This document shows, piece after piece, positions 1 to 44,099 of a stretch of DNA of 44,099 nt (positions are counted from its first letter, which is position 1; each line of letters opens with the position of its first letter). Source of the stretch: an uncultured Bacteroidales bacterium (GTDB lineage Bacteria; Bacteroidota; Bacteroidia; Bacteroidales; Bacteroidaceae); contig CACYOC010000020.1 in the NCBI GenBank assembly GCA_902775975.1, positions 1-44,099 on the forward strand. Reading direction: 5' to 3'. The notes beneath the pieces were generated by a model. It saw only the letters and a list, made by a program, of their open reading frames with translations. It was not told where the DNA came from and made no database searches. Both the position numbers and the translations under genes were made by a program.

Positions 1-109
1 CTCCAAGACGTTCGGCAAGCACGTGTCGCTCGGCAACGGCTCCTACGTCCTCGAGAAGGGCAGCAAGGCGCCCAAGTACCCCCTGGCGGCTTACAAGCCG
101 AAGCCTTAA
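1..109 (+). CDS. C-terminal fragment of an unassigned protein
   Basis: An open frame enters from the left edge and gives about 35 residues ending in a Lys/Pro-rich tail (AAYKPKP) before TAA at 107-109. It is more GC-rich than the spacer after it. I recognise no domain in so short a piece. The following gene is a smalltalk-type small protein. From family knowledge, these often sit beside HU-like DNA-binding proteins and N-acetylmuramoyl-L-alanine amidases in Bacteroidetes, so one of those is possible, but the visible residues do not show it. The stop codon and the terminator right after it support a genuine gene end. Confidence 0.55.
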   Translation, partial: SKTFGKHVSLGNGSYVLEKGSKAPKYPLAAYKPKP

Positions 110-138
110 GCATAGCCCCTTTGGGGGCTTTGCTTTTT
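109..138 (+). terminator. Rho-independent terminator of the left-edge gene
   Basis: The sequence AGCATAGCCCC, a short loop, then GGGGCTTTGCT forms a GC-rich stem with one mismatch, followed by a run of T (134-138). It begins at the stop codon of the truncated first gene. Confidence 0.8.
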
Positions 139-282
139 AAATGAGAAAATGAGAGAATGAGAAAATGAGATATTTAAATGAAAAATGAGAAATTAAAAAC
201 TCTGTATCTCTGTGCCTCTGTGTTCAATAATAGATAGAGTAATCATAATTCCTAATTTCTAATTCCTAATTCCTAATTTAAT
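139..282. repeat. AT-rich spacer with degenerate short repeats
   Basis: Two low-complexity tracts fill this spacer. The first repeats an ATGAGAAA-like unit (about 142-195). The second repeats a TAATTCC-like unit (about 247-280) and ends just before the start codon of the next gene. Similar simple arrays recur in other spacers of this window. No gene is seen. Confidence 0.6.
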
Positions 283-390
283 ATGAAGAAGAGTTTGTGG
301 GAGGTCGTTGTGCGCATCGCCATTGCAGCACTCTCGGCAGCACTGACCGCTATCACCACTACGAGCTGCATGGGCCACGGGCCGTTCTAA
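283..390 (+). CDS. Smalltalk-type small protein (35 aa)
   Basis: A 35-residue ORF starts ATGAAGAAGAG and ends TAA. The product begins MKKSLWEVVVRIAIAALSAA, has one hydrophobic stretch (about residues 6-26), and then a TTTSCMG ending that resembles a lipobox. This matches my knowledge of the Bacteroidetes 'smalltalk' family: tiny proteins with an MKKS-W start, one hydrophobic segment and a Cys near the end, next to HU-like or amidase genes. Its function is not known to me. A membrane or lipid-anchored location is inferred from the hydrophobic segment. It is preceded by an AT-rich spacer and followed by a hairpin, so it may be transcribed alone. Confidence 0.7.
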   Translation: MKKSLWEVVVRIAIAALSAALTAITTTSCMGHGPF

Positions 391-471
391 AGAGAAAAGT
401 GAAAAATGAAAAGTGAAAAGTGAAAAATGAAAAAGAAAGAGGGAAAGTCCGAAACAGCTTTCCTTCCTTTT
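391..471 (+). terminator. GAAAAGTG-type repeats followed by a possible terminator
   Basis: After the smalltalk stop codon there are about four imperfect copies of an AAAAGTGAAAAATG-like unit (about 393-432). Then GGAAAG (442-447) and CTTTCC (458-463) form a 6-bp stem followed by a T-rich run. It probably ends the smalltalk transcript. Because the next gene is convergent, it separates the two. Confidence 0.45.
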
Positions 472-506
472 TTTAGCAGGCAATATGAAGTCAGCTATTG
501 ACGATA

Positions 507-1445
507 TTACTGTCCTGCTTCGTGAAGGAAGGACTGGACTTCATGGAAGTATTCGTCCTTATGGGTCAGGTAGGACTTTGCATGCTCTGCGCCTTCGGCA
601 ATCCACAGCTTCTTTCTTGAAGGCTTGGCCTCGTAAAGACGATAGACCATTGAGGTGGGAACGAAGGTGTCGCTACTGCCATGAATGAACAGCATCGGGT
701 GCTGGCAGTGCTGCACCCGCTCTATGGCGGAGGCGTCGTTGAAACTCCATCCGTTTTTTATCTTACACAACAGGTTGCTCGCATACAGCAACGGGAATGG
801 CGGCAGACCGAACTGATTCTTCAGCTCGCCTTGGAACTCGTCCCACGCACTGGTATAGCCACAATCGGCCACGAAATGGATGTCCTTGACGGCCTTTGGC
901 AACGGTTCTGCAGACAGCATCATGGTGGTGGCTGCTCCCATGGAGACGCCGTGAACCACCATCGTGTCGGTCTGGAATATCGTGAGCCAGTGCAACACGT
1001 CCAGCCTGTCGAGCCACCCCATCTGAATGTTTTCGCCTTCGCTCAGTCCGCTTGCATGCAGGTCGGGCATCACAACGTTATATCCCATCAGCTTTTCATA
1101 GAGCCGCGCCAGATACAGGAAGTCTATGCAGCAGTCGCGCCATCCATGAACTATCACAGCGGTCTTGTTGCTGCCCTTGTTCACGTAAAGTGCATGATGG
1201 CGCTCACCGGTAGGCATCGTCACGAAGGTATCGCGCAGCGCCTCCTTGCTCCTCAGGCTATCCACCCACGGTCGCATTTCAGGGTAAGTTTCAAACAGTC
1301 TCTGATAACATACTGCCGTATCGCTCCGGTTTTCCTCGGGAGCGAGTGCAAAGTCGAGCATATAGAAGCTGCCACCGACTATTGCCAAAACAACCACCGC
1401 GAGAATAGCCACGGCGACGAAAATCATTCTTTTTGTGTTAGCCAT
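507..1445 (-). CDS. Alpha/beta hydrolase, membrane-anchored or exported
   Basis: The 312-residue product has a hydrophobic N-terminal segment (about residues 7-30), consistent with a signal anchor, then an alpha/beta-hydrolase fold. Visible catalytic features are the oxyanion-loop HGW (100-102), the nucleophile elbow GVSMGA with Ser168, an acid in HGSSDTF (Asp259) and a final His in EGAEH (His288). It resembles serine-aminopeptidase/BAAT-like hydrolases often found in Bacteroidetes, but the substrate cannot be read from the sequence. Its start codon overlaps the end of the gene upstream of it (1438-1755) by 8 bp, so the two are probably translated from one mRNA. Confidence 0.85.
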   Translation of the reverse strand: MANTKRMIFVAVAILAVVVLAIVGGSFYMLDFALAPEENRSDTAVCYQRLFETYPEMRPWVDSLRSKEALRDTFVTMPTGERHHALYVNKGSNKTAVIVHGWRDCCIDFLYLARLYEKLMGYNVVMPDLHASGLSEGENIQMGWLDRLDVLHWLTIFQTDTMVVHGVSMGAATTMMLSAEPLPKAVKDIHFVADCGYTSAWDEFQGELKNQFGLPPFPLLYASNLLCKIKNGWSFNDASAIERVQHCQHPMLFIHGSSDTFVPTSMVYRLYEAKPSRKKLWIAEGAEHAKSYLTHKDEYFHEVQSFLHEAGQ

Positions 1446-1755
1446 TGTATCTGTAGTGTTTGCGTTGTTGTAGATAGTCCAGGTCTGCCTGATGCCTGTA
1501 TGCCTCTTGCTCGAAGCGAATCATGAAGTATGCCTTCTCCCAGTTCCGGTATTTACAGAACAGCAGGAACCACTCCACGCCATACCAGAGGAAGAAAGGC
1601 AGGTAGAGCAATTCCCGCTGTTGTGCGGCATGTATCTTTTCGTGGTTCAGCTCGACAGGCGACAGCGGTCTGACGGCACAGATGAGTCCGAACAGGCAGA
1701 TGGCAAAATAGTTCTTGCCCAGCAGTCCTTTTCTGATGCGATAGACCTTCTGCAT
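1438..1755 (-). CDS. Small membrane protein with HExxH motif, possible minimal metallopeptidase
   Basis: The 105-residue product has two hydrophobic stretches (about 15-30 and 50-67). Between them lies NHEKIHAAQQREL, with HExxH at residues 38-42. Further on, FEQEAY (81-86) provides glutamates that could act as a third zinc ligand in a gluzincin-like arrangement. The layout recalls very short HExxH proteases, though I cannot name the family. It overlaps the downstream hydrolase gene by 8 bp, suggesting a two-gene operon. A non-enzymatic membrane protein with a chance HExxH cannot be excluded. Confidence 0.6.
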   Translation of the reverse strand: MQKVYRIRKGLLGKNYFAICLFGLICAVRPLSPVELNHEKIHAAQQRELLYLPFFLWYGVEWFLLFCKYRNWEKAYFMIRFEQEAYRHQADLDYLQQRKHYRYNG

Positions 1756-1779
1756 ATTACCTAGGGAATGGTCATGGCA

Positions 1780-4242
1780 TTACTTCACGACTTTCTTTCC
1801 ATGAACGAGGTAGATGCCATGCTGTCTCATGGTGCTGACCTTACGACCCATGAGGTCGTAGATGTCGCCAGTAGCAGTCCGGGCGGCAGGCTGGACGGTA
1901 TGGATGGCAGTGGGAATATCGGAAATGCATTCATAGGCCATCGGATATTCGAAGAGACACTCTACTTCCCCTTTAACCAGTTCACCTACTGCCAGTCTGT
2001 AGCTCTGTCCCTTCACCAAGTTTGGGAAGGTGAAAGTGCCAAAGACAGGCTTCTCGTCTTTAAACTGACACTCCACTTTCATGTTGAAGGGGTCTTTAGG
2101 GTCAACGCTATAATCGTACTTTTCAAGTTCATTGTCGTATTGTTCAAGCATGATGTAGAGAGTCTTGGTGCAGGGAGCCTCGTCGGTAGTCGCCATCACA
2201 TACTGACCTTGCAGTGTGTTGTCGGTCAGCGGCTCGGGATCGTCTTCTTTTTCCTTTTGTTTCTCAGTGTCGATGTTCGTTACGCTGTAGCTGAGTGACG
2301 TTCCCGTAACGAGCACTTCGTCCTCACCCTCGCTGAGAAGATTGTACTCGCTGTTGTATTGCTCAACATCGTTGGTAAGGAGACCGATGTAGTGGGTTCC
2401 TATTGCTTCGGGAACGAAGGTGAGATAGAAGTCGCCCGACATACCCCTATCAATGCCCATGCCTGTGGCGTTGCATGCGGTGTATGCCTCACCGTCAGTG
2501 CTTGTCCATAGTACCGCAGCCCTGTTTTGTGAGTTAGAATTGTTGGTGGCGTTAAACTTCAGGGTGACCGTCTTATAGACCTTTGCTTCGCCGTCAACAG
2601 TCATGGAGTTGACTTTAGTGTCGCCTACCCTATTATGATCGTCGAAGCTGGGCCATGCCGTCAGCGTATTACCATCGAGATATAACAGTATGTTATAGGT
2701 CTCGCCCATGTAACAGACGTACCACTTGTCGGTATTCTTCTCGCCATGGCAGTCGCGGAACAGCCAATGTACCTCGTAGGTGCCGTCGGGAACGTCTTTG
2801 GGAATGGTGATGCTAAACTGCATGCGCTTTCTCTCGCCAGAGAGTATCGTGGCCTCAATCATCCTTATCTTGGGTTGTGCAAAGACGTACGATTTCTTCT
2901 CGCGGTCGTAGAGGTTCCACGCGATATCGTACTGTTTGTCCATATAGGGGGGTAATTCCCTGTCAAAGAGCACGCCCTGGATGAAGGCAGGAAAGTCTTC
3001 CGTCGCATTAGTACGCTTGAGGACTAACTGGTCCAGTTTGGTGTATTGCTTGTCCATCAGGTCTATTCCGTAAATGCCCACCTTGTTTACGCCATCGGCA
3101 GGATCAGGGTTAGCAGGCTTCTTAAATCCATATAGGAAGGAGGTGTCGAGATTGTATCCGAAGCTCACCTTCTCGCCTTTCTCCTCTGGATTGTCGCTGT
3201 TGAGGACAGTGAGCAAGAAATAGCCGTCACACTGTCCGCCCCATCCCCAGTTGACGTGGTAATAACCGTTCTTATATCCGTCAATGACAAAGGTGTGACC
3301 ACTCGTCTTAAAAGTCTTGGAGTCCATGGCTGATGCAGAGTAAATGACGGGGCGTCCTGCCTTCAGTTCGGTGTACAAGAAGTCCTCGTAATATTGATAG
3401 GTACAAGTGTTACGATAGAGATGACCTATCTCACTGTAGCCGAAATAGAGTCGTGCTGCCTCGCTGGTAGCGTTAATCCAGGCTTCTGAAGACTCAGAGG
3501 AATAAACCGTTCCCTGTGCATAGCCAGCATATTTCACCAGCTTTGCAACTTCGGTAAGGCCCTCAGACTGATCGTCCTTGCTGTATTTCTCGCCCATGAT
3601 GCTCCAGTTGAAGGACGTGGCAGGCAGCGCCTGCAGATGCTGTCTATACTCTCTGGCACCACCACTTTCATTATACATATCCTGTTCAGGAATGCCACGC
3701 GGCATCGCTCCTTCCGGATACTTCACCGTTGCCAGCACCTGTGCCAGCGCAATTGCTGGGCAGCCGGAGATAGACCGCTCGCCAGTCTTCTGGTCCATAG
3801 GCAGAAGCTTGTTGTAAGGTGCCGGCTGATCCCACTTGAAAGGAACGAGAGGCTTCACCTCTTCGTAGTTGGTGAGGGCTACCGTCTTAAGACTGCCATG
3901 GTTCTTCAGCGCTTGTATCTGCTGCTTGTAACTCTCAATCCACGCTTGTGCAGCGGGATTCACCTGCTGCTCGTCGAATGCGTTGCCGTCCGACCAGCCG
4001 AGCACAGGCGCTGCCTGGTCGTCAGCACTAACCACCACGAAGCCGCCGTTGCCATTGAAAACATAGAGTTCGTCACTCTCGTAGGCCATCTCTACGGAAC
4101 TGTTGGCAGAGCTGGCCCTGTTGGTTGCTTTCTGGGCAAAGAAGTCCTTGGCAATGTTCGCAGCCTTCTTCTTGCTGACGGGGTTTGCCATCAGCCCCAC
4201 GGTTAGCGTTAAAAGCGTAAGAATAGTAAAATGTCTCTTCAT
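1780..4242 (-). CDS. Streptopain-like C10 family cysteine peptidase, secreted
   Basis: The 820-residue product starts with a signal peptide (about residues 1-19). A propeptide-like region (about 22-140) contains GGFVVVSADDQ, as in Spi/C10 pro-domains. The peptidase domain has the nucleophile in SGCPAIALAQ (Cys161), the catalytic His in SGHTFVIDGY (His316), and the HVNWGWGG block (329-336), all typical of peptidase family C10 (streptopain, interpain, PrtT). Roughly 400 residues of beta-rich, unrecognised domains follow. The end resembles a T9SS-type sorting signal: IYDLMGRKV, then GIYLVHGKKVVK. It would act outside the cell or on its surface to degrade host or dietary protein. It is much longer than the roughly 400-residue streptopain zymogen because of the C-terminal extension. 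Confidence 0.9.
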   Translation of the reverse strand: MKRHFTILTLLTLTVGLMANPVSKKKAANIAKDFFAQKATNRASSANSSVEMAYESDELYVFNGNGGFVVVSADDQAAPVLGWSDGNAFDEQQVNPAAQAWIESYKQQIQALKNHGSLKTVALTNYEEVKPLVPFKWDQPAPYNKLLPMDQKTGERSISGCPAIALAQVLATVKYPEGAMPRGIPEQDMYNESGGAREYRQHLQALPATSFNWSIMGEKYSKDDQSEGLTEVAKLVKYAGYAQGTVYSSESSEAWINATSEAARLYFGYSEIGHLYRNTCTYQYYEDFLYTELKAGRPVIYSASAMDSKTFKTSGHTFVIDGYKNGYYHVNWGWGGQCDGYFLLTVLNSDNPEEKGEKVSFGYNLDTSFLYGFKKPANPDPADGVNKVGIYGIDLMDKQYTKLDQLVLKRTNATEDFPAFIQGVLFDRELPPYMDKQYDIAWNLYDREKKSYVFAQPKIRMIEATILSGERKRMQFSITIPKDVPDGTYEVHWLFRDCHGEKNTDKWYVCYMGETYNILLYLDGNTLTAWPSFDDHNRVGDTKVNSMTVDGEAKVYKTVTLKFNATNNSNSQNRAAVLWTSTDGEAYTACNATGMGIDRGMSGDFYLTFVPEAIGTHYIGLLTNDVEQYNSEYNLLSEGEDEVLVTGTSLSYSVTNIDTEKQKEKEDDPEPLTDNTLQGQYVMATTDEAPCTKTLYIMLEQYDNELEKYDYSVDPKDPFNMKVECQFKDEKPVFGTFTFPNLVKGQSYRLAVGELVKGEVECLFEYPMAYECISDIPTAIHTVQPAARTATGDIYDLMGRKVSTMRQHGIYLVHGKKVVK

Positions 4243-4282
4243 AACTGGTATCTGTTGTAAGTAAAAATTGTCTGCGATGATA

Positions 4283-6091
4283 TTACTCCTGGCTCATGTC
4301 GTGAACCATCTTGCGATACATATCGTACATGCGGCGTCGCGAGATGTAGCCTTTCAGGTGGCGCTCGCTGTCAAGCACGGGCAGCCAGTCGGCCTGGGTG
4401 CGCTCGAAGGTCTTCATCACTTCTGTCATGGGCGTCTTGTCGTTGAGCGTTGCCGCCGGCTGCGACATGAGCTGATGCGCCTTGAAATGGTGGTAGAGCT
4501 CGGTACGGAAGACGACGTGGCGTATCTTCAGGATGTCTATCTCGCCCAACAAAACGCCTGCGGCATCGGTAACGGGCAGCACGCTGGAACGCGAACGGCT
4601 GATCTGATGCACCATGCGGCCCAGCTCCATATCGGGAGCCACCGCCTGGAAGTCGCGGTCGATGACGGAGTCGAGGTTCATCAGTGTCAACACGGCATGA
4701 TCGGTATGGTGAGTGACGAGTTTGCCCTGTCGTGCCAGTCGCATGCCATAGATGCTGTGAGGTTCGAAGATGTTAATGGTGAGATAGGCGGACACAGAGA
4801 CTATCATGAGCGGCATGAAGAGGTTGTAACCGCTGGTAATCTCGGCAATGAGGAAGATGCCCGTCAGGGGAGCATGCATGACGCCCGACATGACGCCTGC
4901 CATGCCCAGCAGGGCAAAGTTCTTCTCGGGCACATAGATGCCTATCTCGTGGATGTTCCACAGACGGGCAAAGAGGAATCCCGTGAAGCAGCCGATGAAC
5001 AGCGAGGGGGCGAACGTACCGCCACAGCCGCCGCCACCGTTGGTTGCCGAGGTGGCAAAGACCTTGGTGAGCAACACCAGTGCTATATATAATATAAGGT
5101 ATTCGGCATGTCCATAGAACAACGAGCCGTCGAGCAGCTGGTTCCAGTCTGCCTCGGTCTTGCCGTTGAGCAAGAGGTTGATGCTGTGATAGCCCTCACC
5201 ATAGAGCGAGGGGAATACGAAGATGAGCGTGCTCAGAATAGCACCGCCGATGACGAGTTTGACGTAGGGCTTGTCCTTGAAGCGTGCGAACATGTCCTCA
5301 CAGGCATTCATGGCACGGATGAAGTAAAGGCTTACCAGTCCGCAGCTAATACCCAAGAGGATGGTGGCCGGCACGCGCTGAACCACCCAGTCGCTGTCGA
5401 GGTGGAACGAGAAGAGCACGGCATTGCCGCTGAAGATATAGGTGAAACAGGTGGCCGTCACACAACTGACCAGAATGGGCAGCAGCGATGCCATGGTCAG
5501 GTCTATCATCAGCACCTCGAGCGTGAACACCAGTCCGGCAATGGGGGCCTTGAAGATACCTGCAATAGCACCGGCAGCACCGCAACCCACGAGGGTCATC
5601 AGCGTCTTGCTATCGAGTTTAAACAATTGCCCCAGATTGGAACCGATGGCAGAACCCGTCAGTACGATAGGAGCCTCGGCACCCACCGAACCGCCAAAGC
5701 CGATGGTGATGGCAGAGGCGATGACCGATGACCACGTGTTGTGTGCCTTCAGTCGCGAGCGGTTGCTGGAGATAGCGTAAAGGATGCGTGTGATGCCGTG
5801 CGAGATGTTGTCGCGAACCACATAGCGGACGAAGAGCGACGTCAGGTAGATACCTACCACGGGATAGACCAGATAGAGCCAGTTGTAGGAGTCGGCGGCA
5901 AAACGTCCGGTGAGCAATGCCACAATCTGGTTGATGAGTCCATGCAACACAAAGGCAGCGACTGCCGATAGCAGTCCTACCATAAACGCCAAGATGAGCA
6001 AGAACATCTTGTCGCTGATGTTTGCCACACGCCATTCGTGCAACCTTTGCAGCCACTGGGCGCGTTCTATTTCTTGCGCTTCGCTTTTCAT
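4283..6091 (-). CDS. ClC-family chloride channel/transporter with C-terminal CBS domains
   Basis: The 602-residue product has the multi-helix ClC core (about 30-440) followed by two CBS-like segments (about 470-600). Signature loops include GSVGAEAP (134-141; Glu139 corresponds to the gating glutamate), GGGGCGGTFAPSLFIG, and GVMSGVMHAPLTGIFLIAE. It would move chloride or another anion across the inner membrane. The helix holding the intracellular 'proton glutamate' of exchangers reads FTLEVLM, with Val where E. coli ClcA has Glu203; this pattern is known from channel-type CLCs. The gene lies 40 bp upstream of the C10 peptidase on the same strand, but a functional link is unlikely. Confidence 0.9.
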   Translation of the reverse strand: MKSEAQEIERAQWLQRLHEWRVANISDKMFLLILAFMVGLLSAVAAFVLHGLINQIVALLTGRFAADSYNWLYLVYPVVGIYLTSLFVRYVVRDNISHGITRILYAISSNRSRLKAHNTWSSVIASAITIGFGGSVGAEAPIVLTGSAIGSNLGQLFKLDSKTLMTLVGCGAAGAIAGIFKAPIAGLVFTLEVLMIDLTMASLLPILVSCVTATCFTYIFSGNAVLFSFHLDSDWVVQRVPATILLGISCGLVSLYFIRAMNACEDMFARFKDKPYVKLVIGGAILSTLIFVFPSLYGEGYHSINLLLNGKTEADWNQLLDGSLFYGHAEYLILYIALVLLTKVFATSATNGGGGCGGTFAPSLFIGCFTGFLFARLWNIHEIGIYVPEKNFALLGMAGVMSGVMHAPLTGIFLIAEITSGYNLFMPLMIVSVSAYLTINIFEPHSIYGMRLARQGKLVTHHTDHAVLTLMNLDSVIDRDFQAVAPDMELGRMVHQISRSRSSVLPVTDAAGVLLGEIDILKIRHVVFRTELYHHFKAHQLMSQPAATLNDKTPMTEVMKTFERTQADWLPVLDSERHLKGYISRRRMYDMYRKMVHDMSQE

Positions 6092-6150
6092 TACGCCGAC
6101 AAAGGTACATCAAAAAAATGAGCTGACCAAATGGTTAGCACATTTTTTTG

Positions 6151-6199
6151 GGTGGTGGGTGATGGGTGTTAGGTGATGGGTGGTGGGTGATGGGTGTTA
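6151..6199. repeat. Direct 21-bp G-rich repeat ending at a stop codon
   Basis: Two identical 21-bp copies (6151-6171 and 6179-6199), starting GGTGGTGGGTGATGGG, are separated by a related 7-bp piece. The second copy ends exactly on the stop codon of the minus-strand outer-membrane protein gene. The plus strand carries several GGG runs. Confidence 0.75.
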
Positions 6200-9142
6200 G
6201 AAGCGGGGACGGTTGCCACCCCATCCGCCGCCACCAGGACGACCGCCGCCAGGACGGTCACCACCGCGACCGCCACCCCAGCCTCTTCCTCTACGTTCGA
6301 ACGACTTCACGGAAGTGTTGCCGCCAAAGATATTCAGCTTATAGATGACGTGCAGCATGGCATACTGCGTGATGGCATTATACTGTGTGTCGCTGCGCTG
6401 CATGGCGGTAACGCTGCGGCTGAAGGTCGATTGCTTGTGCAGCAGGTCGTAGAACTGCAGCTGCAAGGTCAGGGCATTGCCCTTGAGGAACGACTGCGAC
6501 AGCTGGGCATTCCATATCAGTTCGTTGGTGTTCATGGCAGCATCGTTATAGCCTCGGCGGCTGTTCATATTCATGCTCGTGGCTATCTGCGTGCCCCAAG
6601 GAGCCGTTACCATGACGCTGCCACCGTAGGAAAACGTCCATGTGTCGAGGTTGTTGTTCGACTGCAACACGCTGCGAGCCCTCAGATAATCCACCTGTCC
6701 GTTCAGCTCCACCTCTAACCAACCGTTACGGTAGCTGGCAGCGAGGCGCTCACCCAGCGTTGTGGAGTGGGTCGTCGATTTCTCGGAGTTCTGCTTGTTC
6801 ACGCTGACATAGCCCACGCTGTTAACGTAGCGCAGGGTGGTGAAGGTGTTGACATAGAAGAACGCTGCCGAGTCGATGGCGGTATTGAACATAAACATGC
6901 CGAAGGCATCCCAGTTGCCATTGATATTCTCGGGCCGTGTCGTCCTACCGCCCGTCACGGGGTCGTACGTCACCATGTTGCTCACGCTGTTCTTCGTGGT
7001 GTTGAAGAAGAGGTGTCCCATAAGGCTGCGCTGATGGCTCTGTATATAGTTATTATAGAACAGGCGCAACGACTGTGTGAACGAAGGCTTCAGTCCCGGA
7101 TTACCCCTGCGGATGTTCAGCGGGTTGCTATTGTCCTCGATATCTATCAGGTCGGTCATCGACGGCTGTGAGGTATTGGCACGGTAGGTAAAGCGCAACT
7201 GGCTGACGTCGCTGAACTTATAGCGGAAATCGGCAGTTGGCGAGATATTAGTAACGGTGCGTGTGGTATCCTTGAACACGCCCTGATAGTTCTGGGTGAA
7301 GCGCGAACGCTGCGGGATGAGTTTCACACCGACATTCAGCTGATAGGCTTTCTGCACGATGCGCAGCATGACCTCGCCGGTATGGATGTAGTTGCGGTAT
7401 GCCGAGTAGCGGCTCAGATTGCTGTTGCGATAGTTGTCCAACGGTGCATCGCCCATCAGTGCCAGCTCATCGTCCCATCCGCGATAGCGAGGCACGACAT
7501 TGAAGAACTCCCACCCCTGGCGGCTCAGGTCGAAAGTGCTGCGGTCGCTCTTGGAGTATTTGTACTCGAACTGATAGGCAAACTGCAAGTAGGTCTTCGG
7601 CAGGATGGGCTCGCTGTAGGTGGCTTTCACATTGTAGTTCCAGTTTTTGGTAGGCGTCACGGCATAGCGGTTGGCCTGATAGGTATCGCCCGTCGTCACC
7701 TGGTAATAGTTCACCGAGTCGTTGGTAAACGAGCGACTCATGCCTTCGCTGTAGTTGGCATAGAAGTTCACCATGATGTTGCGCCCCCGACTGTTCAGTT
7801 TCCTGTTGATTTGCAGATTGCCGGCAACGGTCTTGGAGTCGCTGTAGCTGATGCCGTTGCTGAGGTTGCTGTTTTTCACCAGTCCGGCGGTCACCAGTTC
7901 ATTCATCTGACTGGCCTCCAACGGGTCGGTAATGCCCTGCTGGGCGTAGGGGTCAGCACCGAACGTCGCACTGCGTCCCATCGACAAGCCGTCGTCGCTG
8001 TTGTATCTCCATTGCGGACGGAACATCACGTTCCAAAGGGTATCGGGCTGCCACTCCAGTCGCAGTCGGCCGTCCCAGCTGTTCGTACGGTTATAGCCCT
8101 GGCTGATGTCGTTGCCGAAGGTTGATGCCGTAGAACTCATGAAGTTCTCCGTCGATTTGTGTATCAGATTGTCTTCGTCCCGATGGTTCCAGCGGATGCT
8201 TCCGTCCAGCTTCAGGCGGTCTTTCTGCTCGTAGTTGAGGTTCAAGCCCGTCATCTTGGGAGCCGACAAACCCTGACGTCCGGCGCCCCAGCGCCCTCCA
8301 CGGTTGGAATAGGCCATGTCGCCGACGTTGTTGCCGTTGCCCATGAACATCACCTTCAAGTCGTCCTTCATCCATCCGCTAAACAGGCGTCCGCTATAAC
8401 GGTGGTGGGTGCCTATACCTACATCGGCATTGAGCATAAAACCCTTGTTCATACCTTTCTTAATGCCGAAGTCGAGCACCGTCTCTTCCTCACCATCATC
8501 GACACCGCTGACACGTGCCTGGTCGCTCTTCATGTCGTAGGCCTTCACACGCTCTACAATATCGGTGGGCAGGTTCTTCAACGCTGTCTTGGTATCGCCT
8601 GTCATGAATTCCTTGCCATCGACCATAATCTTCTTCACCTCCTTGCCATTGATGGTAATCTTGCCGTCATCGTCAATCTGGGCACCCGGCAGTCGTTTCA
8701 CCAACTCCTCCAGCACAGCACCCTCCGGCGTTCGGTAGGCAGAAGCATTATAGACAAAGGTGTCGGCCTTCACAATGACTTTCGACGCCTGACCGGTCAC
8801 TACGGCATCGTTCAGCATCACGGCATCGGGCTCCATGACCACGGTGCCCATGTCGAAGTCCTTGTCGCCGCCTAACTTCAGCATCAGCGACAGCGGCTTA
8901 TAACCCACACAGGTAATCTGAATGGTGTAACGCCCCGACTTGGGAATCTTCACCTGGAAACGTCCCATGACATCTGTCACGCCACCAGATACTACAGTGC
9001 TGTCTTTCTTCAACAGACGAACGGTGGTTTGCACCATGGGTTCCTCGGTGCCAGCCTCAACAATGATACCTTTCACACTGTGCTGGGCCATGGCGACAAG
9101 AGCTATCAGTAACGATAGTATGGAAAATAAAAATCTCTTCAT
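6197..9142 (-). CDS. Outer-membrane beta-barrel protein of the TonB-receptor-like family with Gly-rich tail
   Basis: The 981-residue product has a signal peptide (about 1-19), a carboxypeptidase-regulatory-like domain (about 22-100; SVKGIIVEAGTEEPM start), a plug-like domain (about 110-225; PGAQIDDDGKITINGK, IMVDGKEFMTGD), and then a long beta-barrel. This is the layout of the Bacteroidetes outer-membrane beta-barrel family related to TonB-dependent receptors. The substrate is unknown, and no SusD-like partner is adjacent, which argues against a classical glycan-uptake pair. The last 30 or so residues are a Gly/Arg/Pro/Trp-rich tail (GGGRPGGGGWGG) that ends in Phe. It diverges from aroB across a 135-bp promoter region. 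Confidence 0.88.
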   Translation of the reverse strand: MKRFLFSILSLLIALVAMAQHSVKGIIVEAGTEEPMVQTTVRLLKKDSTVVSGGVTDVMGRFQVKIPKSGRYTIQITCVGYKPLSLMLKLGGDKDFDMGTVVMEPDAVMLNDAVVTGQASKVIVKADTFVYNASAYRTPEGAVLEELVKRLPGAQIDDDGKITINGKEVKKIMVDGKEFMTGDTKTALKNLPTDIVERVKAYDMKSDQARVSGVDDGEEETVLDFGIKKGMNKGFMLNADVGIGTHHRYSGRLFSGWMKDDLKVMFMGNGNNVGDMAYSNRGGRWGAGRQGLSAPKMTGLNLNYEQKDRLKLDGSIRWNHRDEDNLIHKSTENFMSSTASTFGNDISQGYNRTNSWDGRLRLEWQPDTLWNVMFRPQWRYNSDDGLSMGRSATFGADPYAQQGITDPLEASQMNELVTAGLVKNSNLSNGISYSDSKTVAGNLQINRKLNSRGRNIMVNFYANYSEGMSRSFTNDSVNYYQVTTGDTYQANRYAVTPTKNWNYNVKATYSEPILPKTYLQFAYQFEYKYSKSDRSTFDLSRQGWEFFNVVPRYRGWDDELALMGDAPLDNYRNSNLSRYSAYRNYIHTGEVMLRIVQKAYQLNVGVKLIPQRSRFTQNYQGVFKDTTRTVTNISPTADFRYKFSDVSQLRFTYRANTSQPSMTDLIDIEDNSNPLNIRRGNPGLKPSFTQSLRLFYNNYIQSHQRSLMGHLFFNTTKNSVSNMVTYDPVTGGRTTRPENINGNWDAFGMFMFNTAIDSAAFFYVNTFTTLRYVNSVGYVSVNKQNSEKSTTHSTTLGERLAASYRNGWLEVELNGQVDYLRARSVLQSNNNLDTWTFSYGGSVMVTAPWGTQIATSMNMNSRRGYNDAAMNTNELIWNAQLSQSFLKGNALTLQLQFYDLLHKQSTFSRSVTAMQRSDTQYNAITQYAMLHVIYKLNIFGGNTSVKSFERRGRGWGGGRGGDRPGGGRPGGGGWGGNRPRF

Positions 9143-9182
9143 GCGATGACAAAATTACTGCATCTATTTAGTTTAGAGACTG

Positions 9183-9190
9183 CAAAAATA
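9183..9190 (-). promoter_or_regulatory. Possible -7 box for the outer-membrane protein gene
   Basis: On the minus strand this reads TATTTTTG, fitting the Bacteroidetes TAnnTTTG -7 consensus, about 40 bp before the start codon. I see no clear TTTG -33 box. Confidence 0.35.
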
Positions 9191-9244
9191 GAATAAAGTT
9201 TAAAAATAACGCGCATTTTATATACGTTTTTCATATATTTATAT

Positions 9245-9252
9245 TATTTTTG
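9245..9252 (+). promoter_or_regulatory. Possible -7 box for aroB
   Basis: TATTTTTG lies 25 bp before the aroB ATG and fits the TAnnTTTG consensus. A T-rich stretch about 20 bp upstream could serve as a weak -33 element. The region is strongly AT-rich. Confidence 0.4.
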
Positions 9253-9277
9253 CACCCCAATAAGCAACACAAACTAT

Positions 9278-10399
9278 ATGGAAAAGCAACGCGTCATCCT
9301 ATCGAAAGATCTCAACCAGTCACTCACCACCGCCATTGCCGACTGTCCGCACGACCGTTTGTTCGTGCTGACTGACGAGACTACGCGCCGTTGCTGTCTG
9401 CCGGTTGTCGAGCATTTTTCCTGCATGGAGGGGGCTATAGTCATCACGATTGAAGCCACCGACCAGCACAAGGACTTGGCGTCGCTGAGCCATGTGTGGA
9501 GCGAACTGCAACGCGGAGGAGCCACCCGCCACTCGCTGATGATCAATCTGGGCGGCGGTATGGTGACAGACCTGGGCGGTTTTGCTGCTTCCACCTTCAA
9601 GCGGGGCATTCAGTTTATCAACATCCCCACGACGCTGCTCGCCATGGTCGATGCCTCGGTGGGTGGCAAGACGGGCATCAACTTCGGGGGACTGAAGAAC
9701 GAGATTGGTGTTTTCAACAATGCCAGCAGTGTCATCCTTGACACCACGTTCCTGCAGACCTTAGACCGTGAGAATTTCCTCTCCGGCTTTGCCGAGATGC
9801 TGAAGCACGGCCTGCTGTCCGATGAAAAGATGTGGGCAGAACTGATAAGGGAAGATGTAGAAGTGAGAAGTGAACAAGGTTCAGCTCGGCGGCCCGAAGG
9901 GGAAAGCCAATTTGCTGCCGCGATAGAAGACAGCGTAGCCTTCAAGCAACACATCGTCACCGAAGACCCGACAGAGAAGGGACTGCGCAAGGCCCTGAAC
10001 TTAGGACATACTGCCGGACACGCCTTCGAGTCATTATCCTTCGAACGGTGTGCTCAACCCTCCTCCCTTGGGGAGAAGCAGGGGGTGGGCTTTCCTATCC
10101 TTCATGGCTATGCCGTAGCCTACGGCCTCATCGTTGAACTCTACCTGAGTGCCGTCAAGTGCGGCTTCCCCTCCGAGCGCCTGCAACAGACCGTCAGCTT
10201 TATCAAGGATCATTACGGTCGCATGACCATTACCTGCAACGACTATCCCCGTCTGCTGGAGCTGATGCACCACGACAAAAAGAATCAGGGCGAAGCCATC
10301 AACTTCACCCTGTTGGGAGGCATCGGCGACATCCGCATCAACCAGACGGCTACCGAGGAGGAAATAAAAGAAGCACTCGACTTTTACCGCGAGTGCTAA
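9278..10399 (+). CDS. aroB: 3-dehydroquinate synthase
   Basis: The 373-residue product catalyses formation of 3-dehydroquinate from DAHP, the second step of the shikimate pathway, using NAD and a divalent metal. Visible signatures are GGGMVTDLGGFAASTFKRG, the NIPTTLLAMVDASVGGKTG block, KHGLLSDE, LNLGHTAGHAFES with a metal-binding His, and LHGYAVAYG. It is about 20 residues longer than usual. The extra length lies in two low-complexity spots: residues about 197-212 (VRSEQGSARRPEGES) and about 257-272 (RCAQPSSLGEKQGVGF). The second separates FESLSFE from LHGYAVA, which normally lie close together. The gene has its own apparent promoter and converges with tsaC. Confidence 0.93.
   Translation: MEKQRVILSKDLNQSLTTAIADCPHDRLFVLTDETTRRCCLPVVEHFSCMEGAIVITIEATDQHKDLASLSHVWSELQRGGATRHSLMINLGGGMVTDLGGFAASTFKRGIQFINIPTTLLAMVDASVGGKTGINFGGLKNEIGVFNNASSVILDTTFLQTLDRENFLSGFAEMLKHGLLSDEKMWAELIREDVEVRSEQGSARRPEGESQFAAAIEDSVAFKQHIVTEDPTEKGLRKALNLGHTAGHAFESLSFERCAQPSSLGEKQGVGFPILHGYAVAYGLIVELYLSAVKCGFPSERLQQTVSFIKDHYGRMTITCNDYPRLLELMHHDKKNQGEAINFTLLGGIGDIRINQTATEEEIKEALDFYREC
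10055..10095 (+). repeat. Palindrome-like insert inside aroB
   Basis: A C-run/G-run segment containing CTCCCTTGGGGAG (10063-10075) followed by a G-rich arm sits in frame inside aroB and encodes the atypical residues about 260-272. Its composition is unlike the surrounding coding sequence and suggests an inserted palindromic repeat unit. Confidence 0.5.
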
Positions 10400-10458
10400 T
10401 CCTTCATCATCGTAAGCGCTATCACTAACCTCTTACATCTTACATCATACATCAGCCA

Positions 10459-11040
10459 TCACTTCCTGATAATCGTCACTTCACCGTCGGGACGCAGGCG
10501 GATGATGCTGCTGGGCTGATGGGGCTTGTGCTCCTGACGGCGTGTCCAGCAAACGTAATCGACGGCCTCGACGATGCGAGGGTCGATGTCGCAGTAGTTC
10601 TGGGCAGCAGGCTCACCACTGATATTCGCAGAGGTGGAGACCAGCGCCTTCTGGAAACGATAGCAGAGTTCTTTCGAGAAGGGCTCGTTGGTGATGCGCA
10701 GGGCTATCGAGCCATCTTCGGCAATGAGGTTGGGTGCCAGGTTGACGGCACCGTCGAGGATGAGGGTCGTGGGTTTGGCATCGCTGTCCTGCAGACTGTC
10801 GATGAGTTGCCACGCCACATCAGGCACCTGACGGACGTAGCGTTGCAGACGGGCATCGCTATCGACCAGACAGATGAGTGCCTTGGAGTCGTCGCGCTGC
10901 TTGATGTCATAAACTCGCTTCACTGCCTCGGCATTGGTAGCGTCGCAACCAATGCCCCACACGGTATCAGTAGGATAGAGTATCACCCCACCCTTGCGCA
11001 GCACTTCCACTGCGTTCTTTATATCCAGTTCTCGTGTCAT
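10459..11040 (-). CDS. tsaC: L-threonylcarbamoyladenylate synthase (TsaC/Sua5/YrdC)
   Basis: The 193-residue product makes threonylcarbamoyl-AMP from threonine, bicarbonate and ATP for the t6A37 modification of ANN-decoding tRNAs. Characteristic segments include GGVILYPTDTVWGIGCDA near the N-terminus, KALICLV, the SIALRITNEP segment and VSTSANISGEPA. The length suits the single-domain TsaC type without the Sua5 extension. It lies 42 bp after prfC on the same strand, with a CCGTG-type repeat between them, and may be co-transcribed with it. Confidence 0.92.
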   Translation of the reverse strand: MTRELDIKNAVEVLRKGGVILYPTDTVWGIGCDATNAEAVKRVYDIKQRDDSKALICLVDSDARLQRYVRQVPDVAWQLIDSLQDSDAKPTTLILDGAVNLAPNLIAEDGSIALRITNEPFSKELCYRFQKALVSTSANISGEPAAQNYCDIDPRIVEAVDYVCWTRRQEHKPHQPSSIIRLRPDGEVTIIRK

Positions 11041-11051
11041 ACGTTATTCTC

Positions 11052-11076
11052 TGTGTTAATCCGTGCAATCCGTGCC
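11052..11076. repeat. Intergenic CCGTG-type repeat (copy 1)
   Basis: It reads TGTGTTAATCCGTGCAATCC and then another CCGTGCC. It lies between prfC and tsaC. The same motif occurs at 13121-13136 and, in reverse-complement form, at 12688-12717. Confidence 0.7.
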
Positions 11077-11082
11077 TTATCA

Positions 11083-12669
11083 TCAAAACTCCGACGTAAA
11101 GTGGAAGCGGATATGCTTAAAGTCTTCCTGTGCCATGGACAGCACGTAGCCGCTGTCGGCAAGGAACACGTCACGTCCCTCTTTATCCTTCGCCATATAC
11201 TGGTATTTGCGCTTCTTGAAGTTCTCCAACTCAGCGTCATCGTCGCTCTCTATCCAGCAGGCCTTATACAGGTGGACAGGCTCCCAGCGGCACTTGGCAT
11301 TGTACTCGTTCTCCAGACGATACTGGATGACTTCGAACTGCAGTTGTCCGACGGTACCGATAATCTTGCGACCGTTGAACTGGTTGACGAACAGCTGAGC
11401 AACACCCTCGTCCATGAGCTGGTCGATGCCTTTCTGCAACTGCTTCGACTTCATGGGGTCATCGTTCTCGATGTACTTGAAGAGTTCGGGCGAGAACGAC
11501 GGCAGACCACGGAAATGCAGCTGCTCGCCCTCGGTCAGGGTATCGCCAATCTTGAAGATGCCGTTGTCGGGCAGTCCCACGATGTCGCCTGGCCATGCCT
11601 CGTCGATGGTACTCTTGCGCTGTGCCATGAACTGCGTAGGACTGGAGAAGCGCAGCGTCTTACCCTGACGGACATGCAGATAGGGCTGGTTGCGCTGGAA
11701 CTTACCCGAGCAAACCTTGCAGAAGGCGATGCAGGAGCGGTGGTTAGGATCGATGTTGGCGGTAATCTTGAAGATGAATCCCGTAAACTTCGGCTCGTCG
11801 GGTTGCACGTCGCGCTCCTCGGCCTTGGTGGGTTTGGGAGAGGGGGCTATCTCAACGAAGCAGTTCAGCAGTTCCTGGACGCCGAAGTTGTTGAGGGCTG
11901 AACCAAAGAAGACGGGAGCCACCTCGGCAGAGCGATAGGTCTCAACGTCGAACTCAGGATAGACGCCATCGACCAGCTCCAGGTCGTCACGCAACTTCTG
12001 TGCATCCTGCTCGCCGATGCGCTCGTCGAGCTCAGCAGAACTGACATCCACGCTCACCTTCTCGGTAACGCGCTGCTTGTCAGGGGTGAAGAGGTCGAGC
12101 TTGTTCTCATAGATGTTATACACGCCCTTGAACTTGGCACCTTGGTTGATAGGCCATGACAGGGGACGTACCTTGATTTCCAGTTCCTTCTCCAACTCGT
12201 CGAGCAAGTCGAAGGGGTCGCGGCCCTCGCGATCCATCTTATTGATAAAGATGATAACGGGGGTGTTGCGCATGCGACAGACCGACATCAGTTTACGGGT
12301 CTGGGTCTCTACGCCCTTGGCACCATCGACGACGATGATGGCAGAATCGACTGCCGTCAGCGTGCGATAGGTATCCTCAGCAAAGTCCTGGTGACCCGGC
12401 GTATCAAGGATGTTCACCTTATATTCTACATCGGAACCATCAGGTGTATAGTCGAACTCCATGACAGAGGTCGAAACAGAGATACCACGCTGCTTCTCGA
12501 TGTCCATCCAGTCGGAAGTAGCCGTCTTCTTTATCTTGTTGTTCTTGACAGCGCCAGCCACCTGTATCTGTCCGCCAAAGAGCAGGAACTTTTCCGTCAG
12601 TGTGGTCTTACCGGCATCGGGGTGCGAGATAATCGCAAATGTTCTTCTACGTTCTATTTCTTGATTCAT
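11083..12669 (-). CDS. prfC: Peptide chain release factor 3
   Basis: The 528-residue GTPase recycles RF1/RF2 from the ribosome after termination. GTP-binding motifs are visible in order: [12 protein letters not shown] (P-loop, about residues 16-27), a G2 region with [20 protein letters not shown] (G3) and NKMDREGRD (G4). The C-terminal RF3 domains follow, with [17 protein letters not shown] and [15 protein letters not shown]. The length is typical. Its ATG directly follows a T-rich leader, and the GxxExxY gene lies just upstream on the same strand. Confidence 0.95.
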
Positions 12670-12687
12670 ATTTCTTCTTTCTCTTTA

Positions 12688-12717
12688 GGCACGGATTACA
12701 CGGAATAACACGGAATT
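12688..12717. repeat. CCGTG-type repeat, left flank of the GxxExxY gene
   Basis: It reads GGCACGGATTACACGGAATA and continues with another CACGGAATT. Its right edge touches the stop codon of the GxxExxY gene. It is inverted relative to the copies at 13121-13136 and 11052-11076. Confidence 0.75.
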
Positions 12718-13109
12718 CATGTATTACCAGCATAACGCTTGTTTTCTGTGAATATCTTTCTTTTAACTTTCAACGAGTGCCCGAAATTTATAAGCAACCC
12801 CAGCTCTTTCATACATGCAGTCAAGTAATTAATCAACTGCCATTCATGCTCGGGGCGTAAATCTGCAACAGCTTTAAGTTCAACTATTATCTTATCTTCA
12901 ACTATCATGTCAGGCACGTAATGTCCTACAACCATCCCTTTATAATAAACATCTATCGGTTTCTGACACTCACATTTCAAACCACGTCCTTGTAGCTCTT
13001 TGTACAAAGCATTACCATAGACAGACTCCAGAAAGCCAAATCCCAGTTCCTTATGAACCTCCTGTGCTGCACCTATTATCTTTTCTGTTATATCTTCGTA
13101 CAACATCAT
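12717..13109 (-). CDS. GxxExxY protein (PD-(D/E)xK nuclease-like)
   Basis: The 130-residue product carries the family signature GFLESVY (residues 25-31). It also has a pattern compatible with a PD-(D/E)xK nuclease core: PDMIVEDKIIVELKA, with Asp67, Glu77 and Lys79. I place the start at the ATG giving MMLYEDI; the frame extends upstream only through non-ATG codons. The biological role is not established as far as I know; the family is widespread and often multicopy. The gene sits between prfC and rfbD and is bracketed by inverted CCGTG-type repeats, which suggests it arrived as a unit. The surrounding genes are core housekeeping genes. Confidence 0.85.
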   Translation of the reverse strand: MMLYEDITEKIIGAAQEVHKELGFGFLESVYGNALYKELQGRGLKCECQKPIDVYYKGMVVGHYVPDMIVEDKIIVELKAVADLRPEHEWQLINYLTACMKELGLLINFGHSLKVKRKIFTENKRYAGNT

Positions 13110-13120
13110 AATCAACAAAC

Positions 13121-13136
13121 TGTGTTAATCCGTGCC
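13121..13136. repeat. CCGTG-type repeat, right flank of the GxxExxY gene
   Basis: TGTGTTAATCCGTGCC lies 12 bp before the chosen GxxExxY start codon. Its reverse complement, GGCACGGATTAACACA, closely matches the left flank at 12688-12717. Confidence 0.75.
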
Positions 13137-13143
13137 CTTAAAA

Positions 13144-13992
13144 TCAAAGCTTGGCAATGCATTCGGCAAGGCTCTCCTCCCAGTAAGGAATTTCGATATG
13201 ATAGGTCTGCTTGATTTTCGTCTTGTCCAGTACTGAATAGTGAGGACGATGGGCAGGAGTAGGATACTCTGCCGTATGCAGCGGACGGACATGGCAAGTG
13301 GTGATGCCTGCCAAGCGGTGAATGGCCTTGGTGAAGTCGTACCACGATATGACACCCTCGTTGGAGAAGTGATAGACCCCCGGCTGGATGCCTTTCTCAA
13401 TGGCGGTCATGATGACCTGTGCCAAGTCGTGGGCATAGGTCGGCGTTCCCACCTGATCGAAGATGACGCCTAACTCCGATTTCTCCTTTCCCAAGCGAAT
13501 CATCGTCTTTACGAAGTTGTTGCCATAAGTAGAATACAGCCATGCCGTACGGATAATCATGCTGCGCTTGCAGAACTTCGTTACGCCTAACTCGCCTGCC
13601 AGTTTAGTGGAGCCATAGACGCTGTTGGGACACGGTGTGTCGGTCTCGACGTACGGTGTATGCTTGGTACCGTCAAATACGTAGTCGGTGGAAATCTGAA
13701 TCATCCACCCGCCACGCTTCTCGACAGCCGATGCCAGATAGGACGGAGCTACCGTATTCAGGGTAGTACACCGTTCCTTGTTATCCTCTGCCTTATCGAC
13801 CGCCGTAAAGGCGGCACAGTTGACGATGCCGTCAATCTTGTTCTCGGCAACGAACTGCTCTACAGCCAACAGATTGGTAATATCGAGTTCCTTGACATCG
13901 GTATTGAAAAACTCATGCTGAGGATAGTTCTTCTCCAGCAACCGAATCTCGTTGCCCAGTTGGCCATTACAGCCTGTAATCAGTATATTCAT
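13144..13992 (-). CDS. rfbD: dTDP-4-dehydrorhamnose reductase
   Basis: The 282-residue short-chain dehydrogenase-type enzyme performs the last step of dTDP-L-rhamnose synthesis, supplying rhamnose for surface polysaccharides. The NAD(P)-binding GCNGQLG is at residues 7-13, NCAAFTAVDKAE follows, then STDYVFDG (101-108), and the catalytic YGSTK pair is Tyr126/Lys130. The length is normal. The other rml genes are not in this window, so rfbD is unlinked from its pathway here. It lies 31 bp after the DUF4924 gene in the same direction. Confidence 0.92.
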   Translation of the reverse strand: MNILITGCNGQLGNEIRLLEKNYPQHEFFNTDVKELDITNLLAVEQFVAENKIDGIVNCAAFTAVDKAEDNKERCTTLNTVAPSYLASAVEKRGGWMIQISTDYVFDGTKHTPYVETDTPCPNSVYGSTKLAGELGVTKFCKRSMIIRTAWLYSTYGNNFVKTMIRLGKEKSELGVIFDQVGTPTYAHDLAQVIMTAIEKGIQPGVYHFSNEGVISWYDFTKAIHRLAGITTCHVRPLHTAEYPTPAHRPHYSVLDKTKIKQTYHIEIPYWEESLAECIAKL

Positions 13993-14023
13993 AGCTTATG
14001 ATTTTTAATGTTCTATTGATGAC

Positions 14024-14566
14024 TTAGAACTCCAGGGGTTCCTGCTTGTCTTTCAGATAATAGTCGTTCAGCATTCCTATCAGGGTTGTTATCTCCTTGA
14101 AGGCTTGCTGCGTATTAGCGGAAATCTCCTTCTGCTGCAGTCGCAGCAGCATGACGCCGTAAAGTGAATTGAAACAGGTCTCTATCTCGTTCTCTTCCTT
14201 GTCGGCACCATGGTTGCGCAGTTCCACAATATAGGGGAGCACCTTGTAGTATTCGGCATTGTAGAAAGGATACTTCGACGATGACAGCAACTGTGCGTGT
14301 AGCTCGGTCAGCTGTTGCATCGTGACCTTGTTGATTTGCAGATGACCCTGCTCGCGACAACCCTCTGAATTCATCATGCGGATGAGATTGCCAAACCAGT
14401 CAGCCTCCTCTTCTTTCTGCTCGTCGTTGTAGTCGAAGCGGTCAATATACTCGCGACGGATGCGACTGATGGAGCAGTCGAAGGCACGGATGGTATCTTC
14501 AATCTGCCACATGTAGAGCAGATACTCTGCAATATTCGTCTTTCTTAATTCGTTGGCGATAAACAT
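14024..14566 (-). CDS. DUF4924 family protein
   Basis: The 180-residue product begins MFIANELRKTNIAEYLLYMW, which I recognise as the start typical of the Bacteroidetes family DUF4924. It is predicted mostly alpha-helical, with many charged residues and no signal peptide or membrane segment, so it is probably cytoplasmic. No function is known to me. It lies 31 bp upstream of rfbD and is likely co-transcribed with it. Confidence 0.8.
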   Translation of the reverse strand: MFIANELRKTNIAEYLLYMWQIEDTIRAFDCSISRIRREYIDRFDYNDEQKEEEADWFGNLIRMMNSEGCREQGHLQINKVTMQQLTELHAQLLSSSKYPFYNAEYYKVLPYIVELRNHGADKEENEIETCFNSLYGVMLLRLQQKEISANTQQAFKEITTLIGMLNDYYLKDKQEPLEF

Positions 14567-14574
14567 CTATGTTA

Positions 14575-14618
14575 TTTACTATTTGACAATTTACAATTTA
14601 CTATTTGACAATTTACAA
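14575..14618. repeat. Two 22-bp tandem repeats in the spacer
   Basis: Two perfect tandem copies (14575-14596, 14597-14618) start TTTACTATTTGACAATTTAC, followed by a further partial copy. The whole spacer between the LysE and DUF4924 genes is low-complexity AT. Confidence 0.75.
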
Positions 14619-14646
14619 TTTATTTACAATTGGGACGCTCTACCTG

Positions 14647-15312
14647 CTAAAAGAACGTGTAGAGATTGGTCATGGTGCCGAAGAGGAAGATAATGGACAC
14701 GACGATAACCACCACGCCGATAATCTGGTTGATGATGCGGATGCCGCCCTCGTCAAAGATGGTGCGAGCCTTATCAACCAGCCATGTCAGTCCGTACCAC
14801 CACAGCAGGGCTCCGCCAACAATACTGGCAAAGCCCACGAGCATTTCTATCGGACGGTCGGGAATGACAAAGGCAAACTGGGCAAAGAGACCCATGAAGA
14901 GGAAGACGATGAGCGGGTTGGAGAACGTCACTAAAAAGGCGGTCCACATGTTATACCAATAGGAGCCGCGCTTCTTGCCTGGCTTATGGATGTTCTTCGT
15001 CGGGTCGCTGCGCCAGGTGTAGATACCAAAAGCCAACAGCATGACACTACCTATAATCTGCAGATAGAACTTATTGCGGTCGTTGTTGATGAAATCCATG
15101 ACGAAGGCCATGCCAAAGCCCGTAATTCCTGCATAGAAAATGTCGCTGATGGCAGCACCGATGCCCGTCACCAGTCCGAACCAGCGCCCCTTGTTCAGGG
15201 TTCGCTGCACGCAAAGCACGCCGACCGGTCCCATGGGTGCCGAGGCAACCATGCCAATGAGCACCCCCTTCAGCACTAAATCTACTATGTTTATATGTAT
15301 AGGAAATACCAT
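14647..15312 (-). CDS. LysE/RhtB-family exporter
   Basis: The 221-residue inner-membrane protein has about six hydrophobic helices. Family signatures include ASAPMGPVGVLCVQRTLNKG near the N-terminus and FLVTFSNPLIVFLFMGLF in the middle, as in LysE/RhtB amino-acid exporters; the substrate cannot be assigned. I start it at the ATG giving MVFPIHINIVDLVLKG. A longer frame adds 35 polar residues and would run into the promoter region of the divergent ROK gene, so I reject it. A spacer of low-complexity repeats follows its stop codon. Confidence 0.87.
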   Translation of the reverse strand: MVFPIHINIVDLVLKGVLIGMVASAPMGPVGVLCVQRTLNKGRWFGLVTGIGAAISDIFYAGITGFGMAFVMDFINNDRNKFYLQIIGSVMLLAFGIYTWRSDPTKNIHKPGKKRGSYWYNMWTAFLVTFSNPLIVFLFMGLFAQFAFVIPDRPIEMLVGFASIVGGALLWWYGLTWLVDKARTIFDEGGIRIINQIIGVVVIVVSIIFLFGTMTNLYTFF

Positions 15313-15402
15313 ATCGGGTGCAAAATTACAAAAAAATAGGGAGTTTGTAGCCTGCTGGACGTTAAAGGGAGTTAAAGAAGGAGAGTTTTGCCATTTATTC
15401 AT

Positions 15403-15410
15403 TATCTTTG
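15403..15410 (+). promoter_or_regulatory. Possible -7 box for the ROK kinase gene
   Basis: TATCTTTG fits TAnnTTTG and lies about 53 bp before the ATG. The nearest TTTG (15387-15390) is too close for a standard -33 box, so the call rests on the -7 element alone. Confidence 0.4.
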
Positions 15411-15463
15411 CCGTCAAAAATCAACATTTTCATTACAAACAGTCACAAATATTCATATCCACT

Positions 15464-16447
15464 ATGAACGAGCAACAAGGAATCAAGCCTCATGTCATCG
15501 GTTTAGACTTAGGAGGCACCAACGCCGTCTTCGGCATTGTCGATCAGCGTGGCGACATCAAGGCCACCACCGCTATCAAAACACAGAATTACGACTCGGC
15601 AGAGGCGTTTGTCAACGCCTCCATCAATGCCCTGCAAGCTATCATTGAACAGACGGGGGGCCTTGAGAAAATCAAGGCGATGGGCATTGGAGCCCCTAAC
15701 GGCAACTACTATACGGGTGCCATCGAGTATGCTCCTAATATCAAGTGGGCGCACGAGACTGCCGTTCCCTTGGCTAAGATGTTCAGTGAGCGTCTGGGTA
15801 ACTTGCCGGTATCTATCACCAACGATGCCAACGCCGCAGCCATCGGAGAAATGGTATATGGCGTGGCCCGAGGTATGAAGAACTTCATCGTCATCACCCT
15901 CGGAACGGGTGTAGGTTCCGGTGTTGTAGCCAATGGTCAACTGGTCTATGGTAGTGACGGTATGGCTGGCGAACTGGGACACGTCACGATGGTGCGCGGC
16001 AAGGAAGGACGTCTCTGTGGTTGTGGACGTACCGGCTGCTTAGAGGCTTATTGCTCTGCCACAGGTGTAGCGCGCACTGCCCGTCAACTGTTGGAAGAGA
16101 CCGACCGTCCGTCGCTGTTGCGCAAGATGAATCCTGCCGACATCACCTCGCTGGACGTCAGCATCGCTGCAGGACAGGGCGACCAACTGGCACGTGAGAT
16201 TTATGAGTTCACAGGCAAGATGCTGGGTGAGGCCTGTGCCGACTTTGCCACCTTCTGCTCGCCCGAAGCCTTTATCTTCTTCGGAGGTATGACCAAGGCA
16301 GGCGACTTGCTGATGGAGCCCATCAAGAAGTCTTACGACGAGCATGTGATGAACGTCTATAAGGGCAAAGCGCAGTTCCTCATCAGCGGTCTTGACGGAG
16401 CGTCAGCCGCCGTATTGGGAGCTTCCGCTATTGCTTGGGAGATTTAA
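15464..16447 (+). CDS. ROK family sugar kinase, probable glucokinase
   Basis: The 327-residue product has the phosphate-binding DLGGTNAVFG at about residues 15-24, SITNDANAAAIGE, LGTGVGSGVV, and the ROK zinc motif CGCGRTGCLEAYC, preceded by the active-site GELGH. Glucokinase (glucose to glucose-6-phosphate) is the usual annotation for Bacteroidetes ROK proteins of this length, but N-acetyl-sugar kinase activity is possible. It lacks the N-terminal helix-turn-helix of ROK repressors. The start is the ATG giving MNEQQGIKPHV; the upstream extension overlaps the divergent transporter gene. Confidence 0.88.
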   Translation: MNEQQGIKPHVIGLDLGGTNAVFGIVDQRGDIKATTAIKTQNYDSAEAFVNASINALQAIIEQTGGLEKIKAMGIGAPNGNYYTGAIEYAPNIKWAHETAVPLAKMFSERLGNLPVSITNDANAAAIGEMVYGVARGMKNFIVITLGTGVGSGVVANGQLVYGSDGMAGELGHVTMVRGKEGRLCGCGRTGCLEAYCSATGVARTARQLLEETDRPSLLRKMNPADITSLDVSIAAGQGDQLAREIYEFTGKMLGEACADFATFCSPEAFIFFGGMTKAGDLLMEPIKKSYDEHVMNVYKGKAQFLISGLDGASAAVLGASAIAWEI

Positions 16448-16457
16448 AAAACAACGG

Positions 16458-16510
16458 ATTCATAAGAAAAGAGGTTGGTGCAGGACGCTACCAACCTCCA
16501 TCTTATGAAT
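16458..16510 (+). terminator. Two-tier inverted repeat after the ROK gene
   Basis: ATTCATAAGA (16458-16467) pairs with TCTTATGAAT (16501-16510), and GAGGTTGGT (16471-16479) pairs with ACCAACCTC (16490-16498), around a 10-nt loop. It begins 10 bp after the stop codon. There is no clear T-run on the plus strand, so it may be a Bacteroidetes-style terminator or an RNA-stabilising structure. A second small hairpin (ACGATAA-g-TTATCGT) follows. Confidence 0.6.
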
Positions 16511-16640
16511 AACGATAAGTTATCGTGGCAATGGCCAACGCATGGCTTATCGGGGGCAAATTTAGGTAATAAATATATAAAATGCAAATTTTTTGCCTAC
16601 TTTTTTCATATTTTCCTGCTTTTTCGTCTGTCTTCATACT

Positions 16641-17702
16641 ATGAAACGCCTTTACAACCTTTGTTTTCTCATCGTCTGCATTCTGTTCTTTGGATGCGAG
16701 AAAAGCATTGTTCCTGAAAGCAATAACAGCAGTGGAATATCGCTTGTCGGTATTTCTGACAATGCGAAGCAGAATGCCCTGACCATCGCCGAAGCACAGC
16801 AACAGCCAACAGGAACCCCGATATGTGTAAAAGGTTTCATCGTCGCTTCCACCACCAAGAGTATGAGCAATGCAACCTACTCGTCTCCCTTCGCAGGAAG
16901 TACAGCCCTTGTCTTAGCCAGCAGACAGTCGAACGGCACCAACACCCAATTTGACAAAGAAGAACTCTTCCCCATCTGTCTGACCGATGCCAGCAAGGGT
17001 ATCAAAGAAGCTTACAATCTGGAAAGCAATCCGCAATACTACAACCAGTATGTATTTATAAGTGGTACGCGAGATACTTACCTGTCATTGTCCGGGCTTA
17101 AAAAGGTAAAAGCCATCGAGGTGGATCCTCACCACGTCGTCACCCAAGACGAGCAGCCTGATGCCGTCAAAGAAGGAGAGAGCATTGACAATTCGGAAGA
17201 GGAAGGTACTGACGAGGATGACGTTACTTACGGAGATGAGGACGACGAAGAAGAAGGAGAAGGCACTGACGAGGGTACTGGAAATGATGATACTGTTATG
17301 ACGGTGGCTGGAGCCATTGATGCACCTGAAAATACTAAATTAACTGTGAAAGGCTACATCGTTGGAGCAGCTATGGGCGATTATAATGGTAGTGTTTATT
17401 ATTGTTTTAACAAGTCAGAACTATCAAATAATGGAGAATCGTTTAAAGGTTATAAAACTGCTCTTATATTGGCAGACAATAAATATGATCCCGAACGTTC
17501 CTTTGAAAGTCAGTTTAATCTTGAGGATTCCATTAATGTTATGTTCGTAAAACTGGGCACAATAAAGGACAAGCTTAATCTTGTTGATCATAACGATTAC
17601 CATAACAAACTTATTCAAATAAAAGGCAACAAGGGATTTTACATAAATAAAAATATTGCTGCAATAAACGAAGTCAATAGTTACAAATTCATCACTCCTT
17701 AA
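16641..17702 (+). CDS. Lipoprotein with two OB-like (DUF6359-like) domains and an acidic linker
   Basis: The 353-residue product has a lipoprotein signal peptide ending in the lipobox LFFGC at about residue 19, so it is probably anchored at the outer membrane. Two similar modules follow. The first (about 35-165) starts ALTIAEAQQQPTGTPICVKG; the second (about 230-353) starts TVAGAIDAPENTKLTVKGY. Both read like the Bacteroidetes DUF6359 OB-fold-like domain, with ...VKGFIV/VKGYIV... cores. Between them lies a strongly acidic Glu/Asp-rich linker (about 180-228). No catalytic motif is seen. The second module is markedly more AT-rich than the first, suggesting a separate history. The start is the ATG giving MKRLYNLCF. 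Confidence 0.72.
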   Translation: MKRLYNLCFLIVCILFFGCEKSIVPESNNSSGISLVGISDNAKQNALTIAEAQQQPTGTPICVKGFIVASTTKSMSNATYSSPFAGSTALVLASRQSNGTNTQFDKEELFPICLTDASKGIKEAYNLESNPQYYNQYVFISGTRDTYLSLSGLKKVKAIEVDPHHVVTQDEQPDAVKEGESIDNSEEEGTDEDDVTYGDEDDEEEGEGTDEGTGNDDTVMTVAGAIDAPENTKLTVKGYIVGAAMGDYNGSVYYCFNKSELSNNGESFKGYKTALILADNKYDPERSFESQFNLEDSINVMFVKLGTIKDKLNLVDHNDYHNKLIQIKGNKGFYINKNIAAINEVNSYKFITP

Positions 17703-17786
17703 CGCTTGATTATTGCATTCAATATTTGTAATATAATAGTAAAATTGCACTTTTTCTATCAAAATACAAAAATAATGGCGAAAAAA

Positions 17787-17818
17787 TTTGCAGATTCAAA
17801 GAATTATACGTACCTTTG
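17787..17818 (+). promoter_or_regulatory. Promoter of the trp operon
   Basis: TTTG (17787-17790) and TACCTTTG (17811-17818) are separated by 20 bp, a perfect fit to the Bacteroidetes -33/-7 consensus. The leader-peptide ATG lies 33 bp after the -7 box. Confidence 0.85.
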
Positions 17819-17851
17819 TCGCCGTAAATCAAAAACAAAATTAGGCACAAC

Positions 17852-17902
17852 ATGAAAACAATGAATAATAATTGGTGGTGGCGTAACTCGAGATTCAAAT
17901 AG
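17852..17902 (+). CDS. trpL: trp leader peptide
   Basis: A 16-codon ORF reads MKTMNNNWWWRNSRFK and then TAG. The three consecutive Trp codons (UGG UGG UGG, 17873-17881) are the hallmark of a tryptophan attenuation leader: charged tRNA-Trp levels would decide whether the ribosome stalls there. It lies 33 bp after a consensus promoter and 123 bp before trpB. It matches the general description of Bacteroidetes 'Bacteroid-trp' leaders. Confidence 0.9.
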   Translation: MKTMNNNWWWRNSRFK

Positions 17903-17988
17903 TCGCGGGGTACGTAGCCATTATATATTGTTTTCTAAACAGACAAAAGAAGAGGCTCGTCGTTAACGCGACGGCCTCTTCTTCTGTT
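17902..17988 (+). promoter_or_regulatory. trp attenuator: alternative antiterminator and terminator hairpins
   Basis: Terminator form: AAGAAGAGGC (17947-17956) plus CGTCG (17958-17962) pair with CGACG (17969-17973) plus GCCTCTTCTT (17974-17983), extendable by AACAG/CTGTT. Antiterminator form: GTCGCG (17902-17907) pairs with CGCGAC (17967-17972), and ACG-t-AGCC (17912-17919) pairs with GGCTCGT (17954-17960), nested in one helix. The two forms share 17954-17960 and 17967-17972, so they exclude each other. A ribosome at the leader stop codon would cover 17902-17907 and favour termination; one stalled at the Trp codons would leave it free. The terminator lacks a strict U-tract but its 3' arm is U-rich. 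Confidence 0.85.
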
Positions 17989-18025
17989 AATGACCAACGA
18001 AAGAAATAAACAAAACTTAAACATC

Positions 18026-19219
18026 ATGGGATATTTAGTAGATAACAAAGGCTTTTACGGAGAATTCGGCGGTGCTTACGTACCCGAGATTCTCTATGCT
18101 ACGGTAAAGAAATTGCAAGAAGAGTATTTGCCCATCATCGAGTCCAAGGAGTTTCAGGACGAGTACCGCGCCCTGTTGCGCGACTACGTCGGCAGACCAT
18201 CGCCCCTCTATCTGGCACAGCGCATGAGTGAGAAATACGGTTGCCAGCTGTATCTGAAGCGCGAAGATCTGAACCACACCGGTGCTCACAAAATTAACAA
18301 CACCATCGGTCAGATACTCCTGGCAAAGAAGATGGGTAAGAAACGCATCATCGCCGAGACGGGTGCCGGACAGCACGGTGTAGCGACAGCAACGGTCTGT
18401 GCGCTGATGAACATGCCCTGCGTCGTCTATCAGGGAGCTCTTGACGTGGAGCGACAGCACGTCAACGTGGAGCGTATGAAGATGTTAGGAGCCGAGGTTC
18501 GTCCCGTTAAGACTGGTAACTGGACACTGAAAGACGCCACGAACGAGGCTATCCGCGACTGGTGCTGTCATCCTGCCGACACCTTTTATATTATTGGAAG
18601 CACGGTAGGTCCACACCCCTACCCCGACATGGTGGCACGACTGCAAAGTATCATTTCCGAGGAAATCAAACAACAACTGCAGGAAAAAGTAGGTCGCGAC
18701 TATCCTGACTACCTCATGGCATGCGTCGGCGGTGGCAGCAATGCTGCTGGAACCATCTACCACTATATCGACGATGAGCGCGTGAAAATTGTTCTGGCAG
18801 AGGCCGGTGGACAGGGAGCAGACACAGGGCATACGGCAGCAACCATTCACGCCGGACGACTGGGTATCTTGCATGGGGCAAAGACGCTGGTCATGCAGAC
18901 CCCCGACGGACAGATTATCGAGGCGGAAAGTATCTCGGCAGGTCTCGACTATCCGGGCATCGGTCCCATGCATGCCAACCTTGCCGTGCAGCATCGCGCC
19001 ACGGTCTATAGCATCAACGATGATGAAGCCGTCAAGGCCGCTTTTGAAATGACACGTCTGGAGGGCATCATCCCTGCTTTGGAGAGTGCGCACGCTGTTG
19101 CCGCCCTATCGAAGATGACATTCAAGAAGGACAATGTGGTGGTGCTGACCGTCAGCGGTCGAGGCGACAAGGACATAGAGACTTACCTGAACTATCAAGA
19201 CCAACAAAAAGAACAATAA
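18026..19219 (+). CDS. trpB: Tryptophan synthase beta chain
   Basis: The 397-residue PLP enzyme condenses indole with serine to give tryptophan, in complex with TrpA. The PLP lysine lies in HTGAHKINN (Lys89), followed by ETGAGQHGVA, the phosphate-binding GGGSNAAG and ESAHAV. The length equals the family norm with the start at MGYLVDNKGF; an in-frame ATG 36 bp upstream would add an atypical polar extension and lies at the terminator edge. It is the first structural gene of the operon, unlike E. coli where trpB is near the end. Only 2 bp separate it from trpE. Confidence 0.97.
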   Translation: MGYLVDNKGFYGEFGGAYVPEILYATVKKLQEEYLPIIESKEFQDEYRALLRDYVGRPSPLYLAQRMSEKYGCQLYLKREDLNHTGAHKINNTIGQILLAKKMGKKRIIAETGAGQHGVATATVCALMNMPCVVYQGALDVERQHVNVERMKMLGAEVRPVKTGNWTLKDATNEAIRDWCCHPADTFYIIGSTVGPHPYPDMVARLQSIISEEIKQQLQEKVGRDYPDYLMACVGGGSNAAGTIYHYIDDERVKIVLAEAGGQGADTGHTAATIHAGRLGILHGAKTLVMQTPDGQIIEAESISAGLDYPGIGPMHANLAVQHRATVYSINDDEAVKAAFEMTRLEGIIPALESAHAVAALSKMTFKKDNVVVLTVSGRGDKDIETYLNYQDQQKEQ

Positions 19220-19221
19220 CA

Positions 19222-20613
19222 ATGAAGACATTTCAATATACCACCACGAGTCAGACCCTTCTGGCTGACCTCCATACGCCGGTAGGTGTCTATCTGCGGC
19301 TGCGCGACCTTTATCCACAGAGTGTGCTGATGGAATGCTGCGACTATCACGACAAGGACAGCGCCCGCTCCTTTATCGGCATCCACCCCATTGCCAGCGT
19401 TGCCATCAACCACGGCACGGCGACGATTCACTATCCGGACGGAACGACGCATCAAGAGCCGCTGTCAGAGCGTTTCAGCACGGCGCAAGCCATCCATGCA
19501 CTCACCGACAACATCCAAGTGGAGGGGGCTGACGCCTCAGTCTTCGGACTCTTCGGCTACACCTCATTCAATGCGGTGCGCTATTTCGAGAGCATTCCCG
19601 TAAAAGACGAGACACAGGAGAAGAACGACGCTCCCGACATTCTTTATATATTATATAAGGTCGTCATCGTCTTCGACCATCACAACAACCAACTGAAGGT
19701 GGTGTCACTTGCCGGCGACAACGAGATAACAGAGGTGCTGAAAGCCATGAACAAGGCCAACGTGAAGACCTACGACTTCCACCCCATAGGCGATGTCATA
19801 TCCACGCTGACCGACGAAGAACACAAGGCGAACATCCGCCGGGGCATCCAGCACTGTCTGCGCGGCGACGTGTTCCAGATTGTACTGTCACGCCGTTTCG
19901 TACAGCGCTACGAAGGCGACGACTTCAAACTCTACCGTACCCTTCGCAGCATCAATCCCTCACCCTACCTGTTCTATTTCGACTTCGGCGGTTTCCGCAT
20001 CTTCGGCAGCAGTCCCGAGACCCACTGCCGTATCGAAGGTAGGAAGGCATTCATAGACCCCATTGCCGGCACGACCAAGCGTACAGGCGATAAGGAGAAA
20101 GACCGTCAGGGAGCAGAGTTCCTGCGCAACGACCCCAAGGAGAATGCCGAGCACGTCATGCTGGTGGATTTGGCTCGCAACGACCTGAGCCGTAACTGTC
20201 ACGATGTCAACGTCGATTACTACAAGGATATACAGTACTACTCGCACGTCATCCATCTGGTGAGCAGGGTCAGCGGAGAACTGGATGCCGACAAAGACCC
20301 TATCCAGGCATTCATCGACACGTTCCCTGCCGGCACACTAAGCGGAGCACCCAAGGTGCGCGCCCTGCAACTCATCAGCGAATACGAGCCACACAACCGT
20401 GGCGCATACGGCGGATGCATCGGCATCATCGGACTGGACGGCAGTCTGAACCAGGCCATCACCATCCGCACCTTTGTAGCCCGCAATGGTGAGCTATGGT
20501 TTCAGGCCGGTGGCGGCATCGTTGCCAAGAGCAACGAAGACTACGAACTGCAGGAAGTCAACAACAAGTTAGGAGCGCTCCGCCGCGCCATTCTCCAAGC
20601 AGAAACCCTATAA
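19222..20613 (+). CDS. trpE: Anthranilate synthase component I
   Basis: The 463-residue chorismate-utilising subunit forms anthranilate using ammonia passed from TrpG. N-terminal residues LMECCDYHDKDSARSF fall at the position of the LLES feedback-inhibition motif, with Cys in place of the usual Ser. The C-terminal chorismate-binding domain shows DPIAGTTKRTG, DKEKDRQGAEFLRNDPKE, EHVMLVDLARND, DTFPAGTLSGAPKVRA and GAYGGCIG. It starts 2 bp after the trpB stop. A 9-bp repeat array begins exactly at its stop codon and fills the gap to trpG. Confidence 0.96.
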   Translation: MKTFQYTTTSQTLLADLHTPVGVYLRLRDLYPQSVLMECCDYHDKDSARSFIGIHPIASVAINHGTATIHYPDGTTHQEPLSERFSTAQAIHALTDNIQVEGADASVFGLFGYTSFNAVRYFESIPVKDETQEKNDAPDILYILYKVVIVFDHHNNQLKVVSLAGDNEITEVLKAMNKANVKTYDFHPIGDVISTLTDEEHKANIRRGIQHCLRGDVFQIVLSRRFVQRYEGDDFKLYRTLRSINPSPYLFYFDFGGFRIFGSSPETHCRIEGRKAFIDPIAGTTKRTGDKEKDRQGAEFLRNDPKENAEHVMLVDLARNDLSRNCHDVNVDYYKDIQYYSHVIHLVSRVSGELDADKDPIQAFIDTFPAGTLSGAPKVRALQLISEYEPHNRGAYGGCIGIIGLDGSLNQAITIRTFVARNGELWFQAGGGIVAKSNEDYELQEVNNKLGALRRAILQAETL

Positions 20614-20682
20614 GACCCATTAGACCTATAAGACCCATAAGACCCATAAGACCCATAAGACCCATTAAACCCATTCAACCCA
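20611..20682 (+). repeat. Eight 9-bp tandem repeats between trpE and trpG
   Basis: The unit TAAGACCCA or close variants is repeated eight times (20611-20682), starting at the TrpE stop codon and ending 2 bp before the trpG ATG. In the trpE frame the first and several later units begin with TAA, giving tandem stop codons. Confidence 0.85.
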
Positions 20683-20684
20683 TC

Positions 20685-21244
<560 letters not shown>

Positions 21245-21248
<4 letters not shown>

Positions 21249-22243
21249 AAGAGATTTTAGCAAAACTGCTCAACCACGAGATGCTGTCTCGTGAAGAAAT
21301 GAAGGCCGTACTCATCGGCATCACTCATAGTGAATATCCCACCGAGCAGATTACCGCCCTGCTGACCGCCCTGCAGATGCGCGGCGTCACCGTCGATGAA
21401 CTGTTAGGATTCCGCGATGGTATCTTAGAGACTGGCGTTCCCGTTCCCCTGAACTGCGACCGCTATATCGACGTCGTGGGAACGGGCGGCGACCGCAAGA
21501 ACACGTTTAACATCTCCACCACCTCATGTTTCGTCATTGCCGGCGCAGGGTATAAGGTGGCCAAACACGGCAACTATGCCGCCACCTCGACCAGCGGTGC
21601 ATCAAACGTCATCGCACAGCATGGTGTGAAGTTCACCGACAACATCGACCAGCTCAACCGCTGTCTCGACGAAGCAGGCATCGTCTATCTGCATGCACAG
21701 CTGTTTGCCAAGGCGATGAAGTTTGTAGGTCCCATCCGCAAGGCCCTGCAGTTTCCCACCATCTTCAACCTGTTGGGGCCCATCGTCAACCCTAGTCAAC
21801 CGCAATGTCAGCTGCTGGGTGTTGCCAATCTCGACCAGATGCGCCTGTACCACCAGGTATATCAGCGCATCGGCATCGACTATGGCATCGTCAACAGCAT
21901 TGACGGCTACGACGAGATATCGCTCACCGGCGACTTCAAAGTCACTACCAACAACTACGAGCGTTTGTTCTCTCCCGCCGACCTTGGCTTTGAGCGCGCT
22001 CTACCCGAAGAGTTGGTGGCAGGAGCCACGGAGGAAGAGGCAAAGGCTATCTTCGATGCCGTCTTGGAGAACAAGGCACTGCCGGCACAGAAGAACATTG
22101 TGATGGCAAACGCAGCCTTCGGTATTCAGGTGCTGGAGCGTGGCAAGAAGAGCATCGAAGAGTGTATCGCCATTGCCCGCGAGAGTATCGACAGCGGTGC
22201 TGCCCTGCAAACATTCAAGAAGTTCGTGGAACTGAACAGTTAA
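21245..22243 (+). CDS. trpD: Anthranilate phosphoribosyltransferase
   Basis: The 332-residue enzyme transfers phosphoribose from PRPP to anthranilate. Visible motifs are DVVGTGGDRKNTFNIST (PRPP-binding loop), AKHGNYAATSTSGASNVI, GPIRKALQFPTIFNLLGPIVNP, and DGYDEISLTGD. The length is typical. It overlaps trpG by 4 bp, and trpC follows 6 bp later. Confidence 0.96.
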
Positions 22244-22249
22244 TCGAAT

Positions 22250-23065
22250 ATGGACATCCTACAGGAAATAATCGCACACAAGTGCCAGGAGCTACCCGCC
22301 ATCCGTGCCGCATTAACTGTTGGCGGTGGTTCTGCCGCCGCCCCCACAGCTTCCTCCCCAAAGCCCTCGCTGCGGCAGGCGCTCCTCGACTCGCCGACGG
22401 GCATCATTGCAGAGTTCAAGCGTCGCTCGCCGTCGAAGGGTTGGATCAAGGAAGAAGGGCGTGCCGACATCATTCCGATGAGTTATCAGGAAAACGGGGC
22501 TGCCGCCGTGAGCATCCTTACCGACGAGCACTACTTCGGAGGCTCGGACGACTTCATCCGAACAGCGAGGCAAAGCGGTGTCACACTGCCCATCCTCTAC
22601 AAGAACTTCGTCATCGACGAGGCACAGCTGTATGCTGCCGTCCGTTGCGGAGCGTCTGCCGTACTGCTCATTGCCGCCTGTCTGACAAAACAGGAGTGTA
22701 AGACACTGTTGGACAAGGCACACGCATTAGGACTGGAAGTGCTGCTCGAGATGCACAGCGAGGAAGAACTGTCGTACGCCAAACTGGGACCCGACCTTTG
22801 CGGCATCAACAACCGCCACCTGGGTTCCTTTGTGACGGACGTCGAGACCTCGTTCCGACTCGCGGAAAGCCTTCGTTCCGTATGTGGCGATAGCATCGCC
22901 ACAAACCAGACCGTGCTGGTCAGCGAGAGCGGCATCTCGCATCCGGACACTGTCCGCGCACTGCGTCAAGCAGGTTTCCGAGGGTTCCTCATCGGCGAGA
23001 CGTTCATGAAAACCGCCAACCCCGGCACCGCCCTTCACGATTTCATCAACCAGCTAACCCATTAG
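22250..23065 (+). CDS. trpC: Indole-3-glycerol phosphate synthase
   Basis: The 271-residue TIM-barrel enzyme converts CdRP to indole-3-glycerol phosphate. Key segments are IIAEFKRRSPSKGWI with the catalytic Lys, SILTDEHYFGGSDDF, LPILYKNFVIDEAQLYAA, LEVLLEMHSEEEL, GINNRHLGSF and VSESGI. Residues about 23-38 (GGGSAAAPTASSPKPS) are a low-complexity stretch in the variable N-terminal region. It is a single-function TrpC, not the TrpC-TrpF fusion of enterics. A 9-bp-type repeat separates it from trpF. Confidence 0.95.
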   Translation: MDILQEIIAHKCQELPAIRAALTVGGGSAAAPTASSPKPSLRQALLDSPTGIIAEFKRRSPSKGWIKEEGRADIIPMSYQENGAAAVSILTDEHYFGGSDDFIRTARQSGVTLPILYKNFVIDEAQLYAAVRCGASAVLLIAACLTKQECKTLLDKAHALGLEVLLEMHSEEELSYAKLGPDLCGINNRHLGSFVTDVETSFRLAESLRSVCGDSIATNQTVLVSESGISHPDTVRALRQAGFRGFLIGETFMKTANPGTALHDFINQLTH

Positions 23066-23096
23066 CCCCATGAGTCCCATAAGTCCCATAAGCCCT
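23060..23096 (+). repeat. 9-bp repeats between trpC and trpF
   Basis: Four CATAAGTCC-like units run from the trpC stop codon to the trpF start. They are close to the TAAGACCCA units between trpE and trpG, read in a shifted phase. Confidence 0.75.
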
Positions 23097-23708
23097 ATGA
23101 TGATCAAGGTTTGTGGCATGCGCGATGCCGACAACATTCGTGCCGCAGAAGCCCTCGGCATCGACCTCATGGGGTTCATTTTCTGGCCGAAATCCAGTCG
23201 CTATGTCAGCGAGAAGCCTGCCTATCTGCCGACGCAATGCCGGCGCGTGGGAGTGTTCGTCGATGCGGCTGTTGACGACATCTGCCAACACGTGGAGGAC
23301 TATGCCCTTGACGTCATCCAGCTGCACGGCAAGGAGACACCCGCCTACATACAGGCATTACGTTCATTGTATGGCGATTCCATCACCATCATCAAAGCGT
23401 TCAACATTGCCACAGCAGAGGACTTGCAACAGACCGCGTGCTACGAGGGACAGGCCGACTACTTCCTCTTCGACACGAAGGCACAGCAGGTGGGAGGCAA
23501 CGGCACGAAGTTCGACTGGACGGTGCTCGACAGTTACGCTGGTGAGACGCCCTTCCTGCTTAGCGGCGGCATCGGTCCTGAAGATGCAGAACAAGTACGG
23601 GCATTCCACCATCCATGGTGCATCGGCATGGACCTCAACTCTCGTTTCGAGCTCGCACCAGGGCTCAAGGATATACAACAACTCAAAACATTCATCAAAG
23701 CACTATGA
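23097..23708 (+). CDS. trpF: Phosphoribosylanthranilate isomerase
   Basis: The 203-residue TIM-barrel enzyme performs the Amadori rearrangement of PRA to CdRP. The motifs are IKVCGMRDADNIRAA (catalytic Cys in KVCG), MGFIFWPKSSRYV, VIQLHGKE, FLFDTKAQQVGGNGTKFDW, LSGGI and the catalytic Asp in GMDLNSRFE. Two adjacent ATG codons are available (23097, 23100); upstream in-frame sequence is only repeat. It overlaps trpA by 4 bp. Confidence 0.95.
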   Translation: MMIKVCGMRDADNIRAAEALGIDLMGFIFWPKSSRYVSEKPAYLPTQCRRVGVFVDAAVDDICQHVEDYALDVIQLHGKETPAYIQALRSLYGDSITIIKAFNIATAEDLQQTACYEGQADYFLFDTKAQQVGGNGTKFDWTVLDSYAGETPFLLSGGIGPEDAEQVRAFHHPWCIGMDLNSRFELAPGLKDIQQLKTFIKAL

Positions 23709-24484
23709 ATAAGATCAATCAACTGTTCTCCGAGAACAAAAACCACAAGCTACTGTCATTGTATTTCTGTGCCGGAGCACCTACGCTGGACGGCACTGCC
23801 GACGTCATCCTGACGCTACAGCGAGGAGGCATCGACATGATAGAGGTAGGCATTCCCTTCAGCGACCCCATGGCCGACGGTCCCGTCATTCAGGACGCTG
23901 CCACCAAGGCACTGAGAAACGGCATGACCCTGCGCACGCTCTTCACACAACTGGCAGCTGTCAAGGAGCAAGTCAACATCCCGTTGGTGCTCATGGGCTA
24001 TCTGAACCCCATCATGCAGTACGGCATCGAGGCCTTCTGTCAGTCGTGTGCCGACAGTGGCGTCAGCGGAGTCATCATTCCCGACCTGCCCTTCGACGAC
24101 TACCTACAACTGGTCAAGCCCGTTGCCGACCGCTACGACCTGCGCGTCGTCATGCTCATCACTCCCGAGACTTCGGAGGAGCGCATCCGTTTCATCGACG
24201 AACATACCGACGGCTTCATCTACATGGTTTCGTCGGCAGCCGTCACGGGTACTCAGCAGTCGTTTGACGAACAGAAGCAGGCCTATTTCCGACGCATCAA
24301 CCAGATGCAGCTGCGCAATCCTCGCATGATAGGCTTCGGCATCTCGAACCGTCAGACGTTAGAGTCGGCCCAGCAAAATGCCGCAGGAGCCATCATCGGT
24401 TCTAAGTTCGTCACACTGTTGGACGAGGCGCACGGCAATGCCGAAGAAGCGCTGAACCGCCTATACCATAGCCTTTCGGAATAA
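23705..24484 (+). CDS. trpA: Tryptophan synthase alpha chain
   Basis: The 259-residue TIM-barrel subunit cleaves indole-3-glycerol phosphate to indole, which is channelled to TrpB. The catalytic Glu is in MIEVGIPFSDPMADGP, with the Asp of SDPMADGPVIQ. Further motifs are LVLMGYLNPIMQYG, GVIIPDLPFDDY and GFGISNRQT. The ATG overlaps the trpF stop. It closes the operon. No clear terminator follows; instead a 22-bp tandem-repeat array starts 22 bp after the stop. Confidence 0.96.
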   Translation: MNKINQLFSENKNHKLLSLYFCAGAPTLDGTADVILTLQRGGIDMIEVGIPFSDPMADGPVIQDAATKALRNGMTLRTLFTQLAAVKEQVNIPLVLMGYLNPIMQYGIEAFCQSCADSGVSGVIIPDLPFDDYLQLVKPVADRYDLRVVMLITPETSEERIRFIDEHTDGFIYMVSSAAVTGTQQSFDEQKQAYFRRINQMQLRNPRMIGFGISNRQTLESAQQNAAGAIIGSKFVTLLDEAHGNAEEALNRLYHSLSE

Positions 24485-24506
24485 AAGTCACCTATTTATC
24501 ACTGAC

Positions 24507-24616
24507 AAAGTTACGTTTTGTCAGCGGTAAAGTTACGTTTTGTCGGCGGCAAAGTTACGTTTTGTCAGCGGTAAAGTTACGTTTTGTCAGCGGTAAAGTT
24601 ATGGTTTGTCAGCGAC
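24507..24616. repeat. Five tandem 22-bp repeats downstream of trpA
   Basis: Five head-to-tail copies start at 24507, 24529, 24551, 24573 and 24595. Each begins AAAGTTACGTTTTGTC and ends AGCGGT or a variant. Copies 1, 3 and 4 are identical, copy 2 differs at two positions, and copy 5 is degenerate. The first copy is preceded by GAC, giving GACAAA...TTTGTC, a small inverted repeat. Confidence 0.9.
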
Positions 24617-24664
24617 AATAATAATAAATAATGTGAAAGAGGGCGATGTTTCGTCCTTTTTTTG

Positions 24665-24672
24665 TACCTTTG
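24665..24672 (+). promoter_or_regulatory. -7 promoter box for the pectinase gene
   Basis: TACCTTTG, identical to the trp operon -7 box, lies 37 bp before the GH28-GH105 ATG. No convincing -33 TTTG is found about 20 bp upstream. Confidence 0.55.
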
Positions 24673-24709
24673 TCGCCAAAATGCAAACTATTACTAATTG
24701 ATTTTCAAG

Positions 24710-27352
24710 ATGAAGAAGCTATTTCTATTGCTGACATTATGCCTCGTCACCTTGGGTCTGCAGGCTCAAGGATGGAACGACCAGCAGTACCAGCAGATTG
24801 AACGGAGCATCCGTGTGCCACAGTTTACCGACCGTGACTTCCCTATTACGAAGTTTGGAGCCAAAGCTACCGCCACGATTGCCAAGAAAGGAATGTCAAC
24901 GAAAGACATTGCCGCCAAGAACCAGAAAGCCATTAACAAGGCCATTGAGAAGTGTTCGAAGAAGGGCGGCGGACGTGTCATCGTGCCTGCCGGACAGCAC
25001 TTCCTGACGGCAGCTATCGAGTTGAAGAGCCACGTCAACCTGGTTATCGAAGAGGGCGCTGTACTGGAGTTTGCCTTCGAACCAGAGCTCTACCCCATCG
25101 TTCCCACCCGTTGGGAAGGCGTCGATTGCTGGAACCTGTCACCCTGCATCTATGCCTATCAGCAGACGGACATCGCCATCACGGGTAAGGGAACCATCGA
25201 TGGCGGCGGTTCCAAAGAAACTTGGTGGCCGTGGGTCAGCAATGCCCGATTCGGTTTCAAGGAGGGCATGAAGGTGCATCAGTGGAACGGTGCCCGTCAG
25301 CGCCTGCTGAAGGCTGCTGAAGACGGCATCGACATGGACCAGCGACGCTTCGGTACGCAGGATGGTCTGCGTCCGCAGCTCATCAGTCCCAACCAGTGCG
25401 ACGGCGTTCTCATTGAGAATGTCACCCTACTGCGCTCTCCCTTCTGGGTGATTCATCCGCTATTGTGTAACGATGTCACCGTTCGTGGCGTACATGTCAA
25501 CAACGACGGTCCTAACGGCGACGGCTGCGACCCCGAGAGTTGCGACCGTGTCATGATAGAGAACTGTTTCTTCAACACCGGCGACGACTGTATTGCCATC
25601 AAGTCGGGACGTAACAACGACGGTCGCGAGGGCGGTCAGGGTCGCTTTGCCGGTCGTCCTTCGAAGAACATCATCATCCGCAACTGTGAAATGCAGAACG
25701 GTCACGGCGGCGTGGTCATAGGCTCAGAGATTTCCGGCGGTTGCCAGAATGTCTTTGCCCATGACTGCAAGATGGACTCTCCCAACCTGGACCGTGTGCT
25801 GCGCATCAAGACCAATTCGTGTCGCGGCGGTGTGATTGAGAACATCAACATGCGTAACGTTACCGTCGGACAGTGCAAGGAGGCGGTGCTGAAAATCAAT
25901 ACCGACTACGAGCCGCGCGAGGTGTGCTGCCGTGGTTTCAACCCCACCGTCCGCAACGTATGGATGGAGAACGTGACGTGTCAGAAGTCGAAGTACGGCG
26001 TGATGATTGTCGGCATGCCCAACGACTGTCAGGTGTATGACATCGATGTCAAGAACTGTCAGTTCAACGGTGTGGCAGCAGGCAACTCCATGACCGGTCA
26101 GTACCGTGACGTACGCTTTGACAACCTGCAGGTGAACGGCTCCGTAGTACTGCTACAAAAACCCTACAAACACTATTCCGAGTGGCTCACCTATTCTGAG
26201 ATGAAACGCACGCCGAAGTCGTTCATGCTCGACTTTGCCAAGAAACCCAAGTGGAGCTACGTCATGGGCATCGAACTGGAAGCCATGCTCGACACCTATC
26301 TGAAGTATGGCGGTGAGGACATTCGCCGCTACTGTCAGGAATATACCGACACGATGATTCTGAACGACGGCAGCATCCAAGGCTATAAATTGGAGGACTA
26401 CAACCTGGACAACATCCGCACCGGACACTTCGTTGCCCGCATGTATCAGCAGTGGCCCGAAGCCAAGAACCTGAAAGCCATGCAACTCATGATGCGTCAG
26501 CTGAAGAACCAGCCCCGTACCGATGTTGACAAGGTGTATTGGCATAAGGCCATCTACTCCTATCAGGTGTGGCTCGACGGCATCTTCATGGGACTGCCGT
26601 TCTATACACTCACAGCCCGCGACCTGCTGACCAAGAAGGAGGCACAGAAGATATACGACGATGCCGTCAACCAAATCAGCATCACCTATCAGCGCACCTT
26701 CGACCCCGTGACGGGTCTGAACCGTCATGCATACGACGAGACGCGTGAGATGTTCTGGGCAGATAAGCAGACAGGTCTGTCACAACACTGCTGGGGACGT
26801 GCCCAAGGCTGGTACTCCATGGCACTCATCGAACTGTTGGACGCCCTGCCTGAGAACTATAAACGCCGCAGTGAACTGATTGCCTTGTTAGAAAAAGACC
26901 TGGACGCCATCATCAAGTGGCAGGACAAGCAGACCGGACTATGGTATCAGGTGATGGACTCACCAGAGCGTGAAGGAAACTATCTGGAATCTACCTGCTC
27001 CTCGATGTTTGCCTACGTGCTGCTGAAGGCTTACCGCATGGGCTATCTCGGCGAGAAATATCGCGATGCAGGCATCAAAGCCTACAAGGGTATCATCAAG
27101 AACTTCATCAGGGTCAATCCCGACAAGACCATCTCACTGACCCGCTGCTGTGAGGTTGCCGGTCTGGGTCCGGGACTCAGCGACAAGGTGCGGAAAGCCG
27201 CTCCGAAGGTGAAGGAAAACCGTCGCCGCGACGGCAGCTATGCCTACTACCTCTCCGAACCCATCCGCGATAACGATGCCAAGGGCGTAGGTCCCTTCAT
27301 CTGGGCTTCATTAGAAATGGAGGCATTAGGATATACTACGGAAAATGAGTAA
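24710..27352 (+). CDS. GH28-GH105 fusion: polygalacturonase plus unsaturated galacturonyl hydrolase
   Basis: The 880-residue product has a signal peptide (residues 1-19). A GH28 right-handed beta-helix (about 40-480) shows NGDGCDP (Asp271), the NTGDDC pair (Asp292/293), GHGG with His332, and RIKTN (from 365). Then comes an alpha/alpha-barrel GH105 domain (about 485-880) with WLDGIFMG (likely catalytic Asp623) and SQHCWGRAQGWY. Together they would hydrolyse polygalacturonate and remove unsaturated uronates produced by pectate lyase. The start is the ATG giving MKKLFLLLTLC; an earlier TTG is less likely. The PL1 lyase follows, supporting a pectin role. Both domains look intact. Confidence 0.92.
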   Translation: MKKLFLLLTLCLVTLGLQAQGWNDQQYQQIERSIRVPQFTDRDFPITKFGAKATATIAKKGMSTKDIAAKNQKAINKAIEKCSKKGGGRVIVPAGQHFLTAAIELKSHVNLVIEEGAVLEFAFEPELYPIVPTRWEGVDCWNLSPCIYAYQQTDIAITGKGTIDGGGSKETWWPWVSNARFGFKEGMKVHQWNGARQRLLKAAEDGIDMDQRRFGTQDGLRPQLISPNQCDGVLIENVTLLRSPFWVIHPLLCNDVTVRGVHVNNDGPNGDGCDPESCDRVMIENCFFNTGDDCIAIKSGRNNDGREGGQGRFAGRPSKNIIIRNCEMQNGHGGVVIGSEISGGCQNVFAHDCKMDSPNLDRVLRIKTNSCRGGVIENINMRNVTVGQCKEAVLKINTDYEPREVCCRGFNPTVRNVWMENVTCQKSKYGVMIVGMPNDCQVYDIDVKNCQFNGVAAGNSMTGQYRDVRFDNLQVNGSVVLLQKPYKHYSEWLTYSEMKRTPKSFMLDFAKKPKWSYVMGIELEAMLDTYLKYGGEDIRRYCQEYTDTMILNDGSIQGYKLEDYNLDNIRTGHFVARMYQQWPEAKNLKAMQLMMRQLKNQPRTDVDKVYWHKAIYSYQVWLDGIFMGLPFYTLTARDLLTKKEAQKIYDDAVNQISITYQRTFDPVTGLNRHAYDETREMFWADKQTGLSQHCWGRAQGWYSMALIELLDALPENYKRRSELIALLEKDLDAIIKWQDKQTGLWYQVMDSPEREGNYLESTCSSMFAYVLLKAYRMGYLGEKYRDAGIKAYKGIIKNFIRVNPDKTISLTRCCEVAGLGPGLSDKVRKAAPKVKENRRRDGSYAYYLSEPIRDNDAKGVGPFIWASLEMEALGYTTENE

Positions 27353-27406
27353 TGAGAAATGAGTAATGAGAAATTGAGATAATGAGAAATTGAGATAATG
27401 AGAATT
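27353..27406. repeat. AATGAGAAAT-type repeats between the pectinase genes
   Basis: The whole 54-bp spacer consists of GAGTAATGAGAAAT and GAGATAATGAGAAATT-like units, ending directly at the start codon of the PL1 gene. It resembles the array at 142-195. Confidence 0.7.
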
Positions 27407-29320
27407 ATGAAGAAAACATTTTTATCCATAGCCACTGCGCTGCTGTCCATGACAGCCGTAGCACAGAGCACTTACGACCTGAATGCGCCATTCGGTTTCT
27501 GCACCCGCTCGTCGCGCACCGATGCCACCAGCACCTTCGATTGTGCGGGTGGCGGAATCACTGACTACAGTCAGTATGAAAGCTTTAGTGGGTCTAAAAT
27601 CACTCTGAAGTCAACTGGGCAGGACATGAAAGCCACTATTCAGAACGCCATCAAGCAGAATAGCGTTGTCGTACTGGATGGTTCGGACGGCGACTTCATC
27701 GTATCGGAGAACATCGGAATAACCAACTCCAACAGAACCGTACTGGGTATCAACGGTGCCCGCATCTGCACCAAGTGGCAGGTGACAAGCGAACTGAAAC
27801 AGAAACTCATCGATGCCGGTGTGCCAAGCATGAGCACCAGTGGAGGCGGCGGTACACTGCCCAACGGACAGAAGGTCAGTGAGGAAGCTGAATACAACAC
27901 GCGAAAAATCATCATAGAGATGACGGGTGACAACAACGAGAACTACCGTAAGTCGGGCGTCATGTCGTTGTCAGGATGTTCAAACGTCATCGTCCGCAAT
28001 ATCGTCTTCCAAGGTCCCGGCTCTATCGACGTCGGTGGCAACGACCTTATCTCTGCTACGGGAGCCAAACACTGCTGGATAGACCACTGCGCCTTCATGG
28101 ATGGCATGGATGGCAACTTCGACATCACCCAGAAAGCAGACTTCCACACGGTGAGCTGGTGTGTCTTCAAATACACAGAACGCTCATTCATGCACCAGAA
28201 CACCAACCTCATCGGCAGCAGCGACAGCGAGTCAGCAGGTTATCTGAACACGACCTTTGCGTTCAACTGGTGGGCTCCCGGCTGTAATCAGCGTATGCCA
28301 ATGGGACGCGTCGGCAAGATACACATGCTGAACAACTACTATAGCTGCGGAAGCGCAAGCCTCTGCATGAACCCCCGCAAGAACTCGGAGTTCCTCGTTG
28401 AAGGCAACTACTTCGCCTCTAACGTGAGGAACTGCTACAAGTCTGACAATGCTACGGCTGTGACATGGGCAGACAACAACGTCATTGCAAACACTTCCGT
28501 CACCAAGCCTACTTCTTTCGGCACAACGGTCGTAGTGCCTTACACCTACAGCGTAACAGCAGCAAATGCCGTTCCTGACGCTGTTCAGAACTATGCGGGT
28601 GCCACACTGCCTTGGGGTACTGGTGGTGGCGAGGAGACCGGCACCAAGGGTAGCATCTTCTGGCCGATGTCAAGCAATACGAATGCCGAGGTTTCAGAAG
28701 GTATTGCCGAATTTATCGAATCAACCAGCGTAACCAACGGAAGCAATCTCGTATTGAATGGCAATGGTACCTACAACAACATTCGCTTCACGCTCTACCA
28801 GGCACAAAGCATCCAGACGGAAGCTGCTGATGACAATGCCGTTATCTTTTCGATGACCACTAAGAGTGGCTATAAGTTCAAGGCATCAAGCGTTGAACTC
28901 TATGCCTGCAAGGTGGGTACGAATAACGGTATCATGGATGTAGCATGGAAAGATGCCGGCGGCACGACCTCTCTTTTGCAGGCTGTATCGCCTAACCGCA
29001 ACGATAATGAACACGGGTATTTCTCCTACTATACCAAAGAGATTAGCGCATCATCCACTGCCACAGAAGGCACTTGCTCGTTGATTGTCAACATCTATAA
29101 TGTCGGTGCATTAAAAGACGGTGCATTACAGAAGAAAGACTTAGGTCTGGCTCAAATTCTCATCAAGGGAACTGTCACCGACAGTGCCACTGGCATCTCT
29201 ACGCCAGTTGTTATGAGCATGCCGATGGACAACACCTATTATAATATAAAGGGACAGCGCGTAGCAAACCCCACTAAGGGGCTGTACATTGTCAATGGAA
29301 AAAAAGTAATTATCAAATAA
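27407..29320 (+). CDS. PL1 family pectate lyase, secreted
   Basis: The 637-residue product has a signal peptide (about 1-19). The parallel beta-helix lyase domain (about 25-400) contains the PL1 signature CWIDHCAFMDGMDGNFDI, MPMGRVGKIHMLNNYY with the catalytic Arg region, and a calcium-binding Asp context. A C-terminal region of about 230 residues with a beta-rich module follows, then YYNIKGQRV...GLYIVNGKKVIIK, a T9SS-like sorting end. It would cleave polygalacturonate outside the cell by beta-elimination, giving unsaturated oligomers for the adjacent GH105 domain. The start is the ATG giving MKKTFLSIATA. Confidence 0.92.
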   Translation: MKKTFLSIATALLSMTAVAQSTYDLNAPFGFCTRSSRTDATSTFDCAGGGITDYSQYESFSGSKITLKSTGQDMKATIQNAIKQNSVVVLDGSDGDFIVSENIGITNSNRTVLGINGARICTKWQVTSELKQKLIDAGVPSMSTSGGGGTLPNGQKVSEEAEYNTRKIIIEMTGDNNENYRKSGVMSLSGCSNVIVRNIVFQGPGSIDVGGNDLISATGAKHCWIDHCAFMDGMDGNFDITQKADFHTVSWCVFKYTERSFMHQNTNLIGSSDSESAGYLNTTFAFNWWAPGCNQRMPMGRVGKIHMLNNYYSCGSASLCMNPRKNSEFLVEGNYFASNVRNCYKSDNATAVTWADNNVIANTSVTKPTSFGTTVVVPYTYSVTAANAVPDAVQNYAGATLPWGTGGGEETGTKGSIFWPMSSNTNAEVSEGIAEFIESTSVTNGSNLVLNGNGTYNNIRFTLYQAQSIQTEAADDNAVIFSMTTKSGYKFKASSVELYACKVGTNNGIMDVAWKDAGGTTSLLQAVSPNRNDNEHGYFSYYTKEISASSTATEGTCSLIVNIYNVGALKDGALQKKDLGLAQILIKGTVTDSATGISTPVVMSMPMDNTYYNIKGQRVANPTKGLYIVNGKKVIIK

Positions 29321-29344
29321 TCATCAAAACATTTAAACAGTATT

Positions 29345-29376
29345 CGCTTTAGCACTCTTCGTGGAGTGTTAAAGCG
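29345..29376 (+). terminator. Strong hairpin between PL1 and MFS genes
   Basis: CGCTTTA (29345-29351) pairs with TAAAGCG (29370-29376), and the inner GCACTC pairs with GAGTGT around a 6-nt TTCGTG loop. It starts 24 bp after the PL1 stop and ends 13 bp before the MFS ATG. There is no T-run, so it may terminate PL1 transcripts or act as a leader structure for the MFS gene. Confidence 0.6.
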
Positions 29377-29389
29377 ATTCAAAGTAATT

Positions 29390-31012
29390 ATGACACAAGC
29401 AATTCAGAAAACACTGCGCGATTCAGCGGGCATGCGCTGGACCGCCTTGCTGCTGCTGGCACTGGCCATGTTCTGCAGCTACATCTTCATGGACATCCTC
29501 TCCCCCATCAAAGACCTCATGCAGGAGACCCGTGGTTGGGACTCTACAGCTTTCGGCACCATGCAGGGCTCAGAGGTATTCCTCAATGTCTTTGTCTTCT
29601 TCCTCATCTTTGCCGGTATCATCCTCGACAAGATGGGCGTACGCTTCACCATGGTGCTCTCCGCTGCCGTTATGTTTATCGGTGCCTGCACCAAGTGGTA
29701 CGCCGTCAGCGAGAGCTTTGCAGGTAGCGGACTGGAGACATGGTTTACCAACAACCTCAATTACATCCCCGTATTCGACGAGTTAGGTGTCTCACCCTTC
29801 TATCAGGGCATGCCCGCCTCGGCAAAGTTTGCTGCTTGCGGCTTTATGATTTTCGGTTGTGGCTGCGAGATGGCAGGCATCACCGTCAGCCGTGGTATCG
29901 TGAAGTGGTTCAAGGGCCGTGAGATGGCACTGGCCATGGGTTCAGAGATGGCTTTGGCACGTCTCGGTGTTGCCACCTGCATGATTTTCTCGCCGTTCTT
30001 CGCCCGTCTGGGTGGCGTGGTCAGCGTCAGCCGTAGCGTAGCCTTCGGTGTGGTACTGATGTGCATCGCTCTCATCATGACCATCGTCTATTTCTTCATG
30101 GACCAGAAGCTGGACGCTCAGACTGGTGAGGCAGAGGAGAAGGACGATCCCTTCAAGGTATCGGATATCGGAAAGATTCTTAGCGACAGCGGTTTCTGGC
30201 TTGTTGCCCTGCTGTGCGTATTGTATTATTCGGCTATCTTCCCCTTCCAGAAGTATGCCGTCAACATGCTGCAGTGCAACCTGACACTGGTAGCGCCTGA
30301 CGCTGACTCTTTCTGGGCAAGTCCTTCTGTCACCATCGTGCAGTATGTCATCATGCTCGTCGTGGCTGCCGCAGGCTTCGCCTCTAACTTCCAGAAGAAG
30401 AGTGCCAACAGGTTCTGCCTGTTAGCCGTCAGTATTGCCGCCCTCATCTGCTATTGCTACATGGGCTATATGCGTCAGACGGCTGAGAGCATCTTCGCCG
30501 TATTCCCCTTGTTGGCAGTGCTCATCACTCCTATCCTGGGCAGTTATCTCGACCATCACGGCAAGGCAGTCTCCATGCTGGTGTTAGGTTCGCTGCTGCT
30601 CATCTTCTGCCACCTGACATTCGCCTTCATCCTGCCTCTCTTCAAGGGCAGTGCTGTGGGAGGCATCATCATCGCCTACGTCACCATCCTGGTGCTGGGA
30701 GCATCGTTCTCACTGGTTCCCGCCTCGCTGTGGCCCAGCGTTCCCAAGCTGGTCGATGCCAAGGTTATCGGTTCTGCCTATGCGCTCATCTTCTGGATTC
30801 AGAACATCGGCTTGTGGCTCTTCCCCATGCTCATCGGCAAGGTGCTTGACGCCACCAATCCCGAAGGCACCAGTGCTACGGAACTGGACTATACCGCTCC
30901 ACTGGTCATGCTCGCCTGCCTCGGTGTTGCAGCCCTCATCCTTGGCTTCATCCTGAAAGCCGTCGATAAGAAGAAGGGCATCGGACTGGAACTCCCCAAC
31001 ATCAAGGAGTAA
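29390..31012 (+). CDS. MFS transporter
   Basis: The 540-residue inner-membrane protein has about 12 hydrophobic helices. An MFS loop motif is visible after helix 2 (FAGIILDKMGVRFTMV). A periplasmic loop around residues 100-130 and a cytoplasmic loop (about 240-265; DAQTGEAEEKDDPFK) are longer than usual. The substrate cannot be deduced. Its place directly after two pectin-degrading enzymes suggests uptake of galacturonate-derived sugars, but this is only contextual. I start it at the ATG giving MTQAIQKTL, because the longer GTG-started frame runs through the hairpin. A strong terminator follows. Confidence 0.85.
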   Translation: MTQAIQKTLRDSAGMRWTALLLLALAMFCSYIFMDILSPIKDLMQETRGWDSTAFGTMQGSEVFLNVFVFFLIFAGIILDKMGVRFTMVLSAAVMFIGACTKWYAVSESFAGSGLETWFTNNLNYIPVFDELGVSPFYQGMPASAKFAACGFMIFGCGCEMAGITVSRGIVKWFKGREMALAMGSEMALARLGVATCMIFSPFFARLGGVVSVSRSVAFGVVLMCIALIMTIVYFFMDQKLDAQTGEAEEKDDPFKVSDIGKILSDSGFWLVALLCVLYYSAIFPFQKYAVNMLQCNLTLVAPDADSFWASPSVTIVQYVIMLVVAAAGFASNFQKKSANRFCLLAVSIAALICYCYMGYMRQTAESIFAVFPLLAVLITPILGSYLDHHGKAVSMLVLGSLLLIFCHLTFAFILPLFKGSAVGGIIIAYVTILVLGASFSLVPASLWPSVPKLVDAKVIGSAYALIFWIQNIGLWLFPMLIGKVLDATNPEGTSATELDYTAPLVMLACLGVAALILGFILKAVDKKKGIGLELPNIKE

Positions 31013-31033
31013 GACACCATTGATGACCCCATA

Positions 31034-31073
31034 CAAAGAGCCCCGATACTCTGGTCGAGTGTCGGGGCTCTTT
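31034..31073. terminator. Bidirectional terminator between convergent genes
   Basis: AAAGAGCCCCGA pairs perfectly with TCGGGGCTCTTT, with an inner ACTC/GAGT extension. A-rich and T-rich edges suit termination of both the MFS gene (plus) and the acid phosphatase operon (minus). Confidence 0.88.
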
Positions 31074-31094
31074 CATGCTGTTATGCGCTATCGC

Positions 31095-31829
31095 TTATTT
31101 CTTTGCCTTCTCCGACAGACGCTGGAACTCCTTGCGGGCCTTCGCCATCTGCTTCAGGAAAGCGTCGCTGGTGTGCATCTTCGCATAGGCTACGCTGGCA
31201 ACCAGTCTGCCGGCATCGACGTCACTCTGCCAGTGAGCACCGACAATGACGCGACTTTCACCATACTGATAGCCACGAGCCATAATCTCGTTGGCACGGG
31301 CGGGATTGATTTCCATCATCAGCAGAGCAGCACTCCAACCAAGAATGGTATGTCCTGAGGGATAGGAGCCGTTGTGACGCAGTTCATCGTCATCCTGCGG
31401 ATAGAGCGTTGGCTCATTGAAGCGCATAAAGGGACGACGGCGCATATAATAACGCTTGGGGTTGCTGCCTATTTTCTGCGCTGTCTCCGTACCGTCCAGC
31501 AGCACCTTATAGATTTCCGGAGTACCCTCCTGAGTAATCTTCATACCGAAAGCCTCTTCATATTCCGTGAGGATGGTCTCCAAAGAGAATACGGCATCGC
31601 GCTTGGCCATTGCTGCACGCTCAGGATGGTTGCGCATCTCCTTACCCCAGAAGTAGCGATGCAGGTCGCGGGCAAAATCGACAGACGTACTATCGGGCGG
31701 TGCCGGCAGGAACTTCACCATGTCGGGCATCTCTTCCTTGGTAAAATACGCTTCGCCCTTAGGCTGGGCATGTAATGTGAGACCGTAGCACAGGATGACG
31801 GTCAGCATCCACCATGATTTCTTGTTCAT
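31095..31829 (-). CDS. Class A non-specific acid phosphatase (PAP2 superfamily), exported
   Basis: The 244-residue product has a signal peptide ending about residue 21 (LTLHAQ). The PAP2/class A signature is complete: KRYYMRRRP (Lys125, Arg132), YPSGHT (157-161; catalytic His160) and SRVIVGAHWQSD (Arg193, His199, Asp203). It would dephosphorylate organic phosphates in the periplasm, like PhoN/PhoC. The length fits the family. It lies 37 bp after the EEP gene on the same strand and is probably the last gene of a three-gene operon. Confidence 0.92.
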   Translation of the reverse strand: MNKKSWWMLTVILCYGLTLHAQPKGEAYFTKEEMPDMVKFLPAPPDSTSVDFARDLHRYFWGKEMRNHPERAAMAKRDAVFSLETILTEYEEAFGMKITQEGTPEIYKVLLDGTETAQKIGSNPKRYYMRRRPFMRFNEPTLYPQDDDELRHNGSYPSGHTILGWSAALLMMEINPARANEIMARGYQYGESRVIVGAHWQSDVDAGRLVASVAYAKMHTSDAFLKQMAKARKEFQRLSEKAKK

Positions 31830-31866
31830 ACGTTTGATATTTTTGTGTATTTACTCCTTATTATAT

Positions 31867-32835
31867 TTATAGAGAAGCTGGATAGCGAAAACGAACCACC
31901 AGCGGCAAGTGGTCGCTGAAGCCCCGCTGATAACGGTAGCCGTTAAAGGTGCGTAGAGGTTTCTCGCCTCCATATTTCTTATCCTCTTCCAGCAGGAACG
32001 GTGCATCGTTGATACACGTCTCCTCGACAGCATCCTTCAGTTCCTTGCTCACCAGCACGTGGTCAATGCTCTGCCAGCGTCCCTGATAGCGGTAGGTACC
32101 TTTCGCCTTGCCGTGACAGCCCGTAGCAGAGGCGGTGACATTGTACAGTCCGCATTGTTCCAGATAGCACATGGCAGGATCTTTCGCCGTATCGTTGAAG
32201 TCGCCACAGACTATCACCTTGGCATTGTCCTTCAGCTGCTGCATACTTGCTGCAATACGGTCAGCTATCAGCTGTCGGTTAGGGCGCGACTTCCGTTCTC
32301 CCCCAAAACGACTGGGAGCATGGACCACAAAGACATGCAGCGTGTCGTGCTGGACGGTCTCTCCCTGAACATACAGGACATCCCTCGTGGGACGCATGCC
32401 TTCCAACGGGGTGACGCCGAGATAGTCGTAACAGAGGGGGCGGAACGTCGAAGGCTGATACAACAAGGCGACATCGATGCCACGGACATCAGGCGACTGC
32501 GTCATCAGGTACGCATAGCCTGCATTCCTCAACAGCGAGCGCCGCGTCAGGTCAAAAAGGCAACTGTCGTTCTCTACCTCGACAAGTGCTACCAAGTCCG
32601 GGAAACCTTCCTGCTGACAAGAAAGGATTTCCTGCCCCACATGACGCAGCTTGCGCCAATAGCGGGCAGGAGTCCAATGACGTTTACCGTCAGGCAGCCA
32701 CTCCTCATCCTGTTTCAGGGAATCGTGCTTGCAGTCAAACAGATTCTCGCAGTTCAGCTCCACCACGGTAAAGGTCTGTGCGACCGACTTACCGCCGAGC
32801 AGGAGAGTCAGGACAAGGATGACGACAGCCTTCAC
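31867..32835 (-). CDS. Exported endonuclease/exonuclease/phosphatase-family protein
   Basis: The 322-residue product has a signal peptide (about 1-19; MKAVVILVLTLLLGGKSVAQ). EEP-fold motifs are LNCENLFD with metal-binding Glu30, GDFND (211-215), DHVLVSK and the terminal SDHLP (306-310). It could be an extracellular nuclease or a phosphodiesterase; the sequence does not tell. The start codon is GTG, 1 nt after the stop codon of the POT transporter gene, so translation is likely coupled. Context with a phosphatase suggests nucleotide or phosphate scavenging. Confidence 0.88.
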   Translation of the reverse strand: MKAVVILVLTLLLGGKSVAQTFTVVELNCENLFDCKHDSLKQDEEWLPDGKRHWTPARYWRKLRHVGQEILSCQQEGFPDLVALVEVENDSCLFDLTRRSLLRNAGYAYLMTQSPDVRGIDVALLYQPSTFRPLCYDYLGVTPLEGMRPTRDVLYVQGETVQHDTLHVFVVHAPSRFGGERKSRPNRQLIADRIAASMQQLKDNAKVIVCGDFNDTAKDPAMCYLEQCGLYNVTASATGCHGKAKGTYRYQGRWQSIDHVLVSKELKDAVEETCINDAPFLLEEDKKYGGEKPLRTFNGYRYQRGFSDHLPLVVRFRYPASL

Positions 32836-32836
32836 G

Positions 32837-34396
32837 TTACTTAGTGACTCGTTCCAACCACTTCACCATGCCGAACATGACGCCCATGGAGATGAGACAA
32901 ACGATGAGGAATACCGTCCAGCATTCCCAGATAGGCCACTTGTTATACATGAGTGGACCAATCCACAAGAGCAGGTTTCCGACAGCTGTTGCACCTAACC
33001 ACAAGCCCTGACAGAGACCCTGCAGGTGCTTGGGAGCCACCTTCGACACGAACGACAAGCCCAGCGGCGAGATAAACAGCTCGGCAACGGTCAGGAAGAA
33101 ATAGACCACGATGAGCACCCAGGGACCAGCCTTGAGTCCTGCCTTGGCGGCATCACCCAGCGCTTTGAACTCCTCGGCAGAGGGATAGCCCTGCATCATG
33201 GAGTATATCGCCAGGAAGAGGTAAGCCATACCGGCAATACCCATACCATAGGCAATCTTTCGCGGTGTGGAAATGGCACGTCCTGCACGTGTCAGTGACG
33301 AGAATATCCACATGATAATCGGTGTCAGCACAATGACGAAGAAGGGGTTGACAGCCTGCCAGATTTCAGGAGCAATGGTGTCCGTCACCACGAAGTCGCG
33401 TGCAAAATACGACAGCGACATACCGTTCTGATGGAACGAGAACCAGAAGAAGACGGCGATGCCCAGCACAGCAAAGAGGGCAAACATGCGCTGCTTGATT
33501 TCCGTAGCCATCGACTGTTTCTCTTCTTCGGTATATTCCACCACCTGTGCAGCCTCCTTCTTACCCGGTGTGGGGAACATGCCGCGCGAGAAGATGAAGA
33601 TCAGGAGTGAAATCAGCATGGCCACCACTGAGGCGATGAACGAATAGTGGATGCCGGTATTGAAGATGTCGAGATACTGCGAACTGAAAGCAGCGAGGTC
33701 GGCAGTAGAGCCTCCCACCTTATTCACCAGTTCGGTCAGGTTCTCCAAGGCCTCGCCCGACATAGAAGCGCCCTCGTTAAGGTACTTATGACAGAGTGCC
33801 GGCAGAGCAGCATCATAGGTCAGTCCGTTGACCTGAAGCCACCAAGAGCGCAGCAGAGGAGCAACGAAAGGAGCGATAAGACCACCAATATTGATGAAGA
33901 CATAGAAAATCTGGAAACCAGAGTCGCGCTGACCCTTGGCAATGCGCAGTGCCTCTTCGCCCTTCTTGGCAGCCTCCGCCTCGAAGTTGTCGTACATCTG
34001 TCCTACGATGGCCTGCAGGTTGCCCTTGAACAAACCGTTACCGAAGGCAATGAAGAATAGTGCCACACATGTCAGTGGCAGCAGCCACGAGATGTTTCCC
34101 GACGTAGCCAGGATGGGCACCGAGAGAATGACGTATCCCGATGCCATGACGATCAAGCCCGTCATGATGGTACCCTTGTAGTTCTGCGTGCGGTCGGCAA
34201 TAATACCTCCCACGAGACTCAGCACGTAGATGCCGGCATAGAAACAGGAATAGATGACTCCACTGGTCTCGTCAGAGAGACCGAACTTAGAACAGAGGAA
34301 CAGCACGAGCACGGCATTCATAATGTAGTAGCCAAAGCGCTCGCCCATGTTGCTGAGGGCGGCTTGCAGCAGCCCTTTAGGATGATTTTTGAACAT
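32837..34396 (-). CDS. POT/PTR2-family proton-dependent peptide transporter
   Basis: The 519-residue inner-membrane protein has about 12-14 helices. The N-terminal MGERFGYYIMNAVLVLFL carries the ExxERFxYY proton-coupling motif of POT transporters in the form ERFGYY. A long loop between the two helical halves (about residues 205-250) and a charged cytoplasmic loop (about 275-300) are present. It would import di- or tripeptides, or a related solute, with protons. It heads an apparent operon with the EEP and acid-phosphatase genes. Confidence 0.92.
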   Translation of the reverse strand: MFKNHPKGLLQAALSNMGERFGYYIMNAVLVLFLCSKFGLSDETSGVIYSCFYAGIYVLSLVGGIIADRTQNYKGTIMTGLIVMASGYVILSVPILATSGNISWLLPLTCVALFFIAFGNGLFKGNLQAIVGQMYDNFEAEAAKKGEEALRIAKGQRDSGFQIFYVFINIGGLIAPFVAPLLRSWWLQVNGLTYDAALPALCHKYLNEGASMSGEALENLTELVNKVGGSTADLAAFSSQYLDIFNTGIHYSFIASVVAMLISLLIFIFSRGMFPTPGKKEAAQVVEYTEEEKQSMATEIKQRMFALFAVLGIAVFFWFSFHQNGMSLSYFARDFVVTDTIAPEIWQAVNPFFVIVLTPIIMWIFSSLTRAGRAISTPRKIAYGMGIAGMAYLFLAIYSMMQGYPSAEEFKALGDAAKAGLKAGPWVLIVVYFFLTVAELFISPLGLSFVSKVAPKHLQGLCQGLWLGATAVGNLLLWIGPLMYNKWPIWECWTVFLIVCLISMGVMFGMVKWLERVTK

Positions 34397-34405
34397 AGTT
34401 TTTAA

Positions 34406-35209
34406 TTATTTGATTTTATCGTTTTTAGTTCTGATGATATCGAAGAGCCACGTTGCCTTGACGACAATCTGTCCGAAGTTGCTTCGTCCGAAGAAGTCGC
34501 TCTTGGTGTTGTTAAAGAAGTCGCCCAGTCCGTAATAGTAACGTCCCTCAACCATGAAGTGACCAAGTTTTGGCATCGATACCTCCACGCCTGCACCGGC
34601 CACGATGCCATAGTCGAACTTTCGCTGTACAGGCAGCGAGTCCTGTGCTACCACCTTCGACGAGCGTTGCGTCTGGGTTTCGGCATCTTTCACCAGATTG
34701 CTCTTCACCGATTCGCCAAGATACGTTCCTATCTGCGGACCCAGTACGATGTATCCCTGCAAGCCTTTGCGCTCACGTCCCCATCCCATGCGTGCCAGGA
34801 GGGGTATCTGCAGGTAGGTCATGCGCCGTTCATAGCGCAGGGCATCGCTCTTCGTCGGGTCACTCTTATAGAACACCTTGTTGCCGTCGAGGTCGCGGAT
34901 GTCCTCTTTCCATCCTGTCTGTGTGATATTCACCTCAGCCTGTAGGGAACAGATGCTCTTGAAATACTTCTCACAGGTGTAGCGCACCGTCACTCCTGCC
35001 GTCATTCCTCCCAACCGGCTTTGCGGTACTTCAGGAACAAAACCCACATTGCTCGACACATAGCCGCCACTGAAGCCTATTGCCAAGTCGGTACGGTATT
35101 CGCCGACCTGTGCACGTGTTGATAAAGGTAAAAAGGTAAAAAGGTAAAAAGGTAAAAAAACTTTTACCAGCCATAATACTTTATTGTATATGCATATATA
35201 CTTATTCAT
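34406..35209 (-). CDS. Porin-like outer-membrane beta-barrel protein
   Basis: The 267-residue product has a long hydrophobic signal region (residues 1-34, ending STRAQ) and then alternating beta strands, as in small Bacteroidetes outer-membrane beta-barrel (PorT/OprF-like) proteins: GFSGGYVSSN, YLQIPLLARMGWG, YIVLGPQIGTYLG, FDYGIVAGAGVEV. The function is unknown. Residues about 17-28 are encoded by four copies of an 8-bp repeat, and a related inverted array lies just before the ATG. It lies 25 bp after the LysM gene in the same direction, so co-expression is likely. Confidence 0.82.
   Translation of the reverse strand: MNKYICIYNKVLWLVKVFLPFYLFTFLPLSTRAQVGEYRTDLAIGFSGGYVSSNVGFVPEVPQSRLGGMTAGVTVRYTCEKYFKSICSLQAEVNITQTGWKEDIRDLDGNKVFYKSDPTKSDALRYERRMTYLQIPLLARMGWGRERKGLQGYIVLGPQIGTYLGESVKSNLVKDAETQTQRSSKVVAQDSLPVQRKFDYGIVAGAGVEVSMPKLGHFMVEGRYYYGLGDFFNNTKSDFFGRSNFGQIVVKATWLFDIIRTKNDKIK
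35127..35158. repeat. Octanucleotide tandem repeat in a signal-peptide coding region
   Basis: Four perfect copies of GGTAAAAA (plus-strand sense) lie inside the beginning of the minus-strand beta-barrel gene and encode part of its signal peptide (FLPFYLFTFLP). Eight is not a multiple of three, so loss or gain of one copy shifts the frame. Confidence 0.92.
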
Positions 35210-35210
35210 T

Positions 35211-35236
35211 TTTTACTTTTTTACCTTTTTACCTTT
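35211..35236. repeat. Inverted relative of the octanucleotide array at the beta-barrel start codon
   Basis: About three TTTTTACC-like units (reverse complement of the array at 35127-35158) lie between the LysM stop codon and the beta-barrel ATG. In the mRNA the two arrays are complementary. Confidence 0.8.
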
Positions 35237-36620
35237 AAAAATTAATGGTTTCTATACGGTTGTCGGGGCTATAGTGGACCAGATAGATGGCCTTGTTCTG
35301 CAGTCCTCCGTTGCCTACACGTTCAAAGTGCAGCGGTGTCTGCAGGGGTGCATAGCCCACCGTTCCTGCCGTACCCGTAAAGTGATTGCCGTACAGGTGC
35401 AGTCCCTTAATCATAAAGAATGCATGGTCGAAACCTGTGGCAGCAAAGCGCTGCGGATAGCTCTGCATGTCCTGATGGAAATTCCAGCGGTACTTCTTCT
35501 TGAAACTTTCAACGCGTGACGACAGCGGACTCATATAGTACGTCGAGGGAATGTAGGTGTCGAACTTATACATGTTGTCCAGCTGCTGACGGGTATATTG
35601 CAGCCATTCGGGGTAGCCGAAGACCGATATCTGCAGTCCGGGCATGGCGACCTTCAGACCGCTCAACTTGGCAAATGCCACGTTCATCTCCGTCTGTCTG
35701 CTGGTGTTGAGCACCACGACGTTACGGCTACTGATGGAGAAGCACTCCCTGAAGTCCTTCTCGCTGGTTCGCAGGTTGGTCAGCGAATAACTCACACCGT
35801 CCTGATCCATCTTGCGGCGCAGGGTCGTGACAAAGCCTCCCTTGGTACTCGTCGAGTCATTGCAGTCGATGATGATGAGGTGAGCATCCTTGAAACGCTG
35901 TACGAAACGCTGCGTATAGGCATGGTTCAGGGTGTATCCGTTCTGGAACACCTGGAAGACGTTGGGGTTCTCCATCGCGTCACCCGCACTGATGCTAAAG
36001 GGTATCAGCAGACGGATGTTGTTCTTCTGCACAAAAGCCGACAGTTCCTTCACCTGCTTGCTGTACAGCGGACCGATTATCAGGTCGCACTTGGCAGCAT
36101 AGGGGTCGCGCAGCACTTGCTGCAGGTCGCCATCCTCCGGGACGTTCCATGCCCGTACGTCAGTAGAGATGCCGTTGACCTTCAGACTGTCGCACGCCAT
36201 CAGCACGCCACGGTAGTATTCTAACATGCGCTTGCCGTCGCCGTTCTGCGTGTGCAGGGGCAGCATGACACCCACGCGAATCTCACGATAGCGTATGTCT
36301 GTTCCCGTAACGACGGGACGGGTAGGCATCTGCGGCTGAGGAGTTGCCGAGGGGGCAGGCTGTTTAGCGGTCGTTGTTGCTGAAGGATAGGGAATCTTGA
36401 TGTAGTCGCCCTTCTTCAGCTCGTAACCCGGAGTATTCATCTCCGGATTGGCAGCAATGAGTTCCTGGATGGTAAGACCGTTTGCACGGGCAATACCGAA
36501 GATGGTCTCCTTGCGTTTCACCTGATACAGTTCCTTGAATGACTGCGCCTGTGCCAGCACACTGTCAGTCAGCAGAAAGCATGTTGCCAGTAAGAAAAAA
36601 TATCTTAATATTCGTGTCAT
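35235..36620 (-). CDS. LysM domain plus periplasmic-binding-like protein
   Basis: The 461-residue product has a signal peptide (about 1-24) and a LysM domain (about 33-78; YQVKRKETIFGIARANGL ... KKGDYIKIP) that binds peptidoglycan. A Pro/Thr/Ala-rich linker follows (about 80-105). The remaining 350 residues resemble the type I periplasmic-binding fold of ABC-transporter receptors (VGVMLPLH, LIIGPLYSKQVKELSAFVQ). No permease genes are adjacent, so a structural or sensory role at the cell wall is possible. An ATG at 36620 gives MTRILRYFF; a TTG nine bases upstream is less likely. It diverges from the CHU_C gene. Confidence 0.83.
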   Translation of the reverse strand: MTRILRYFFLLATCFLLTDSVLAQAQSFKELYQVKRKETIFGIARANGLTIQELIAANPEMNTPGYELKKGDYIKIPYPSATTTAKQPAPSATPQPQMPTRPVVTGTDIRYREIRVGVMLPLHTQNGDGKRMLEYYRGVLMACDSLKVNGISTDVRAWNVPEDGDLQQVLRDPYAAKCDLIIGPLYSKQVKELSAFVQKNNIRLLIPFSISAGDAMENPNVFQVFQNGYTLNHAYTQRFVQRFKDAHLIIIDCNDSTSTKGGFVTTLRRKMDQDGVSYSLTNLRTSEKDFRECFSISSRNVVVLNTSRQTEMNVAFAKLSGLKVAMPGLQISVFGYPEWLQYTRQQLDNMYKFDTYIPSTYYMSPLSSRVESFKKKYRWNFHQDMQSYPQRFAATGFDHAFFMIKGLHLYGNHFTGTAGTVGYAPLQTPLHFERVGNGGLQNKAIYLVHYSPDNRIETINF

Positions 36621-36647
36621 AATCGTCAATTTTTCTGTTTTGCGCTA

Positions 36648-36707
36648 CAAAATTACGAAATAATTCATAATTCATAACGAATAAATGCATAATAATTTGT
36701 AATTTTG
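36648..36707. promoter_or_regulatory. Divergent promoter region
   Basis: TAATTTTG occurs on the minus strand (36648-36655), 28 bp before the LysM gene start, and on the plus strand (36700-36707), 16 bp before the CHU_C gene start. Both fit TAnnTTTG, but neither has a clear -33 box. The DNA between them is very AT-rich with TAATTCAT repeats. Confidence 0.4.
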
Positions 36708-36723
36708 CACAAATTAAGCGCAT

Positions 36724-37381
36724 ATGAAAATAAAAAATCGAAAAATATGGGTCCTTTTAGTGACCTGTCTGATGACAACAAGTGCTTTTGCCGACATCAA
36801 TCTGCAGGCTGTCTATATGAAAGACAACGTAGAGACTACCACGTCTGAGAACTTCACGGCAGAGGCCCCTCTGCATGTCCGTTTTCTGTCCAACGCCTCC
36901 AGTCTGGACCCCGAGGCTCAGCTTGAGTGGCACATCACCAACAAGGCGACGGGTTCCAACATCACGCGTTACGACGAGAACATCGAGTTAGACTTCACGG
37001 AGGCTGGCGAGCACACCATCAAGCTGCAGGTACGCCAGGACGACATGATAGTCGATGAGGACGTCATCATAGTCACTATCAGCGAGAGCCATCTGGAGAT
37101 GCCCAATGCCTTCTCGCCCAATGGCGACGGCATCAACGACCTCTATAAAGCCAAGTCGAACCATAAAAGTATTGTGGAGTTTCACGCGTACATCTTTAAT
37201 AGGTACGGTCAGAAGCTCTACGACTGGACCGACATCAACGGTGGCTGGGACGGCACGTCGCATGGCAGTCCCGTGAAGGACGGTGTCTATTTCGTCTATG
37301 TGAAGGCCCGTGGTGCCGACAACGTGGAGTATAACATCCGCAGAGACGTCAACCTGTTGCGCAACTTCAACGAGTTAGAGA

Positions 37382-37398
<17 letters not shown>
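36724..37398 (+). CDS. PKD-like protein with CHU_C (T9SS type B) sorting domain
   Basis: The 224-residue product has a signal peptide (about 1-23), a PKD-like beta-sandwich (about 40-125), and the gliding-motility-associated C-terminal (CHU_C) domain: [27 protein letters not shown] and [23 protein letters not shown] domains serve as type B signals for T9SS secretion, so the protein is probably exported and attached to the surface. It is unusually small, with little beyond the sorting module. The last 17 bp overlap the start of uvrA in another frame. Confidence 0.85.
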
Positions 37399-40315
<2,917 letters not shown>

Positions 40316-40322
40316 TTTTTTA

Positions 40323-40351
40323 GAAACTATAGAGACTATAGCTCTTATAGT
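40323..40351. repeat. Short 9-bp-period repeat/hairpin between convergent genes
   Basis: GAAACTATA, GAGACTATA and GCTCTTATA have a 9-bp period. ACTATAGAG (40326-40334) can pair with CTCTTATAGT (40342-40351), with a one-base bulge. It overlaps the acyltransferase stop codon and may act as a weak terminator for both genes. Confidence 0.5.
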
Positions 40352-41364
40352 CCTCTGATTCGTTTTCTCAGCGGCTTGAACACAGGCCGCAGCACCATGC
40401 TGCACACCAGCGAAGCCACCACCAGACAGAGGAATATCACAATCGGATAGCGCAACGCATAGATCTGGTTGCCCCAGATGTAATAGTAGAAATAGTGGAT
40501 GAGCCAGATGTTCGTGGAGTGTCTGCCTAAGAATGCCAGTGTGCCGTGCAGCCACTGGGGCCACCGCAACACTAACAGCAGGGGAATGAACAGCAGGATA
40601 AAGGGCACGCCCAGCAGACTACTGGCTCCCGCCAGCATCTTCAGCAAGCATAGCAACAGCAGCCAACAGGCTATCTCCCATTGCGGACGGCATGCCAGCC
40701 GACTCGTCAGCCGTCTGATCCATCCATACTTCACCGCCAGCACTCCCATGCCAAAGAGGAACAGGATGGACAGGAAGTTCAGCAGCGTCAGCACGCCGGG
40801 GAAAGGCCACACGTCGGTAATGGGGACAAAGGTCGTCAGCAGATACACTGCGACGTATAGCAGTCCCAGTCCACACGCCCATGCAGCGTTTTGTCGCTTG
40901 CTGCCCGCCATGCTGTGACGGATGAGGTATTCTGCCGACAGTGTCGTCAGCACGTAGGGCAACAGAAACCACCACGCTCCGTTGTAGCTGTAGCTGACCG
41001 CCGTTGCGTTCAACAGCAGCGTCAGTCCGTCGCCCGGATATCGCTCGGGATTCACCCAGCAGCCTAATGGGACGAATACCAGGAACACCAGCCAGAAGTT
41101 GGCCATCAGTGCCAGTGCCCGCCGACCGCCCTGCAGGCGGCTGTCGGCCTTCCACGTGGCTGCCAGTCCGTAGCCTCCCAAGAAGATATAGATAGGTACG
41201 CAGGCGGACGCAATCCTCGTCAGCGAATACACCAGCGGCTGTCCGTTCACATACGTCAGCCAATAGTCCAGCTGCTGCACCGTCTCTTCATTGGAGAACA
41301 GGTGCAGCCACAGCATCATCAGTATCGCCAGTCCCTTCAGCTGTCGTGTGTCACTCTTCGTCAT
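40345..41364 (-). CDS. Acyltransferase-3 family membrane protein
   Basis: The 339-residue product has about ten hydrophobic helices. The N-terminal RQLKGLAILMMLWLHLF carries the conserved His of acyltransferase-3 proteins (OafA/NodX-like), followed by VPIYIFLGGYGLA. Such enzymes O-acylate surface glycans or other cell-envelope molecules. The C-terminal FLGRHSTNIWLIHYFYYY fits the family's last helices. The acceptor is unknown. I start at the ATG giving MTKSDTRQLKG; a TTG nine bases upstream is less likely. Confidence 0.85.
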   Translation of the reverse strand: MTKSDTRQLKGLAILMMLWLHLFSNEETVQQLDYWLTYVNGQPLVYSLTRIASACVPIYIFLGGYGLAATWKADSRLQGGRRALALMANFWLVFLVFVPLGCWVNPERYPGDGLTLLLNATAVSYSYNGAWWFLLPYVLTTLSAEYLIRHSMAGSKRQNAAWACGLGLLYVAVYLLTTFVPITDVWPFPGVLTLLNFLSILFLFGMGVLAVKYGWIRRLTSRLACRPQWEIACWLLLLCLLKMLAGASSLLGVPFILLFIPLLLVLRWPQWLHGTLAFLGRHSTNIWLIHYFYYYIWGNQIYALRYPIVIFLCLVVASLVCSMVLRPVFKPLRKRIRGL

Positions 41365-41422
41365 GGGCTGCAAAGGTACTGATAACTGACGGAATAACCA
41401 AAGGAAAACGACATTTATTTTC

Positions 41423-43120
41423 TCAGAAGCCTATTCTGGGACGCTGGCGGGGAACCTCGATGGGTACGATGTCCTCTGAGGTAAGCAGCCGCAGTCCCGA
41501 CTTATCCGTGGGCTGTTGCCTGACACAACGGGCAGCATGCTGGATGTAGATGCGCTCCAGCAGGTTGGCAACGAAGCGTGCATTGCCCCATGTCTGCGGG
41601 TTGCGCACCTGATAAGCCTGCGACAGCGTGCGGCAGTATTTCTCCCAGGCATCAGTGGTGAACTGATACTCATAGTCCTGCACGCGGCAACGGGTAATCT
41701 CCATCAGCTCGTCAACAGAAAAGTCCTGAAACTCAAACTTATTGGGGAAGCGCGACTCCAGTCCCGGATTGAGCTCCAGCAGTCGCTGCATGGGTTCCTT
41801 ATAGCCGCACAGCACCACCGCCATGTCGCGCTGCGCCTCGTCGGACAAGATGCTCATCAGCAACTGTAAGACCAACTTCCCCGGGTCGTTCTCGTTCTTC
41901 CCGTTCAGCAGGTACGCCTCGTCTATCATCAGCACACCGCCTTTTGCCATTTCCACCACCTGGCGCACGGAGCGTTCCTCGTCACCCCACAGTGTTCCGA
42001 TGAACGTTCCACGGTCGCACACCACCACATGTCCTTTCGACAGCGCTCCAACCTGACGTAAGAGCGAACCGAAAATCTTGCAGACCGTGGTCTTTCCCGT
42101 TCCGGGACGTCCGAAGAAGACGCTATGCAGCGAGATCTCATGCTGCTTGCTGTCAGGAAACTGCTGCGCAAGCAGTTTGTTGTAGTTGGTCAGCGCCACC
42201 AACTCATCCATACGTCGCTTGATGTCGTCACATCCCACCAGCTTGTCCAGTTCTTCACGCGGATTGGCGATAGGACGCAACACCTCCACCTTCACGCTGA
42301 CGGCGGTGTTCTGCTCTATCTCTCCGTCGGGTATCGAGACGTCATCGACGCTGGAGTCTTCATCTTCTGAGTTTTCCGACAAATCGTCGTCCTCATCGTC
42401 AGCACTATCCTCATCATCCTCCAGGGTATCCTCGAGTTCTGCCAGAATACTATCCTCCCTCGATGGGGGCTCCAGAGTTCCATTGATGAAGTCGTCCAAC
42501 AGCCGGTCGAACCTATCTTCCTTGTCTTCCGGTATGGGTTTCGGTGCTGTCGGCATCTCGCTTTCCTCCAATTCGGCATCCAGCTCGCTGTCGAGAGAGG
42601 CAGAAAAAAAGATACGTCCACGCAGACCGTAGTCCACATTCACCCGTGCACGGCGGTGTCGCAAGTCTCTAAAGCCCTCGAAGACCCTGATGTTATTCGC
42701 CTCCCAGACATCCTCCAAGTCATCGGCATTGGTAATCCGGGCCTCCGTCAGCAACACGCCATAGATGCTGAGGTCGAAATGACACAGTTCCAGTCGCCGT
42801 TGCATCAACATCATCGTCTCCCTCAGCTTCCACACCATACTGTCGCGAGGCTCCTGTCGGGGGTTCAGGATGACCGGTTCGATGCTTTCACTCTCCTCAT
42901 ACGTCGGCTTGTCCTTTCCCTTGTAGCAATCGACGCACACCACCACCATATTCTCCTCGCTGACATATACATAGACGTCCTTTCCCGGGAGGTAAGGCTC
43001 TACGCCGATTTTCGATTCCGAATAGACGGCATAGTTCACCGCCATGGCCTCCATGTGTTTCCAGATGGAAAACCTATCTTGTTTCTTAAAGTCCTTAATA
43101 AGTCTGTTCGAATTTCGCAT
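41423..43120 (-). CDS. AAA ATPase of the CbbX/EccA/SpoVK type with a novel N-terminal region
   Basis: The 565-residue product has an unrecognised N-terminal domain (about 1-190) and a very acidic linker (about 225-268, dominated by Asp/Glu/Ser). A CbbX-like AAA module follows (about 290-540): Walker A GRPGTGKT (337-344), Walker B VLMIDEA (396-402), a sensor region with VVLCGYKEPM, and an arginine-finger-like NPGLESRFPN (Arg457). Related AAA proteins remodel Rubisco (CbbX), serve type VII secretion (EccA) or act in sporulation (SpoVK); none of these systems is visible here. No signal peptide is seen, so it is cytoplasmic. A 700-bp non-coding region lies upstream. Confidence 0.85.
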   Translation of the reverse strand: MRNSNRLIKDFKKQDRFSIWKHMEAMAVNYAVYSESKIGVEPYLPGKDVYVYVSEENMVVVCVDCYKGKDKPTYEESESIEPVILNPRQEPRDSMVWKLRETMMLMQRRLELCHFDLSIYGVLLTEARITNADDLEDVWEANNIRVFEGFRDLRHRRARVNVDYGLRGRIFFSASLDSELDAELEESEMPTAPKPIPEDKEDRFDRLLDDFINGTLEPPSREDSILAELEDTLEDDEDSADDEDDDLSENSEDEDSSVDDVSIPDGEIEQNTAVSVKVEVLRPIANPREELDKLVGCDDIKRRMDELVALTNYNKLLAQQFPDSKQHEISLHSVFFGRPGTGKTTVCKIFGSLLRQVGALSKGHVVVCDRGTFIGTLWGDEERSVRQVVEMAKGGVLMIDEAYLLNGKNENDPGKLVLQLLMSILSDEAQRDMAVVLCGYKEPMQRLLELNPGLESRFPNKFEFQDFSVDELMEITRCRVQDYEYQFTTDAWEKYCRTLSQAYQVRNPQTWGNARFVANLLERIYIQHAARCVRQQPTDKSGLRLLTSEDIVPIEVPRQRPRIGF

Positions 43121-43155
43121 AATTCTTCATAATCAATACACACGTAATATAATAT

Positions 43156-43256
43156 AAAAAGGTATCACGTCCCCCACCGTCTGAGGGACACAAGAGTAAC
43201 AGGCACAGTGCCGAGGCACCAGCCCGTGGTATCCATAGAGTTCATCTTGTGAGTAA
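43156..43256 (-). other. Candidate structured RNA or long leader upstream of the AAA gene
   Basis: Several complementary segments lie together: CACAAGA (43189-43195) with TCTTGTG (43245-43251), GTGCC-ga-GGCAC (43208-43219), and GTCCC (43169-43173) with GGGAC (43085 bp into the region's end at 43185-43189). On the minus strand the last hairpin is followed, after 8 nt, by five T. No protein is encoded. It could be a small RNA ending here or part of the AAA gene leader; I cannot match it to a known RNA family. Confidence 0.35.
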
Positions 43257-43282
43257 GACTACCCTATCACATCACCCGACTC

Positions 43283-43586
43283 ATTTGTAGCAATAAGTCA
43301 AAGACCACAACAGCGAGGAAAGAGTGAAAGCATGCTTTCATGCTCTTTCGAGCGCCAAGGTCTTCGAGACGAAGTCTCAAAGAACGAGCGAGCCGAGAGC
43401 AGAGCCAAGCTTGCTTAAGCTTTGCCGAGGCGAAGCCGTTGTTCGAGACGAAATCTCAAAGAACGCTCGGAACGACAAGATACAATCCGCCCGACGATTC
43501 ACAGACTCGTTGTCAACTACGCCTTAGAACCGCTCGGCATCTGACCGTGTTCATTGTCATTACGTTCATTCTTTTTTGCTACAAAT
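43283..43586. repeat. 304-bp non-coding element with 11-bp terminal inverted repeats
   Basis: ATTTGTAGCAA (43283-43293) and its exact reverse complement TTGCTACAAAT (43576-43586) bracket a segment without a credible gene. Inside are two 24-bp direct repeats (43363-43386 and 43442-43465, one mismatch), each containing the small palindrome GAGAC-gaa-GTCTC or its variant, plus GAAAGCATGCTTTC (43327-43340). It resembles a MITE-like or structured RNA element. Confidence 0.45.
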
Positions 43587-43769
43587 AATTGATTGTGTTT
43601 TGTGATAGAATTATGCTTTATGCAATATTTCGGCTGCGAAGTTACGCAAGTTTTTCGAATCCTCCAAACTTTTTCACCTTTTTCTTTCGTGACATCTCGT
43701 CATTTCGTTGTCTTGATTGTGAACCAATGGTCATCCCAACAGGCGCACAGGCTGCTGTAGAGGAGTAAG

Positions 43770-43801
43770 AAAACCTCTCCGCCACATTGTTGACGGAGAG
43801 G
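43770..43801 (-). terminator. Terminator of the right-edge gene
   Basis: CCTCTCCG (43774-43781) pairs with CGGAGAGG (43794-43801). On the minus strand it is followed by TTTTC, and it lies 40 bp after the stop codon of the partial gene. Between 43587 and 43769 I see only AT-rich sequence without features. Confidence 0.85.
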
Positions 43802-43840
43802 CTGTGTTGTTATCCTTTACTTAATACCTATTGTTTATGC

Positions 43841-44099
43841 TTACTCAGCACCGCCCTGGCTGACACCGCCCTCGTTCAAGGGGATGTTGCCGCCAGTAAT
43901 CTCGATGGTGACAGTGGCACTCACTGCGGGGTTGTCCTTCGAGGTGCAGGTGATGGTCACGGTGCCGTTCTTAATCGGGGTGAGCACACCGTTGGCATCG
44001 ATGGTGGCCAGTGTGGTGTCGTCCACACTCCAGGTCACGTCGGTCTCGGTGATATAGGCAGGTGTGAACACAGCACCCAATTGGTAGCTGGCACCCACG
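43841..44099 (-). CDS. C-terminal part of a protein with a BIG2 Ig-like domain
   Basis: The frame enters from the right edge, so the start lies outside the window. The visible 85 or so residues form a bacterial Ig-like group 2 (BIG2) domain: TDVTWSVDDTTLATIDANG followed by VLTPIKNGTVTITCTS and ATVTIEITG. A short polar tail ends in SQGGAE. BIG2 domains are typical of surface or secreted proteins and mediate adhesion or act as spacers. There is no T9SS sorting end, so the protein may be a lipoprotein or attach in another way. A strong terminator follows. Confidence 0.85.
   Translation of the reverse strand, partial: VGASYQLGAVFTPAYITETDVTWSVDDTTLATIDANGVLTPIKNGTVTITCTSKDNPAVSATVTIEITGGNIPLNEGGVSQGGAE

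Follow-up and report, generated by a model that had tools for sequence, protein, structure and literature searches.

The window, a stretch of 44,099 nucleotides from an uncultured Bacteroidales bacterium (GenBank assembly GCA_902775975.1, contig CACYOC010000020.1), very probably carries a ribosome-mediated transcription attenuator of a trpBEGDCFA operon, in which the 5' strand of the antiterminator (strand 2) would mainly take the loop and the 3' arm of the terminator. The leader probably senses the tryptophan supply via the translating ribosome, as in E. coli, and its comparison with related leaders suggests that it is a functional attenuator. The anatomy of the leader, the covariation of its helices, the position of its stop codon and the mutual exclusion of its folds have been established by computation. 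The Bacteroid-trp family and the logic of attenuation are already known. The apparently unexpected feature is the binding of strand 2 to the loop and 3' arm, which is predicted for leaders from other families of the phylum as well.

The genes trpB-E-G-D-C-F-A lie directly downstream of the leader, all on the forward strand. The first gene of the operon, trpB (18026..19219), scores 566.7 bits with TIGR00263 (cut-off 392), trpG (20685..21248) 198.7 bits with TIGR00566 (cut-off 121), trpD (21245..22243) 296 bits with TIGR01245 (cut-off 199), trpC (22250..23065) 260.7 bits with NF001377 (cut-off 260) and trpA (23705..24484) 228 bits with TIGR00262 (cut-off 102). Even though trpE (19222..20613; 417 bits with TIGR00564, cut-off 518; placed by operon position) and trpF (23070..23708; best 167 bits with the phosphoribosylanthranilate isomerase models, cut-off 216) score under the NCBI equivalog cut-offs, their identities are clear from family and place. 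The gap between trpE and trpG (20607-20684) contains short tandem repeats, one frame of which reads RPI repeats, and the start of trpF (23073-23096) also has short tandem repeats (SPI repeats). The window belongs to an incomplete genome assembly, 2.7 Mb long and split into 76 contigs. The nearest named relatives of its TrpB come mostly from uncultured Prevotella or Prevotellaceae assemblies, many of them from the rumen, with other Bacteroidales assemblies also among them, and from Prevotella communis E15-14, which has a leader of the window's type, MKQLFNAWWWRNSRFK, ending at a stop codon. A TrpB 89% identical to that of the window is found in a MAG titled Verrucomicrobia bacterium, which is probably a mislabelled or mixed assembly.

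The promoter, read from the sequence, consists of a -33-like element, TTTG (17787..17790, forward strand), and a -7 element of the Bacteroidota type, TAnnTTTG (TACCTTTG, 17811..17818, forward strand). TAnnTTTG, which we take to be the Bacteroidota promoter consensus and on which the promoter of the window is assigned, is present 5' of the leader ATG in 84 of 88 genus leaders, while 3.5 are expected from base shuffles; the consensus promoter proposed earlier from the sequence alone is of the Bacteroidota kind. By a loose test, 84 of the 88 also have a TTG some 16-26 nt before the -7 element. The leader peptide ORF (MKTMNNNWWWRNSRFK, 16 codons, 17852..17902, forward strand) runs from the ATG at 17852 to the stop codon TAG at 17900-17902 and includes three adjacent Trp codons at 17873..17881, the putative sensor.

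Strand 2 (17902..17919) starts at the leader stop codon and takes part in two structures. In the 1:2 protector hairpin (17873..17923), which is defined by folding and by two-sided changes in homologs, it pairs with the Trp codons. An outer extension of this hairpin (17854-17863 with 17926-17935) is seen in the window and was left out, as homologs were not counted for it. In the antiterminator, GTCGCG at 17902-17907 is complementary to CGCGAC at 17967-17972, forming the outer helix, while ACG(T)AGCC at 17912-17919 is complementary to GGCTCGT at 17954-17960, forming the inner helix. The intrinsic terminator is a hairpin at 17947..17983 with its loop at 17964-17967 and a T-rich tail, placed by folding and by the consensus register of 88 leaders. 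On its 3' side the outer helix uses the terminator's last loop base and apical 3' arm, and the inner helix uses a segment of the terminator's 5' arm. Every coordinate given in the sequence-only reading for the ORF, the Trp codons, the stop codon, the terminator stem and the two antiterminator helices is correct. Its terminator and antiterminator stand, while the third helix, the 1:2 protector hairpin, was overlooked. Relative to the consensus register, the terminator of the window has a bulged U at 17957, left by an apparent one-base deletion. The T-tail is mediocre, with 7 T in 12; the median genus leader has 8 T among the 12 bases counted from the stem base, and 22 of the 88 have fewer than the window.

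All three competing structures, 1:2, 2:3 (antiterminator) and 3:4 (terminator), are present in the leader, with energies of about -21.2, -16.5 and -25.7 kcal/mol, and the free leader folds into the 1:2 hairpin that holds the Trp codons and strand 2. The terminator-like stem noted earlier at 17947-17983 is confirmed by its stability, which has a z-score of -6.4 and is matched in none of 200 shuffles. The complete leader (17820-18030) has a z-score of -6.7, also matched in none of 200. The excess stability of the antiterminator stretch at 17900-17973 (-19.9 kcal/mol, z -2.6, 1 of 200 shuffles) is moderate compared with the large excess of the terminator.

Of 200 genus genomes, 188 have a TrpB match, which in some is no more than a distant TrpB-like protein. 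The analysis covers 130 stretches upstream of trpB, one per genome and including that of the window, four of which are shorter than 450 nt at contig ends. In 89 of these stretches trpB is preceded by a leader with two or more Trp codons side by side (one, L061, added by hand), and the run of Trp codons is three or four in 82 and two in 7. Since the leaders were chosen for adjacent Trp codons, the constancy of these codons in alignment A1, which contains 88 distinct genus leaders, is no evidence. The covariance model R1, built from the 89 leaders, was run on 40 further genus genomes without such a leader before trpB, on the genome of the window and on one outside genome. Among the 40, R1 finds a strong leader (E <= 2e-20) in 38, a weak one in one (G101) and none in one (G189), and the leader directly precedes trpD in all 29 loci inspected. 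The trp blocks of the genus have two orders, leader-BEGDCFA as in the window and leader-D-C ... A-B-E-G (L192-L221 without L195; L222-L237). The order trpB-trpE-trpG occurs in 16 of 16 genus genomes checked, with trpA directly before trpB in 11 of the 16. Gene blocks swap in these operons, and the leader keeps its front position. The weak match in G101 (L363:251-435) has two separated Trp codons (YWRWQ) before trpB and keeps GTGAG together with CTCAC in the terminator loop.

Covariation, whose absence had been named beforehand as the finding that would count against an attenuator, is present in both of the helices proposed, as judged from the 88 genus leaders. In its consensus register the terminator has 94.1% of its cells paired, against 42-56% when slid, and 10 of its pairs change on both sides; a consensus-derived structure does tend to beat its slid versions. 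A count in the window's own register gave 71% because the window lacks one base, and it was dropped for the consensus register. The antiterminator, as originally drawn, has 84.6% of its cells paired (27-45% when slid) and 8 pairs changed on both sides; its outer helix is paired in 93.0% and its inner helix, whose GCC:GGC core is near-invariant across the genus leaders, in 77.4%. The 1:2 hairpin is 74.9% paired (33-52% when slid), with 10 pairs changed on both sides. For each of the three structures the observed covariation score is reached in none of 500 shuffles; one of five measures for the 1:2 hairpin, that of further pair types, is unexceptional (88 of 500).

The best single signal comes from the strand-2 base 17906, which has two partners, the third base of a codon (17890) in the 1:2 hairpin and 17968 in the antiterminator. 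The codon carrying 17890 is Ser in 87 of the 88 leaders and Pro in one. The codon base and the strand-2 base are A and U in 44 leaders and G and C in 43, L107 being the sole exception. At the third place, a strand-2 C pairs with G in 41 of 43 leaders, and a strand-2 U with A (24) or G (21) in 45. On the trpB DNA tree, whose bootstrap is unsettled and in which the long rows L107 and L118 join, strand 2 changes 11 times, supported branches require 6 of these changes, and the codon base switches together with the strand-2 base in 6 of 6 independent pairs (sign test, p 0.031). This tree was used because the TrpB protein tree, with 12 changes, 2 of them forced by starred branches, is weakly supported. 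U-type leaders extend the antiterminator into the loop, with columns 44-120 paired in 44 of 45 and columns 45-119 in 42 of 45, while C-type leaders, including that of the window, mostly lack the extension (12 of 43 and 6 of 42). Column 120 of the alignment is U in 44 of 45 U-type leaders and in 4 of 43 C-type leaders.

The stop codon of the leader peptide is located on strand 2, so that a ribosome terminating there would cover this strand. Relative to the strand-2 core, the stop codon is at -4 in 36 leaders, where UAG or UAA sits just before UCG, and at +2 in 32, in 31 of which it is UGA inside CGUGAG. An in-frame stop lies between -4 and +8 nt from the core in 76 of the 88 leaders, against 6 of 176 for the other two frames. 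The antiterminator is allowed with the 3' edge of the ribosome footprint at 17902 and forbidden with the edge at 17904, a step that falls at the end of the stop codon. Folding thus bears out the suggestion that a ribosome finishing the leader would block the 5' strand of the antiterminator, since an edge past 17902-17904 abolishes the outer helix.

With a ribosome placed on the Trp codons of the window, the antiterminator is dominant in folding at emerged 3' ends from 17956 to 17976 and the terminator from 17978, while without a ribosome, or with one at the stop codon, the terminator is formed by 17972. In this timeline the inner helix forms before the others. If RNA polymerase hides about 14 nt of the transcript, an emerged end at 17976 corresponds to an active site near 17990, past the hairpin, and the antiterminator would last about long enough. 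With each of the 88 leaders truncated where the outer helix ends, the antiterminator is above 0.5 in 74 with a stalled ribosome, in 11 when free and in none with a ribosome at the stop codon; the terminator tip exceeds 0.5 in 1, 67 and 76, respectively. The remaining 14 leaders have no antiterminator in the stalled fold by this simple mask test. Four columns past the outer helix, the stalled antiterminator is still favoured in 20 of the 88. In the full-length leaders the terminator prevails in 86 to 88 of the 88, whatever the ribosome state, the stalled antiterminator being retained in 2, and at equilibrium the full terminator of the window (-25.7 kcal/mol) beats its antiterminator (-16.5 kcal/mol). 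The choice between the two must therefore be kinetic.

We infer the stalling, the termination in the cell and the toehold order of events as follows. When charged tRNA-Trp is ample, the ribosome would reach the stop codon at 17900-17902 and cover strand 2 (17902-17919), and the terminator at 17947-17983 would form before trpB. In the absence of a ribosome, the 1:2 hairpin would hold strand 2 and the terminator would form again. When tRNA-Trp is scarce, the ribosome would stall at the three Trp codons, covering strand 1 and freeing strand 2. The freed strand 2 would use 17902-17907 to take the last loop base and the apical 3' arm (17967-17972), presumably taking the place of the terminator 5' arm; the inner contact of 17912-17919 with 17954-17960 in the 5' arm would assist, and RNA polymerase would read through. 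In other Bacteroidota leaders strand 2 would also pair with several loop bases, a possible toehold. Since the loop is transcribed before the 3' arm, pairing with the loop could give strand 2 a head start. The window leader is a hybrid, in which one loop base is used and a contact with the 5' arm is added.

The preference of strand 2 for one side of the terminator was assessed by duplexing it with the terminator parts of its own leader and of other leaders and permuting the means; L253, which has no hairpin, and L374, L378 and L379, which have no WW leader, were dropped from the sets. The own loop and 3' arm are bound better on average, the observed mean being reached in 10 of 2000 permutations in the order (n=28), 3 of 2000 in the genus (n=88) and 0 of 5000 in the order and phylum together (n=40). 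The own 5' arm is not bound better than foreign ones in any of the three sets (1762 of 2000, 393 of 2000 and 4874 of 5000). The own-specificity of the loop and 3' arm shows in the mean rather than in single leaders. Only 5 of 28 leaders of the order and 11 of 88 of the genus have their own loop and 3' arm among the best tenth of partners; for the own 5' arm these counts are 2 of 28 (order) and 18 of 88 (genus), so that by rank count the 5' arm is ahead in the genus. Unremarkable ranks of single partners are expected if many leaders are near-identical, which also limits the own-versus-foreign test.

The mean duplex energy in 40 leaders is -11.2 kcal/mol on the 3' side and -6.4 kcal/mol on the 5' side. 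The loop and 3' arm form the stronger duplex at 25 of the 28 loci from the order and at 11 of the 12 from the phylum, the exceptions being L257, L270, L274 and L375. Dinucleotide shuffles of single loci have low power, and are possible for 28 of 29 order loci and for 13 of 30 loci of a second set (29 type-B relatives and the window as L195), the rest being without a hairpin by the strict finder. These shuffles place the 3' contact at 10 of 200 or better in 9 of 28 order loci and the 5' arm in none of 28. In the second set 1 of 13 loci reaches 10 of 200, and the window itself gives 12 of 200. Because of this weakness, own and foreign partners were compared instead. In the order relatives the terminator loop often has CUC followed by ACGAC, the complement of GUCGUGAG at the stop codon of the leader. 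Compensated variants include CGGGAG with CUCCCG (L262) and UUGUGAG with CUCACAA (L279), and, in the phylum, CGCUGUGA with UCACAGCG (L373) and CCGGGG with CCCCGG (L376). The sequence-only reading had placed the antiterminator on both arms of the terminator. Of its two contacts, the one with the loop and 3' arm is the better supported; the inner one, with the 5' arm, is conserved, though the own-versus-foreign mean does not support it.

Beyond the genus, 149 genomes of the order were searched with R1, of which 77 have a match at E <= 1e-5 and 39 at E <= 1e-9, and in the phylum sample 15 of 118 genomes have one at 1e-8, the window's own genome being included in each count. Because R1 was built from one genus and run with strict filters, a genome that it misses may still carry a leader. 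Matches with E between 1e-5 and 1e-7 include terminator palindromes read on the reverse strand (G000:C20:17927-18032, minus strand), owing to which reliance in the order is placed on E <= about 1e-9. In the 29 best relatives from the order, the leader precedes trpB, trpE or a distant trpB-like gene (L277, L278). Among the 14 of the phylum sample besides the window's own, a WW leader precedes trpE in 12; at the loci in G451 and G419 (L374, L378, L379) both a trp gene and a WW leader are missing, and these matches may be due to chance. Several loci have features of their own. A leader of the window's kind stands before a TrpB-like gene (NCBIfam NF009057, 669.6 bits) at L361:950-1135. At L362:3140-3340 (minus strand), the leader has two separated Trp codons (WCW) and retains GTCGTGAG and CTTACGAC, and the gene behind it is 28% identical to TrpB. 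L256 has tandem WWW leaders before trpE, each with a terminator-like hairpin (G017:C131:3130-3246 and 3272-3406, minus strand). Upstream of the trp leader in L254 (766-804) is a match to the Rfam DUF805b RNA, with 38 bits just over the cut-off of 35.6.

If the geometry were the classical one of E. coli, strand 2 would act via the 5' arm (17912-17919 with 17954-17960), and its complementarity to the 3' arm would be a mere by-product of its resemblance to the 5' arm. The near-invariant core of the inner helix in the genus, the early formation of this helix in the folding timeline of the window and the 18 genus leaders with their own 5' arm in the best tenth are all in keeping with such a geometry. 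It is nevertheless unlikely, since own 5' arms are on average no better than foreign ones while own loops and 3' arms are, the mean duplex in the 40 leaders is stronger on the 3' side, and the loop bases, which are free of stem constraint, follow the type of strand 2, as seen in column 120.

The explanations that dispense with attenuation fare less well still. Control of translation, in which the hairpin would hide the start region of trpB rather than end transcription, could draw on the imperfect T-tail of the window and on an in-frame ATG at 17990, 6 nt beyond the hairpin. It is very improbable, because homologous trpB starts align with the ATG at 18026, 42 nt beyond the hairpin, the median leader has a better T-tail, and modules of the window's kind also stand before trpD, trpE or trpB-like genes. 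Slightly less credible again is an RNA that binds a protein or ligand (TRAP, T-box, riboswitch) to control the terminator, the WWW peptide being incidental; the cis-acting sequences examined offer nothing in its favour, and the in-frame stop codon is pinned to strand 2. Moreover, the window has no Rfam match at or above a gathering score, and the leader has E <0.01 only for Bacteroid-trp, itself below its cut-off. Strong hairpins are common by themselves, so the hairpin could be an intergenic terminator without a regulatory role; yet the hairpin is preceded by a promoter, covariation is seen in three helices that exclude one another, and other families of the order and phylum have related leaders before their trp genes, which makes this the least probable explanation of all.

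The attenuator with strand 2 mainly on the loop and 3' arm may belong to a wider group. It seems reasonably likely that the trp attenuators of Bacteroidota form a distinct, inverted class, in which strand 2 mimics the 5' arm, nucleates on a loop toehold and invades the 3' arm; that the window's leader, of the Prevotella type, is a hybrid in which the classical contact with the 5' arm is retained; and that the module has moved as a unit before differently ordered trp operons and trpB-like genes. Such an antiterminator, if true, means that the textbook geometry is not the sole way to build the switch, and its exact base pairs are now available for testing. Leader-peptide attenuation needs a ribosome close behind RNA polymerase. 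To our knowledge, the coupling of transcription and translation has been little studied in Bacteroidota, and the conservation of such a leader in that phylum speaks for coupling there on comparative grounds.

Among known RNAs, the window is closest to Bacteroid-trp (RF01692). The search with this model, proposed in the sequence-only reading, gives a full-length match (positions 1-131 of 131, at 17829-17961), while its score of 40.0 bits (E 0.0024) is under the gathering cut-off of 49, below the level of formal membership. Bacteroid-trp occurs before Bacteroidota trp genes, which the trpBEGDCFA operon fits, and it shares with the window the 1:2 hairpin with an agUCgUaAG strand 2 and the AAGGCUUGUC segment, which is the terminator 5' arm; presumably its members also have Trp-rich leader ORFs. 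The difference is that the Rfam model ends inside the 5' arm and is without the switching part, the whole terminator and antiterminator lying outside it. RF01692 at its cut-off matches 0 of 20 relatives and 5 of 20 order-level loci (20 of 29 scanned). These five (L252, L254, L255, L259 and L260, with 49.7-90.7 bits) are also matched by R1, and all show the duplex of strand 2 with the loop and 3' arm. Since R1 finds loci above the Rfam cut-off, the homology of the window to Bacteroid-trp is clear despite its 40 bits, and by sequence the window is a divergent relative of this family.

In the main text of Weinberg et al. 2010, Bacteroid-trp is named once, in a table (PMC2864571). A passage on Flavobacterium psychrophilum places a Bacteroid-trp element before the trp operon, so that element and position are shared with the window, and gives no antiterminator structure (PMC6414381). 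Another passage describes short ORFs of B. thetaiotaomicron that are reminiscent of leader peptides (PMC7366714). In the openly accessible literature searched, no description of an antiterminator on the loop and 3' arm was found.

The trp attenuator of E. coli (trpL) has tandem Trp codons, as the window does, and the same logic of 1:2, 2:3 and 3:4 structures controlled by the position of the ribosome. The Trp_leader model (RF00513) gives the window 14.4 bits against a gathering score of 41. By the same duplex computation, strand 2 of E. coli K-12 trpL binds the 5' arm with -10.9 kcal/mol and the loop and 3' arm with -4.9 kcal/mol, the reverse of the Bacteroidota leaders. As far as is known, classical antiterminators of other systems likewise use the 5' arm. 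The antiterminator of the window is not of this E. coli type, its contact with the terminator 5' arm being a minor one. With leader-peptide attenuators in general the window shares a short ORF with three Trp codons, and a terminator and an antiterminator that exclude each other according to the position of the ribosome, as seen in the folding masks of 74 of the 88 leaders and in the covariation.

Follow-up and report, generated by a model that had tools for sequence, protein, structure and literature searches.

A probable ribosome-mediated attenuator with a two-helix antiterminator ahead of the trp operon in an uncultured Bacteroidales bacterium

The leader directly ahead of the trp operon in an uncultured Bacteroidales bacterium (assembly GCA_902775975.1, contig CACYOC010000020.1; the whole analysed stretch of 44,099 nucleotides is called the window here) is, in our assessment, very likely a ribosome-mediated transcription attenuator of that operon and very probably a working one. 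Computation established its parts, their positions, their covariation among relatives and the folding preference of its truncated transcripts.

Results

The leader and its operon

All leader elements lie on the plus strand. A TTTG element (17787–17790) and TACCTTTG (17811–17818), both read from the sequence and from homologous leaders, are spaced by 20 nt and fit the consensus −33/−7 promoter type of Bacteroidota; a sigma-70 scan did not flag 17787–17818 as a promoter. The initial annotation had called a consensus promoter here, and the call held, TAnnTTTG with TTG or TTTG 5′ of it being found in 52 of 58 homologous leaders. The 16-codon ORF that it had described (17852–17902, encoding MKTMNNNWWWRNSRFK, with the stop codon UAG at 17900–17902) was likewise found, with three adjacent Trp codons (17873–17881) that lie within strand 1 and would serve as the sensor. 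Runs of three Trp codons were present in 53 of the 58 collected leaders, of two in 3 and of four in 2, in a set chosen for runs of two to four.

Folding and covariation placed hairpin 1:2, the putative anti-antiterminator, over the Trp codons (17873–17923), with a core in which 17887–17890 pair with 17906–17909 and 17892–17895 with 17901–17904. Strand 2 (17902–17919) is used by this hairpin and is also the 5′ strand of the antiterminator, in which, by RNAduplex and covariation, 17912–17919 pair with 17954–17960 inside the terminator 5′ arm, and 17902–17907 pair with 17967–17972, the last loop base and the top of the terminator 3′ arm. The RNAduplex optimum in the window (−17.6 kcal/mol) consisted of the same two helices as first annotated plus one isolated pair between them, and so draws on both terminator arms as had been claimed; the 5′ strand does start at the leader stop, with the refinement that the UAG overlaps only its first base. 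The terminator hairpin (17947–17983, loop 17964–17967) was recovered at its annotated position by pattern scan, folding and covariation, and here the refinement concerns the U-rich tract (17974–17987), which is partly paired in the stem and, after a clear hairpin, is broken by a C (CUCUUCUUCUGUU). By folding and shared bases, hairpin 1:2, antiterminator and terminator are mutually exclusive in the window leader, whose folding stability (z = −8.17) was equalled by 0 of 200 shuffles.

The operon follows directly in the order trpBEGDCFA, on the plus strand, and ends at 24484. NCBIfam cut-offs were passed by trpB (18026–19219; TIGR00263), trpG (20685–21248; TIGR00566, with Pfam PF00117), trpD (21245–22243; TIGR01245), trpA (23705–24484, its start picked within a longer ORF; TIGR00262) and, just, trpC (22250–23065; NF001377). 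The best NCBIfam matches of trpE (19222–20613; TIGR00564, with Pfam PF00425 and PF04715) and trpF (23070–23708; NF002295, phosphoribosylanthranilate isomerase) were below cut-off. Tandem repeats of 9 bp of the ACCCATAAG type lie directly 5′ of trpG (20605–20683) and around the trpF start (23058–23095), and a 22-bp unit is repeated 4.9 times (93% matches) just 3′ of trpA (24507–24614); other, long direct repeats lie between leader hairpin and trpB in three relatives (L024, L025 and L028). A DUF6359 gene (16593–17702) lies upstream of the leader, pectin-type genes (24698–29320; a GH28 and GH88 domain protein and a pectate lyase, by Pfam) lie directly past the operon, and a C10-family peptidase with a Spi-type inhibitor domain (Pfam PF01640 and PF13734) is encoded at 1780–4242 on the minus strand.

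The hairpin might instead mask the trpB start, attenuating translation while transcription continues, and the interrupted U-tract, together with tails 3′ of the stem that begin with A in 14 of 58 leaders, would fit such masking. We consider it very unlikely, given that the stem ends 42 nt from the trpB start, that the long direct repeats part hairpin from trpB in the three relatives, that the same leader stands 5′ of trpB, trpD, trpF or trpE in different loci, and that 50 of the 58 tails have at least five T in 12 nt. We read the hairpin as a transcription terminator.

Covariation among genus leaders

Covariation across homologous leaders, which the initial annotation had named as a check on its helices, supported all three in 57 aligned genus leaders (alignment A1). 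The starting set was 96 loci with a close TrpB gene, the window included; a pattern of a TGG run, TCG[CT]G and G[CT]C retained 58 of them, one being a duplicate. The 38 loci that failed the pattern were left out of the counts; at least six of them have a visible leader (L015, L017, L020, L025, L027 and L069), and in many the leader lies farther upstream, 5′ of trpD. By title, Prevotella, Prevotellaceae and Bacteroidales MAGs account for most of the 80 named relatives; rumen and other animal samples were the source of many, and the top TrpB identity was 94%, so the window probably comes from an uncultured Prevotella of such a habitat. A cultured relative, Prevotella communis (L170), has the leader too. 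The window row of A1 is shifted by one column in the outer 3′ arm because the window is without one base there.

Paired cells made up 98.2% of hairpin 1:2, 98.6% of the terminator and 87.0% of the antiterminator (best slid registers 54.9%, 57.6% and 44.8%, respectively), and 0 of 500 shuffles came as high for each helix; the shuffles ignore relatedness, which the slid registers preserve. Both sides had changed in 7 of 11 terminator pairs (0/500 shuffles) and in 6 of 13 antiterminator pairs (1/500), the antiterminator also having 18 further pair types (16/500). Hairpin 1:2 contained 26 cells changed on both sides (0/500), and its three pairs changed on both sides were no excess over chance (229/500 shuffles as high). 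Antiterminator pairs 30–116, 36–110, 37–109, 38–106 and 41–105 were broken in 15–21 of the 57 leaders.

One strand-2 base (column 34) pairs both with the Trp-codon hairpin (column 18) and with the terminator 3′ side (column 112), and it can match both partners by standard pairs in 57 of 57 leaders because only four 18-34-112 combinations exist: G-C-G (22), A-U-A (18), A-U-G (16) and G-U-A (1). From the alignment, column 112 may also pair with column 105 inside the terminator, possibly a further constraint on it. The best TrpB tree had 65 rows, the window and 64 of the 80 named relatives (overlapping the 57), and required 8 or more changes of strand-2 type, 4 of these forced by well-supported branches; column 18 tracked column 34 in 4 of 4 independent pairs, for which p = 0.125 is the minimum with four pairs and not significant, and column 112 tracked it in a mean of 1.7 of 4, never the opposite way. 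By leader sequence, 13 of the 57 belong to type A, the window's, 35 to type B and 9 to type C; the terminator top of type C starts GCG, and in the two type C leaders inspected the best duplex was in a shifted register.

The encoded peptide recurs as well, WWWRNSR being its commonest reading (WWWRNSRF in 18 and WWWRNSRL in 8 of 57), and a trans-acting Trp leader peptide is reported elsewhere, peTrpL of Sinorhizobium meliloti (PMC7298713, in the excerpted text). That the conserved product here is a peptide of this kind, with the RNA structure secondary, strikes us as exceedingly improbable, as the conserved codons also make up part of strand 1, TCG and TCA alternate as the Ser codon in step with strand 2, and the C-terminal end varies by many residues. 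We retain attenuation by competing RNA helices as the reading of the conserved leader.

Folding of truncated transcripts

Truncated transcripts were folded at equilibrium with assumed ribosome footprints and without kinetics. With the window RNA out to 17972–17976, a ribosome stalled at the Trp codons left the 5′ half of the antiterminator at 0.83–0.99 and the terminator at 0.00–0.15, while the terminator stood at 0.81–0.95 for a ribosome placed on the stop codon and at 0.90–0.98 with no ribosome; the competing-helix geometry proposed at first thus switched as expected. With RNA out to 17980 or more, the terminator was dominant in every ribosome state, and in the complete transcript it was favoured at equilibrium under a stalled ribosome (−30.8 vs −19.9 kcal/mol), the same preference being seen in every ribosome state. 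Because the terminator prevails in all states from 17980 on, the choice between on and off would need to be kinetic.

Among the 57 leaders, the terminator top exceeded 0.5 in 52 with no ribosome, in 10 with a stalled ribosome and in 56 with the ribosome at the stop. Stalling removed it relative to both other states in 46 of the 57, and the 11 leaders without a switch in this simple model included five of the nine of type C. Binding between strand 2 and the terminator of the same leader was −17.6 ± 1.6 kcal/mol, compared with −9.5 ± 3.2 kcal/mol for shuffled sequences (57 leaders). In 34 of the leaders none of 50 shuffles bound as strongly, and in only 29 of the 57 was the binding better than to any terminator of a different sequence type.

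In 55 of 58 leaders the stop codon starts −8 to +12 nt from strand 2 (−3 nt in the window), so a finishing ribosome would be placed to cover strand 2. The outliers lie at −24, +24 and +25 nt; the first of them (L080:208–321, minus strand) has the leader MFRNNIYWW with the stop right after the Trp codons, 24 nt 5′ of strand 2, and has either decayed or works differently.

From these data we infer the order of events, termination at the site, stalling and control by tryptophan as follows. With ample charged tRNA-Trp, the ribosome would pass the WWW codons and reach the stop at 17900, where, on the assumed footprint, it would cover strand 2 from its 5′ end up to about 17914; since that part would be covered, the terminator would form and transcription would end 5′ of trpB. 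With charged tRNA-Trp scarce, the ribosome would stall on the Trp codons and block hairpin 1:2, and the freed strand 2 would clamp the terminator with two helices, pairing first through its 3′ part with the terminator 5′ arm and then through its 5′ part with the loop edge and 3′ arm upon their emergence, so that the terminator would be kept open and the operon transcribed. With no translation, hairpin 1:2 would form and the terminator would prevail.

Spread within the genus

A query with the window TrpB gave matches in 111 of 120 genus genomes (its own included), close in 94 and distant only in 17. Of the 93 genus genomes that have a close trpB, 90 gave a strong match to the leader model from this analysis (best E of 4.5e-13 or lower), a count that is partly by construction because many of those genomes supplied leaders to the model; of the 26 that have none, 0 did (119 genomes), an absence that is not by construction. 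Weak matches only were found in three genomes with a close trpB (G071, G093 and G114), directly 5′ of trpB in G093 and G114, and weak matches of 1e-5 to 6e-7 in 5 of the 26 without (G017, G039, G057, G075 and G084). Other matches in the window's own genome reached at most 24.3 bits, one of them (22.5 bits) being the opposite strand of the same site.

Across 20 further genus stretches, the gene behind the leader was trpD in 11 cases, trpF in one (L253) and a TrpB-like gene in three, and one leader lay at a contig end (L243); neither leader nor trp gene was found in four fetched for weak matches (L261 and L262 of G020, L249 of G111 and L250 of G071). The contig-end case is a second strong copy in G083 and was excluded from the tally of second sites. 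In three genus genomes, a second trp leader copy lies 5′ of a gene for a TrpB-like PLP enzyme: near 474 in L244, where the gene (622–1989, plus strand) scores above the NCBIfam cut-off for two TrpB-like families; near 4157 in L246 (gene 2645–4006, minus strand); and at about 3835–3700 on the minus strand in L247 (G047), where Trp-Cys-Trp replaces the three Trp codons.

This tie of the leader to trp genes bears on a simpler account, that the hairpin terminates the upstream gene at 16593–17702, that the trp operon starts past it and that the leader ORF is there by chance. A terminator-like site is detectable at the leader by pattern alone, and the three weak model matches inspected elsewhere in the window's genome, rejected as further leaders (L100, L102 and L103), are gene-end hairpins without a leader ORF. 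We nevertheless give this account almost no chance of being right, as a conserved promoter and a Trp-rich ORF separate that gene from the hairpin, the leader goes with trp genes and the antiterminator covaries; attenuation of the trp operon remains our reading.

Rfam comparison and spread in the phylum

The whole window had no match to Rfam at the gathering score, the T-box leader included if it is in Rfam. Below threshold, the trp-related rows were RF01692 and RF00513 only, the latter (Trp_leader) at 14.4 bits against a gathering score of 41. The relation to Bacteroid-trp (RF01692) suggested by the initial annotation was borne out in that this was the best family match, but at 40 bits against a cut-off of 49 it stayed sub-threshold. 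RF01692 reached its cut-off in 3 of 40 leader-bearing genus loci (L014, L018 and L104) and missed the other 37; the match of L104 had already emerged from the phylum scan. Because the cut-off is passed by L014 and L018, both of which A1 aligns with the window, the window leader is best read as homologous to RF01692 through such intermediates.

Of 395 genomes across the phylum, 41 had an RF01692 match at E ≤ 0.001, 37 of them above cut-off; the window's genome was not among the 41. Our leader model matched 198 of 395 genomes at E ≤ 0.01, which overstates the spread because most weak matches were not followed. A wider sample of 36 loci from 34 genomes (one in the genus), picked from the best leader-model and RF01692 matches, had trpE as the first trp gene past the leader in 29 loci, trpB in 6 and trpD in 1. 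In 31 of the 36 loci, all of them among the 35 outside the genus, strand 2 surpassed 190 or more of 200 mononucleotide shuffles in binding to the terminator, a threshold subject to noise, since L106 and L133, with an identical leader, scored 13 and 6 of 200 and fell on opposite sides; the row of L159 is uninformative, only the terminator tip having been taken. The long antiterminator helix reads GUCGUG(A)/(U)CACGAC in most of the 36 loci, and GGGAUG/CAUCCC in L109 and L114 (two genomes of family f12), where the sequence differs and the pairing is retained.

Discussion

The kind of attenuator described here is already known. In the E. coli trp leader, strand 2 pairs with the terminator 5′ arm, and two Trp codons are adjacent. 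The window leader shares with it the Trp codons and the competing 1:2, 2:3 and 3:4 hairpins, but its strand 2 extends the pairing to the loop edge and the top of the 3′ arm, and its Trp codons number three. By their description, actinobacterial amino-acid attenuators (PMC1262725 and PMC11857589, in the excerpted texts) are likewise cases of leader-peptide attenuation outside Proteobacteria. The Bacteroid-trp leader (Rfam RF01692; Weinberg et al. 2010, PMC2864571, in the excerpted text) resembles the window leader in lying before trp genes and in having an ORF with Trp codons and a hairpin over them; its model differs in that the structure line has one hairpin only, over the Trp codons, and in stopping in the terminator 5′ arm, which is left unpaired, with no terminator or antiterminator helix.

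Excerpts of PMC7366714, whose main text contains neither 'trp' nor 'tryptophan', remark on short ORFs, recalling attenuation leader peptides, within some of the long 5′ UTRs of B. thetaiotaomicron. On trp attenuation in Bacteroidota, the searched literature, in the texts available, contained only a tabulated computed RNA motif and this remark on short ORFs; the supplement of Weinberg et al. 2010 may say more. As far as that literature goes, the antiterminator with its double constraint and the leader before a TrpB-like gene in three genomes are new, and the gap of the Rfam model for this genus goes beyond what was known.

The antiterminator pairing seems to be common to related bacteria. That Bacteroidia share the full arrangement, namely a clamp on the terminator 5′ arm and on the loop edge and 3′ arm, a strand under pressure from two partners and a stop codon set against it, is absent from the literature searched, and we put it forward tentatively, at slightly less than an even chance.

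The Rfam model can be extended to include the terminator and antiterminator, and with the pairs given, the mechanism is testable by compensatory mutation in laboratory Bacteroides or Flavobacterium. Translation in Bacteroidota mostly begins without Shine-Dalgarno pairing, and the pairs bear on transcription-translation coupling in this phylum. If Bacteroidia do share the full arrangement, ribosome and polymerase would move in step in this phylum, and in some genomes the same leader would also control a TrpB-like enzyme.
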